Of a DNA stretch of 64,000 bases, positions 1 to 64,000 are shown piece by piece (within the stretch, counting starts at the first letter, position 1; each line of letters begins with the position of its first letter). The stretch spans positions 1 to 64,000 of the forward strand of contig JARKIF010000163.1 of assembly GCA_029378245.1 (NCBI GenBank). The letters are read 5' to 3'. The stretch comes from Roridomyces roridus. Lineage: Eukaryota > Basidiomycota > Agaricomycetes > Agaricales > Mycenaceae. Both the position numbers and the translations under genes were made by a program. Below the pieces are notes generated by a model. That model searched no databases and was not told where the DNA came from. It saw only the letters and a list, made by a program, of their open reading frames with translations.

Positions 1-890
1 TCTTCTTGCAAGAGCGGTGAAGGAGCACACAGATGAAAACCATACATTAGCCATGGGCATTGTACAGGTAGGTTCCAAGTTCCTCAGACAATGATTTCAT
101 GCTTAATCAAGATGCACAGGAGCTCTCATGCCTGCCTCTTGCAATTGTCCAGGCTGGGGCTTATATTGCCAAGTTCAAATGTCTCCTGGATTATCTGCAT
201 ATCTACAGGCAGAACAAGGAAGAGTTACTTCGACAGCACCCTGATCAAACTCTTGATGACTATGAATGGACTGTCTATACAACCTGGCAGATTAGCTTTG
301 AGGAACTCAGCCCAGTAGCTGCCCAGTTTTTACAGGTCTGTAGTGTATTGCACTACAACAATATTCCCCAGTCAATATTTGCCAATGCCACACAGTGGAT
401 ATTGAACAATGAGGGGAATGAAACTGAGTCAATGCGGGAAGCCAGGAAATTTCTCCAAAACTTTGTCTCAGGTTCAGGAAGTTGGTCCAAACAATATTTC
501 AGGAATATTGTGGCGGAGATTGAAGAATATTCACTGATTCAGAGCCAGGAAGCCAGTGGTACGCTAGATATGCATCCACTTGTGCATCTGTGGTGCTCAA
601 GCACCCTACCTGATGAGGGAACAACACGGGCATGCATGGCAAATGTGGTGGGGATGGCAATGGATCTTGGCCCTGATGCATATTTGGAGAGGATCAGGAT
701 GATTGCTCATATCAACGTGCTTGTCCCAGATTTCACCGTGGCAAATTCTCAGTTCTGGAGGCAATATGCATGGATGTATCATGCCGGAGGTAAATTTGAG
801 CAAGCAAAGGGTTTGTGTGAACTGAATCTGCGGAGACAGAGGGAGCTGCTGGGAAAGCACCACCCTGCCACGCTGATGGCCATGGGCAAC

Positions 891-2505
891 CACTGTGAAA
901 AACGGAGCACGTGAATTTTACACTGACTCGCAGTGAACTTCGCATTTCACTCTTTTTTTGGGTGAACCCAAAATTTCACGGCATGGGGTGAAATTTTCTG
1001 TTCGCCCCGTTCTCAGGTGAAATGAAAATCCACCATACCTTCTGAGTGAAATTCACCAAATATTTAAAGTTGGCCAGTATATGTATGTTAATTGAGTCTG
1101 CTACTACAAATCAATTGCTGTGTGTAGTGGGGCGGCGTCAGAGAGCAAGCTACCTAGACGAGGAGGTTGGCGAGGACGGCGAGGACGGCGAGTGGTGGTG
1201 TGGAGCCAATGTGGAGCAGAATGACTTCATTATGATCCGCGTCACACCAGTCACATCGCTCTACCTCTTTGCACTTCACGCCCATCTCCGCGACAATGCC
1301 TTCTCCATTCTCTCCCCCATGACCCGTCCTGACAAGGAAAACACACACCCCACCCTCCCAGTGGCAGGCACCGCAAGGTGTTTGCTCGCTCCCAGTATAC
1401 GCAAGATGCGAAGGCCACGGTGACGCAACCTCTTTTGCAGAAGAAACGGCAGAAGGCCCTCAAGCAGCTTCAAACGAGGACTCTCTGGAGTCTGACCGTC
1501 GATTGCCCGGGGGACACGGAGCTGGTTCAGGAACTCCGTGGTGAGTGCTTCTATTCTCTTTCAAACCTCACATTAGGGGAGGTCAGAGTGGGACGAAACG
1601 AGTCGATTCTGGATCGATTCTCATGTCGGAACTCGGCCGATTCTTGACCGAGTTTCGATCGAGTTTCGATTCTGAGTTCCGAAACGGATGTAGTTCCTCC
1701 TCGGGAGGAGGAACATCGATTGTTCGGAACTCAGAATTGATTCTGCTTCGATTCTGGCTTCGGAACTCGTGTTTCCGAGTATTTGGTCTCAAGAATCGAA
1801 GCAGTTCCGAAGCCAGAATTGATGTCATAATCGACGTCGCTTCGTCCACTCTGACCTCCCCTATTCATGTGACGTATCCACAGCTGCTCTCGCTGCTGCC
1901 CCGCCGATCCAACTCCGGCACCAACAGCCATGACAACGACGAAGAGGATAGCAACCAAACCGTGTTCCGCGGGTGTGGCCCTCTAGCTCCTCGTACGTCT
2001 ACTCACCCTTTCTTTCTCCCGTAATCTCACTGTTGGTCAGTGCACTCTCCCAGCCAGTCACCTTCGCATTTCCTCCATGTACGTCCTTCCGACCCTTGAT
2101 GACACATTGATTAACTGTGGTTAAGCTCTCGATCGCCAAGGCTCGTTGCCCGAATTGACCCCCGATGGTTCCGAGGCGGGGGTAGCGCTGCGTGACCCGG
2201 CACCAGTAGCTTTCTTGTACATTCACTTCAATTTAAACAATTTTCACTGTACTTTTGGAGTGAAATTTTAAGTAGTTTGTGCGAGATTTTCCCTTGTAAT
2301 CCAGGTGATAGTCCAGTTCAAATCAAGCGAAATTCACCGAAGCATCGGGCGAACAAGTGCAGTGAAAACACGTGTTTTGTTAGTGAAAGATTTCAACATG
2401 AAATTCGCCTTTTTGCGGTGAATTTCACTCAGTTCAAGCGCGAAATTCTCGTCCATTTGGGGTGAAAAAACCCTGTGAATTTCACTACCTCCGGGGTCCA
2501 CAGTG
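891..2505. mobile_element. Non-autonomous CACTA (EnSpm)-like transposon
   Basis: The insert begins CACTGTGAAAAACGGAG and ends with the inverse of CACTGTGGACCCCGGAG, a 17-bp imperfect terminal inverted repeat with 13 matches. The 3-bp duplication AAC flanks it (888-890 and 2506-2508). CACT[A/G] ends with a 3-bp duplication are the hallmark of the CACTA superfamily. Both subterminal regions (about 905-1060 and 2235-2490) are crowded with short GTGAAATT/AATTTCAC motifs in both orientations, as expected of transposase-binding repeats. I see no transposase, so it must depend on a partner elsewhere. It sits inside the TPR coding sequence of copy A. Confidence 0.85.
1575..1862. mobile_element. MITE nested inside the CACTA-like element
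   Basis: A 288-bp segment starts AGGGGAGGTCAGAGTGG and ends with its near-perfect inverse, flanked on both sides by ATT (1572-1574 and 1863-1865). A TA duplication with GGGG ends is an equally valid reading. The interior is strongly palindromic, built from CGGAACTC/GATTCTG motifs, with a near-perfect hairpin of TCCTCC/GGAGGA around 1693-1712. It has no coding capacity. Superfamily is uncertain (Harbinger-like or Tc1/mariner-like). It must have inserted after, or moved with, the surrounding element. Confidence 0.75.
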
Positions 2506-3246
2506 AACCTTGCAGCCACATACGGAAAACTGGGTCGGTACAGAGAGGCAGAACCCCTCGAACTTTCTGTCCTCAAAGAGCGCCAGAAACTCCTTGGTGA
2601 TGACCATCCTGACACGCTGCTAGCCATGGCCAACCTTGCATGCACATACCGGGACCTGGGTTGGTGCAGAGAGGCAGAGCCCATCGAAACCTCTGTCCTC
2701 AAAGAGTGTCAGAAACTCCTTGGTGATGGCCATCCTGACACGCTGAGAGCCATGGCCAACCTTGCAGGCACCTATGGGCAACTGGGTCGGTACAGAGAGG
2801 CAGAGCCCCTGGAAATTTCTGTCCTTCAAGAGCGCCAGAAACTCCTTGGTGATGGCCATCCTGACACCCTGAGATCCATGGCCAACCTTGCAGCCACCTA
2901 TGGGCAACTGGGTCGGTACAGAGAGGCAGAGCCCCTGGAAATTTCTGTCCTCAAAGAGCGCCAGAAACTCCTTGGTGATGACCATCCTGACACCCTGAGA
3001 GCCATGGCCAACCTTGCCATTACACTTTATAGCACCGGCCGGCCCCAAAAAGCAGAAAATCTTCAACTCAAAGTTGTCGCCAAATGCCGGGATGTCCTAG
3101 GCACAGACCATCCAGACACCCTCAATGCTACCAAAGACTTGAGGGCTACCCAACATGTTTTGGCTAAGGCCAAGGATTCAGAAAAACCTGCCAAGAGGAT
3201 TTCCAAACTGCTTTCCAGAGTCAAATTCTCCTCCTCCAAGAAATAG

Positions 3247-5064
3247 GTGGAACAGTGCCGCCATGTGGCTTCCACACCATACGATTTTCAAGCAAAAGAA
3301 TTCCGAGTACTTTACATAATCGGTCTTTTGATTTTCGACGTACCAGGTTTCCCGGTTTGAGTTTTTTAATGTGCAAAAACCGTAAACGTCACGTGGTTTC
3401 AGGTGCACTGTCCTCATTTGATTCCTGGTTCTGCATCTGTCTTTTATTTCATTTTTGTCTTCCCAGTGTCGTGCCGGACATGATAGTTATGGCTTTGTGC
3501 ATCATCGGACATCCGAAATTTTATATTTCTCATTTCCTCTACATATCATTGGCTCAGGAACTAGACGGTGCACTGTCAGCACCATCGGTATCGTCCATTG
3601 ACAATGACACCAAATTTGGCCATAGCCACGTCATGTCGCTGTCAACAAATCAAGCTCTCAACTTCAAGCCATCAGTGAATAATCAGTGAGTGTAGATTCT
3701 GGCAAACCAAATTTATTGGTGATATGAATTATGAAAGTGTGGTGGCAGAATTCAGAAATTGTTGACCTGGCACCAGGACTGGGCACTTCTACTTCTGGAT
3801 CAAGAATTGTCGCACAAGATGGAGGGCTGCTAGGTTGTGATGGCAAATAGCACGGTGTAATTGCTGCCGGGACCAGCATGCCCAGCGTTACTGGTAATCG
3901 GAGTTTTCGGACTCTAACCTCTCCTTTGGTCAACCCTTTTCTGCAAGCTGTACATGTGTGGTCTCGGGGCGATGCGTCATGTATCGTGCAAGTTGAATTG
4001 AAATTGAATGCATTATTGATATGGGCGATGGGTAACCTATGTAAACCTGTGGTGTTCCATTTACACCATATTGATCACCGCATGACATTGGGGCTGAATT
4101 GGAACTGCAGGTCCCCGCGAGTTTGTGCGGCTTGCATTCTCCGCGGTGAATGTGCATGTGCATCGTTGGTTGCTGGTTGATTCCTACCATCACACATTAG
4201 ATGCCACAGCATTTTCGTAGTACGCCGGGTACATTTGGAGAATTGACGCGGCTTCTAATTACTGCGACTCGGACGAAAATCCACATTCTTCTTTCGCCCG
4301 ATACGATCATCAACCATCAACATGGATAAGGAAGATAAGGAAGCCGGTGTGATCCGTGCGGCCATTATGGGCACCGAGTTCGACTTCCGATGGGGTCGGC
4401 GGCGGATATCTTGCAATTTCAAAGCTGTCGGTGGCCTGCGCTACATACCTCACCTCCTAAACGCAATGCCAAGCCCGTCCGGCCACGTCGGGTACCGGCA
4501 AGTTGATGCGAATCCAATGCGAATCCGTCCGGCCCGGCAGCACACAGCCACACCTGTTTTTTGAAACATGCCAAAGTAATTCGGGCTGTTTCGCCCGCCA
4601 TATACCGCTCCAATTGGGCGGCCATCTTTCTCCGCGCCGCGTGGTTGCTGAGGCCTGAGGGCTCTGCTTAGTGCCGCCTATCGCGCCGCACAGGAGCCTG
4701 AGGAGGATTCGGGTACAAGCTGGTGAGCACTACATTCGCTCTGGGCCCCCTCAGGCCAACGGGCACTTTAATCTCGTATCGAGACCTATACTTTGCCCAA
4801 TAGGAGTTTATCTCCGCTTTTTGAAATGACAAACCAAACATAAAGCGGCGGAATTGACCTAAAGCACCAAAATAGCGGTGCTGGCGAGGTATCCTTCGGC
4901 ATGAATTCGCCGTTGAGACAAGAGGTAGAGATAAATAAATAAATCCCCGCCGATTCCTTTTCTATCGCACTCACTTGCTTCGTCTTCGTTCTCTTAACCT
5001 CTTCCAGGGTATTTCTTCGTTTCCCTCTACATCTCTTATTTTCTCCCTCCCCCACCCTCGCACG
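3247..5064. other. Intergenic region without a recognised gene
   Basis: The first 55 bases are the 3' flank shared with copy B. After about 3302 the shared sequence ends abruptly. I see no credible gene between there and 5065: open frames are short and lack family features. An AT-rich run of ATAAATAAATAAAT (about 4931-4945) lies some 120 bases before the next start codon and may serve as the core promoter of the chitin deacetylase. Confidence 0.5.
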
Positions 5065-6883
5065 ATGCGAGCAGCGAGCTCTTCCTCCTCTCCGTCCCCG
5101 GCGATGACTGTATTGTCGCTGCTGGGTCTCGCCGCTGCGGTATACGCTCATCCTCAGGCCACGCGCACAAGCGAGGCAACGGAGGCGGCCATCTCCAGTA
5201 CGTCCTCAGCTTCTCTTCTTCCTCTTCCTGCCTTCCAGAAGCTCACTCGAAAATGTGTACACACAGACCCATCCACCGAATGCCAACCCTACACCTACCC
5301 GCCCGTCGCCCAAGCCATGTCGTCCTTCCCCGATATCTGGGAGTACGCCGCGAAAATCCTGCCTGGCGACGCCGCAGGGCACACCAAGTACGCGTCGTTC
5401 AACGCGTCCATACCCAAGATCGCGCCCAAAGTGAGTTCATCCTTCGCCGCAAAGCATAATTATGTCCGCCCGCTGATAGAAGGAACCCCCTTTCTTTCGT
5501 TAGGGAACTCTAACGGACAGCACAAAGGGCACAACGTACTCCGACTCGGATCCTGATTGTTGGTGGACGTACAGTAATTGCGTCAAGCCCAAGTTGAGTG
5601 GGTTGGTTCCGGATGTTTCAGACGTCCCTGAGGTATGTGAATTTGGGAGCCGAATAAGTGGGCTGAAGTTGCAATGCAGCCCCGGACGCTTGGATATGGT
5701 TTCGACGACGGGCCGTATTGTGGGCACAATGTTTGGTATGATTACCTCTCGTCGCAAAATCAGAAAGCCAGTACGTCGTGGCGGCTGTATTCCCAACTGC
5801 GTGTGGCTGACCGACGTGATTGAAGCAATGTTCTACATCGGGTCCAACGTGATGTCTTATCCCTTGGAAGCCCAGCGTGCCATCACCGACGGCCATGAGA
5901 TTTGCGTTCGTAAGTTTAGCCCCTGTTCACTTCGACTTTCTTGGTTCATTTATTTATTCTTGTGCGCAGACACCTGGTCGCACAACTACATGACTGCGAC
6001 GTCAAACGAAGGCGCGTTTGCAGAGCTGTGGTACTCGCTGCAAGCAATCAAATTGGTTACGGGCGTAACCGCGACTTGCTGGCGCGTGCGTGTTGTCCAT
6101 TCTTTCCATCATGATCGACTAACCTAAGACGCGTCGTGTTGCAGCCCCCATATGGCGACGTCGACGACCGAATCCGTTACATCGCAGCTCAGCTCGGTCT
6201 CGAGACCATCCTGTGGAAGTACGACACTGACGACGGCTCGGAAGGCAGCGACGGGGTCACTCCTGCTGTCGTTCAGAAAAATTACGACGACTTTATCACC
6301 AAGGCGTCGCAGGGAGCGTTCAACACTGTTGGGGCGATCCTCCTGACGCACGAGTTGACCAACTTCACGATGCAAACATCTATGGACTATCATCCGAAGC
6401 TGCTTCAGGTTTTTGATGTGCGTCCCCTACTAATTGAACTTGAACTTGACGCTGACGGTTGACGGATTGTAGCACATCGTCCCCATCTCCGTCGCGCAAA
6501 ACAAGACAACGCCGTACCTCGAGACGAATTACACGATGCCCACGTTTGCAGAATGTGCGTTCTCCTTCATTCGTCTCCTTGGTTGAATGCAGACTGATCC
6601 GTCGGCAGACATCGCTGGTACGACCCAGACGAACGGATCTACCCCCGCTTCCGGATCTTCCTCTGCGTCCGCCTCCGCTTCCGGCTCCTTACCAGCACAA
6701 GTGAATTCGGGCTCGCCCACAGCCAACGGCGCTGCGCAGCCCAGCGACTCCTCCCCCTCCCCCTCGTCCTCATCCGGGGAGCGGACAGGGAAGAATAATG
6801 GCGTTGTCGGCCGCTTGCAAGTAGGCTCTGCAACACCCTTATCAGTCTTCGGTGCCGCAGTGCTCGCGTTCTGTTGGCTGTGA
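5065..6883 (+). CDS. Chitin deacetylase 1 (CE4 family, GPI-anchored)
   Basis: The product hydrolyses N-acetyl groups of chitin to give chitosan at the cell wall. The start chosen (MRAASSSSSPSPAMTVLSLL) gives a hydrophobic signal peptide. A phase-1 intron at 5198-5266 is placed by comparison with the paralogue at 8062. The NodB domain shows YGFDDGP (motif 1, catalytic Asp pair), HTWSHN (the metal-binding HxxxH), the conserved CWRPPYGDVDDR (motif 3) and the late LTHELTNFT motif. The C-terminus is a Ser/Ala/Pro-rich linker followed by a hydrophobic tail ending AVLAFCWL, typical of a GPI attachment signal. At least seven short introns are needed. Together with the next gene it is a tandem duplicate on the same strand. 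Family assignment is secure; exact exon ends are by eye. Confidence 0.93.
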
Positions 6884-8061
6884 TTTTTTTCATTGGATAG
6901 ACAACGTGTTGTATTACTGTTTTATTTGACGGACGGACGGACTCTAGATCTTATCCTTATGCCCATTGCACACTGCATCTGACATTCGCTACATACATAC
7001 ATACATACATACATACTTACTTACTTGGATATACATATACTTGTATTTCGTCGCTATCTGCAAGGATGACTGACTTTAATGAACACGCGGAAGTTCATTA
7101 GCTTTCATTGAACTCAATTTTATCCCATTCAATAGTAATATATATTGCCATATCCGCGGCGCGTGGGATGCTTGGAAGCTAAGGCGGCGCTGACGAGTGG
7201 TATGAGATGCGCGTCTGTCGGGTTCAAAATTCAGCCGCCCTCACGTGAGTGGTGCACGTGTGCGCGCAACGCGAGAATGCAATGGTGTTCTTTTTATTTG
7301 TTTTTTACCGACGCCCCCTCCGAGGACTCCTGGCCTCGTGAAAAGCGGGTTGCCTTGGAAGTTGTAATGTAATTGGTGGTAGGCTGTGGTATGCATATGA
7401 CCACAGCTGCGCATGCAGAAAAATCTCACCTAGGCCTCCCATCGCCGCGATTGTATGAGTCAGTGGAGGTGCGATCAGATGATCTGCGTGATTGGGTCGG
7501 TAACGCTCCAGAAATTTGATGACCAATTGTTGTGCTGTGAATAAGCCCAGAACTCAACGCGGACTTGCTTGAAGTGCTTGGGTACCGTGAATTCTGAGAC
7601 GTCGAATGGGAGGCAGTGAGATTTCTGAATCACAAAAAGTCCGGTGAATTCATCATTCCGTTCGGCGGAGTGTCTCGGAGTGTTTTCGTTGATGAAACGC
7701 CCACACTGTCTTGGCGCCTGCCAAGGTTACCTTCGCGTGGAGATTCACGGACATGATTAAGCCTCCCCACCCCAGTGCGTCCTCACCAGCAGACGAAATT
7801 CGTCGGGGACGTTGTTCCACGCAATCCTCAACACTATTCGTAAAACCATAACTCACTTGAAGACCGAGGCGTGAATTCAAGCCTTTTTCGCGAAACCTTG
7901 GCAAACTAAGCGAGGATCGCCAGATAGCCGCATACAGATGCTCAAGATCGCACAACGCGAATTTGACGCGGATATATTATTCTTTCTCCTTGCGCTGCTG
8001 TCTCTTTATCTCCCTTCCTTTCTTTTCCTTCTACCCCCGCATTTTGGGACCTTCAACGAAG
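6884..8061. other. Spacer between the chitin deacetylase genes, with microsatellite
   Basis: A CATA tetranucleotide microsatellite lies at about 6989-7025. No gene is recognisable in the rest. A CT-rich tract at 7978-8040 immediately precedes the second gene and resembles the pyrimidine-rich core promoters of filamentous fungi. Confidence 0.55.
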
Positions 8062-9748
8062 ATGCACCTACCGACGTCATTATTCTTGTTGGGACTCACC
8101 GCCGCCGCCGTCCGCGGCCAAGTAACGCGTACAAGTGAGAAGGATGAGGCGGCCATTCACGGTGTGTTCCCTCTGCATCTTTCATGAAGCAGGAAACTAA
8201 AGCTAGTTCTCCCAGACCCCGACACCGAATGCCAACCCTACGTCTACCCACCTGTCGAGAAACTCAAATCGTCGTTCCCCGCAATCTGGGAGTACGCAGC
8301 CAAGATTCTACCCAACGATTCTGCGGCGCAGGCCAAGTACGCGTCGTTCAAGGATTCGATACCCAACATTGCCCCCAAGGGCACGTTGTCGGGCGATATC
8401 ACTGGTGTCAAGTACGACTCGAATGCGGACCCGGATTGTTGGTGGACGGGCAGTCTTTGTGTTACGCCCAAGCTTGCGGGGTTGAAGCCCGACATTGCCG
8501 ACGTCCCCGAGGTGCGTGTCGCTCCGCCCTAGTATGCCGAGGCTAACGAACTTGAATGGCAGCCGAAAACTATTGGATACGGGTTCGACGACGGCCCCCA
8601 CTGCGGTCACAATGTCTTCTACGACTACCTGTCCTCCAAAAATCAAACAGCCAGTGCGTACCATTGGTTCTGTTGCTCTCGTTTCCCAATGTCCTGGCAG
8701 CTATGTTCTATATCGGATCGAACGTGCTGAGTTTACCGCTCGAGGCCCAGCGGGCTGTGGCCGACGGCCACGAAATCTGCGTCCGTACGTCTCTTACCTG
8801 TTCGAATTGTTTCCCCGCCCGCCGACGTGTACATTTCCCGCAGATACGTGGTCCCACAACGCGATGACGGCCACCTCGGACGAAGGCGCCTTCGCTGAGC
8901 TTTGGTACTCCATCCAGGCCGTCAAGCTCGTTACGGGCTACACTCCGACGTGTTGGCGCGTGCGTATTGCTTCCTTCCTTTTGTCTCGCATCTAACTGAC
9001 GAGTTGTAGCCTCCATTCGGCGACGTGGACGATCGCATCCGGTATATCGCCCAGCAACTCAACCTCGAAACGATCATATGGAAATTCGACTCGAACGATT
9101 GGGCGCAGGCGGATGGGACGCAGAGCGCTGCGCAGGTGCAGCAAAATTACGATTCGTTCATGGATAAGGCGAAGCAGGGGCAATTTGACCAAGTGCGTGC
9201 GATTGAGCCTTCATATCTTTTTACAAATGTTGATTCATTTGTTTCTTGACAGCGGGGTGCGATTATCCTGACGCACGAGTTGAACAACTTTACGATGCAG
9301 ACGGCGATTAACAATTACCCAAAGCTCGCTGCGGTCTTTGATGTGCGTTCTTCTCTTCTCTTCGGCGTGAGTTTGAATGAGGCTGAACTTGTTGTAGCAC
9401 ATCGTCCCAGTCGCGGTTGCACAGAACAAGACGCAGCCCTACGTCGAGGCTGACTACCAGTTCCCCTCTTTTGCCGAATGTGGGTAGCCTCTCCCTCTAC
9501 CCAGGGTCGAGTCTGATTGCGTTACAGACGTTTCGGGCACGAGGCAGACGAACGGCACTATCCTCACCTCCGCTTCCGTCTCTGCATCGAAATCGTCGTC
9601 GCAGACTGGCAGCGCGAGTACGCCGTCCAGCTCCAGCGACCCGTCTGTGATCAATAAGCAGAACGCGCAGAGTGGGGCTGTGACCAACTCGGTGACGCTG
9701 ACTCCATTGGCGTCGCTGGTTTTGGCATTCGGCTTTTTCTGGCTATGA
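8062..9748 (+). CDS. Chitin deacetylase 2 (CE4 family, GPI-anchored)
   Basis: This is the tandem paralogue of the gene at 5065, with the same domain order and matching intron positions. The start MHLPTSLFLLGLTAAAVRG is a clear signal peptide. A phase-1 intron follows (from about 8161). The NodB domain has YGFDDGPHCGHN, HTWSHNAMT and CWRPPFGDVDDR, then ILTHELNNFTMQT. The tail is Ser/Thr-rich (possible O-glycosylation) and ends with a hydrophobic GPI-type segment, ALAFGFFWL-like. The two copies are clearly diverged in signal peptide, linker and tail, so the duplication is not recent. Expected role is conversion of chitin to chitosan during wall building, or to hide chitin from hosts. The role is inferred from family knowledge. 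Confidence 0.93.
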
Positions 9749-10859
9749 TTTCAGTTCGGGTTCGGGTCGACGGACGGGTTTTACTACGCGCGGACAGACT
9801 TTATGCAGCTACTTACTCACTCACTCGCTACCTCGCACATCCCCTCGATTTCCGCTCTTTTGGACACTCTAGATATGATAGTTGGCTGCATGCATACCTG
9901 CACATACTCGTGTATTTACCATCGTGTATTTACCAGTTGTGTTTTAATAGCGGCGTGGACCGTTGTGTGGATGATATTGGCCAAGTTTGACTGGGGTGCG
10001 TTGACCAATGAATCTCTAGGTGTCGCGGGTGTATTGAGGAATTTCGCAGTATGTATGTCCTGGGCTTGGAAACTGAGTCTGGAGGAAGTTTCGTCCAGAA
10101 TACCGATGACCGTGACGATGGTGTTGCTCAGTGTCCATGGGGTGCATATCTGTGGCAATCCTGTGTCTAGCGAGGGCCGTATCGCATCTGTCCGCACCAG
10201 AACGCGCTTGAGGAATTGCAGGGACAACGGAAGATGACAAGTTGATGCGATCAGTGGCTGTGACGCCGACGCTTCTCTCTCCGTGGCCAACGTCGAGCAG
10301 CTCGACCATTCAATCGTCAGCGCTCCGCAGCCATCCATCTGCTTCTTCCTGCGCTATTCCGTTGACCTGGGACCTCACTAAGCCTCGGTGGCGTCAAGAC
10401 TAACACTGGCCCACCTCTGTGTCTTATCTTTACTTCAACTTTATCTTCCCGGCGAGCGGGGATGCGATGCGGGGCAGAGCGCAGGATTGGTATCACATTC
10501 AAGCGCCCAGGTTGGCACCCTCCTTCGCACACGGCCACAGAGTTTACCCACTTTCAGCAGATTTCGCCCACACCGCCTTCCAGCCCACTACGAATACTGT
10601 CTGTTTACAATGCCGGAGCTCGCATTCCCTGATTATCGGGACGCTGCGAGCACTACGCCGGCGGTACCGCGCTGACTCGCTCGTCAATGACACGCATCTA
10701 TTGTCGTGGAGACATTGAGAAAGATAGAACATCGCAGCTGCCTCGAGGCTGATAATCTGCGCCGGTTCCACAGCCCTCGAGTCACCTATTAGCGCCCAAG
10801 TGCTCTAGAAAAGGACGCGTCTATGTGCTATCCGTCTGTTCCCCATTCCCAGCCAAGCC
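9749..10859. other. Intergenic region, nothing recognised
   Basis: Open frames on both strands here are short and show no domain, signal peptide or good splice pattern. I see nothing I can support in this stretch. Confidence 0.45.
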
Positions 10860-13633
10860 ATGCATCGCCGATTCTCTGCATTCGTCCGGTCTCCAGGAGG
10901 TCCAGGTCCCTCGCGCGCCGCCGAGTACGACGACGAGGACACTGAATCCAAGTTGTCTGCTACGACGGTCGGAAACGAGGTGCTCGCCCCAGCGGCTACC
11001 AAAGTCAAGAAAGTCGACTTTTATTACTCGCGCTGGTCCAAGGCGTGGAAGTACAGGGTGCGTCCGTCGATGATAGCTGTACCTTTGACGTGCTTATCCC
11101 TGTGTAGAACACGAGCGCCAAGGTGACTGTAGAGACCCTGCCCGTTCTGAGCAGCGGCAGCAACGACCCGTGGAAGGACTTTAGCTTTGTGTACGCGCGC
11201 CCCTCATCCTTCCTGACCTTTGCCTGATTCTTCTTCAGCGTCGTGCGGACCATCCCTGAGCAGGACAATCAGAAGCCTACATTCAAAATCGTCGTCAAGA
11301 GCGAGTACATCTTGAAGGCTTGTCAGGATGTCATCCAGACCTGGCCTGGTGTCTCCTGGAACGCCGAGCCACTCGAGGTGAGGTGCCTCTTGCCTTACAC
11401 GATCTCTAAGCTGACGTCTCCCCAGCTCGACCCCGAGATGTTCTTGACCTGGATCGACAGCTTCGTCTCCTACCGCGACGAGCTCGCCGCGCGCAAAACC
11501 CGCTCCGACCTCGAGACCAACATCCTCTCCTCCGTCAACACCCTCCTCAACTTCCTCTACACGGACTACCGCAGCACCATCACGACCATTGAGCGCCTCA
11601 CTGCGCACGCGGAGATCACATGGGACTTACTCTACGCCATCTTCGTTCCCCGCTCCCTCCTCGTCGCACGCTGCGCCGTGACAGGCCTCGAGCGGCTCTT
11701 TGAGCTGCAATACTTTATGCGCACCTCTGTCGATGGCATACCGTGCTACCAGCTCGTCCTCGAGTCGGTGGATTTGGTGGATAGACCTTTCACGCAGAGC
11801 GTCGGCGTGGGGCGCGTCTCGACGTGTGTGGTCATCCGGTACTTCAAAGGCGCTGCACGTATCGACGCCCTCGATGCGTTCCCGCTCAAATTCCACTCTG
11901 CACCGGCGCAGCTGAAGAAGAGTATCATGGAGCGTGGGCGCAAGTGGGTCGCGCTTATCGGGATGCATCATATGGAGTACAATGGTATTGCGGCGCTCAA
12001 GGTTATGGGCAAGCTCATGCGTCATAATGTGCGTCTCCCCCTCTTACATCCGCCTTGACTGAGTTTCTGCTATAGGTCAAGGGCCGTATCATGGTCGACC
12101 GTGGTACGTTCTCTCCATAAGCTTAGACTTGCCTCTAAACTCATCCATGTCCAGCGACCTTCCACCGTCTTAACCCCAACTACCAGTTCCCGACTCCCGT
12201 TCCACCCAAGAGCGAGCATGGCGGGCAGGCCTTCATCCCGGGCATGCTTCCTCACCCTGCGCCCCCGATGCCGCCCACCATGGCTCGTTTGCCTCCGCCT
12301 CCGCCCCCGCGCGGTCTGCGGCACCAGGCCTCGTCCGACTCTGGGTGGGGCGCCGCTGGACCGACACATGTACCCCAGCTGATTCCCCCGATGCCGATGC
12401 ATATGATGGGCTCGCCGTGGGTGCAGCGTGACGGGGCGTTGGTGCAGACGCAGACGAGCGCAGAGGAGGGTGCCAAGGAGCTCAAGGATGAGGATCTGCT
12501 GTTGACCCCGACGGTGGTTTATGGGTTTAGCTTGGCCGATAAGATTTGGGGTGCGCTCTCTCTTCTCTACATGCACCGAGACTGATCTTCTCACAGTGGA
12601 ATTTGACGTGACCAAGGTACAGCCTGTGTCGTGGAACGCCGACGCCTTTGCGAACCTCGTACTCCCTGTGGAGCGCAAGACCCTCTTACGCTCGCTCGTC
12701 GAGGCGCATCATGAGGAATCTGGCTTTGACGACTTTGTCAAGGGCAAGGGGGCTGGGCTCGTCGTCAATCTATTCGGTCCTCCGGGTGTCGGTGGGTGAT
12801 CTCTTTCTCTTCCTTGGGATGATGTCGCTGAAGGTTACCTGCGCAGGCAAGACGTTCTCGGCCGAGGCGACGAGCGAGCATGTGCGCCGCCCGCTTTACG
12901 TAATTGGAGGTGGAGACCTCGGGACAAGGGCGGGGGACTTGGACTCGGCGCTCGAGCGTGTGTTTGATGTGGCTACGGCGTGGAAGGCCATTGTTCTCAT
13001 TGACGAGGTGCGTTGCTGTCTGCAGTCATCTTGGGCTGGAGCTGACCTGTGCCAAGGCGGATGTCTTCCTCGAGCGTCGGTCTATGCATGACCTTGAGCG
13101 GAACGCTATGGTGGCGGTCTTGTGAGTACTCTGCGGCTCATGTCCCTTGTCGGTATTGACGAATCCCTTCCGCAGCTTGCGTCACTTGGAATGGTACCGT
13201 GGCGTGCGTCTTCCTCCTCTCGCCCTTCCTCCAAGGCACTAATCCTGTCCTACAGATCCTCTTCCTCACCACCAACCGCGTCCAAGCATTCGACGAAGCC
13301 TTCCTCTCACGTATCCACGTCGCGCTTCACTTTAGCGAGCTCTCCGAATCGTCCCGGGCGCAAGTCTGGCGTGCCTTCATCGCCAAAGGCGGGCTTCTCA
13401 AAGGGATTTCAGAGGCGGATATTGCGGCTATTGCGAAACGGCCGGTTAATGGGAGGCAGATTAAGAATGCTGTGAGGACGGCGCATTCGATTGCGATGGG
13501 GAGGAGGGAGGCTGTTGGGTTGAGGCATTTTGAGGAGACGCTTGATGCGATGGATGAGTTTACGGAGAGGTTTGATGAGATGAAGGTGGTGGGTGGGGAT
13601 TCGCCTGAAGGGGCTGCGACGGCGACGGCGTGA
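10860..13633 (+). CDS. AAA+ ATPase with fungal N-terminal DUF7025-type region
   Basis: The protein has an N-terminal region typical of a fungal AAA ATPase group (roughly residues 40-420 by eye), with a Pro-rich insert (PPPPPPRGLRHQ). A C-terminal AAA module follows. Walker A is GPPGVGKT, interrupted by an intron between GVG and KT (12793-12846). Walker B is AIVLIDEAD, also followed by an intron. A sensor-like LTTNR and an Arg-finger-like SRIH complete the module, with a helical lid after it. Several introns of about 50 nt are evident. Substrate and location are unknown; I see no membrane segment or targeting signal. The start at MHRRFSAFV is the first ATG consistent with the frame. DUF naming is from recall of family architecture and should be checked. 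Confidence 0.85.
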
Positions 13634-13846
13634 GTGTAAGTAGCTTGTGTATATGTAACAGTATAGGATTGTAAGACTAGTATAGGAATATTTCCACCAA
13701 ACAAACACCGCTTGCTTCTGCTCTTCGATGACCTCTGACTTGCAACTCGTTCTCGCTCGTTCGCGCTCTCGTTCTCGTTCTCGTCTCCATCCTCCATCTG
13801 CGCCTAGACTCCATGACACGATTCAATCGCACTCCTTCATCCCAAC

Positions 13847-14639
13847 TCACTTCGCCACGCGCAAGATCGCCTGTACCACCAAAAACTTGTCCAGCTCGCT
13901 CAACTCTCTGAAAACCTCGCTGCGCGCGACGAAACCACCCAGTGCTGCCTCAGATACGACTGCCATCCGCTGTAGCTTGTCTGCTGTGTATCCAGCTCTC
14001 CGGAGCTTTGTTTGCCATGCATATGGGAGTGGGATGTCTTTGATGAAGCGGCTGAGGGCGTCGGAATCCGCGTCTGAGTCTGAGTCCGAGTCCGATTCGG
14101 ATGAGGATGAGGATGCTGCAAAATTGAGGGAAAACGGCCCGGGGCCCTCAGTGGGCTTGGTGTCGGTGCGACTCTTCTTTGGTAGCTTGGGCCGTTGTCA
14201 GCTATGGTAACCCCCGGAGGCTCTCCTACCTCTGCCTTCTTATTCTTCATCTCATGCTTGCGGCGTGCAATTTGGTCTTTAGCGATAAGCTGCAGAACAT
14301 ACTAGTCAGACGACAACTACCAAGGATACGGAAACAAAACCCACCTCGTCTCTCGTCTTCTCCCAATCCGGAGGCAAAACCAAAGGGTCTTTGGATAGGT
14401 CGTCCTTTGGGTGATAATCGTTCAAGAGACAGGTCCGGATCGTGCGAGGAGAGCAGTGGAAGTAGTCCGCGGCGGTGTCTCGTGAGATTGTGGTTCCGAG
14501 ACGACGGCATAGAGCTCGGTTTGGGCGACTTAGAATTCGGGGTCTGGAGGAGCTTGGATGTTCTATCCTGCACTCGACGCCTAGCTGCTCACCTGGGAAA
14601 GTCTTCATCTTCGGGGTCTGAATCGTAGTGGTCAGGCAT
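13847..14639 (-). CDS. Hypothetical small protein with acidic Ser/Asp tract
   Basis: I do not recognise the family. The model starts MPDHYDSDPEDEDFPR (ATG at 14637-14639) and joins four exons across introns of about 49, 55 and 44 nt, each with GT/AG ends and all in phase. The second exon (LCRRLGTTISRDTAADYF) looks like a small helical, perhaps helix-turn-helix, module followed by DWEKTRDE. Then come a lysine-rich segment (HEMKNKKAE) and a Ser/Asp tract (SSSESDSDSDSDADSD). The C-terminal domain, beginning LSRFIKDIPLPYAWQTKLRR, ends in AILRVAK. The acidic tract and basic patch suggest a nuclear protein, but that is inference. The frame continuity through three introns is the main evidence that it is real. 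Confidence 0.65.
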
Positions 14640-15105
14640 CTTTAGTGGGCGTCGAATGTGGGGAGCTGATGCGCAATTGCCAGTCAAAAGGTAAAGTATA
14701 TTTAAATCTCCACGTGTTCTCTGGGGCAAGGACCCTGCACTCTGGAACATTCTCCAGACACGAAGATCTCTAAAAACATGCTTTTCAGGTAAACCCTTGC
14801 ACTTCCATGGATCCATCGAGAAACCACGGTTGCAGGGGCAGGTGCGGGTGAAGTGCGGCATGTTTGGATTTTTTAAATTTCTAAATATTGTGCTACTGCT
14901 GACAGCGACCTGGAGGGATATGTGTAATCTCTAATTAGAGTCTCTGCGCTCATGTCCGAGCTTTGTTGCAGCCCGACGCGTCTGTGATGCGCAATCAATG
15001 GACCAAAAGGCGCATCAGCTTCAATTTGGTGTTGATGTGGCACCCCGTGATACCCGGGTCGTGGGCGCTCAAGTCTCTCCCACTGCAGTGTTTCCACGGA
15101 ACACG

Positions 15106-16681
15106 ATGCCTCTCCCCACACTCGCCTCCCCGTTCGCCACAAGACTGGGCACGAACTACTGCCCCACGGACGAGGAAATCATCGCTATCGAATCGTTCCT
15201 CATCGGTCCTTCCCTTCGAGTGAATGTCCTCGACGACGAGATCGCTGCTTTACACCAGAGACTCTCTACATTGCAGGATGAACGTGACGGTCTCGTCACC
15301 CATGTCGAAGCGCACAGAGCTCTTATATCCCCCGTGCGACGTCTCCCCCTTGACATTATCCAGGAGACATTCGTCGCGTGTCTGCCCGACCGGAATTGTG
15401 TTATGAGCGCCACCGAGGCCCCGGTCCTCCTCGGCCGCGTCTGTAGCTCGTGGAGGTCAATATCCCTCTCGAATCCTCGACTTTGGTCGAAACTACATAT
15501 CGTAGAGCCGTGCAACGTGACGCAAGCCTCCGGGAATGAGAAATGGGCACAACGTATGGAGACCGCCGCGGCTTGGCTCGCTGAACATATACCAGCTCTT
15601 CTCCCGGATCCTGATACCCCTCGCCTCGCGTTGGCGTGCGGTCCATTTCGTCATGCATTCCAGCACAATCAAGCTCTTGTCGGACCTCACCGCGGACGAT
15701 GTCCCCGTCCTCCAGCAGGTCTCTATATTCGAGCGACCGAGCACAGAGGGCGGCGGAGCTGTACCGTTGGCATCTATCAGCATGCTGCGTAGCCCCTCGA
15801 TCTCGTGGATCTCTTGGACAGCAACTACCATCAATTTCCGCGTTGGAGAATTCCCTCTCCCGTGGGGCCAGTTGACGGTTCTGCATTTAATGCCATTGGC
15901 CAACGATCCAGACCTCGTTTTATCGGGTGCAGCAGCTCGAGAGATCATCTCACAATGCCCTGCGCTGCGAGTGTGCCATCTTACACTCCGCGATCGCGAG
16001 GACTCGAGTGTGTCAGTCCCGGGCGATAACATCGAGCACACTTCCTTGCACACATTATATCTGCACGCTACTTGGGACAGTACAGTTGCCTTCACTATGC
16101 GACAGCTCTTCACCCGCCTTTCTCTGCCGGGGTTACGAAAATTTAAACTAACCGGATCCAGCCCGCTACCACCCGAGAACCCGATGCGCTATTTTACGCC
16201 GTTTTTAGCAGCAGCTCCTCACTTGGAGTCTCTGCACGCCACTTGCGATCTCTTTTTGCAAACCGGGTGGCTCGATTTCCTGCGCGGTCTCAATTCACTC
16301 CAGCGGCTCACACTCGACTACCCCAGTTCTCTCGACGACGGATTTCTGGATCACTTGCAATGGACCGGGGCCGATTCTTGCTGTCCAGCTCTTCGTGAAC
16401 TCGCCATCACCTCGGATTGCACCTTCTCCGATGCAGCTGTTTTGCGGTTCGTACGGTCGAGGATGTTGGCAGGGAGTGGACGCGGGTTGGAGCGCTTTGA
16501 AGCGTATTTTGGGGACGGGGTGGTGAGCAGTATTGATATACGTGCTGCGATACAGCCGCTCGTCGACGCTGGCTATGCTCCCCCTGTGCTCTGCCTCGAA
16601 TATCCACAGCTGGGCCTGGCACCTAGCTATTCACCTTGGGATGGGGTGGAGAGTATTCCGTGGAATAAGGAGGATGCGTAG
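15106..16681 (+). pseudogene. F-box-like protein with leucine-rich tail, apparent frameshift
   Basis: The N-terminal part has the agaricomycete F-box protein pattern: a coiled-coil (VNVLDDEIAALHQRLSTLQ), then PVRRLPLDIIQETFVACLP and VLLGRVCSSWRSISLSNPRLW. These proteins usually bridge substrates to SCF ubiquitin ligases. The downstream part (from YQLFSRILIPLASRWRAVHF) is an LRR-like tail with SLQRLTLDYPSSL and similar segments, ending at 16681. The two halves are in different reading frames. They meet near 15590-15625 at WLA/NIYQLF, and no intron with good borders and phase reconciles them. I infer a small deletion or frameshift, hence a pseudogene; a sequencing error would restore it. The start at MPLPTLASPF is the most family-like; an upstream in-frame ATG exists at 14998. 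Confidence 0.7.
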
Positions 16682-16960
16682 ATGATTCCTCGAGAGGAAG
16701 ATGTGGGCGGTTACACGACTATGTATACCTTCAACAAACCATTATGAAGTTCACGCGCACGGAATCCAACAAGACTTTATCGTATTTTAACCAATCAGCA
16801 CAGTAAACAAATTAGAACTCAGAATACGAGTATATAGAGTAAGTCTATCCTTCTATTTTTTGAACATGCCTTTCATTACCGTCAGTCGGCTTCAGAAGGA
16901 CTCAGAACAGCAGTAACCCACCATGATAATTGCAGTCTATCGCGAGTACGCGTGCATTAA

Positions 16961-18175
16961 TTAACGAGGAGGCTGCTTCTCAGAGCCTAAACCGAATGAG
17001 TACGGGAGAATCTCCGAGACGAGGAAGAGTCTCGTACCAATGGTGCCGTCCGCGTTGATATCCTGGACAATGCTTCGGCGGGGAGGCTGCTTCTCAGAAC
17101 CTAAAACAACTGAGTAAGTACGGGAAAATTTTCAATAAAGAATAGTCTCGTACCAATGGTGCCGTCTGCGTTAATATCCTGAAGGACGCTTCGGCGAGGA
17201 GGCTGCTTCTCAGAACCTGCAACCAATGAGTACGGGAGAATTTCGGACGGGGGAATAGACTCCTACCAATGCTGCCGTCCGCGTTGATATCCTGGGGGAT
17301 GCTTCGGCGAGGAGGCTGCCTCTCAGAGCCTGAAACAAGGTACATGAGTACGAGAGAATTTTTCAGACAAGGCAAGGTCTCGTACCAATGGTGCCGTCCG
17401 CGTTGATATCCTGGGGGACGCTTCGGCGAGGAGGTTGCTTTTCAGAGCCTGGAACGAATGAGTATGAGAGAATTTCGGGACAAGGAAGAGTGTCCTACTA
17501 ATGCTGCCGTCCGCGTTGATATCAATGCTTCGGCGGGGAGGCTGCTTCTCAGATCCTGAACCCAATGAGCACGACAGAATCTTTCGGAAGAGGGAAGAGT
17601 CTCCTACCGATACTGACGTCCGCGTTGATATCAATGCTGCGGCGGGGAGGCTGCTTCTCAGAACCTAGAACGACTGAGTAAGTACGGGAGAATTTTCGAG
17701 ACAAGGAATAGTCTCGTACTAATGGTACCGTCCGCGTTGACATCCTGGGGGATGCTTCGGCGCGGAGGCTGCCTCTCAGAACCTGAACCGAGTGAGCACC
17801 AGAGGATTTCTCAGAGAAGCCAAGGTCTCGTACCGATGGTGACGTCTGCGTTGATATCAATGCTTCGGCGAGGAGGCTGCTTCTCAGATCCTAAACGAAG
17901 TACTTAATAAGTACGAGAGAATTTTAACCCGAGGAAGAGTTTCCTACCAATGCTGCCGTCCGCGTTGATATCCTGGGGGACGCTACGGCGAGGAGGCTGC
18001 CTCTCAGAGCCTGGTTTCGAAACGAATCAGTACGGGAGAACTTTCAAGACGAGGAAGAGAAGAGTCTCCTACCAATCGTGACGTCTGCGTTGATATCATG
18101 AGGGAGGGGAATGCTTTGGGCTAGCATCATCATGGAGGCGATGGTGAAGCAGAGGGTGGAGAGGTGGAAGCGCAT
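16961..18175 (-). CDS. Secreted repeat-peptide precursor, Kex2-type (RR) sites, one repeat per micro-exon
   Basis: The product is a predicted secreted precursor of about 225 residues read on the minus strand from ATG 18173-18175 to TAA 16961-16963. It opens with a signal peptide (MRFHLSTLCFTIASMMMLAQ), then SIPLPHDINADVTI. Nine repeats of 19-21 residues follow, of the form [G/S]SE[K/R]QPPRRS(xxQ)D[I/V]NAD[G/V][S/T]I, and a last partial GSEKQPPR. The RR in every repeat fits Kex2 cleavage; trimming would free peptides beginning S[V/I] and ending QPP. Each repeat is its own exon of 57-63 nt. Introns of about 50-62 nt, all phase 1 (after the first base of the Gly/Ser codon), have GTACGA or GTAGGA donors and a branch-like CTCAT/CTNAY close to the AG. 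No introns means no open frame. I know no named family; general class is the fungal Kex2-processed repeat proteins. Function is unknown. Confidence 0.85.
16964..18010 (-). repeat. Tandem array of ten exon-plus-intron units (about 108-125 bp)
   Basis: Units of roughly 108-125 bp carry one micro-exon and its intron. The exon core (CTGAGAAGCAGCCTCC, GATATCAACGCGGACG on the minus strand) is far more conserved than the intron, apart from the intron ends. Two exon forms exist: one with an extra two codons (VPQ, IPQ, VLQ, IVQ before DINAD) and a short one (SIDINAD). Units 2, 4 and 5 from the start are short, the rest long. The array grew by duplication of whole exon-intron modules. Confidence 0.9.
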
Positions 18176-18228
18176 GGCAGTTTGTTTGAAATCGGATTTT
18201 TGTTTGTTGGACAAGACTCGGAGGCCAC

Positions 18229-18240
18229 CAGCTTTTAAAG
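18229..18240 (-). promoter_or_regulatory. TATA-like box of the peptide precursor gene
   Basis: On the minus strand CCCTTTAAAAGC lies about 60 bases before the ATG of the repeat-peptide precursor. Position and sequence fit a TATA element, which in fungi is common for highly or conditionally expressed secreted-protein genes. Confidence 0.5.
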
Positions 18241-20170
18241 GGCAGACAATGCGGTGAGTCGTGACCCTGTCGGGACCCGTAAATTTGGACATTGGAATCG
18301 GAGGAACGCCCTGGCCCCTGGTTACCATTGAAGGATGAATTTGTTTCCATACTTGTTTTTTAAGTAGCGCACGAGGGAAGACTAAATTGGCATTAGAAGT
18401 TGAACGGTGATGGAAGTGCTACGAGCGCGGCCGAAAGCAGGGTCAACGTTGTACCTTGAACGGGCGCGGCTTTGTGATACATGATCCTTTCATGCACCTC
18501 GGTATTTTGAGAAAATCCGCCGACCCGATTCAGGGACAATTGCGGCTGCGGCTTCTGAATCTGATTGAGTGAATTCCATGCATGCATGTCGAATTTAGAT
18601 ACAGGGCATTTGGCACTTGAAAAATGAAGGGTTGTACATCACATACTTACGGCGAGGTAGGGGGAGTGTGGAGCTTTTCGTCTCATTCGACAGCTGTTCT
18701 CGAGTACGAGATTTCCCGCCAAAGTGGGGTCGCACTTTTCCGATGACGTCAGAGCCGTGTGTCAGTTTTGTTTTTGCGACCAGCTTCACTTCACAACTCA
18801 GGTTGTATGATATGGGGCCCTGGGTTCGACTCTCAGCTTGTTCATAAAGCCATGGTAAGGACTTGGTTTATTTTTGCTTTCGATTTCGACCTGTGGACTG
18901 TGCGACTCTTGGCTGAATCCACCGCGGCCCATTCATGCTCTCTAGCTTTTCTCCTCACTTCTCTCACGTAACTCTCCGGAAGTTAGGACCGGAACCTCAC
19001 AACCACTTTGACGACGTCACAAGCTCGGTTGAAGCTCGGCGCTCAAACTGCGATCGTGACTCCGGTTCGATTCCCGAGGATTCATGAAACGGTAGTCTGT
19101 GTCCATGTTTTTACACTCTATATCACACTCAAGCCCGCATGAAATATTATCAGCTTGACAGAAACCGCCGGTTCCACTCCGGGTGCCTCGTGGAAGGAAA
19201 TATTGGAGGCACTCTGTTCAAAATTTAACCACAGAGGACTCGGAGCGCGAGGAGTTGTGAGCTGCAAGTCCGAGTCCACTGCGACAACTCAAAAACCTGT
19301 GACACCACTCTTCTGCGCGGCAGTCAATATTAATTTCTATCGAAAGCAGCTCCAGGCGAGTTCGGGTTGGATTCCCGCCTGGTCTGTGGTGGTGAAGTCA
19401 ATCGAAGTTGATCCTTTTTTTTCGTTCGCTGGTTACACACGGGAATTTCTATTCGAGCGTCGGTGCCACAGTTGAATTCCGCAATTAATAGTCAGTGGCA
19501 GGCGTAAATTAACAGACAGAACAGGAAATGGATAAGCGTGGCATGTGGCGGCGAATAATGCATTGGTGGACCGCGCGGGGCGTGTCATTAATCCCCAACG
19601 TGCCCAAGGGGGACCCTGACGGCGGGAAAAGTGGCACCTATGAGCACCTGCCCGTCCTCGCTAGAAACGAAAGCGTGCGCCGGCAAGCAAGGATGCGACA
19701 TTCCACCAAGCCGATGATACGAGGAAGACGCAGATGGAGGAACACGCCAGCGCTAGCGTCAAGGTCAAGTTCCACCGGACGATTCAGAGGATCGTCGCAG
19801 GGTTCCCATTGAAACCGACGCCGAGGGAGGAATAAATAGAGGAGGTAAGGAAAACCTGCGTGGCCGAGCAGAAAGGTCGGACTCGAGGACGCACCGAGAG
19901 CCCGATTGACGATGTCTATCTCCCCAGCCCATGGCAAATCGGCTGAGGCGTGCATCGAAGAAAGGCTTAGAAAGCTATGAGTGGTGATGGTCAAAGACAA
20001 GCTGCGTGCTGCTTGATTAGAGTCAAGTCAAGGCATCTATCTCATCTCATCGCAAGGCCGCACACGAAAGTAAGATCCAAATTCATCGCATTCTTCAACG
20101 TTTCTTTGATATAACTACTGCATTAAACTAAAGTAACTCCCAAACTCCCATCCCACATAAAGCGAAGTCA
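18241..20170. other. Intergenic region with B-box-like SINE remnants
   Basis: There is no credible protein gene. Three Pol III B-box-like motifs occur on the plus strand: GGTTCGACTC near 18823, GGTTCGATTCC near 19064 and GGTTGGATTCC near 19365. Each is within about 300 bases of the next, which suggests tRNA-derived short interspersed elements or their decayed remains. None folds obviously into a complete tRNA. Confidence 0.45.
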
Positions 20171-21004
20171 TTAATCCAAGTTGAGGCTGGAGCGGCGGAT
20201 GAAGCGCTTGGAGACAAACCCACAGCCGGTCTTGCCAGCTTGGGTCTGCGCACCAACGCCGGAGCAGATGCCCGAGGGGCCGGCGCAGCAGCCAGAGCCG
20301 CAGTCGGCGGCGCTGAGGCATTGGCCACCGATGAACTGGCCACCAGCACCGTTGCCGACGTTCTTGACACCCGCGGGGTCGAAGGCAGGACCACCGGCGG
20401 AGGCAACGTTGTTGGCGGCAGGGGCGGGGGCGGCAGCGGGAGGAGCAGCGGCGGGGGGAGCAGCGGTGGTGAGGGATGATTGGCCAGAGACGAAGCCGCA
20501 ACCGGTCTTGCCAGCCTGAGTCTGGGCACCGACACCTGAACAGATGCCGGAAGGACCAGCACAGCAGCCAGAGCCACAGTCAGCGCCACTTAGGCACTGG
20601 CCACCGATGAACTGGCCACCAGCACCGTTGCCAACGTTCTTGACACCTGCGGGGTCAAAGGCAGGGCCACCGTTGGCAGGGGTAGTCGAGGCAGCGTTGT
20701 CGGCAGGGGCAGGGGCAGCAGCGGGGGGAGCAGCAGCAGTGAGGGAGGACGAGCCGGAGACGAAGCCGCAGCCAGTCTTGCCGGCCTGGGTCTGCGCACC
20801 GACACCCGAGCAGATACCCGAGGGACCAGCGCAGCAGCCAGAGCCGCAGTCAGCGCCACTCAGGCATTGACCGCCGATGAATTGGCCACCTGCGCCGTTA
20901 CCGACGTTCTTGACACCCGCGGGGTCAAAGGCGGGGCCACCGGCGGTCTGGGCAGCGACGTAGCTGGCGAAAGCGAGGACAGCGACAGCGGAGAAGGACT
21001 TCAT
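20171..21004 (-). CDS. Secreted cysteine-rich protein with three tandem domains (BAS2-like)
   Basis: A single-exon gene of 277 codons with a signal peptide (MKSFSAVAVLAFASYVAAQ). Three near-identical domains of about 62 residues follow, each starting GGPAFDPAGVKNVGNGAGGQ and holding six cysteines spaced C-x5-C-x3-CC-x6-C-x13-C, ending in KTGCGFVS. Ala/Pro-rich linkers separate them. The domain resembles the small secreted fungal family that includes biotrophy-associated secreted protein 2 of the rice blast fungus; that link is from memory of the motif (QFIxGQC, GCC, GCGFV). Single-domain members are usual, so three copies is unusual. The last domain ends in a short basic tail (SKRFIRRSSLNLD). 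No transmembrane or GPI signal is seen. Function, whether effector, wall protein or other, is unknown. Confidence 0.85.
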   Translation of the reverse strand: MKSFSAVAVLAFASYVAAQTAGGPAFDPAGVKNVGNGAGGQFIGGQCLSGADCGSGCCAGPSGICSGVGAQTQAGKTGCGFVSGSSSLTAAAPPAAAPAPADNAASTTPANGGPAFDPAGVKNVGNGAGGQFIGGQCLSGADCGSGCCAGPSGICSGVGAQTQAGKTGCGFVSGQSSLTTAAPPAAAPPAAAPAPAANNVASAGGPAFDPAGVKNVGNGAGGQFIGGQCLSAADCGSGCCAGPSGICSGVGAQTQAGKTGCGFVSKRFIRRSSLNLD

Positions 21005-21150
21005 GATGATGATGATTGGGATTGAAAGTGAAAGTGGTTGGAGGAGGAGTGGTAATGCAGAAAGAAAAGGCTAGAGCACCGGTGCTCGAAGAAAGAAAAA
21101 TGCGATGAGAGAAGGAGAGGAGAAGCCTGAGGATGGAAGACGGGACGCAT

Positions 21151-21160
21151 CCCTTATAAG
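21151..21160 (-). promoter_or_regulatory. TATA box of the triple-domain secreted protein gene
   Basis: CTTATAAGGG on the minus strand lies about 150 bases before the ATG at 21004. The transcribed leader between them is purine/pyrimidine-skewed, as in other strongly expressed fungal secreted-protein genes. Confidence 0.5.
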
Positions 21161-21889
21161 GCATGCCCTTGTGAAACCATCATCGGTGATTGTCGAAGGC
21201 GCTGCCTTGACGAACTCTTCAATTTAACCTGAAACGGAGGAGCACGCATGGTTCAGTACCGGGGGTTTTGCATGCGCCACAGATACTGATATCCATGCAG
21301 ACGACGACGTTGCTAGGGTCGAAAGTAGATCGTCATGCATGGGAGGAGCAGCCACGCAAGGTCTTGAAGATGGGGGAGCGCTGCGGTGGGAGATACGGTG
21401 CCAAGACACGGACCCGTACATCACGACACAAAATTAAAACAGCTTCTCCTGATGTCTCCTTGTCAACAGCTAGATCCGAACACATAGGAGTCGCACGGTC
21501 GCCGTTCTCCCGAACACTTACGACCGCTTAGGGGAAGACGTCGACGGTCGCAATTTCATCGCCCCCGGTCCCGAAGCTCGCTCTCTTTGGATGATGAACC
21601 AACTTGAACGTTTGCACCACGACCTGCACCGACGCTAGGAACTTCCCCGCTTCCCCATTGACAGATTTTCCCAGAGCAAATTCATTTCAATTTGATTTTT
21701 TCGCAGGACGATCGTGATTCTGTTCCTGAAATATTGATCCCCTGTAGGCTGTTCCAAAGTCTAAACTTGGCCCAGGCCAGGACGTTCAGGCGTTTTCAAC
21801 CAACCTGCAAAGAACAGTACTAGTCCATGGCCACGGAACCGTATTCTGACCGGACCATTGAAAACGGCCTTCTACGTTTTTTAGCACTT

Positions 21890-22300
21890 TCCTCGTGGCG
21901 GGGATCAATTGCGAGAAAGACGCCAATCCAAATTTACATGGCAGTAACACTGCAGTGTCAACCCAGTGTTGATACTGTAGACGGGATGGCAAAGTTGATT
22001 GTTCTCCTCCCGCCTCAAACACCCTCAAACCCGTCTCGGACTCGACTCGGATCCTGCCTGTATCGCACTTCCCGAGCTCCCGTCGGCGTAAGTATCTGAC
22101 GAATGCGATTTTCGTGGCGGAATCACGACGCCAATCCAAATATCAGTGTCCACTCGGGAGGAGGACCACTGTTGATCTTACTGTACATACATAGACGGGA
22201 TGCCGTTCATTGATTGTTCCCCGCCCACCTACCCCTCTAACCGTCGGATCCTGGCAGTGGCACTCCCGTGCCGTCGGCGTATCTGATCATGACGAATCCG
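21890..22300. repeat. Imperfect tandem duplication upstream of the lipocalin-like gene
   Basis: Two diverged direct copies of about 200 bp (about 21893-22110 and 22110-22300) share the order CGTGGCGG, GACGCCAATCCAAAT, TGTTGAT...GTA, AGACGGGATG, GTTGATTGTTC, CGGATCCTG, CCGTCGGCGTA and GACGAATxCGAT. The second copy ends about 135 bp before the ATG at 22437, so it may be a duplicated regulatory segment. Confidence 0.65.
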
Positions 22301-22436
22301 ATATGACCAACGTGCCGAGGCGCCGGCGGGTCGTTAATTGGATTCCGACGGTACGAAAAGAATTCCGCTGGTGCTTGTTCTATTTAACCCTGAATGTGCA
22401 TCCACGCCCACAACAACGATCCAGAAATGGCCCTCC

Positions 22437-23233
22437 CAGAAACATTCACCATGGCTGATCTCAGCGGCAAGTTCAGTCTGGTCGGTTTTTCCTTTTGCTT
22501 TTTTCCTTTTCCACTTTCGACGTGAACTCACCATCTGAGTCGACAGAACAAGATATTGACCGACTCTGAAGCAGCCGATCGAATGCTAGCCGGGCAGGGC
22601 GTCGGGCTTCTCAAACGCAAGGCGTTCAACCTCGTCTCTCCGGTGATGCATTTGAAGCACTATAAAGATGCCGACGGCGTCGAGTCCGTCGAAATTGAAC
22701 ATGTGAGTGGCTCTCGAGTTTTGTTCTTTCTGCAGCTGGTTGACTGTTGGAATTTATATAAATGTAAGCACTTACATCAAGGCGACTCCCCTCCGCCAGA
22801 GACGCGCCGGATGACATGGGTCGAGGAGGATGTGGACACCAAGATCTTTGGAAAGATTAGAACCAAGACCAGGTGAGTTGCTGCCCGCTTTCACTTACTT
22901 GAATGCAATAATGAACGTTCGGATCCTCAGACGCATCGCACTCACAGACCTCGACGACTCTGATTCCTTCCTCACCACCGGCTGGGAAACCGACTGCGCG
23001 TCATTAATCCAGTCAGATTTGTACGCTGACAAGTGGACTTCGGTTCAAGTGTGGGGTATCGAAGAGGTGGAGTCTGGCGAGCGAAGGCATACAAGGCGTG
23101 TCAAGTTTACTCAGACTGACAAAGGAGGCGGGGTTGTGCATTGTCGGTTTGTGTATGACTATCGTGAGTCTTTTCGGGGAATGGAATGGAGGAGGAGCTG
23201 ACGAATTCTTTTTTTCAAGTCGGGTCCGTGTAG
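22437..23233 (+). CDS. Small soluble lipocalin-like fungal protein
   Basis: Five exons with in-phase GT/AG introns give a protein of about 190 residues beginning MALPETFTMADLSGKFSL and ending VYDYLGSV. The pattern (LSGKF at the N-terminus, LKHYKD, WVEEDVDTKIFG, ALTDLDD, FLTTGWETDC, TSVQVWGIEEV, ERRHTRRVKF) matches a widespread uncharacterised fungal family that I remember as lipocalin-like, with a beta-rich fold. The last intron leaves only LGSV in the final exon, which fits the usual DYLG end of the family. I see no signal peptide, so it is probably cytosolic. A TATA-like CTATTTAACC lies about 55 bases before the ATG. Ligand and role are unknown. Confidence 0.75.
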
Positions 23234-23685
23234 GTTTGGACTCTTGAGGGCGACGCTTTGAAATGTAGATGAGATGCGAATTCAAGAGGAAAATAAAATA
23301 CTCACCATCGGCTGAAATTGTGCGGGTTTCCGTCGTTCTTTGGACAAAGTACATGAGACGGCTTGTCGAAAAAGTCTCCTCGCAGAATGGAGACACCGGC
23401 AAAACATGTTCGACATGATTACCTCCGTCGAATTGAGTAACGAGTGGAAACTCGTCCCAGCCCTCGATGTGAGATGCGAGAAGGAAATGCGATTACCACC
23501 GGTACATATGTATGTGTAGTTTATGTGTGCTAGCCGTGTACCAATGTTGCCTTTGAATTTGAATGGAACGAATTGCGATTTGTAATTGTCATTGTAATGC
23601 CCAGTCCGGTTGCCTCAGTCTTTGTCTAGTACCCATGTCATTCGCATCAGAGAAACTCGAATCACACGCAAAACGCAAACGCACC
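23234..23685. other. Short intergenic region between convergent genes
   Basis: This holds the 3' ends of two convergent genes. No gene or repeat is recognised. Confidence 0.5.
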
Positions 23686-25394
23686 TCAATCGGAATCACT
23701 ATCGATATACTCATACTCCTGCACCGCCAACGCACCCGAAGCGGAGGAGTACTTGCCATCCGCAGTGCGCCACGCGCCGTCTGCTTCGACGAGGACGTCG
23801 TCTACGCTTGAAGGTGTGGATTTGAGGATTTGGGTGAAGTATCTGGTGTGGTTTGAGATAAAGGGACGGAGGGAGGGAGTGAGGACGCACCCATCGACGA
23901 TAAGCTCACGCCAGTCTAGCGCGTTTTCGCATACGGGACACAACCTGCATATCCCTCAGTTAGTTCCAAGATGATTGAAGACGAGGGTAAACGCACCACG
24001 TAGTCGTCTGCTGCATAACAGAGTACCAGCTAGTCGCGTCAAAGCACCCCGCGTGGTTACACTTCACAGACCGCGCAGGCGTCGTGATGCGTGCAAAGCT
24101 CAGCGGGCAGCGGAGCGGGAGCTTGAGCGTGGAGGACAGGATCTCGTCATCCCCGTCGGAGGTAGGCGCCGCTGCTCGCTTCTTGTAAGTCCAAAGGATC
24201 GAGTCACATGGAGACGGTAATGCGCACCCCGACTCTTAAGAACCTCCTCCTCCGACATGAACCTCGTTCTGACGAGCGTATCAACGAGGCTCTCGACCGT
24301 CTTGGCCTCGACGATCTGTGCCACGAGGTAAAACTTCTTCATCTCGCCTGGCATGCCTCCTGACACGGTGTTCACGTACACCATCCTCACCGTATTGCGC
24401 TCGCGCGGGGCTGCGACGGCGCCAAGGTCCGGCGGGGGTGCTGTGCCGGGGCGCTTTTTCATTCCCTTGACGAGGGATGTGGGGATGAGGCTGTCGTTGA
24501 AGTGGATCTCGCACGTCGAGGGGAACTCGATAGGGCACTCTGCGTGGCTGCCGTAAGGGTGGGTGCCGTGTGGGGAGTAGAATTTGGAGGTCGTGCAGAA
24601 GAGGCGGAGTTGGGTTTGGCCATTTGCTGGGGAGCTGGCTTTGAGGAGGGTGAGTTGGGAGGGGGTGAGGGTGAATTGGAGGGTGACGTCGCGCCGGTCG
24701 GTCGAGTTGTATGATTCTGTGGAATTTGAGATCGAGGACCTCGTGGAAAAGGTGTGTACAGACCATGACACTCGAGGACTTGAGACACGGTCTGCTGGAC
24801 AGTGAAGAAGGGCGAGGGCTGGAATCGATATCCTATAGCAGCCGCTGTATAAGAGGAATGCATGCATGAGGTATTGAATTACCTGTAGCCAAAGTCAAAG
24901 TCGAGGGTGGATGTGGCGTGGCAGAGCCCGAGGCACTGCGACTCGGCGGAAGAGGAAGTTGAGCGGCCGTTCTGACGACCGGTGGTGCGCTGACAGAATA
25001 CGCCGCAGATGCTGGCATAGGGATACTAGGTGCAAAACTAATCTCTTCTCAAAGGAGCCATCGAGCAGGAAAGAACGGTGCACTCACCGGGCGATGGGTA
25101 TCTGGGCTTGCTCAATGATAGTTTTTGCGATGCGCCAATTGTTCCCGGTATCACTCGTTCTCCAAAACGCAAAGGTATCGCGAAGGCGATCTATGAGCTC
25201 TTGTTTGCGGCCACTTTTGCTCATGGATGTCCGGCAGGCAGTGTTTATACCGCTGATTATGTCCTTCAGGCCGACGACGGTGAGGGAGGGAAGACCATCG
25301 CTGACGGCCTTGAGTTGCATTAGATGGATTGGCTTTTTCTGAGAGGGAATGCATGCCTTCATTTCGGCCCAGGTGGATGAGGCCGGCGCAGTCA
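23686..25394 (-). CDS. E3 SUMO-protein ligase, SIZ/PIAS type
   Basis: The protein transfers SUMO from Ubc9 to targets, normally in the nucleus. From ATG 25392-25394 the order is: a SAP-type DNA-binding segment (LKDIISGINTACRTSMSKSGRKQELIDRLRD, near residues 40-75), a linker, a PINIT domain (from YRFQPSPFFTVQQTVSQVLE to RMVYVNTVSGG and KKFYLVAQIVEA), and an MIZ/SP-RING. The SP-RING has the Cys/His ligands in LPLRCPLSFARITTP, KCNHAGCFDATSWY and WLCPVCENALDW. The C-terminal tail ends in EYEYIDSDSD, a hydrophobic-then-acidic stretch that could be a SUMO-interaction motif. At least five short introns interrupt it. Its start faces the Rce1-like gene 80 bp away. Confidence 0.9.
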
Positions 25395-25474
25395 TGGCGG
25401 TTAAAGGAGAAGAGATTTTTGAAAGGATCACGTCAGCAGCACAGCCACGTAAGCGTCTTTTGTTCCTGACCACC
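25395..25474. promoter_or_regulatory. Shared divergent promoter of the SIZ/PIAS and Rce1-like genes
   Basis: Only 80 bases separate the two start codons, which point away from each other. Both transcripts must use this interval or start inside it. Open frames extend through it on both strands, so the true starts could lie slightly further upstream. Confidence 0.55.
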
Positions 25475-26669
25475 ATGCCACCGATCCAGCCATTCAACGA
25501 CTACCCGTTGTCCTCCACCGCTGCTCATCTGCTTGCGCTCTCGTTCTCGGTATCGTATGTTGGCTCTCTCTACTTTGTCAAGAACGTCAGGTCACGCTCT
25601 CTCGACCCGCGGACGCGCATCACGCCTGGGAGTCGGGACGACCCTGCGGTCATTCGCTCCCGTTTGGCAGCAGTCACAGTCGCTACTACGCTCAACTGCA
25701 TCATCGTCTACGTGCTAGTCCAGAAATCTAGCCCGCCCTCCGTACGGCATCTTCTTTCCGAGCTCCCCGATGCGTCTCACTTTTGCAGTCTGCTCATACT
25801 TTGAGCACCACACTAAAGCTCCTCGGTGTGCGGTGGCCCGAGAACGCTCCGTCATTCTTTCAAACACCCGTCCTTTTCCTTGGCCCGCTCTACGTGAGCT
25901 ACATCTCTTCGACTCTCCCCGGTCAATATCGGTTCTCCATGCAACGCGACTTTACCGACGTGTTTTACTCGTTGATTGGATTCCGCAATTATGTCTGGGT
26001 AAGCTCCTTGCTTCTTTGAGAGCATCCGAGTTTGACAATGCATAGGGCCCTCTGACGGAGGAAATCGTCTTCCGCGGGTGCGTGCTCGCAGTCTACGCCA
26101 TGAGCGGTGTGAGCCGCGGTAAAATGATCGCTTTTGCACCTCTTGCCTTTGGTCTCGGTACGTCGTTCATTCTTACTCGCTCCCTCACTCATCTACCCAC
26201 AGCGCACTTCCACCACGCACGAGAAACGTACAACCGCCTCGGGAAGAACAAGGACGCTTTAAAACGCGCTCTGCTCGGTGCTCGTGAGTACCCAGTCCGA
26301 CCACCACGGTTAGTTTCGCTAAGTGTTGTCCAGTCTTCCAAACAGCCTACACGACCGTCTTCGGCGCCCACACCTCGTACCTCTTCCTCCGCACCTCTTC
26401 CATCCTGCCACCCCTCACAGCGCACATCTTTTGCAACATCATGGGCATTCCGCAGATCCAGGACGAGTTGAGGAGGTTTCCGAAGAAACGGGGTCGTGCG
26501 TGTCCTTCCTTCCGTTCGCAACTTCATATTGATCTGGACCGCAGAAATCAGGACTGTGTATATTGTCGGTATCCTTCTCTTTGCGGGTACGCTCGTGCCT
26601 TGGACGAAGAGCGAGGGGAGCGTGTATTGGCGTGCGCCGGTCGAGTTTTGGAAGGCGTTGATCGAGTGA
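25475..26669 (+). CDS. CAAX prenyl protease 2 (Rce1-type)
   Basis: The product is an ER membrane endoprotease that removes the last three residues of prenylated CAAX proteins such as Ras. The start MPPIQPFNDYPLSSTAAH is followed by several hydrophobic segments (LLALSFSVSYVGSLYFV, LAAVTVATTLNCIIVYVLV, FLGPLYVSYISS). The catalytic motif GPLTEEIVFRG (EExxxR) is preceded by an intron. A second motif has His in GLAHFHH, across an intron, and a third in TAHIFCNIMG. The C-terminus contains a final hydrophobic helix (YIVGILLFAGTLVPW) and ends EFWKALIE. About six introns of roughly 50 nt are needed. Length and motif order fit the family. It shares a promoter interval with the SUMO ligase gene. Confidence 0.88.
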
Positions 26670-27920
26670 AGTGCGGCTTGCTTTCAATTTTGTTTGGGTT
26701 TTCTGGAATTCGATACTTGAAGCGCATATGAGGAATCCTTGGTCTGTCATCGCTGTGCGACCTTTGTCAGATACCAGCTGCGATCGAGGTGGGTTCGACT
26801 CCCCTTCAGTTCGCATGCGTGTCTCTCTGTCTTTTTTGCATACCAGATCACCTGCCTCTCTCCATCCGTGGTGCCGTTGATATGGGGCAGTTCGATCTTC
26901 TATGGAACAGACGGGGATGCGTTCATTGCCTGCGTTGACCTGAGTGGTGGGTTCGATTCCTACACTCACCGTAAGCTGGTCAGCCCTTCGTTTTTTATAT
27001 ATCGGCGACAACATGATTGTGTCCAGTCGGTCTCGAAACCCGTTGCCCCTTGGAAACCCTTCACATACCGTGGACTACACTTGGGTTTGCAGAAATCCTA
27101 GTTCCAAAGATTGACCTCTGTAGTGGTTGAAATTCAGTCGACTCGCGTGCTCTCGCAAATTGCAATGGAGGTGGTATGTGGTGTCGCCTTCCCGACGAAC
27201 GTTCAAGCGTCCAACTCGGGTCTGGGGTTCGATTCCTCGTCGACACATGCGTAGGTCACCCTATCTCTTCTTCCTTTTTTCTGGTGTTCGCTGTTTGGAA
27301 TGTTCTTATATAAATGAAATGGGTGGATAACTCACGTCTCTGTAGATTTGATTTTGTTTAGTTCGTTCGGGAATTCGATAAATCGACGCATACACACATT
27401 GAAGCCCATGCCTGTGTCTTGGAGCCCAGGAGACACAACATAAGCATCCTGTGGTGGGTTCGTACACTCTGATACACGCAGCTTGGACACCAGTGGGATA
27501 CAGAGCGCATTCAGTGTCCCAACAAGCTTTCCCTCCGTCCGTTTCAACGGGACGATTGTGGGTCTTTTTTGAGACCTGGCTTTACTTCTAGGAATGTTCT
27601 TTGTAAAAATCAAATGTGTGGATAACTCACGTCTCTGTTCCCTTTCCGCGTCGCCAGTGCCACTGGGAGAGGTTGACACCACGGCCGCCCGAGGTTCCCG
27701 CTGCATTGCAGTTTATGTCGTTTGGTCCCTGCCACCTTCGAGTGCAAGTAGCCACAGACGGTTCGAACCCAACGCATATACTTCGGAGGGCCGTAATTTG
27801 AACTGCACGAGGACATGGGACTTGAATCATAATCTTCAATCATTTGATAATATTTGACCTTAATGTGTGCATAACTCGACTGCTATCTCAAGCCCGTTCG
27901 ATTCTTATAGTAGGACTGGC
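26670..27920. repeat. SINE-like cluster with Pol III B-box motifs
   Basis: No protein gene is seen. The B-box consensus GGTTCGANTCC recurs on the plus strand at about 26792, 26950 and 27226, and a palindromic GGTTCGAACC occurs near 27760. Two are followed by a variable spacer, then CGCATGCGT or ACACATGCG and a pyrimidine-rich run. Their upstream parts share tRNA-like spacing, so I read them as several short tRNA-derived elements in tandem rather than working tRNA genes. Confidence 0.5.
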
Positions 27921-29859
27921 CTAACTTCTGGCTCGAATCCTCACCGGCACCTCCCCGAGCCCAAACGTCGTCCCATACAAACTCGCACCCGCCATTATCT
28001 GCTCAAAACACTCTTCCCTCGTCTCCCCGTCCAACAACACAGTGTCCACCTCCCAGTCCCACAGAAAGTGCGCGAGGAAGCACACCACCTCGGTTTGTGC
28101 GAATCGCCTGCCGACGCACATCCTGGGTGCAGAACCGAACATTATGATATCGTGGTCGGGTACGTCGTGCCAGCGTGAGGGGTTGAATGTCTGTGGGTTG
28201 GGAAAATCGTGTGGGTTGTGGCAGACGGCCATGGTGTCAATTATGATTCGGGAGCCGGCTTTGATTAGTATGTCTTTTTGAACGGGTCGGTCGCTTCGTA
28301 TGATCATATCTTCAGGCACGTCTCGAGGGAGGTTGATGGTGGCAGCTACGAAAGATGGGTTTCAGAGCATATTTTGTTGGATGTGGACTTACGGACGAGT
28401 CTGTGCGCCTCATGCATACAAGCCAGTACATATTTCAGGTTCGCAACATCGCGGAGGTCCTACAGAGATTAGGTTGGGTGAAAGCGAGAGGGCGAGCGTA
28501 CTTACCATGTCAGCCATGGACTTTACCTCTCGCCGGATCTCCTGGTATGCTTTTTCTTGCTCCTCCGGATACAGTCCCAAAAACACGAGTGTGGACATGA
28601 GCGCCCTGGCCGTTGTTTCTAGAGCACAATCAGTCTGTGAATCTTGGCAATAAGTACGAGCTACCGTTCCCCGCAAACAGGAGGGAAAGCATATTTCCCG
28701 TCTGCAATAAATTGAGTTCAAATACGCAAAGCGACACTTACTACTCACGACCTCAGAAGGCGTCAAAGTGTATTTGCTGTCCTCTTCCGTCGCCGAGATG
28801 AGTTTCGTAAAAAGGTCCTTTGCGTGTTCTTCGCCAAGCTCTTTCTCGGACGAGTACTGTGCCTGCTTGCTAGCAGCGATCGAATTGAGGAGGGTCAGGA
28901 CGGTTTTCCAAGACTGGTCAATATGGCGTAGACTGAAGATCTGTCGGCTTTATTACACGGACTCCGACAGAGGCCTACCTTTTGATTGGGAGGGACCAGA
29001 CCCATTTCGGAAATATGAGACGGTGGATGAGTGTTGAAGATGCCACTGAAAGAGCGCGATTGAAGATGGCGATTTCGTCTTGAGATGTACCACCCTGGTT
29101 CCAAGAAACGGGCATCCCGAAACCGCATCTGCAAACCATAACCAAGGTGAACTACTCGCCGGTCGTTAGTTGAATGAGTCTGGTGTCTTTTCAACTCACG
29201 CGGTGCAAAAGGGAACGCAAGTTGGTGACAACTTGATCGGAACCGAACTCGTCTTTCATGCTGCTGTATAACGAGGTCGATTCCTCGACTACTCTGCTGA
29301 ACCTGGGCGAAGTATGTAAGAATACCGCCGAATATCGGAGGATAGCAGCCTACATTTTCGTAGTAAAAGCCGGAGCGACTACTCGACGATGCCGTTTCCA
29401 GTCTTCGCCGTTGGTAGATACGATACTGGTTCCCCACACACTAGGATGGTCGTCAGAATGAATCGAATACGTCAACTCGGGATATTACCTTTCGGTCGTA
29501 AAGTCCACGGGGTTCACAAGACAGTGACTCGCCCTGGCATCATTTCCGAAAATTGAGCACGCCACCGCATTCCGCATCAGACAGCATGTTGTTGATATAG
29601 AGTGACCTTTGGAAGGGAGATTGTCTCTCCATGCGCATTGAAGATAAGTAAGTGCTGGAGAGGCACGGTACGGGATTAAACGCACCTGGAACTTCCAGAG
29701 CCACACCCGAATAACAATGAGACAGGCACATGCTGCCCCAAAGGAGTCCGTGGTGGTGGTTAGCGACAAGAAGTAGCGTCACTGATCCGAGCAGTTCGTG
29801 ATCAGCTTCTGATTGCCGAGTACCTCACCCAGGGCAGTGTCTGTCAAGATCTCATCCAT
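27921..29859 (-). CDS. Cytochrome P450 monooxygenase
   Basis: A haem-thiolate monooxygenase read on the minus strand. The haem loop is FGSAPRMCVGRRFA (Cys ligand), near the C-terminus that ends VPVRIRARS. The K-helix ExxR is EAHR in KYVLACMHEAHR. The I-helix region has LLFAG, then ETTARALMSTLVFLGL across an intron. The C-helix region shows STNGEDWKRHRRVVAPAF, a typical WxxxR. The PERF-like region is NPQTFNPSRWHD. There are about ten short introns. The start at ATG 29857-29859 (MDEILTDTAL) is tentative: the first exons and the N-terminal membrane helix cannot be fixed by eye. Substrate is unknown. It is divergent from the NB-ARC/TPR gene, with only about 60 bp between starts. Confidence 0.85.
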
Positions 29860-29918
29860 AAATACTTCTGCCACGTCAGGACCTCTCTTATCTTCTCACC
29901 TACACCACACCCCATTCA

Positions 29919-32900
29919 ATGTCGATACCAATGACTGAAATGCAGACAGGGACACATTTCCATATCCATGGTAAGTCAACATGGCCCAGTCTTGCGACAA
30001 GGGTCAGTACTGACCTGGCTTTCAGGTGGCACTGGTGGTCCTGGTGGGGCAGGCAACCAACATGGGGGAGACGGAGGTTCTGGTGAAGGGGGAGCCCTCT
30101 TTTATGGAAGTCAGATCACCAACTTGAAGTAAATCCCTAGTGCCTCTACAGACCCAGATCTGACAGTACACAGTGTTTATTCACATAGCCAAGAGCCAAG
30201 ACACCAAGGTCAAATTGAACTCATCAGTACGTACCAAATAAATATCTGAGGCCCACTAAGCAGATATCACAGTGCAAGAACAATGCCACACTGCTCTGGC
30301 ACTTGTCAGATGTCCTCCAGCCTCTCAGATCTTCCAGGGCCGACAGGACATTCTTGACAAAATGCAACAGTACTTTTCCCAGGAACCCAAGAAGAGAAGG
30401 ATTTTTGTCCTCCATGGGCTTGGTGGCACTGGGAAGACTCAGGTGGCTTTGAAATTTCTTGAGTCAATTCATGAGTATGCAATCCTTGATCATTGTCACG
30501 GAAAACACTGCTTCTGATTAACAACTTTTCCAGGTTTACAAAGCGGTTCTTTGTGAATGCCAGCTCTCCTGAGGCTCTCAAAACATCCTTTATGAACATA
30601 GCAATTTCCCAGGGCTTTGGAAAAACACCAGAAGCTGGCTTTCAGTGGCTTATTTCTGAAAACAAAGAGTGGACTCTCCTCTTTGACAATGCAGATGATC
30701 CAAAACTGAAGCTATCACCATTCTTCCCCCAATGTACCCATGGAAATATTATCATCACTTCCCGAAACCCACAACTTGCTGCTTATGGGCCTGCTTCTCA
30801 CTCACAGGTGGGAGACTTGGACAAAGAAAATGCAGCTCTTCTTCTTCTTGCAAGAGCGGTGAAGGAGCACACAGATGAGAACCATACATTAGCCATGGGC
30901 ATTGTACAGGTAGGTTCCAAGTTCTTCAAACAATGATCTCATGCTTAATCAAGATGCACAGGAGCTCTCGTGCTTGCCTCTTGCAATTGTCCAGGCTGGG
31001 GCTTATATTGCCAAGTTCAAATGTCTCCTGGATTATCTGGATATCTACAGGCAGAACAGGGAAGAGTTACTTCGACAGCACCCTGATCAAACTCTTGATG
31101 ACTATGAATGGACTGTCTATACAACCTGGCAGATTAGCTTTGAGGAACTCAGCCCGGTAGCTGCCCAGTTTTTACAGTTCTGTGCTGTATTGCACCACAG
31201 CAATATTCCCCAGTCAATATTTGCCAATGCCACACAGTGGATATTGAACAATGAGGGGAATGAAACTGAGTCAATGGGGAAAGCCAGGAAATTTCTCCAA
31301 AACTTTGTCTCAGGTTCAGGAACTTGGTCAAAACAATATTTCAGGAATATTGTGGCGGAGATTGAAGAATATTCACTGATTCAGAGCCAGGAAGCCAGTG
31401 GTACGCTAGATATGCATCCACTTGTGCATCTGTGGTGCTCAAGCACCCTACCTGATGAGGGAACAACACGGGCATGCATGGTAAATGTGGTGGGGATGGC
31501 AATAGATCTTCGCCCTGATGCATATTTGGAGAGGATCAGGATGATGGCTCATGTCAACATGCTTGTCCCAGATTTCACTGTGGTAAATGCTCAGTTCTGG
31601 ACGCGATATGCATCGATGTATTATGATGGAGGTAAATTTGAGCAAGCAAAGGGTTTGCGTGAACTGGATCTGCAGAGACAACGGGAGCTGCTTGGAAAGC
31701 ACCACCCTGCCACCCTGAGGGCCATGGCCAACCTTGCAAGCACGTACGGGCAACTGGGTCGGTACAGAGAGGCAGAGCCCCTTGAAATTTCTGTCCTCAA
31801 AGAGTGCCAGAAACTCCTTGGCGATGGCCATCCTGACACCCTGAAAGCCATGGCCAACCTTGCAGTCACATACGGGCAACTGGGCCGGCACAGAGAGGCA
31901 GAGCCCCTTGAAATTTCTGTCCTCAAAGAGCGTCAGAAACTCCTTGGTGATGGCCACCCTGACACCCTGTTAGCCATGGCCAACCTTGCAAGCACGTACG
32001 GGCAACTGGGTCGGTACAGAGAGGCAGAGCCCCTCAAAACTTCTGTCCTCAAAGAGCGTCAGAAACTCCTTGGTGATGACCATCCTGACACCCTGAGAGC
32101 CATGGCCAACCTTGCAAGCACGTATGGGCAACTGGGTCGGTACAGAGAGGCAGAGCCCCTCAAAACTTCTGTCCTCAAAGAGCGTCAGAAACTCCTTGGC
32201 GATGGCCATCCTGACACCCTGAGAGCCATGGCCAACCTTGCAGTCACATACGGGCAACTGGGCCGGCACAGAGAGGCAGAGCCCCTTGAACTTTCTGTCC
32301 TCAAAGAGCGTCAGGAACTCCTCGGTGATGGCCATCCTGACACCCTGTTAGCCATGTCCAACCTTGCAAGCACATACGGGCAACTGGGTCGGTACAGAGA
32401 TGCGGAGCCCCTTGAAATTTCTGTCCTCAAAGAGTGCCAGAAACTCCTTGGTGATGACCATCCTGACACCCTGAGAGCCATGGCCAACCTTGCAAGCACG
32501 TATGGGCAACTGGGTCGGTACAGAGAGGCAGAGCCCCTCAAAACTTCTGTCCTCAAAGAGCGTCAGAAACTCCTTGGCGATGGCCATCCTGACACCCTGA
32601 GAGCCATGGCCAACCTTGCAGTCACATACGGGCAACTGGGCCGGCACAGAGAGGCAGAGCCCCTTGAACTTTCTGTCCTCAAAGAGCGTCAGGAACTCCT
32701 CGGTGATGGCCATCCTGACACCCTGTTAGCCATGGCCAACCTTGCAAGCACGTACGGGCAACTGGGTCGGTACAGAGAGGCAGAGCCCCTCCAACTTTCT
32801 GTCCTCAAAGAGCGTCAGAAACTCCTTGGCGATGGCCATCCTGACACCCTGAGAGCCATGGCCAACCTTGCAAGCACGTACGGGCAACTGGGTCGGTACA

Positions 32901-34234
32901 GAGAGGCAGAGCCCCTCAAAACTTCTGTCCTCAAAGAGTGTCAGAAACTCCTTGGCGATGGCCATCCTGACACCCTGAGAGCCATGGCCAACCTTGCAGT
33001 CACATACGGGCAACTGGGCCGGCACAGAGAGGCAGAGCCCCTTGAAATTTCTGTCCTCAAAGAGCGTCAGGAACTCCTTGGTGATGGCCATCCTGACACC
33101 CTGTTAGCCATGGCCAACCTTGCAAGCACGTACAGGCAACTGGGTCGGTACAGAGAGGCAGAGCCCCTTGAAATTTCTGTCCTCAAAGAGCGTCAGGAAC
33201 TCCTTGGTGATGGCCATCCTGACACCCTGTTAGCCATGGCCAACCTTGCAAGCACGTACAGGCAACTGGGTCGGTACAGAGAGGCAGAGCCCCTTGAAAT
33301 TTCTGTCCTCACAGAGCGTCAGAAACTCCTTGGTGATGGTCATCCTGACACGCTGTCAGCCATGGCCAACCTTGCAGTCACATACGGGCAACTGGGCCGG
33401 CACAGAGAGGCAGAGCCCCTCCAACTTTCTGTCCTCAAAGAGCGTCAGAAACTCCTTGGCGATGGCCATCCTGACACCCTGAGAGCCATGGCCAACCTTG
33501 CAAGCACGTATGGGCAACTGGGTCGGTACAGAGAGGCAGAGCCCCTCCAACTTTCTGTCCTCAAAGAGCGTCAGAAACTCCTTGGCGATGGCCATCCTGA
33601 CACCCTGAGAGCCATGGCCAACCTTGCAAGCACGTATGGGCAACTGGGTCGGTACAGAGAGGCAGAGCCCCTCAAAACTTCTGTCCTCAAAGAGCGTCAG
33701 AAACTCCTTGGCGATGGCCATCCTGACACCCTGAGAGCCATGGCCAACCTTGCAGTCACATACGGGCAACTGGGCCGGCACAGAGAGGCAGAGCCCCTTG
33801 AACTTTCTGTCCTCAAAGAGCGTCAGGAACTCCTCGGTGATGGCCATCCTGACACCCTGTTAGCCATGTCCAACCTTGCAAGCACATACGGGCAACTGGG
33901 TCGGTACAGAGATGCGGAGCCCCTTGAAATTTCTGTCCTCAAAGAGTGCCAGAAACTCCTTGGTGATGACCATCCTGACACCCTGAGAGCCATGGCCAAT
34001 CTTGCCATGACACTTTATAGCACCGGCCGGCCCCAAAAAGCAGAAAATCTTCAGCTCGAAGTTGTTGCCAAATGCAGGGATGTCCTAGGCACAGACCATC
34101 CAGACACCCTCAATGCTACCAAAGACTTGAGGGCTACACAACATGCTTTGGCTAAGGCCAAGGATTCAGAAAAACCTGCCAACAGGATTTCCAAACTGCT
34201 TTCCAGAGTCAAATTCCCCTCCTCCAAGAAATAG
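29919..34234 (+). CDS. NB-ARC/TPR NLR-like protein, copy B (intact, highly repetitive)
   Basis: A STAND-class switch protein, the fungal counterpart of NLR immune receptors. Six exons (29919-29970, 30026-30128, 30174-30226, 30264-30474, 30534-30909, 30962-34234) total 4068 nt, giving 1355 residues with every junction in phase. The N-terminus is glycine-rich (HFHIHGGTGGPGGAGNQHGG and further GGxGG). The NB-ARC has Walker A GLGGTGKTQ, Walker B WTLLFDNADDP, RNBS-B GNIIITSRNP and GLPL LPLAIVQAGAY. A winged-helix region follows, then 18 almost identical 42-residue TPRs (NLASTYGQLGRYREAEPL and so on) and one degenerate unit, ending in a basic tail (KISKLLSRVKF-like). TPRs of this kinesin-light-chain type bind ligands in related receptors. 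A complete open frame suggests function; the ligand is unknown. Copy A at 1-3246 is its disrupted relative. Confidence 0.92.
31720..33990 (+). repeat. 18 near-identical 126-bp TPR units with higher-order repeats
   Basis: Each unit is 126 bp (42 codons). Differences are confined to a few codons: Tyr/His after GR, the pair after EAEPL (EI, EL, KT or QL), Cys/Arg before QKLL, Lys/Glu after RQ, Asp/Gly after LLGD, and the residue after DTL (R, L, S or K). Units 4-6 and 16-18 have the same residue pattern at these sites, evidence of recent block duplication by unequal exchange or conversion. Confidence 0.93.
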
Positions 34235-34600
34235 GTGGAACAGTGCCGCCATGTGGCTTCCACACCATACAATTTTCAAGCAAAAGAATGGATTGTTTTG
34301 ATCATTCAACACATTATTTTCCCCTCTCCGCACAGTGATCAATGATTTGTGACTGACTCATTCCTGGTTCATTTACCTCGGGCTTTTGACCCATTTCAAT
34401 GGTGGGAGTGTCTACCTCATGACTATATTTTTTGGGAGTGATAAGAGCATGAGAAGGGTCCAGAACTATGATGACTCTGTTGTGCACAGGTGACTGTCTG
34501 AAAAAATCCAGATCTGATTAGATAGGCATGTAAGCGAATACAAGACGTTGTAATCCTATAATAATTTCGCGGTGTCAGCGGAATAAATCAATTCCTAGTA

Positions 34601-35155
34601 CAGTGGGAAACCCCCATCCGGACCGCCCATGGAAGATCAATTTATACCATGAGCTTAGATGGAGATGAAGCGCCGGACTACTGGGGTCTGATAGGTAGGG
34701 ATGCACCCTTGTACATTTTTCCCAGGGCATGTAAGTGGGGCCTTCAGTCTGTGGCATCCAATTTATCGAGTTTGTCCGTATGTTGGAAAACCCACATCCG
34801 GACCAAATCATTTTCTTGAGTGGCAGCCGGCAGATTGTCCCATGGGTAAAATGGTCAATTGGAGGCCCCTTGAGGTGCCTATATGTGGATATAATTGCAG
34901 CCCCACAGAAGCCCTGGTTGGCCGGTTAAAATCATAAGACTTTCATGTGTTCGCTGATTTGAGCATTTAAGCGGAGGAAAAATGAATTGAATAGTCCTCT
35001 GCAATGTGTCTATGGTTCTACCTGTAAATTTGGGAGTGGGGACTTCAAGGGGCTACCTATCACCTGAAAAAAACTTGGCCCCATCGGAGCCAACAAGCCC
35101 GTTGGGCGAGCCTTGGTCCGGCAGAGGGTCCGGTCCGGATGGGGGTTTCCCACTG
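34601..35155. mobile_element. Tc1/mariner-type MITE
   Basis: A 555-bp element has 24-bp terminal inverted repeats beginning CAGTGGGAAACCCCCATCCG and is flanked by TA on both sides (34599-34600 and 35156-35157). CAGT ends and a TA duplication fit the Tc1/mariner superfamily. An internal copy of the end sequence lies near 34788 (AAACCCACATCCGGACC). It has no transposase. Confidence 0.85.
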
Positions 35156-35607
35156 TATCTGGGTCAAAAATTCGCGAAAACAAGCATGGTTCGAACTTTG
35201 CTTGCGATGAGTCTAGTCCTGGCTGCCAGAACTAGACCAAGGGGCACCAAAGATAAGAGATCAGCACATCACCTTGAATTTCTTTTTTCAGTCAAATCGG
35301 CAGACCCTCCCCCCCTCTATAAAAGGAAATTTCCTTTTTGGCACACATCAAATCACAGTATTTTGGGTATTTTGGCCCCCCTGCTGCCTGTACATGCTTC
35401 CCAAGGGCTTCCAGTCTATTCTATCAGCTCTGGAGCCCAAGATGGGGGTGTTCCATGGAAATTCTGAATTGACGAGGGTCCTCATGTGACCAGAGCACGT
35501 GACTAATCGGACACGTGACCAAGTCGGCATGTACCGAAAAAATTGAGAAAGTTTGCTGGGGCTCTATTCAGTGGCCTACTATGCAAGCAGAGCCTTTCCA
35601 GTGTCTG

Positions 35608-36082
35608 TGTCACGACAAGACTTGTTTCACGCGTCCAACAGCGGTAAGATGCTGTGGATTGGGTAGTGCGCTACTAAAGCTCGTAAAATGAACTGAATAA
35701 AATTCTAGGAGAGGGTACAGAATACGACGACTAGCTACTGCTTTTATACTATGAGGGATAGATCTACGATGCTACACTAATTGTCCTGGCTTCCGACATG
35801 CACTATTGTCCTGCACCTTTGTCGTCTCCTATTGTGATGTCTACACTGTGTTCTTCATAGAAGCCTGTCATGATCTGACAGTTCACTGATGGAAAACTCC
35901 TTCCCTCATCCACGCTGTCGTTCATAAATATGAAACTGTCCCACGTCTTTAAATAATGTCTTCTTCGGCTTCTTCCTCAATCCGATCGAGATGGGGTTCC
36001 CATGACTTTAACGCTGTACGGCGCCAATGTATATCGGGTTTATTTGGCGTTGTCATGTGTGCAAATAGGTCAGCGCGTGACA
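35608..36082 (-). repeat. 3' LTR of the Ty3/gypsy element
   Basis: 475-bp LTR with TG...CA ends. The last 134 bases of the pol reading frame (35949-36082) overlap it. GTCTG target duplication lies immediately outside. Confidence 0.9.
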
Positions 36083-39000
36083 TTACCCCCTCTCTAGGAT
36101 CGACGTCCTCGTCGATGTTGACAAACCGATTTTCATCGGGAATAAATAATTTCTTCTTTGAGTATTGTCGGGACTCCTCCTTTGGGACGAATCTTTTGCA
36201 TTCGCCGTCCCAATATCCAGCCGGGAGCATGGGTAGCGTCCTGACATCAATGCTGTGTTCCCTATTATATGTGTCCAACAGCTTCTTTGCATGTGTCAAG
36301 TTGCGCGATGGTTCCCACATCCTTTCTCCCATCGGATAGTTCTTCCACTTTATTAAATATTGAAACCCGCGCCCCATCTTGCGGTGTTTCAGAATCTCCT
36401 CCACCTCGTATTCCTCCTCGCCGGATATGATTTTCGGCGGCGGCCGTTTCTCCCTTCGATCCTCGGGTGGTTCCGTATACGGTGTGAGAATCGCCTCGTT
36501 GAACACCGGATGTGACTTGTCCGTGCTCGGCAATTTCAACCTATAGGAAGATGCTCCGACTTTCTCCAGGACCTCGTACGGTCCGAGCCTCCTATCTCCC
36601 AGCTTCTTCGAGGGTCTATCTGTCTGGATGTTCGTCGCCTCAATCCAGACCTTGTCTCCCTTTTTAAATACTGGCGCTGGTCGCCGTCGTAGATTATATG
36701 CTTTTTCCATTGTTTTTTGTGTCTTTTCTAGTGCCGCGGTTGCCTCATCGCGGATCTTCTTCATTTTCTTGCCGAACTCGTCGGCAGCCTCATTCCTCGT
36801 CTCCACCGCATTCTCGATCCCTTTCCAAGGGTGATAGCCGGTATTTAAATAAAACGGCGAGGCCTTCGTTGCCGAACTGGCCTTGTCGTTGTAACAGAAC
36901 TCCGCTAGGGAGAGCCATTCGGCCCAGTCTGTTTGATGGTAATTGATAAATATGCGGAGATATTTCTCAATCTCCTGGTTCATCCGTTCCGTCTGCCCGT
37001 CGGTTATCGGATGGTGTGCCGTACTTGGGTTCATTTCGATCCCCAGGATCTTATTGAGCTCCCGCATAAAGCCTCCTACATATCTCGGATCCCGATCCGA
37101 GATGATCTTTCGAGGTACCCCGTGATATCTAATCACACGATCGCGTGTCAAACGCGCAACTCCTTCAGCCGTGATCTCCATGGTTGTGGGCTCCACATGA
37201 ATCATTTTTCTGAAGGTGTCCACCCAAACTTGAATCGCGTTGTGGCCGTTGCTAATCGGTAGCGGCCCGATCAAGTCCATCGAAATGATCTGCCAGGGTC
37301 CTTCCGCAATCTTGTGCGGGTTCAGCTTGCCCTGCTTGTGCCGAAGAACTCGTGACCTCTGACACGCTTCGCACGACTTTACATACTCGGAAACATTGTT
37401 GCCGAGCTTCGGCCACCAGTAATTTCGTTCCACGAGTTCCTGGGTCCGATTCCCTCCGGGGTGTCCCACGATTGCTGGATCGTGGTGGAGTCCAATAATT
37501 TTATTTCTAAGTTCCGTGTTATGCGGAACATAAATAAGGCCATTGTAGTACACAATGCCATCCTCCTCCTCCCATCTAGGGAGCTTCTTCAGTAAGGCAG
37601 ACCTCACGCTGCCGTCCCTCTTGCGTTCCGCTCGGATCTCTTCCAGGAGATCCTTCTCGACGCCTTCGAGTGTTATCTCTTGTGCCCGGAAATATTCGGG
37701 TTTAAGTAAGACAACTTCTTGGTTGTCCTCCTTCCCCTGATCATGATCCGCTCTGCGGGATAACAAATCGGCCTGCTTGTTCAAAGCTCCCGGCCGGTGC
37801 CGTAACGAGAAGTCGTACTGGGACAACTCGATGATCCATCGTGCCTGCCGACGATTGATTTTCTGCGGCTTTTTGAAGTATTGGAGGTTCTTGTGATCCG
37901 TCAGAACCTCAAATGTGTGCCTAGCACCGAGCAGGAACTGCCTCCACTCATCAAGAGCGAGCATGATTGCGAGCATCTCTTTGTCATAGATCTCGTAATT
38001 CCTCTCGGTGTCACTCATGCCGTGAGACATGAAAGCGACAGGCCTCCAGACTCCCTCCTGGAGCTGGCTGAGCACTGCTCCAACCGCTCCATCTGATGCA
38101 TCGGCCTCAAGCCGATATTCCCCGTCATCCGTTGGCAATGCCAAGATGACATCCTCCGCAATCCGTTCCTTCAACTTGTTGATCGCCTTCTCCTGTTCCG
38201 GTTCCCAGGACCACGCAACCTTCCCCGTCAGCTTAGTGAGGGGCCTGGCAATGTCGGCAAAGCCGCGAACAAATCGCCGATAAAAGTTAACAAAGCCTAG
38301 GAGCGCCTGCACTTGCTTGACGTTCTTTGGCATCGGCCACTCCATGATCCCTTTGATTTTCACTGGGTCCATCCGCATGGAGTTGTGAGAAACGATCACC
38401 CCGAGATATTCGATCTCTGTCTTCTCGAATTCACACTTCTCAGGTTTCAAGAATAATTTATTCTTTTCCAAGGTCTCCAGGACGCGTGAAACAATCTGTC
38501 CATGTTCCTCCAGGGAGTCTGTGTAAATTAAAATGTCATCCAGGTAGACGATCACATGACCCTCGTTGATGAGATCTCGAAGGATATCGTTCATCATCGT
38601 TTGGAACGTGGCCGGTGAATTGGTCAACCCGAAAAACATCACGAGCGGTTCGAACAATCCCCGATTGGTTCGGAAAGCTGCTTTCCAGTCATCTCCTTCC
38701 TTGATCCGTACATTGTTGTAACCCCAACGTATGTCAAGCTTGGAGAAGAATTGAGCTCCTCGGAGTTTGTTGACCAGCTCCGAGATTAGAGGCAACGGGT
38801 ACTTGTTCTTCACCGTCATCTCGTTGAGCTTCCGGTAATCCTGCACCGGTCGAAGGGACCCGTCCTTCTTTTTGATAAAGAAAAATGCCGAAGCCATCGG
38901 CGACTTGGATGGTCTGATCCGTCCACTCTTGAGATTCTCTTCAAGAAACTCGTTCAGCTTCTCTTGCTCGCCTAACGAGAGTGGATAGATCTTGCAATCT

Positions 39001-39266
39001 ACAGCCTTTGATCCAGGCTTTAACTCGATCGCGTGATCCCAGGGCCGCTTTTCCGGCAATGAGTCAAAAGACTCTTGTCTTCCGTCAGTTTCTCTTTTTC
39101 TGCCGAAGCCTGTTCGGCCATCTGCTGTGCCTGCGTTGCCTTGCTTCGCAGCTCCACAACAGGCGCAAAGTCGACCAAAAGGATCGACTCGCCTTCTTCC
39201 ACCGCTTCCTCCCGTGTGACACCTTTTCCGGATTCTAGTCCGGTCATGCCGCACTCTGCCGGACAT
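35949..39266 (-). CDS. Ty3/gypsy Pol: RT, RNase H, integrase, chromodomain
   Basis: A continuous frame of up to 1105 codons; the RT part starts near residue 70 (the first residues are out-of-frame sequence opposite the protease frame). Reverse transcriptase has KLDIRWGYNNVRI and the catalytic YLDDILIY. RNase H has EADASDGAVGAVLSQ. Integrase has the HHCC zinc domain (GHPGGNRT..., CEACQRSR) and DDE core (SMDLIGPLP, ISDRDPRYVGG, QTERMNQEIEKYL). A chromodomain follows (EYEVEEILKHRKMGRGFQYL, WKNYPMGERMWEP), with about 110 more residues after it. Chromodomains guide integration to histone-marked chromatin. No stop interrupts the catalytic core. It has to join the protease frame by a shift near 39065. 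Confidence 0.92.
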   Translation of the reverse strand: MSGRVRHDRTRIRKRCHTGGSGGRRRVDPFGRLCACCGAAKQGNAGTADGRTGFGRKRETDGRQESFDSLPEKRPWDHAIELKPGSKAVDCKIYPLSLGEQEKLNEFLEENLKSGRIRPSKSPMASAFFFIKKKDGSLRPVQDYRKLNEMTVKNKYPLPLISELVNKLRGAQFFSKLDIRWGYNNVRIKEGDDWKAAFRTNRGLFEPLVMFFGLTNSPATFQTMMNDILRDLINEGHVIVYLDDILIYTDSLEEHGQIVSRVLETLEKNKLFLKPEKCEFEKTEIEYLGVIVSHNSMRMDPVKIKGIMEWPMPKNVKQVQALLGFVNFYRRFVRGFADIARPLTKLTGKVAWSWEPEQEKAINKLKERIAEDVILALPTDDGEYRLEADASDGAVGAVLSQLQEGVWRPVAFMSHGMSDTERNYEIYDKEMLAIMLALDEWRQFLLGARHTFEVLTDHKNLQYFKKPQKINRRQARWIIELSQYDFSLRHRPGALNKQADLLSRRADHDQGKEDNQEVVLLKPEYFRAQEITLEGVEKDLLEEIRAERKRDGSVRSALLKKLPRWEEEDGIVYYNGLIYVPHNTELRNKIIGLHHDPAIVGHPGGNRTQELVERNYWWPKLGNNVSEYVKSCEACQRSRVLRHKQGKLNPHKIAEGPWQIISMDLIGPLPISNGHNAIQVWVDTFRKMIHVEPTTMEITAEGVARLTRDRVIRYHGVPRKIISDRDPRYVGGFMRELNKILGIEMNPSTAHHPITDGQTERMNQEIEKYLRIFINYHQTDWAEWLSLAEFCYNDKASSATKASPFYLNTGYHPWKGIENAVETRNEAADEFGKKMKKIRDEATAALEKTQKTMEKAYNLRRRPAPVFKKGDKVWIEATNIQTDRPSKKLGDRRLGPYEVLEKVGASSYRLKLPSTDKSHPVFNEAILTPYTEPPEDRREKRPPPKIISGEEEYEVEEILKHRKMGRGFQYLIKWKNYPMGERMWEPSRNLTHAKKLLDTYNREHSIDVRTLPMLPAGYWDGECKRFVPKEESRQYSKKKLFIPDENRFVNIDEDVDPREGVMSRADLFAHMTTPNKPDIHWRRTALKSWEPHLDRIEEEAEEDII

Positions 39267-39841
39267 CGGCTGAACTTCATAGTCTGGTCCCGCCAGTTGA
39301 TCTCTGGGTTGTGTTTAAACAACCAGTCGTACCCGATAAACACACGTGCTTTGCCTAAGCCCGTGATCAGGAATTTCTGTCGTTCGACATGCGGGCCGAT
39401 TGACATGATCATTTCCACGTAGTGGGTGATCTTGCCTTTCGTGTTCTCGGTCCCGTCAGCATTCCTGGCCACAATCGGCATATCGAGCTTTTTAAGCTCG
39501 AAGCCTTCGGCCTTGGCATAGTCCCTGTCCATGCACGTGGTGGTACACCCGTTGTCCAGCAACGCACGAATGGCATGTGTTTTTCCCGTGTCCAGTGTTT
39601 CCAGCTGGACTGCCACCAACATCTCGTGGTGGACACGTTGCCGTTGGAACTCACGCAGCTCCTGGGCTAGGCGTTGCTCCGACTCCCCCATCGCACGGCG
39701 TGCCAGCCATTGTGCAGCCTCTTTTTTCCTGAGACCAAACGGCACCCGCCCGTGTACCGCCCTTTTTCTTCTCCGTATTTTTATCACTGGTTTGGGTTCC
39801 AGGGGCCTTTTTGAAAGCGCTCCAGCGCTTGTTCTCTTCAT
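39020..39841 (-). CDS. Ty3/gypsy protease-region frame
   Basis: This frame lies between gag and RT. It holds an aspartic-protease-like core, AIRALLDNGCTTTCMDRDYA, with a later FIGYDWLFKHNPEINW. The active-site triplet is DNG, not the usual D[S/T]G, so protease activity is doubtful unless the variant is tolerated. It overlaps the pol frame and must shift to it around 39060-39080, just before SLPEKRPWDHAI. I cannot tell a programmed shift from a mutation. Confidence 0.75.
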   Translation of the reverse strand: MKRTSAGALSKRPLEPKPVIKIRRRKRAVHGRVPFGLRKKEAAQWLARRAMGESEQRLAQELREFQRQRVHHEMLVAVQLETLDTGKTHAIRALLDNGCTTTCMDRDYAKAEGFELKKLDMPIVARNADGTENTKGKITHYVEMIMSIGPHVERQKFLITGLGKARVFIGYDWLFKHNPEINWRDQTMKFSRCPAECGMTGLESGKGVTREEAVEEGESILLVDFAPVVELRSKATQAQQMAEQASAEKEKLTEDKSLLTHCRKSGPGITRSS

Positions 39842-40087
39842 CCATGCGACAATTCTTTAAATTACGTTTCCGATTCTGATTCTCCAAGATACGTATTTTT
39901 TTTGGCTTTTCTACTTCGCCTACAAGAAATTCTTGTATACTACGCTGTAGGCTAGTTTTTTCTATATAATTTACAGGAACACTATTTTGCACATTGTTCG
40001 TGCCGTCTGTAACCGCCTCTAGCGGTGTAAACTGTCCATGGATGATAGATACGGGAGGGCACACCGGTTCGGCCTTGACCGGGCACC

Positions 40088-41110
40088 CTAACAAAAACCC
40101 TTCTCACGGAGGATGGCGGCCAACGCCTGCAGATCCTCCTGAGAATAATCCTCAGTCTTGATCAACCGGATATTAAACCTCTTCTTGGGAGGCTCCGGGC
40201 ACTCCCGCTTCATGTGGCCCTCCTTGCCACAGTTGTAACACTTGAAGGCAGCCCTCTGTTGCGCTCGGTCGACATCCATCGGCGCCGGGTTTCCTGGAGT
40301 GACCCGGGTGGCCAAATGGGGTGTTGTCCCCTGGGGTCTGGGCGGCGGTGGCACCAGTGCCATGGCCTTGGGGAATTTGGGCGGCGGCTGTGCCGGCGTC
40401 CAAAACATTCCTCCCGCTCCCCAGCGAGAGTTGATGAGCTTCCCGCGCTCAATTATGCCGTTGATGGTCATCAACCGGCTCTTCAATCCCATGTATGTCC
40501 CCGGGATTGCCACGCCACCAGCGTAAAGCTGTTTGCGGACCTGGTCCGAGACCAGGATTTCCAGTGCTTGACGCAAGAACGTGTCATGCAGCACATCTCC
40601 GGGTGTGTAGCCCGCCTGCTCAGCGTTCAACTCGAACGACTGAAGGAAATCGGCCAGGGTGGAGCTACCCTGCCGAGTGTTCATCAGGCGCAACAGCGCC
40701 GTCTCCTTGACGTTCTGATCCGCGAACGTCGACTCCAACTCGATCATGAAATCCTCGAAAGTCGAGTGGATTTGACCAAGGCGAAAATGCTTCGCCTTCC
40801 AGTTGCGTGACCAGTTGGAGGCTGGACACGCGGAACCATCCTTGTCGCCCAACAACGACAGCACGAGACAGATGTGTTTGTGGTCCCCATCAAAATCGTG
40901 ATTGTACGCCACCAGGTATGTGGTGACGCTATCAATCCAAGTTTCCCACTTGGATTTGTCGTTGCCGTTGATACGCAGCGTCACGCGCACTAGTGTATAG
41001 TAGATAGCTCGAGTAGGTAATGTCCTAGAAGTAGACCGCGAAGCGATATAACTCCACAACACACTAACCACACAACACACACAACACACACACAATTCCT
41101 TGACTAGCAC
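40088..41110 (-). CDS. Ty3/gypsy Gag with CCHC zinc knuckle
   Basis: A capsid-like domain begins around VTLRINGNDKSKWETWIDSV and continues through FRLGQIHSTFEDFMIELEST to the Gag-type LMNTRQGSSTLADFLQSFEL. A zinc knuckle CYNCGKEGHMKREC follows near the C-terminus, which ends LREKGFC at 40088. The upstream part of the open frame is a CA-repeat-derived stretch without an ATG, so the true start is unknown. Confidence 0.8.
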   Translation of the reverse strand: MLVKELCVCCVCCVVSVLWSYIASRSTSRTLPTRAIYYTLVRVTLRINGNDKSKWETWIDSVTTYLVAYNHDFDGDHKHICLVLSLLGDKDGSACPASNWSRNWKAKHFRLGQIHSTFEDFMIELESTFADQNVKETALLRLMNTRQGSSTLADFLQSFELNAEQAGYTPGDVLHDTFLRQALEILVSDQVRKQLYAGGVAIPGTYMGLKSRLMTINGIIERGKLINSRWGAGGMFWTPAQPPPKFPKAMALVPPPPRPQGTTPHLATRVTPGNPAPMDVDRAQQRAAFKCYNCGKEGHMKRECPEPPKKRFNIRLIKTEDYSQEDLQALAAILREKGFC

Positions 41111-43257
41111 GCTGACACCTAACGGTTGAGTTCGGGGTCGTCTGAAGTATACAGATAAGACTGATACTCCGCGGTTTGGTTCTCGGAAGCTTGTAGGTTG
41201 ATTCTCGAGGTTTCACACCAAGTTCAATGTCTTTGAACTAAGAGGAATCTCTTGACTGGTTTGTAGACTGCTCACAACGAACACGAGGTTACGATGTTAA
41301 AAGGTTTTATATTTTATTGACCGAAACACACAATATCCAAACACCAATACAACTTCGATACAACACGAAGAGGAACTATAGCACAGAGGGCAACCCACTA
41401 CCCCTTAAGTATGTTACTATAGCTGACCCAAGTTGAACCAGAGCTCGGGTGCCTTTGATATTGCGTCTAAGCTAAGAGAAATGATACAACAAATCTCCGC
41501 GGAAGTCACAAGACTGCACTATAACCACAGATCAAGCTTCGACCCAATGTCTAGGCAAGAAGGCGTACAATGCAATGCTGCAAGGGCGGGATCTACAGGC
41601 CTTATATACTACTCCCTACTGGTCTGATGATATAACTACTATTACGCGCCTGCCATCCCTATTTCCGTACTTTCCCTATAACCCTAGGTGTCCTGTCACC
41701 TATATTACATCCCCTCGAACCGCTCCGCGTGGTTCTGTTGCTTATGTTGCTGCTTGGCCCGGCTGATCGGTGGTCATGCCGTCTTGGCATTCGAGCCGAT
41801 TGGCCTGGTAATTTGATTCCGTCGTTTCATTACACTCTCTTGCTGAGCCAGCACTCATTATGACTATATCCCTCGACCCAGGTCCATAAATAACCTCGGT
41901 CCGCCATCTTCGTCATTCAAGGCTTACTCCTGGCATATTCTGTCGGACGCGATCATCGCTCTGATCGTCTGCCGCGACGCCGCCGCTTTCCATGATCATG
42001 ATCGTACTCGGATCAGTTCTCGATCATACTAGTGTGCCTGCGCGAGTTCGACTCGCCCACTTGTCATCTCTTTTCTGGGTGTCTCTTCAATACCGGAACG
42101 AATGGTAGTATTTCCTCCAACTCGCCTACACGAGCCACTCTGTTTGTATACATATATATAGACTTATACCGGTCCGCGAGGTACTCCGCGAACCTTGTCA
42201 TGATAGTACTGCGCGTCCGCGCAACCTTCGTCTTTGCTCTATAGCTAGTCTAGCTCATTTCTGAATACACCTGGGCTTGGTATATCTCCTTGGGTATGGT
42301 ATCTCCACAAGTAGTAGTCCCCGCGAACCGCCTATTGGAGTCACTACAACCGACCACTTGAACGAATAGCCAAGCGTAGTGTACTGACGACTTGTACTTG
42401 TCTCATTAATACACGAATAGCGACACGGAGCTCGGTCCTATCCCTTATTGTATATCACCTGACAGAGGCATTGGTGTGCGCACCAAAACAGCTAAATAGC
42501 CAGATTTCACGCGTGCGAAATACGCAGTCGTATCACCGTCGAACGGCGGAGGAAACCGGGCCAGCGTCATCTTTGCTGGTGCCGGGCGTGGGGGGAGAGC
42601 CTGAATTAAATCAGCCAGGCTCGGCTGAGGAGGGTGGGAGTCGGGTCGCATAGGAAGGGGGCGAGGAGATTGGGTAGGAGGGCGGGAAGTGTAAGGTTGG
42701 GGGGGGTAACCGGCCCGAGGCTGGTCGAAGTAGATGGGACTGCCGTGGTGGGACATGGCAGGATCGGCGGTGTGGAATGTGTGGTGGGTGGTAGCAGAAA
42801 CGGCCAAGAGCTGGTCCGCTATGGAGTTGGCTTCTCGGCTAGAGGTGCCGGAAGAGGAGGAGGGTGCGCGAAACGCCGTCGCAACTTGGGTAGGAGTGGC
42901 ACGAAGCCGGTGGTGAATTTCTCAGTCGTAACACTTGCCGACAGAACAAACCCGGGCCTTCTACGACTCTCCCGGTATTTGCGTGAGGGTACTCTCCGAA
43001 GATTGCCACCCGAACACCAACATCTGCTATTGTGCGGGGACAGACTCAACGTTTCCCGTAGCACAGCGACTGTCTGTCAAAATAGTTCGACACGAGATTG
43101 GCGCTTATTTAACGTCGCGATTCAACGACGTGACGCTTGAGGTATGAATGGATCTTCAATTACGAGAGTCCAAGTAGTAGGGGGAGGGACGCCAAAGCGT
43201 ATAGAAAGGATAAGGTCGGTGGGGAGGTAAGAGCGGTATGAGGGTAGACTTTTATTA
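41111..43257 (-). other. Atypical 5' internal region of the LTR element, with a second gag-like fragment
   Basis: About 2.1 kb separates the 5' LTR from gag, far longer than a usual leader. Near the LTR a proline-rich frame (42445-42807) ends in PPFDGDTTAYFARVKSGYLA, resembling the start of a capsid domain, and stops. The remaining 41.1-42.44 kb has no coding frame. It holds an AGTATATAAGG TATA-like site and AATAAAATATAA on the minus strand, features of an LTR, so a solo LTR or other insertion is possible. I could not find clear target duplications. A CA-rich tract lies at 41055-41094. Confidence 0.45.
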
Positions 43258-43732
43258 TGTCACGACAAGACTTGTTTCACGCGTCCAACAGCGGTAAGAT
43301 GCTGTGGATTGGGTAGTGCGCTACTAAAGCTCGTAAAATGAACTGAATAAAAGTCTAGGAGAGGGTACAGAATACGACGACTAGCTACTGCTTTTATACT
43401 ATGAGGGATAGATCTACGATGCTACACTAATTGTCCTGGCTTCCGACATGCACTATTGTCCTGCACCTTTGTCGTCTCCTATTGTCATGTCTACACCGTG
43501 TTCTTCATAGAAGCCTGTCATGATCTGACAGTTCACTGATGGAAAACTCCTTCCCTCATCCACGCTGTCTTTCATAAATATGAAACTGTCCCACGTCTTT
43601 AAATAATGTCTTCTTCGGCTTCTTCCTCAATCCGATCGAGATGGGGTTCCCATGACTTTAACGCTGTACGGCGCCAATGTATATCGGGTTTATTTGGCGT
43701 TGTCACGTGCGCAAATAGGTCAGCGCGTGACA
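43258..43732 (-). repeat. 5' LTR of the Ty3/gypsy element
   Basis: Direct copy of the 35608-36082 LTR with about six substitutions. It also carries the copied end of the pol coding sequence, which is meaningless there. Confidence 0.9.
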
Positions 43733-44105
43733 GTCTGCGGAAATTTGGTACAAAAGTTTTTTTTCAGCCCTTGGAGGGACCCCCCCCTCCCCTCCTATAA
43801 TAGGAAATTCCTTATCTTTGGTGCCCCTTGGACTAGACTGTAAAGGACTTTACAAGTGGACCGTCCGTTTACAGGCCTTCCCAGCGTGTCTCCTGCCAGG
43901 AAGGGACTTTAAACGCCTGGAGACACTTGACAGGCGCTACCCAGTGGTTTTCCAGCGAACGACACTTTTCGTGATGTCGCAGGGGATGAGAGCAAGAGAC
44001 AAGCTGTGTCGTCACGCGTGACCGGCATGTTTGGCATGTTTGCCCGCGATCAATCACCCTCTTTTTCTTTTACCAACACCTACATCAGGAAAAAAACAAC
44101 TTTGA

Positions 44106-45425
44106 TACCTAGCGCAGGGTAGCCCGGATAGCCCTGGTAGCTGGGTAGACAAGTCCCCCTTTAGGTAGATCCGGGTAGCTTCAAGCCATTGGCTGGTAGC
44201 GTTGGGTAGCCAAAGCCCTGCATCCATGTAGCAGTAGATAGCACACCATATCAGGATGCTACCATGGCTATCGAGGCTAGTGGATGCTAGTCGGTTATCC
44301 CACATACAATGAATCAAATGGACATAATATTTCAGAACAAATGTAAGGACACTCTATGTAAGCCACTCCGTTGACCGGACCAGATCCAAGATACAATATT
44401 GAGGAGAGCAGAACCAGCAAAGCCCATCTGCAAGCGGCTGCCGTGAGTCTTGAGAACGAGGGAGAGCCGGCAGATACACACCTATGCTTGCAAATAATGA
44501 GCCACTCACGGGAGGAATCCGAGCCTGAGGATACTTGAAGTAAGCAGTTAGACAATGTTTAATGAAGGGAATATAGCTGACGCACCGTTCCTACCACACA
44601 CACACAGCCCGAGGGATAAATATGCTCGCCAGATGTGGCACTCAGTCGAGGAGTCCTCAGTCAGCTCATGTCGTATTGGAAGACAGGGAGTTTGATACGT
44701 ACCTCAGAAACATGCTCGGCATCTTGCAGCGTCGACAGAACGATTGAAAGCCGGCGGCGTGTGTTCGTGTGACGGTATCGTGTGGTAATCGGTGGTTGGC
44801 AGCTTAAGGGGAGTGCTTGAACGACATGATTGAGGTTTGTGCAAGGTTTGTGAAAGGTGTACACTGGAAGACTGGCCGTCAAGTGGATGGGACTTGGTGA
44901 GAGATGGTGGGAGAAGAAGACAGAGGTTGACCAAGGTCACGCGCCGATTGGAGTCATATGAATAAATGATCGATCACCGATCGATCAACCTCTTGTTCTC
45001 TTGTCTCTTGTCTCGGTCCACTGCGGTCCGTCCACTCGCCTTCGGCATCGACAGTAGTGTAGCTTCAAACTGAGAATATTCCAAGTCCCTAGGGAGTCGG
45101 CATCAAGATTCAAATAATAATGATTCACATTCCCGCCGCGGGCGGCCTTTCTCCGGTCCAACTCGGTCTAAAATACTGCTCTGATAGCTCCGTAAGTACG
45201 ATATCGTGGATGCATTTGGTGCATTCATTGAATGAAAATCGATGGGTTCTACAAGAGCTACATAAACACCCGCTTCCGCTATCGAAGCTACCAGGCCATG
45301 GCCTACAGCTACCAGAGCTATCGGCGGGTGGGTCAGGGCTATTCATTGCTACCACGGCTACTCAGTTGTTGCCTGTCAGCTACAGGGGCTATCACTCGAT
45401 CATAGCCTTGGCTGTGCGCTAGGTA
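44106..45425. mobile_element. TIR element with subterminal GGTAGC/GCTACC repeats
   Basis: The ends are TACCTAGCGCA (44106) and its exact inverse TGCGCTAGGTA (ending 45425); read with a TA target duplication, the repeat starts CCTAGCGCA. Both ends carry many short GGTAGC-type motifs within about 200 bp (for example at 44118-44290 and 45255-45400), inverted relative to each other. The middle (44.3-45.1 kb) holds no recognisable transposase. Superfamily unknown. Confidence 0.65.
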
Positions 45426-45719
45426 GTGATTTCTTTTTTCCTGATGTAGCCAACACCCCATCGCATCGCTGCTCCCACTGGCATCTCGACTGTGAGGCGT
45501 AACAAGAACAATGGGACTGGGACTCCGCTTTTGACGCGCAGTCCCATCACAATGGGACTCAGGCATGCCGATCACGTCGCAATGGGATTCAGCGTGGTTT
45601 CATAATGCAACGGCGAACATCCGGCAGCCATTGACAGTTGATGCAACGGCAATGCGTGCAAGCTCTTGAAGTCCGTTCCTTCTTCTGTTATTCGTGCTGT
45701 ACTTACCTTTTGTCAACAG

Positions 45720-46650
45720 GGCATTTGAGACGGTTCTTGCGTCCGACCGGGCCACCCACGGCGTCGACAACTACAGCATCCCCTGCAACACCGTCGATTA
45801 GTGTTGCCGCGGTCCGGTTTTGTTCGGTTCGGGGCCAAATTTTTCGAACCCCGAACCACACCTACAGTTCGGTTCGCCAAAATCTCCGAACCCCGGACCG
45901 CACCTGGGGTTCGGTGCGCCGCAGGTTCGGTCTGGGGTTCGAACAGGTTCGCTGAGGTTCGAACCTATTTTTTCAGCCTGCAAAAAATCAACCGTGCAAA
46001 GCCTGATGCAAATATGTTGGCAGCGTGGGTTCAAATAGAAAGTGAATATAAGCAACACTGGCCCCAGAGTTCCTGTCTCAGGGTTGTGTTCAATGGCGTG
46101 CTGGAGTGCATGAAGATGAGGGAGATGATCAAGTCTGTTCAGCAGTTGTATTGATTTCGCATATCACCGTTGAGGCAGATTTGTTGCTGCCGGTGCCTCT
46201 ATCAAAGAATGTTCCAATCACATGTTGCTGAGCCTGCCGAGCATGCAATAGCATGGCTCCTGTGTGTACTATCAATGCCTATTGACGGCAGATGATGCCG
46301 ATGTTACCCGAAATCACCTGCAACTGGAGCCGAAGCATTAAAAAGTTGTATCTTGGTGATCTGAATCAACTGATTCGGGCACGGGCTCGGACAGGTTCGC
46401 ACCGGTGCGCACAGGTTCGGCCCCTCCCATCGAACCGCACCGCGGGTCCGGTTCGGGGTTCGCACAGGTTCGGATCGGTTCTGAACCGAACATCGGCATC
46501 ACTACCGTCGATGAGGTGCAGCGCGTCGTTGACGCCACCATCACCGCTGCTGCAGCGGACCGCGCTGCTGACGTTCCTGGGCCTGCTGCCACTCCCGTGG
46601 CCGCCGCGCCCGCCCCTGCCAGCACTGCTGCCGCCGCCGCCGAGGTGTAA
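45720..46650 (+). pseudogene. Gene fragment split by a hAT MITE
   Basis: Before the MITE one frame reads FETVLASDRATHGVDNYSI and PCNTVD. After it, in the same sense, reads TVDEVQRVVDATITAAAADR followed by an Ala/Pro-rich end at 46650. Removing the MITE and one duplicated 8-mer joins the two halves in frame across CCGTCGAT. A GT/AG acceptor (CAACAG) precedes the first half. I do not recognise the protein. It may be a captured host exon or the 3' end of the enclosing element's own gene. Confidence 0.55.
45799..46504. mobile_element. hAT-type MITE with GGTTCGG-rich body
   Basis: The 706-bp element has ends TAGTGTTGCCGCGGTCCGGTT and the inverse of TAGTGATGCCGATGTTCGGT, and a perfect 8-bp duplication CCGTCGAT (45791-45798 and 46505-46512). 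An 8-bp duplication with TAGTG ends identifies the hAT superfamily. Both subterminal regions are packed with GGTTCGG/CCGAACC motifs. It has no transposase. Confidence 0.92.
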
Positions 46651-46654
46651 CTTT

Positions 46655-47559
46655 TTGAATGCGTAGATAATTTGAGCCGTAAATAATCGTGCCAATAATA
46701 TTTATTTTATGTGACTACCACCCACGCGTGCACATGGTTTTGTCGTGATCAGTCAGCTAAGTACCAGCCTACCATGCATCCGTGGATAACACGGACATAA
46801 ATCTGCTACCAGTGTGGATTGAACCACCGGCACTAGGTGCGTACACAGCACACATCCAGGTGGGGATTCACCTACTCTCCAGCAAAGCTGGACTCACAAT
46901 GAGTCCATTTACTCCTTCAGCCCATCTAGCCTCCACGGACGTAGACTCCAGCTGGTGACCTCACATGGCTCACATGACGATTCCAGCTGGCTGCTACCTG
47001 ACAGCCCATCGGCGGTGTATGTACGGATGTCTTGGAACATCGGCAGTGCATCGGCCTCTGCTCTCGGAACTCACGGCCTTGATTCACGGCACCGGAATGG
47101 GACTCCCCCAGGATAACCGAAGTTACCAAACTGCACCCCAAAAATGGGAATTGCTGATCAAAAATGGGACTCCGCCTGCCAGGGCGGAGTCCCAGTCCCA
47201 TTCTTCTTGTATATACTCCTCGACTGTTCAATGCCGAAGCAGCTTCTGCCTATGTCTCGCGTGCGGCAGCGTGCGGCTCACTCTCTCCTCGTTGTCATGC
47301 CACCGAGTCTAGCAAGGAATGTATACGGACAGCCGCGCTTGACTCTGACAAAGGATTTCAGCTGCTGCGCCCCCATTCATTCACGGAGTAGCTTCACCCA
47401 AGTTTCACCCCAGTGAATTGCATCGGGCGGCTTTGATAAATTGATTCTGTGAACCGACGGCAATCCAAGGGCGCTGAGCGGGGCTGAGCGCTCGCAATAT
47501 GCAATATAAGTGTTGATGGCGCTCCGGCAGACTCACCAGTCCTTTCTCTTCTCCCCACC
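46655..47559. other. Region between the gene fragment and the third NLR-like gene
   Basis: Up to 47209 this is the right part of the TIR element. A minus-strand GGTTCAATCC (B-box-like) lies near 46820. Nothing else is recognised before the NLR-like gene at 47560. Confidence 0.4.
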
Positions 47560-50500
47560 ATGTCTAGCAAGGCCTCCAACTCCCGTACGTGACTTCCTTG
47601 AACGAGGCTCGCCAATTCACCTCACCGATAGATCCGACGGACTGGGTCGGCCCGTCTCTTTTGACGGCAAAAACCGTCGCCGCTGTGGTGGAAGGGCTGC
47701 CATTCCCCTACGTGAAGAGTGTCTTTGGGCTGGCTGTCGTTTTATTGGAGACGATCGAGGTACGTTTCTTCTTCTACTTCGATACTCCTTCGAACTGCAC
47801 GCCCCATTAGAACGGACGAAGAAACCGCGAAGACCTGAAGGAACTCTGCCTCGACATTAGCGAAATCATGCATATTGTCAGCGATCAGCTGACGGTGCAT
47901 CGCGACACTGCGGCTCAGAGGTTCCAGACTCTGTGCGAGGATCTCGAAGCGCAAGTCCTTCCCCTTCTTTATGGTCCCGACGACTTGATAGTAATACTAC
48001 GGCAGGTGCTTGAAGGACGTGCTGAGTGCGGTCAAACTTCTGCAAGTCGAGCCCCAAGGACTGCACGGAAGATTCAGAGGGGTTGTGAGACTGGCCAGCA
48101 CCGCCGATCGAGTCGTTCGCTATCGGAGCAGAGTTCGAAACCTGCGCTCCAATTTGGTGGTAGGTCCGAGTTGTGGTTGTTATCGTCGCTGAACATTCTC
48201 AGCTATCCGCTACAATGGACACGAATTTCCAGATCCACAAGCTGGCCCCAATATCGTCTGCATCAGCGCAGCCGTCCAGCGTCAGAACCAACTCATGTCC
48301 CCCACCGTCTAGGATCTTCCACGGTAGACAAGGGATTCTGGACAAGATGTACGACTATTTTAGTGAAGATACCCCCAGGCAGCGTGTGTTCCTTCTCCAC
48401 GGCCTCGGCGGTGCCGGCAAGACGCAGATTGCGCTGACTTTCATTGAAGAAGAATCTTCGCTGTAAGTCGACTGCCTTCCCCCCTTGGAAAAAAAATTGA
48501 ATACCTGGGAGTTTTTCCGATATCTTCTTCATCGACGCCAGCACGCGCAGTACCATCGAGTCCGGCCTCTCCGAAATCGCCTCAGCGAAAATTGCAGGTG
48601 ACAGTCCGCGAGACGCACTGCAGTGGCTTCGCACAAACAAAGAGAAATGGCTGCTCTTCTTTGACAACGCGGACGACCCGAAACTCAACTTGAATCGTTT
48701 CCTTCCGAGAGGGCGACATGGCAACGTTCTCATAACGTCGCGCAATCCTGGCCTTTCGGTCTACGCTGGCTCACAGCAGCTGGTGTCGGATATGGACGAG
48801 ACAGACGCGGTGCCGCTGTTACTCGCGAGCGCTGGTCAAGACGATACGACCAACAATTCGGACATTGCTGCTGAAATCGTCAAGGTATGTTCACTCACTC
48901 AAAACTTGGGCTCCAATGCTGAACCAAGTTGTAGGAGCTCTCATATCTACCACTCGCAATCGTCCAAGCAGGAGCGTTTATAGCAAAGTCGGGCGCTCTC
49001 GATAGCTACTTGACTCTCTATCGTAACAACAAGGCACGCCTGCTCAGCGAAGTACCCCGACAATCCCACGACGACTACGCTTGGACGGTATACACGACCT
49101 GGTCCATTAGCTTCCAACGCCTCACTCGGACTGCCGCCACCCTCCTTCAGCTGTGCTCGTTCCTTCACCACACCGGCATTTCGGACAAGATCTTCAGCGG
49201 TGCAGCGGAGGCTAAATATCAGATTACCTCTCCCGGCCCCACCGAGGGAGACATGCAGATGCCGTTCGCTTTCTTATCCCAATTCCTCATCGGGGGTGTC
49301 TGGGACCGGCTGAAATTCATGGACGTGACGAACGAGCTCCGGGCGTACTCGCTGATCAATTTGGACGCGCATGCGAAAACCTTCTCCATCCACCCACTAG
49401 TACACGCCTGGATTCAGTCCACGCTCGGTACCTTGTCTGAACGGGCTGCCCACAAAGCGTGCATGACGGCGCTCATTGGGATGCAGGTCAACGCGTTGAG
49501 TCCCCAAGAGCAGGACCGAGCCGTTCAACTCGCGCCACACATCGACGCGCTCCTCCCCGACGCTGACGTCAACCCCGTCGTACCACCTTTCCACCTCGAG
49601 TACGGCACGCTTTTCTACTACCTCGGGCAGTTTTCAAAAGCCGAGAATCTCATCACGACTGCGCTCGCCACGTGCACTGCTCAGCTCGGGCCGGATCACT
49701 TCTCCACCCTCGTAGCGATGAACCACCTCGGGATGACATACATGCGCCTCGGGCGTGTCGCTGCAGCCGCCGAGATGCAGGAGGTCGTCCTGCGTAAAGG
49801 CTCCCCACTCATCGGGGCTGATAACCCGTATATTCTCGCCGCTGCCCGCAATTTGGCGGACATGTACAACGGACTCGGGCGCTACCAAGACGCGTTGGGG
49901 CTCCAGGCTGATATCGTCGACAAGTCGCGCAAGGCGTATGGAGAGGCACACGCGAACACGACCGGTGCGATGGCGAACCTCGCTATGATGCTCATGAGTC
50001 TGGGACGTTTGAGAGAGGCGGAGGAGATGCAGATGTGCGTCGTTGATCGGCGGAGGAAGGACAGAGGGGAGAATCACCTCGATACGATTGCTGCGAGAGG
50101 GAATCTCGCAAGGATATACCTCGCACTAGGGCGCTTGGACGAGGCGGAGGGTATACAGGCTCAGGTGCTCCGACAAACACGGGAGCTGGCGGGCGACGAG
50201 CATCCCGATACCTTCATTGCTATGGGCAACATCGCAGCGACGTTTCGGGAGATGGGGCGGTTGGGAGAGGCGGAGCGACTCGAATTTCAGGTCCTCCACA
50301 AGCGCCGGGAGTTGCTCGGTGAGAAGCATCCCGATACGCTGTTGGCTATGGGGAATCTGGCGTGGACTTGGCATTTGCTCGGTCGGCTCGTGGAGGCCGA
50401 GGGACTTGGGGCTGCTACTGTCGAGAAAAGGAGGGTCATTTTGGGAGATGCTCATCCGCAGACTATCAAAGCGGCGGAGAGGTTGGCGAAGACGTTGGAA

Positions 50501-50605
50501 CAGCTGAGTAAAGCGGAGATTTTGGGTGTTGATTTACCGAGAGCAGTCACGTCTTGGGGAGGTGATACCTCGGCACCTTCCATTAGAATGGTTTGCGAAC
50601 TATAG
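47560..50605 (+). CDS. NLR-like protein: helical (HeLo/MLKL-like) N-terminus, NB-ARC, TPR
   Basis: About 914 residues from seven exons, with exons 1-3 and 5-7 joined in phase. The N-terminal 150 residues are helical: TVAAVVEGLPFPYVKSVFGL, AVVLLETIE, REDLKELCLDISEIM, then LHGRFRGVVRLASTADRVVR. This pattern is like the HeLo/MLKL-type bundle found before fungal NLR ATPases, where relatives insert into membranes and kill the cell; the link is inference. The NB-ARC follows with GLGGAGKTQ, WLLFFDNADDP, GNVLITSRNP and LPLAIVQAGAF. The C-terminal half is about eight or nine TPRs of 42 residues, well diverged from one another (HPDTLLAMGNLAW, HANTTGAMANLAM). The exon 3-4 splice near 47955-48015 is uncertain. 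It shares the receptor plan of copies A and B, but with another N-terminus. Confidence 0.87.
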
Positions 50606-50707
50606 AACTTAGAATCTCCTACTTTCCAACTTATTTACTAGTGTAAGGTCTTCTGGGGTCCGTCGTGCAAGGTGGGAGAGACTGTTGCCGCCTACGGCAC
50701 ACGTGGC

Positions 50708-50783
50708 GTTTGTATGGAAAGCCAGAGCACCACGCTCGTTTGATCGCCGTCGGCTACCCAATCAGGCAGTTGGACCCGGGATA
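50708..50783 (+). repeat. Inverted repeat, left arm
   Basis: The arm runs from GGAAAGCCAGAGCACCACGC through GTCGGCTACCCAATCAGGCA; its inverse is at 52452-52527 with only a few mismatches. Confidence 0.8.
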
Positions 50784-52451
50784 CTGCGGCAGAGGTGATC
50801 TCGGGATCATTATGACAGACACCGCTTGTTGTCTCCCACCAACATGTCTCCCTTGCAAGTTCCCTCCCAGATCTTTCCTCCCATGGTCAGTCTTCGTGTC
50901 CGACTTCCGAACGCCGAATAAACGCCACGCGCACGCACGACTCCACACGCTCTGCTGCTTGTTCCTCCGTCCAGAGTTGATTCTCTCCTGGCAACGACTC
51001 TCCCCCGCGTCGTTGTCTGGACCTTGATCGTTCCGTCGAGCGAAGACTGCCCAAGGTGAGTCCTCCAAGTCCCCTTTTTGTCTGGTCACTCTCAGGCAGT
51101 CAAACTCTGAGCGGCATCGGTGTTGACGAACAAAGGTCGATCTCGACTCGCGTACATTCTACTCTGGCTCAATAGATCGTATGCGACACTCCTGTATACT
51201 CATTCGTTTGCTTCAAAATTTGCTCCGCCTGAATTATCTGTCTGTGCATATCTCCTGTGTGTGATCCGGACTGACTATAGTTGCAGGTCTAATTTCATCT
51301 GGAATCGACGCGCGCGCTCTGTGAATCGCGCTTACATCCACCCTCAGGCCTAATTGGCTGTTTGGAAGGAAATTCCTGTGGGGTACCTCCTGGCAGCGTC
51401 TCGCTCCCGCCGCTTTCTTTCATCGAGTCTATGACTTCTGTGTAAGCATTTCTGTCCACGATATCGTTCGTCACTTACGTCGACACCGGATGTAGATTCG
51501 AAATGAAGCTATGCGATCTATTCAAGTATGTGTTCGATCTCGAGTAGGTTCCGTACATGACTGCTCTCTCTCCGTTAACTGCCCGTTTAGTTCCGTGAGT
51601 CTGGGATTGCCGGGTGTTGTGGCTTCTGTTGTACCTGCCTCGGTGCATTGTTATTTCCTTGATTGAATGAGAATGCTGATTGGATGCAAAGTTTGTTCCC
51701 CACACTTTCGACGACTCGTTCGTGGACGGAAGGTGTCAAAGCCACCTCCCTCTGCTTGCCCTCATCCTCCCAATTCTCGCTTCAGCTTTCGGTCATTGTA
51801 CTCAATCCCTTGCCCTCTTGTTGTATTTGTAAGTTGGTTCATGGTGATTCCAGCTATCTAATGACCTTGGATCAGTGCAGAGTCTTGAATCATACTTGTG
51901 TGCTCACTCTGCCCGTCTGAATTTGGTGGTGCCCACGTACTTGTTCAAACGCAGTCCTGGCCTTGGTACATCCACGGCGCGCTCTTGTTTTATTGTGAGT
52001 TTGTTCAGCGCGCTTCTACCAATCCACTGACTTTCGTCCCGTAAATTGTAGAGGTTGTTCGTTCGTCGCTCGACGCGGTTCAAATCCTCGATTGCTTGGA
52101 GCGACTGAGCTTCGATATTATCCATCGTTTGAGGTACTTATCTCCGAACTGGCGTGTAGCTGATCTCCGCAGCGGTAGTTTCAGCAAATATCTTGGATTG
52201 GCCGTGCGACACAGAGGTCTCAGCCTGGCGTACCTTTTGTAGTACACGACGGGGATTGATTCAAGATTGATTCGGCTGCTCCACGCGTCGCTGCGTCGCT
52301 GCGGCGGGGTGTTGATACTAGGAGATGTAGTAGTCCTTAGTGATGAAGAGCTTGAAGGTGTTTCAACAACTCAACGACGAGTGGGGTGTGATTTGGGTGT
52401 GATGAGCCTAGTCGAGACATCATGTACTGATAGTCTGATACGTCGATCGAG

Positions 52452-52527
52452 GTATCCTGGGTCCGACTGCCTGATTGGGTAGCCGACGGCGATCAAACGA
52501 GCGTGGTGCTCTGGCTTTCCATACGTT
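52452..52527 (-). repeat. Inverted repeat, right arm
   Basis: Inverse of 50708-50783. It lies directly before a B-box-like CCGTTCGACTCGGGG (52558), so it may be the body of a SINE whose other copy is in opposite orientation. Confidence 0.8.
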
Positions 52528-53218
52528 TGACATCCTAGGGCTTCGCTCGCAGGACCCCCGTTCGACTCGGGGAAGTGCCATAAGTCCGGACCCACAGTTT
52601 CTTTCAAGTTTCGTTATTTCTTAATACCATACTACTTGAATAACTCCGTTCCATCGCTTGTATTCAGCTTGAATCGAGTCCTTGCTCGCGATATGCGCCC
52701 TTTGCTGAGCCATGGGGTGCAGATGGTGGTGAGATGCATTTCATGACCAGAATCAATCGTGTGCTAGTATTGTCGTTTCCCCGTTCGATTCAGGTTCGGG
52801 GCACTGTCCTCGCGCCAGTGCTATCGTTTTGTGTCTGTCTCGGTTTAGCAACGAGAGATCGGGTGTCGGCTAGCTTGACATCCGATCTCTCTCAAGATTC
52901 ACGGTCCGCGAATTCCAAATAAAATGCATTTTTTGAATGACTGCACATGTCTATTACTGTTACATTTCTCAGAGTTAATGTACAGCAGGACAACGTTAAA
53001 AGCCACAAATCGCGCAATTTGATTGAGACGCTCCGTTCGAATCGAGGGCGCCATTGGGGTAGGTGTGCCGGCCACATCTTTCTTTCTCTCTTTTGGAATA
53101 CTTGATGCCTCCCAAATGCCTCCGATGCAAAACTACTGGCCGGTTGACTGTTGGATGCAATCAAGTTCAGTCTGTGTTGAGCCTGGGGCTCGAGACCACA
53201 TTGGGGGTACATCCCGTC

Positions 53219-53794
53219 TAGTGATGTTCAGGGCCCGGCTTGGCCTGGATACCCGGGCATGGGCCCGGCTTGGAGCGGCTCGGGCTCCACATTTCCCGAG
53301 CCCAAGCCCAAGCCCTCCCAGGCCGAGCCCAAGCCGAAGACCCGGGCTTGAGCCCAGGCATATTAGTCAGGCGGGATCAAGGCATACACCTCACCGTTTG
53401 AAGATCACCGGCTCGCAGAACAAGAGGTTACAAAGTAGAAAATTGTGTTCGTGGTGTCGGGGTATCAACCCATTTTGGTCGTGCCTCGTGGTCGAGGTCG
53501 AGAGTGGCATGACTTGACGTGGAAGCCGAAGGGGCGACTGATTGGCGACTGATCGCACTTAATGCGGCCAAAAACTACCGTGTTCAATCGACGCCCCGAA
53601 GAACGGGTGGCGTGCCGTAAGTCAAAAAGTATTACATGTCAAGCCCGGGCTTGGGGGGCTCAGCCGGGCCTGACATTTCTCAAGCCTGAGCCCTGAGCCC
53701 GGTGAGGCCTACCAGTGGGCTGGGCCCGGCTTACCGATACCCGGGCTCGGCAAGGCCCGGCTTCCGGGCTCAGGCCGAGCCCTGAACATCACTA
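53219..53794. mobile_element. hAT-type MITE with GGCCCGG-rich body
   Basis: The 576-bp element has ends TAGTGATGTTCAGGGCCCGG and the inverse of TAGTGATGTTCAGGGCTCGG, flanked by the perfect 8-bp duplication ATCCCGTC (53211-53218 and 53795-53802). Both ends carry repeated GGCCCGGCTTGG/CCAAGCC motifs. It is a second hAT MITE family in the window, with no transposase. Confidence 0.92.
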
Positions 53795-53902
53795 ATCCCG
53801 TCGCGAATATCAATCCTGCCCTGTGGAACAGGCTAACACCCGACAAATGTTGCATAATAGCCGGTGCTAGATTTCTCAAACATTTCGTACAATTATTTTG
53901 AA

Positions 53903-55262
53903 TTACTTCCAAAGTCCCAAAAAGTGGAGCAAACGGCCAAGGATTCCACGGTTGCGACGCGGAACTGGGGGAGCGATCTGCTGCTTGTAATCACACGAGA
54001 TACCGCACTCCTTGCGGAAGGCTTCAAACTGCTTGCACCACGCGGTCGTGTAGTCTACAAATGAGAACCCATCAGCTCTGAAAACTTTGCATGAAGAGTC
54101 AAGACATACCTTCGATGCTCACACCGAGCTCCAACCCGACGAGGGCAAAGTCCCATCGGATGGGATGGGTTTCATACTGCAGAGACGTTGAGTCAGAACC
54201 AATGATGGGCGGGTGTGAGCTTACCGTCTGCTCGAGTGGGAATTTCTCCTCGTTGACAGTGGCGTCCGCTTTGATAGGTTCCAGGGTGGGTGTGCAAGAA
54301 CAGGGCGTCTCCGTCGCACCAGTGGGCAAATTCGCAGCAAGGACCGCATCCATCCTCGACGTTAACCACTTGGCGATGACATCTTCAGCCTGGTCTGCCG
54401 GGACGCCGAGCGATTTCAACCTACGTGTCGTATCACATCAGAACTCGCGGACGTGGAGCACAGATGTCTCGATAACAATACGCACGAGGAACACAAAACT
54501 TCCATCAGCAACCATTGAAGATGATCCATCGCGCGGGAGTCGTGGCGGCTGGATTCACACCGCATCCTTGGGTAGACTGCCCGAGTACAGCTGCAACTCC
54601 ACCAGTCGCGGTATTCCTGCGTATTGTCGCTTCCAGGAGCTGCCGATGAACTCTTGATGCCCGTCTCGTGCTGCAGACGATAGCGAAAAAAGTGAGATTC
54701 GTGGATGGCGGGACGGCAAGGTGCATTCATATGTGCGGCTATTTGTTCGGCGAGTTCTTCTGGGCATCCAGACTCCTCTTAAGTACACAGACAGACGAGA
54801 GCCAAAAATTCACGCACCGGGTGTGAGTACCTTCTCCAAAAAGTAGCGCATGAAGAACCCACGCTGGATCGCAGCTGCCAACATCTCGGGAGATTCGGCC
54901 ACGGCTAAATTGGAATTCAGAAGGAAATGGAGAAGGAGGGAAGCGTTGAACGCACTGCGCACGGCCGAGTCCAGAAGCGGACTCGGAGGGTCCCAGATCG
55001 GAGGGAACTTGCCGTTGTGCATCATGGACAAACGCTCGGCCTGCGGTCCTCGGGCTAGCGATAATTCCATATACTGAACCCGAACCAGGAGTCTGGCGGA
55101 GAACTCGGGGAATTTGAGCGTATCGACAAGCCTGCCACGGTATTGAGCAATGAGGGATGAGAGGAACTCGTGGCGCGACACGTACCACTTGTGGTAGAGC
55201 TCCAGCATCGGAGCTTTCTTGAACAATAAAGGTTCTCCGGTTTCTTCAACGTTGTTATACAT
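53903..55262 (-). CDS. Hypothetical protein, multi-exon
   Basis: I do not recognise the family. The model has exons joined by six introns. The first exon (MYNNVEETGEPLLFKKAPML to FFMRYFLEK) is the best supported, as a long helical domain (EFLSSLIAQYRGRLVDTLKF, LLLHFLLNSNLAVAES). Later exons include CPEELAEQIAAHMNAPC, GHQEFIGSSWKRQYAGIPRL, LKSLGVPADQAEDVIAKWLT and HPIRWDFALVGLELGVSIE. The last exon (DYTTAWCKQFEAFRKECGIS) ends GRLLHFLGLWK at 53903. Phases agree at each junction, but one internal exon is only about 17 nt. An upstream in-frame ATG at 55331 is an alternative start. I see no signal peptide. The 3' end lies only about 110 bp from the hAT MITE. Confidence 0.6.
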
Positions 55263-56421
55263 GGTGAGCGAGGAGGATGTTTGGTGTGTCCAAGTCTTCG
55301 AGCGCGTTGGTTTAAATACTGTAGAGAACAAAGGGAAGCAGGAATGGAGACCCAGACAAGAGCTTCATCATTCGTTGTTATGGAGTGTCGACGTACAGTG
55401 GGCTCCATTATTGTTCGAAGTCCCAGAAGACAAGGCTTAGACCGGATGTGGACAAGCAGCTATTGTGCCAGGCAAGCGAGACGCCGGTTCTGCATTCCAG
55501 ATGGTGGTCCGTAGCACCGCCGACGTCGGGACCGTGTGGCCTTGTGCGGATGTCCTAGTAGTATAGAAGGGCAAGCCATGTGCGGATAGCTGAGCTATGA
55601 ACCAATCCCAGACGGACTGTGGTGGCAGGAGTCAAGCCGAGTTGATGCGATCACGACCAAACAGGACACGCACCTTCTTTCGTTTTGACGGCCACCATCA
55701 TTGCCGGCGCTCCCGTCTTCCTCCCTGCATAGCACGGAGTCGGCAACATCCAACGCAAAAAAGGACTTGTATCGTCTTTTCGTCTCTATCTCTTCGCGGC
55801 GGCCGCGGTTGGATCCATCATCCCAGGCAGCCACGCTGCAAGCTTCAAGGTCTTGGCTCCTCTCCTGAACCAATTATCACCCTCCAGGCAGCACACGCTC
55901 CATGTTCTCCATTTCCTTTCAACACTCAGCCTGATAAGGCCACACCTCTTGGCGGGCGCGGCGCTTTCTCCTGGTCACAAGCACGTCAGTGACCAGTCCA
56001 CCTCGGTCAAACCAAGCACAATTCTCTCACTATGACTGGAGATCGAGGGAGACTATTCTGGGGCTTCTCGTCACGATCCCAGGTCCTCACCACACGCTTA
56101 TCTCTTTTCACTCGGACGAGGTTTTTCGTCCCACGGGCTACGGGATACCACCGCCCTGTTTGCTATACTCCGCCGAATCCCCTCTCAGAATCAGGCCCAT
56201 CCAATCCCTCCAATGTAACAACGAGTTCTCCTCGATTGTAAACTACCCAGAGGCAACGAGATCCCAGGGCTTTCGTCCGACGCGGCCGTCCGGCTCCGCC
56301 TGTGGGAGCGCCGCACGATAAGATTGGAGTTTTAACAACACCCGAAAGGACGGCCGATTCCGGCATTTTGGGGCTATATGTACCTTCTGACCCTTGTGGC
56401 CTCTTGTGTCATCTCCTCCCC
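55263..56421. other. Intergenic region between divergent genes
   Basis: About 1.16 kb lies between the hypothetical gene (minus) and the MFS gene (plus). Short open frames occur (for example 55989-56321) but none shows a domain or plausible splicing. It probably contains the two promoters. Confidence 0.45.
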
Positions 56422-58922
56422 ATGGGCAACTCCAGCGAATTTACAGGCTCGGACGAGAAACACGAGGGCGCGGGCGTAGGTGCGGGCGGGTGGGGCGTTG
56501 AGGTATCTGCGGACCAAGTGGACACTGCTGCGGCTTTGGTTTCCGGGAAGGATGTTACGGTGAGTCCGGAGGAGTCTGTGCGAATCCGGTGAGTGTGCAG
56601 CCCTCCCACTTGGACACGACGACTGAATGGGATGGCGTTAGGAACAAGATAGACCGGCACATCTTGCCGTTCATGTGTGGTACGCAGATTTTTCAAGCCT
56701 CGGCCCTAGGTATTCAACGACGCCCACAGTTCTGTACTGGTTGGTGGTATTCTGTGTCCGTCCACTACAGCGATCTCATGCACGAACCAAGGATGCAATA
56801 CATGGGTAAGCGAGCTCGACCTCCACTCCTACGGGTGCGGCTCAATCTTCGGTAGACAAGAACACGTTGGCAAGTTCGTCCATCCTGGGCATCAAGTGCG
56901 ATTCTCTTTCTTTCTTTCTTATTCAGCCGTTCTAACCTCGTTCATCATTCAGACAAACGGCACACCTCACGACCAACGAGTACGTCTTCCCTCCTCATCG
57001 CTTCACCTACTCACTTCACACAGATACAACTGGTACGCCAAATTTGACCGCAGCAGTCACAGCCTCGAATAACAATACACCCCTCAGGCTCGGAACTGTC
57101 TTCTATCTCAGCTACCTCGTGTTCCAATTCCCTCAAAATCTAGCGCTGCAGCGGTTCCCTGTAGCGAAATGGCTTAGGTGGGGCCGCCTCTTCCTCCTTC
57201 TTTTCTACAAAGTCTCTCAATCTCCGGCAGCTTCAACATCTTCGTGTGGGCTGTATCTCTCTGCACGCACGCTGCGTGCAAGAACTTTGCAGGGTTGATG
57301 GTAGTGAGGATTATGCTTGGAATGTCTGAAGGGTGCGTCTAGTTCCGTCGTTCACCTTCCGATCTATCTAAATCTCGCCGTATCGTAGATGCATCATAAC
57401 TGGGTTCCTCATCGTCACATCGATGTTCTATACCCACAAGGAACAGACTGTGAGGGTCGGATATTGGTGTATGTGTGCCGTGCCTCGCCATTCGACAATC
57501 CCGCTCAGATCAGCTCACTTCGGACGTTTAGATTTGATGAATGGTTTCGCTCAAATCGCCTCTGGCTTCATCAGCTTCGGTACTCTCCATATAACGACGG
57601 ATAAATTCCAACCTTGGCAGTGGCTCATGGTCCGTCCGTTCCGTCACAACTTTCTTAAACTTTACTTGAATCACACCGTAGATTATAACCGGCGGTCTGA
57701 CGCTCATCACCGCGGTCTGCTTCTGGTGATTCAGCCGTGCATCCACTTTACAAGTGCCCCAAGGACTGAAACCGCCCTTAGGTTCTTCTTCCCCGACAGC
57801 CCGACCACAGCATGGTTCCTCACACCCGAGGAACGTATCCTCGCTGTCATGCGTATCAAGGAGAACCGCACCGGCGTGGAGAACAAGCGGTTCAAGAAGG
57901 AGCAAATGTTTGAAGCTTTGAGGGATCCCAAGACGTGGTTGTTTGCTTTATTCGCAGCGTTGGTCAACGTTCCGAATAGCGTTAGGCGAGTCTCTTTCCT
58001 CTCACCTCTTGCACCTATACCAGAACTGACTTGTGGAGTCAGTAACCAAAAACCCCTCATCATCAACTCATTCGGCTTCACCGTCCTCCAAACGACGCTC
58101 CTCACAATTGTAGACGGGGCGATTACGATTATAACGGTTTACGCCGGTGTGCACGCCGTCGCGTGGAGTGGACAACGCGCGTACACGGCTTTCGTGTGGA
58201 AAGTCCCCGAAATTCTGGGTGCGATTCTGGTGAATGCGCTTCCCTGGAGTAATAGGGTTGGGTTGTTGTGTGCGTTGTGGGTTGGGAGTGAGTACTTTCC
58301 TTGTGCTCTCTTTGTGGTTCCACGGGCTGACTTGAATAGGTGTGGGTCTTACGGGGTTCGGTGAGTGTTCATCCATCTGTTGCGGGCAATGAAGCTGTGC
58401 TTAAACGGTCTGCAGTCATAGCACTCGCGTGGATCTCAGCGGTGACTGCGGGACATACGAAGCGTGTTACCACGAACGCTATCGTCCTCTGTGCATACGT
58501 ACGTGTCAAACCCTCGCTCTCTCCATGCCACGATCGCTAAGAATACTCGGCAGTGCATCGGCAACGCCGTCGGACCCTTCATGTGGCTTGTAAGTCCACG
58601 ATACCCAATGGTATGCAGTCTAACCAACCACCCGTAGGACAAATACAAGCCTAGGAACCGCGTGCCCTGGATCATAATCGGCGTATGCTACCTCGCGTGT
58701 ATGTTCCTCCTGCTTATCATCCGGTACGTGCTCGCTGCCGAGAATAAGCGGCGCGATCGAGAGGCTGCGGAGCGCGTCGTTGGAGGGGCTCAAGATGATC
58801 AGTACGAACACTTTTATGTCGAGCGCGTGGGGCAGGCTGGGGTGGTGGAGAAGGTTCATGTGGATAAGGAGTTTCTTGATTTGACGGATTGGCAGAATCG
58901 GGATTTCAGATACGTGTTGTAG
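56422..58922 (+). CDS. MFS transporter, allantoate permease (Dal5-like) family
   Basis: A 12-helix plasma-membrane carrier of the anion:cation symporter group, which takes up allantoate, ureidosuccinate or related organic anions with protons. It starts MGNSSEFTGSDEKHEG with a hydrophilic N-terminal tail. The sequence KIDRHILPFMC then joins MQYMDKNTLASSSILGIK; this needs micro-exons of about 10 and 14 nt (near 56730 and 56791). Later segments are FYLSYLVFQFPQNLALQRFP, GLMVVRIMLGMSEG, FLMNGFAQIASGFISFG, FFPDSPTTAWFLTPEE and NRVPWIIIGVCYLACMFLLL. It ends DWQNRDFRYVL. More than ten short introns interrupt it. The family call is firm; the substrate is not. Confidence 0.85.
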
Positions 58923-60207
58923 GTTAGGTCCTGTATATGCAGATCCCGCTCATCAGCGCATGATTGATCTGATTGACGCCGGAGAGCGGCATCGTGTGAG
59001 GATTTTAAACTGTACTGTTTAGTGGCTAGATTGATTTTCAACCGAGGAGTTAACGCGATGCCAACTTCAATCGGTGCTTATGTTCGGATTGTGGCGTTCA
59101 CATGCAAGAGGTCCCGTTCGATTCGGTATACTTGTCTAGCGTGAAAATGCCGGAGCTTAGTTTTTGCCTTCCGGTCTATTCAACCACTGATATTTTCCTT
59201 CCGGATCCATGTTGCCAAACTCTTTCAAAGTTAGCGTCTCCCTCTGAGGTTGGAAATCCAGATATCTGCCCGAATTCTAACAAGACAAGGCCGTTTTGAA
59301 AATCACAATTCAACCCAGCTCTCAGGCAAGACGATAAAAGCACACTGGACTCAAGCCCTCTGCAAGACTATTGGCGTCCCGCAGTCCACAGTGCATCTCC
59401 GTTCGACTCCGAGAGAGCGCCATAATTTGTGTTTCCATTTCTGCTGGCAAATGTTTTTGTCCTTTTTAACCTGCTTCCCAGTACTAGTCTCGAGACGTTG
59501 GTTATGTTCATGAGAGGTTGCAACTAAGAGACACTGCTGGCGGCTTATTGAGGTGCTGGACGAGCCTGGAGCTTGACAGGGACCCGTTCAATTCGGGGGA
59601 GCGCCATGATCGATGTTCGACGCCCCGCATTTTTCTGTCCTGCGAACTCTGTTTCCCATTTCTTGCACTCGCATGCATTCCTTTGCGATTATATTCACCA
59701 GAGATGCATTCACGGTGAGATGCCTGTACTGTCCTTGTTTGTGCATGACGTGCCGCCTGCCAGCTCCCGTTCGACTCGGGATGTTCGCAATGATGCTGCG
59801 ATCGTATGTATTTTTTTTCCAGAAGTGACCGTGCAAGATCCGATGTCCCCGAATTCAACAGTAGGCTGAGTCAACGCCGACAGTTGGCGCGTTAGAAGCC
59901 AGGGCCCAGGATTTCGATTCGGACCTCGCTATTACCAGAGTCAAGAGTTTTCTGCTTTCTTCAACAAGTTGCCGATAATGATCGAATGAGATTTAGGTCT
60001 CATTGAGCTGTACTATGCAATAGCGGTCAGTTGTGTACTGAACTTCGTTCAGCACCGCAAACGCCTCGGGATGCCGATGATGCCGATCACTCGGATCTGA
60101 CATGTTTCCAAAGGAGATACTCGATCATGTGACTCTATCTCTTCTCTCCTTCCACCGTCGTCTCTTTGACTCTTTCTCGACGCCACACCCACCTCTCCTC
60201 ACTCACC
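58923..60207. repeat. SINE-like cluster with repeated B-box and GCGCCA tails
   Basis: Four plus-strand motifs of the type CCGTTCGANTCGGGG occur near 59113, 59399, 59584 and 59766. At 59399 and 59584 the motif is followed closely by GAGCGCCAT(A/G)A. This is the same type as at 52.5-53.1 kb. No protein gene is credible. The last 100 bases before 60208 are pyrimidine-rich and probably the next gene's promoter. Confidence 0.5.
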
Positions 60208-61808
60208 ATGTCGTCCTCGAACACCCCCGCCGCCGACGTCGATGAGTCCGAGGCTGTCGACAGCGCCGACCCCGTCATCGTCGTCTTGACACCCGACACC
60301 GCCTCGGCCAGCGAGCGACGAGAACGGGCTTTAGCTGAGCGCGCGGAGAAGCGGCAGACTATCCTCAGTCGGAAGAGGCAGCTGGCGAAGAATAGACAGG
60401 CTTTCGTGCGTCCACCCACCCAGGGCCACTTGTGTACACCGGACGCTGACCCTGACCCTGACTCGGCAGGGCGTAACGCTGATGAAGATAAAAAACTACC
60501 AGGGCGCCGTTTTGTGCTTTGCCGATGCGTGTACATTGTGGAAGGCCAACCCCGTGTGTCACTGCGACCTTGCGACAGCTTATCTGCATCTGGGACGGTA
60601 CGTCGTCTTGTTCTTTGGTCGTCGGCTCGGCCATACATGCACAGGTTTCCAGAAGCGGAGGTGGCAGCATCCGCAGCGCTGGCGCTCGACCCCAAGCTTG
60701 TCGAAGCGCGGTATACACGGGCGATAGCCCGCAGAGGCCAAGGGTTACTACGAGCAGCGATCGTCGGTGCGTCTCATTGTCCCGTACCTTTTTACAGCCA
60801 CTTATCTCCCTCCCACTAGACCTCGAAACGGTATTGGAACTCGATCCAGCCAACGAGGCCGCCAAGACTGCGCTCCACGATCTCAACGCTGCCCTCGCCG
60901 TCCCAGAATCCGCTGCGCCCGAATCCACGCTGGCTGATTACACAGCCCCCGTTCCGACAGCCCCTCCGCTCGAGATGGATGACGAGGGAAGCGACACGAG
61001 CGATGCCAATCACACGGGCTCGGGCGTTCCGTGCTTGTTCTACAACCACGGCGGTTGCGCGCGCAGCAAGGACTGCAAGTTCTCGCATGCGACGGATGAG
61101 AAGAGTGTTCGGGATGACATGTGAGTTTGTCGTTCTCCGTCATTAACTAACAATTTAATGACTACCCGCAGAGGCAAGAACGTCTGCCTGTACCTCCTCC
61201 TGGACGCCTGCAAATTCGGAGACAAGTGTATCTACTCGCACGACCGGTCGTACCTACCCACGAACACCAAGGCCGCGTGGTGGGAGGACGAGGCCCGCGT
61301 GGCAGAGATGCGTGAAAGGATTGATAAAGTGAAGGAAGAGGCGAAGGAGAAGAGGGAGGAGCGCGAGAAGAGTAGGGCGGCGGCGAAGGAGAAGAAGGGG
61401 AAGAGGGCTGAGGGCGGTGATGTGGAGGGTGAGTCCAGCAAGGACAAAAAGCGCAAGAACAAGAACAAGAATCGTCGTGGGCCTGGACATGTGCGCGGTG
61501 GGAGCATGGGGAGCTTTGGTGGCGGTGGTGAATTTGGTGGGGCGCCGCAATTCTCGCCTCAACACATGGTATTCCCTATGGGCCTCGGGCTTGGACTTCC
61601 CTGGAACGGCGGGTTCGTGTCGCCGGCTCCGTTTGCTGGAGGCGGAGGCGGGTTTGCTGCGTTGTCGCAGTATGATGTAGGGGAGCTTGCGGCGCAGGGA
61701 GTCAAGCCGTGGGATGAGGATGCTCAGGTGAGTTTGACTCGACTTTGCCATTGCGTCTGGATTTGAAGCTGACTGGATTCGAAGGACGTGCTCGCTGCGT
61801 TGCGTTGA
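60208..61808 (+). CDS. TPR and CCCH zinc-finger protein
   Basis: From MSSSNTPAADVDESEAVDSA the protein has an acidic, then charged helical start (ASERRERALAERAEKRQ). A TPR-like region follows (NYQGAVLCFADACTLWKANP, VCHCDLATAYLHLGR, EAEVAASAALALDP), then two CCCH zinc fingers: CLFYNHGGCARSKDCKFSH and, across an intron, CLYLLLDACKFGDKCIYSH. A Lys/Glu coiled coil and a basic KRKNKNKNRR tract lead to a Gly-rich tail, and the last intron leaves DVLAALR at the end. CCCH fingers usually bind RNA, so an RNA-related role is inferred. Six exons with in-phase introns of 47-65 nt are supported. The start is the first ATG of the frame. Confidence 0.85.
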
Positions 61809-62985
61809 AGAGTGGCTAATCAATTCATTCGCCGCATAAAAGGTGCCCCAGTGCTATATTCTAACTGTTTTGATTTTCATTATATATTCGGTGGATGGAT
61901 GGATGGAGTGCGTATTGTATATTCGACGATCGTGTCGTGCTTGTCTATTTATTCAACTATCGCGTTCTGTTTTATCGAGGGCTGTGGAGGAGAGAGGGCG
62001 TGGGTGGTGCCAGGTTAATTTGTGCGAAATTGTGGATCTTCAACTCCTGACATACTAAAGTCGTCAAAACGGAGTAACATACCCAAGAAGCGCACTCAAA
62101 GGAAAACCAAAAAAAACCTGCATTCCAATTGAAAGTGTGTGTAAGCGTATCCATATCCCATCTCATCGTCTCAAGACTTCCACCCCCGGCCAACCCATCA
62201 CGCCGTCCGTCGTAGGTTTTGTGATTGAAGTAGCAAGTATGGATGAATGAGCCGCTCCCGCTCCCGAGTCCCGACGCATCATTGATCTCACCGACGGCGG
62301 AGAGCTGCACCATGTGCGATGATTCCCAGGCAACTGAGAACATGGCGAGGTGCACAGAACCGGAGATAGTGGCTAGCTTCAATTTGAACACGGGATTCGG
62401 GACTCGGGAAGATATATGGCAATTTGAATCTAAAAATGGACGGGTGCAACGGTTCTGTTGGCCGCTTTTGATCGGAGTTTCAAATCGACGTTTGATGGCA
62501 GTGCGGATGCACAACTGTGGCGTGTTATACCTCACGATCACCGGCGTGTTTCTGACAGGTGAGATGGGAACTGTTCAAAATCACTGCCCCTCCAATTCTG
62601 GGCACTTCCGCTGCTTCGGCACACCCCTTTGGAGCAGATCCCTACGTGTAGTAGTAGTACGTATCTACAACTCATCAGGGCCGCTATTCATATGCTGTAT
62701 GCATGCTGAGATGAGACCGTGCAGCAATCAGTTTGTTTCTAGGGAACAGATGCACGCGAATCTTCGCAAATTGCTCGTTGACATGATGATCTACACGGAC
62801 CACGCAATTCCGTTGGGATGGAGATGGGGGTTGGCCCATTTGCCGCTGGGGTATAACAGGCAGACGATCGTCCTATTCACCACCCGCCCTTTTTTCATTC
62901 GCCTCCCGCAAGCCGGCTTTACCTTTCTCTTCGTTCAGCGCCCACTTGCTCTTCTTTCCGACAAAGTTTATTTTTCGTGTTCATC
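61809..62985. other. Intergenic region, nothing recognised
   Basis: A long frame from 62243 runs through this region and into the next gene in the wrong frame, without any family features. I see no gene, repeat or element I can support here. Confidence 0.45.
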
Positions 62986-63540
62986 ATGCGCTTCTCTGCC
63001 GTGCTTGCCATCTTTGCGTCCGCCCTCCTGGCCAACGCTGCAAACATCCCCGTGCGTCGCTTGTATTTCTCTACACACAACCCGTCCTAAAGGGCCACCT
63101 AGGCCCGCCGTGCAGAGCCTGAGGCCGAATCGACCTTTGAGGTCCCCGGCTCCGTGCTGAGCCTCAGTTCCGCCGCTCCCGGCGCCGTAGCATCCGCCAC
63201 CTCCGCCATCGTCAGCGGTTTCAACGCCATCACATCCGCCGCCCCAGGCGCTCTCTCCAGCGCCACATCCGAACTCGCCAGCGGGTTCAACGCCATCACC
63301 TCCGCCGCCCCTGGACTCCTCTCCACCGCCACGTCCGACTTGGCCAGCGCGATCAAGGAAGCGACGTCCCTGGCGCCGAGTATCGTGGGGGATGCTACTT
63401 CGATTATTGGGGGCGCGGCGGGGGCTGCTGCGAGTGATGCGGCGCATCTTATTGGTGCTGGGGAGCGTGTTGAGGTCGGGAGGAAGACGGTGTTGATTAT
63501 GGCGCTGGTGGCGTTGGCTCCTGCTTTCGTGCTGTTGTAA
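62986..63540 (+). CDS. Small secreted Ser/Ala-rich GPI-type protein with internal repeats
   Basis: A signal peptide MRFSAVLAIFASALLANA is followed by a 51-nt intron (from 63052) and then ARRAEPEAE, where ARR is a likely Kex2-type processing site. The mature part is helical and rich in Ser/Ala/Thr with about three repeats of SAAPG-x-LS-x-ATS-x-LAS (GFNAITSAAPGALSSATSEL and relatives; DNA unit about 72 bp). The C-terminus has a short polar spacer (GAGERVEVGRKT) and a hydrophobic tail ending VALAPAFVLL, a typical GPI attachment signal. About 167 residues in all. A cell-wall or surface role is inferred; I recognise no named family. Confidence 0.8.
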
Positions 63541-64000
63541 ATGGAACGAGGGTTGAATTGTATTGACTAAATTATAGATGTAATTTGAAACTGAACTCGG
63601 ATCTCTGTCAGGCTCAGAATAATAAAAAACCGTTGTCCATGTTCTGACATGAAGGTCCCCGAATCGAACGGATTGCCGGTGGATCTGATTTCTGGCTTCA
63701 GCCAAGTTCAGCACACAACTGACCTTCATTGCATACTTTATGCTGCTGTTCAATTAGAGTCACATCCCATTCGATCGTCGGGAACGGGTTACAAAAAAGA
63801 CGGATGCCGGTGTGGACCCGGAAAGGAGCCCTCCGAATCGAAGTTTACGGAGGTCCTGCAATCCAATGCGCCCGCCAACCCTCGGCGCCAATTGTCTCGG
63901 CGCCGGCTCCTGCTTTTATTCCGTTGTGAAAGCATCGAGGAAATGAATGTGTTGTATGTGAGGAAGTGTACATTGGAATTCGGGGAAGGTGGACGTTGAC
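63541..64000. other. 3' flank with minus-strand B-box-like motifs
   Basis: The motif CGTTCGATTCGGGGACC lies on the minus strand near 63654-63670, and CTTCGATTCGGAGGG near 63830. They look like the SINE-like pieces elsewhere in the window, in opposite orientation. No gene is seen up to the window end. Confidence 0.4.

Follow-up and report, generated by a model that had tools for sequence, protein, structure and literature searches.

A probable KEX2-processed repeat protein gene of Roridomyces roridus with one small exon per repeat

What does a gene make when nearly the same short peptide is encoded again and again, each time on an exon of its own? The question is raised by a locus in the window analyzed here, a stretch of 64,000 nucleotides from Roridomyces roridus, a member of the Mycenaceae in the Agaricales, lying on contig C72 (69 kb), for which an initial annotation had proposed a secreted peptide precursor. 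We think it very probable that the gene encodes a KEX2-processed repeat protein (KEP) and belongs to a small, partly clustered family. What we observe is the sequence itself, a coherent splice pattern, a frame constraint, and paralogs, two of which have public models spliced likewise.

Gene structure and predicted product

The gene lies on the minus strand, from an ATG at 18175 down to 16961, where the final exon closes with TAA; it has 11 exons and ten GT-AG introns of 50 to 62 nt, all in phase 1. Its features are as follows.

18231..18240, minus: TATA-like CTTTAAAAGC, about 60 nt 5′ of the ATG, by eye
16961..18175, minus: whole coding span, with ten phase-1 GT-AG introns
18073..18175, minus: exon 1, 103 nt, signal peptide MRFHLSTLCFTIASMMMLAQS and first core IPLPHDINADVTI; cleavage after AQS judged by eye
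18113..18175, minus: predicted signal peptide, residues 1 to 21, a hydrophobic stretch by Kyte-Doolittle
17948..18010, minus: exon 2, 63 nt, GSERQPPRRSVPQDINADGSI
17834..17890, minus: exon 3, 57 nt, GSEKQPPRRSIDINADVTI
17720..17782, minus: exon 4, 63 nt, GSERQPPRRSIPQDVNADGTI
17608..17664, minus: exon 5, 57 nt, SSEKQPPRRSIDINADVSI; the A of the preceding exon completes the first codon
17499..17555, minus: exon 6, 57 nt, GSEKQPPRRSIDINADGSI; the likely allele on contig C157 differs here and has one repeat more
17386..17448, minus: exon 7, 63 nt, SSEKQPPRRSVPQDINADGTI
17267..17329, minus: exon 8, 63 nt, GSERQPPRRSIPQDINADGSI
17154..17216, minus: exon 9, 63 nt, GSEKQPPRRSVLQDINADGTI
17038..17100, minus: exon 10, 63 nt, GSEKQPPRRSIVQDINADGTI
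16961..16986, minus: exon 11, terminal, GSEKQPPR and then TAA

The nine internal exons measure, in order, 63, 57, 63, 57, 57, 63, 63, 63, and 63 nt, and the introns 62, 57, 51, 55, 52, 50, 56, 50, 53, and 51 nt. The initial annotation had placed the gene at the same coordinates, with each repeat on its own exon of 57 to 63 nt and introns in phase 1, and the splice pattern bears this out. It had counted nine repeats and a partial one; nine is indeed the number of internal exons, whereas the cores number ten, the first of them in exon 1. Exons of 57 to 63 nt are small, yet larger than the strictest micro-exon sizes. If the introns are read through, an in-frame stop is encountered within 5 of the 10. 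A hairpin between donor and branch point, considered by eye for the ten introns, was dropped because its other arm does not match the donor variants.

In the 225-residue product the D[IV]NAD core occurs ten times and Arg-Arg nine times; the sequence reads in order MRFHLSTLCFTIASMMMLAQS, IPLPHDINADVTI, nine units of the form [GS]SE[KR]QPPRRS[IV](xQ)D[IV]NAD[GV][ST]I, and GSEKQPPR. An Arg-Arg site in each repeat, as originally claimed, is present in 9/9 internal exons. The description of the precursor as secreted also agrees with what we see, in that the putative signal peptide has an 11-residue Kyte-Doolittle mean of up to 2.13 and, among family members, seven typed exon-1 sequences encode a similar N-terminus. 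Upstream of the gene copies called A2, B1, B2, and C below, the string CTTTAAAAGC is again found (by eye).

Cleavage at all nine Arg-Arg sites, followed by removal of the basic ends, would yield ten distinct predicted peptides of 17 to 20 residues, each with a net charge of -2 and without Cys, Tyr, Trp, or Phe. It is between ..NADxxI and GSE.. that the introns interrupt the predicted peptide; none falls at an Arg-Arg site. Each peptide is thus made of parts of two adjacent exons, and the exon is not the peptide; one exon per repeat stands, while any equation of exon with peptide does not. That skipping any internal exon preserves the frame follows by arithmetic from exon lengths and phases, as had been argued. 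Given where the introns fall, such a skip would delete one repeat and join the halves of two others.

Paralogs and constraint on the coding sequence

The genome contains at least six multi-repeat loci of one design; family counts are minimum figures, as only the best candidates are scored in a search of the genome.

A: the window gene (A1) on C72, and its likely allele (A2) at C157:619183-617866
B1: C57:1226741-1228171, 12 cores
B2: C57:1412393-1413272, 7 cores
C: C460:132288 downwards, 7 cores; second copy on C357
D: C57 near 1.5015-1.5021 Mb and C349:10992-10454, 4 cores
F: C57 near 1.4465 Mb and C280, minus strand, seven exons GSEGPLPR[DH]NIDADA[VD]I

The copy on C157 is a likely allele of the window gene, judged by the DNA around it, of which 5.1 kb align at 95% and 1.4 kb at 97%; a stretch of 1.8 kb that takes in the gene and its upstream region is 91% alike. 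Among 11 paired exons, 9 are without substitution and 8 are identical, and the signal peptides differ by 9 nt in frame. The likely allele has 11 cores to the 10 of the window gene, with Arg-Arg at 10/10 internal exons and one repeat reading DINED. The core had been described as invariant, which is correct for the window gene and fails for the family, where DINED, DISED, DITED, DTNAD, and NIDAD also occur.

Repeat number, too, varies within this genome, between the likely A alleles (10 versus 11 cores) and between the B copies (12 versus 7). B1 and B2 share two stretches, 97% and 91% alike, outside which the fetched loci do not align.

The last exon of paralog C is split by an insertion of about 20 kb (L011 ~3356-3400 and L029 ~2837-2860; C460:131.4 kb and 111.3 kb), which carries TATGGAGGCC as inverted ends, with what seems to be a 6-base target duplication, and, judged from its ends, looks like a DNA transposon. 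Its near-side boundary is also present in the C357 copy (L013, at a contig end), which carries many small indels and is probably low-quality assembly sequence. On C57, the signal exon of paralog D is frame-disrupted (L025 ~2016-2120, C57 near 1501515); on C349 it is intact.

Paralog F has a single Arg at its repeat junctions and one exon with a GTTAGT donor. One B junction and one B2 junction are also without Arg-Arg, and with these exceptions the dibasic site cannot count as general in the family. Relatives with a single core were found at C57 near 1.4453 Mb, C465:5815/C466:8157, C349:8014/C57:1504445, C349:1599, and C465:2125/C466:6268, some of them spliced by eye and others known as matches alone. 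The C-terminus is PPR or PPRR in those that were read and also in A, B, and D, and LPR in F. For the relative at L031 5815-6080, the second intron would require a GC donor.

Is the sequence constrained as a coding sequence? Across six copies, the length of the internal exons is divisible by three in 45/45 cases (9+10+11+6+6+3), the exons having been set by splice-like motifs with no frame rule. The introns of the same copies (n=51) populate all three length classes (21, 10, and 20), in chained models whose exons did carry a frame rule. Over the first and last eight codons of each of the nine window exons, third-position columns are variable in 9/16 cases, versus 4/32 for first and second positions (1/16 and 3/16, respectively; Fisher p 0.004). 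Mean pairwise differences at codon positions 1/2/3 are 1.4/9.0/20.3% among the window repeats; for A1, B1, C, and D compared with one another they are 7.5/17.6/26.6%. Correspondingly, dN/dS is 0.13 among the window repeats and 0.28 between the four paralogs (0.18 to 0.35 by gene pair), rising to 2.29 between paralogs when the frame is shifted by one base. Inside other copies it is 0.17 for A2, 0.18 for B1, 0.43 for C, and 0 for D (three pairs). These dN/dS and codon-position figures again use the first and last eight codons per exon, and the pairs share sequences and are not independent. Selection on the peptide, as inferred earlier, accords with the low ratio and the excess of third-position variation; the weaker constraint on the repeats of gene C counts against the KEP reading.

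The earlier contrast of conserved exons with variable introns is borne out in part. Within the window gene, mismatch is 12% in exons (gaps 5%) and 20% in intron bodies (gaps 15%), while synonymous sites mismatch at 29%, so that the introns are not more variable than silent sites. The contrast is real but modest.

Predicted processing and competing readings

By the descriptions available in part from three papers (PMC7329392, PMC6339444, and PMC9769878), KEPs share with the window gene a signal peptide, tandem short peptides, and dibasic KEX2 sites. The window product has a predicted N-terminal signal peptide (from hydropathy and similar N-termini in relatives), ten tandem similar cores, and dibasic sites between the repeats, which paralog F lacks. 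Repeats of 9 to 24 residues are given as the commonest KEP class in Dikarya in the available part of PMC6339444. The window gene differs from the KEPs in those descriptions in having one exon per repeat and an intron within the peptide.

We infer that the transcript is spliced at all ten introns and that the signal peptide would send the precursor into the secretory pathway. A kexin would then cut after each Arg-Arg and a KEX1-type carboxypeptidase would take off the basic residues, in keeping with the pathway of secretion, KEX2 cleavage at dibasic sites, and basic-residue trimming outlined in the part of PMC9769878 available. P_proprotein (kexin-type) matches occur at two places in the genome, a domain that alone is no proof of KEX2. 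The outcome would be ten acidic peptides of 17 to 20 residues, such as SIDINADVTIGSERQPP, secreted as a near-redundant mixture; linear peptides are to be expected. They may act as signals or on neighboring organisms. According to the same partial source, KEP peptides have been seen by mass spectrometry in other agaricomycetes, and kep knockouts of Coprinopsis cinerea had no detectable phenotype, the authors suggesting a role toward the biotic environment (PMC9769878). As to origin, an ancestor with a single released peptide is suggested by the single-core relatives, and the array may have grown as a unit of one exon and one intron was duplicated. Copies can be gained or lost with the frame intact, since all internal exons are 1-1 symmetric.

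Could the cores be modified further? In the available part of PMC7329392, dikaritin clusters are marked by UstYa genes, and DUF3328/UstYa genes are enriched beside KEP genes. A dikaritin-like RiPP precursor, compatible with a KEP, would have its cores modified or cyclized by UstYa-type oxidases, which paralog D would have in cis and the window gene would depend on in trans. Known dikaritin precursors (ustiloxin, asperipin-2a, and phomopsin) resemble the family in being KEP-like, and paralog D on C57 sits between two UstYa matches, 3.5 and 4.8 kb away:

C57:1497777-1498025: UstYa (PF11807), flanking paralog D, from the genome profile search
C57:1506860-1507105: UstYa (PF11807), flanking paralog D, from the genome profile search

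With the cut-off at 25 bits, these two open frames reach 49 and 51, their matches covering the second half of the profile; D on C349 has the same two-sided arrangement. A rough, after-the-fact estimate puts UstYa on both sides by chance at 1.5e-6 per locus and 1.5e-5 over ten loci, taking places as uniformly spread and counting both haplotypes as one genome. Just past one UstYa lie two neighboring alpha/beta-hydrolase open frames (L035 4413-5243 and 6044-6991, minus; C57:1494412-1496990), and a RiPP cluster at C57:1494-1507 kb is possible. The window gene itself fits less well. No UstYa lies on C72 or C157 among the 28 matches listed (E up to 0.001; 21 separate places), even with the likely allele more than 200 kb from both ends of C157; a UstYa gene nearby was found for D only. 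The window cores are without Cys, and 0/10 carry the Tyr, Trp, or Phe that an aromatic core as in ustiloxin would have; the D cores lack these residues likewise. UstYa-linked KEPs without Tyr do exist, according to the available part of PMC7329392. On balance, a dikaritin-like precursor is possible, if rather doubtful. We regard as unlikely the more specific proposal of a new, Mycenaceae-restricted RiPP class, in which exon-duplicated KEP precursors would give non-aromatic peptides oxidized by the UstYa proteins of the C57 cluster, with undescribed chemistry, and the window array would be a dispersed, repeat-number-variable supplier in trans.

The remaining readings dispense with released peptides or with their coding altogether, or give the cores another use. 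The single-Arg junctions of paralog F would suit a repeat protein that works uncut or as large fragments, in the cell wall for instance, its Arg-Arg sites incidental or only partly used; Rep1 of Ustilago, a repeat protein cut by KEX2, influences the properties of the hyphal wall and surface, as far as given in PMC6339444 and PMC7329392. With Arg-Arg at 9/9 internal exons of the window gene and 10/10 of its likely allele, we find this improbable. The core D-x-N-x-D-G-x-I copies positions 1 to 8 of the EF-hand/dockerin calcium loop, which would make the products metal-binding peptides, and there is a weak Dockerin_1 match (E 0.008) and one EF-hand-type protein (E 0.07). The 51 cores in six A-D copies all have Asp, Asn, Ser, or Thr at positions 1, 3, and 5; the search expression itself requires such residues, but the count is equal to the number of units. 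Many repeats have Val, Ala, or Thr, not Gly, at loop position 6, and the acidic residue is at 11, not 12. The Dockerin_1 score is 16.7 bits against a Pfam cut-off of 22.9, and the EF-hand pattern PS00018 has 0 matches in six proteins. Membership of the window cores in the EF-hand/dockerin group was rejected on these last two grounds, and metal binding seems to us very improbable. Finally, the DNA-level unit recurs every 109 to 125 bp, introns included, as a noncoding minisatellite that is gene-like by accident would do. The excess of third-position variation, dN/dS of 0.13 to 0.28, exon lengths divisible by three where intron lengths are not, similar signal-peptide exons, and public gene models of relatives leave such an accident next to no probability.

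Two known gene designs bear comparison with the KEP reading. Ascomycete alpha-factor pheromone precursors also have repeats with KEX2 sites, and copies C and D show, by eye, XP/XA dipeptides after some dibasic sites that resemble STE13 sites. The window gene has neither aromatic residues nor a GQ/PG dipeptide, unlike most Leotiomycete pheromones as the available part of PMC10569646 describes them; it has no Trp, and the four Pfam families listed for it, with E up to 10, include none of pheromones. Micro-exon genes of Schistosoma, so far as PMC10526429 was available, likewise have secreted products and short exons mostly divisible by three, and are likewise difficult for automatic annotation; the reference list there contains a title starting ‘Tandemly Repeated Exons Encode’. 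They differ in belonging to an unrelated lineage and having long introns, and KEX2-type repeats are not mentioned in that part of the text, so the likeness is an analogy of gene design only.

Annotation, novelty, and neighboring sequence

Public annotation covers little of this family. We searched the protein collection over lengths of 124-394 aa and 88-280 aa, scoring the best 8000 candidates by shared words, and retrieved three R. roridus proteins and the EF-hand-type protein; the single-core profile gave 5 candidates. A profile of family members matched P0002 (hypothetical protein FB45DRAFT_870712), which uses the repeated small exons of paralog D and reads the signal region in another frame. 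A profile of single-core members matched P0003 (FB45DRAFT_1061961) and P0004 (FB45DRAFT_1069005). The first of these is identical, at 51/51 residues, to a single-core protein spliced by eye here; the second, from the C466 copy, agrees at its start and then reads through the proposed GC-donor intron, a point against the reading of the family given here. The 8000 candidates scored included no annotated product of the window gene, and of the six loci D alone was matched, with no match for the products of A, B1, B2, C, or F. Outside R. roridus, no relative appeared among the candidates scored at E up to 1 except the EF-hand-type protein (E 0.07), so that conservation is shown within one genome only.

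Is the gene undescribed, then, as was first suggested? The sequence family may be called so; the class may not, as KEX2-processed repeat proteins have already been surveyed (PMC7329392, PMC9769878, and PMC6339444, each available in part). The window product had no family match over its cut-off in the libraries searched. In the literature listings we met no fungal gene with a separate exon for each KEX2 repeat, and of 1,960 papers matched for DINAD inside words, the 20 listed bear unrelated titles. In PMC7329392, PMC6339444, and PMC9769878, the word ‘exon’ occurs 0 times, and ‘intron’ 0 times in the first two and once in the third. The searches made turned up neither the sequence family nor its one-exon-per-repeat organization elsewhere; the class is known.

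It is worth noting that the largest KEP survey began from annotated proteins (14,491,621 of them, according to the part of PMC7329392 available). As no such protein turned up for A, B, C, and F in the length ranges searched, genes of this kind may be undercounted; that five of six multi-repeat loci gave no match among the candidates scored from the protein collection suggests, and does not prove, the same for small-exon precursors. The exon-phase signature offers a simple means to look for them. A repeat number that differs between likely alleles provides a test case for the evolution of peptide dose and mixture, and with the UstYa-flanked paralog D one can test for what may be a new basidiomycete RiPP.

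The neighbors of the window gene look ordinary: in a scan of 9 of the 156 listed open frames, 5 were without match, and the others gave DUF7025, a PINIT domain, a TPR-repeat protein, and an F-box-like match below cut-off. A 299-aa open frame at 20174-21070, minus strand, without a Pfam match, lies over an internal DNA repeat (offset about 276 bp, 83% alike) that we infer from cross-alignment with locus L009. At 30914-34231 on the plus strand is a 1106-aa open frame in which DUF7779 scores below its cut-off and which consists mostly of TPR_10 and TPR_12 repeats, with 19 stretches of each.
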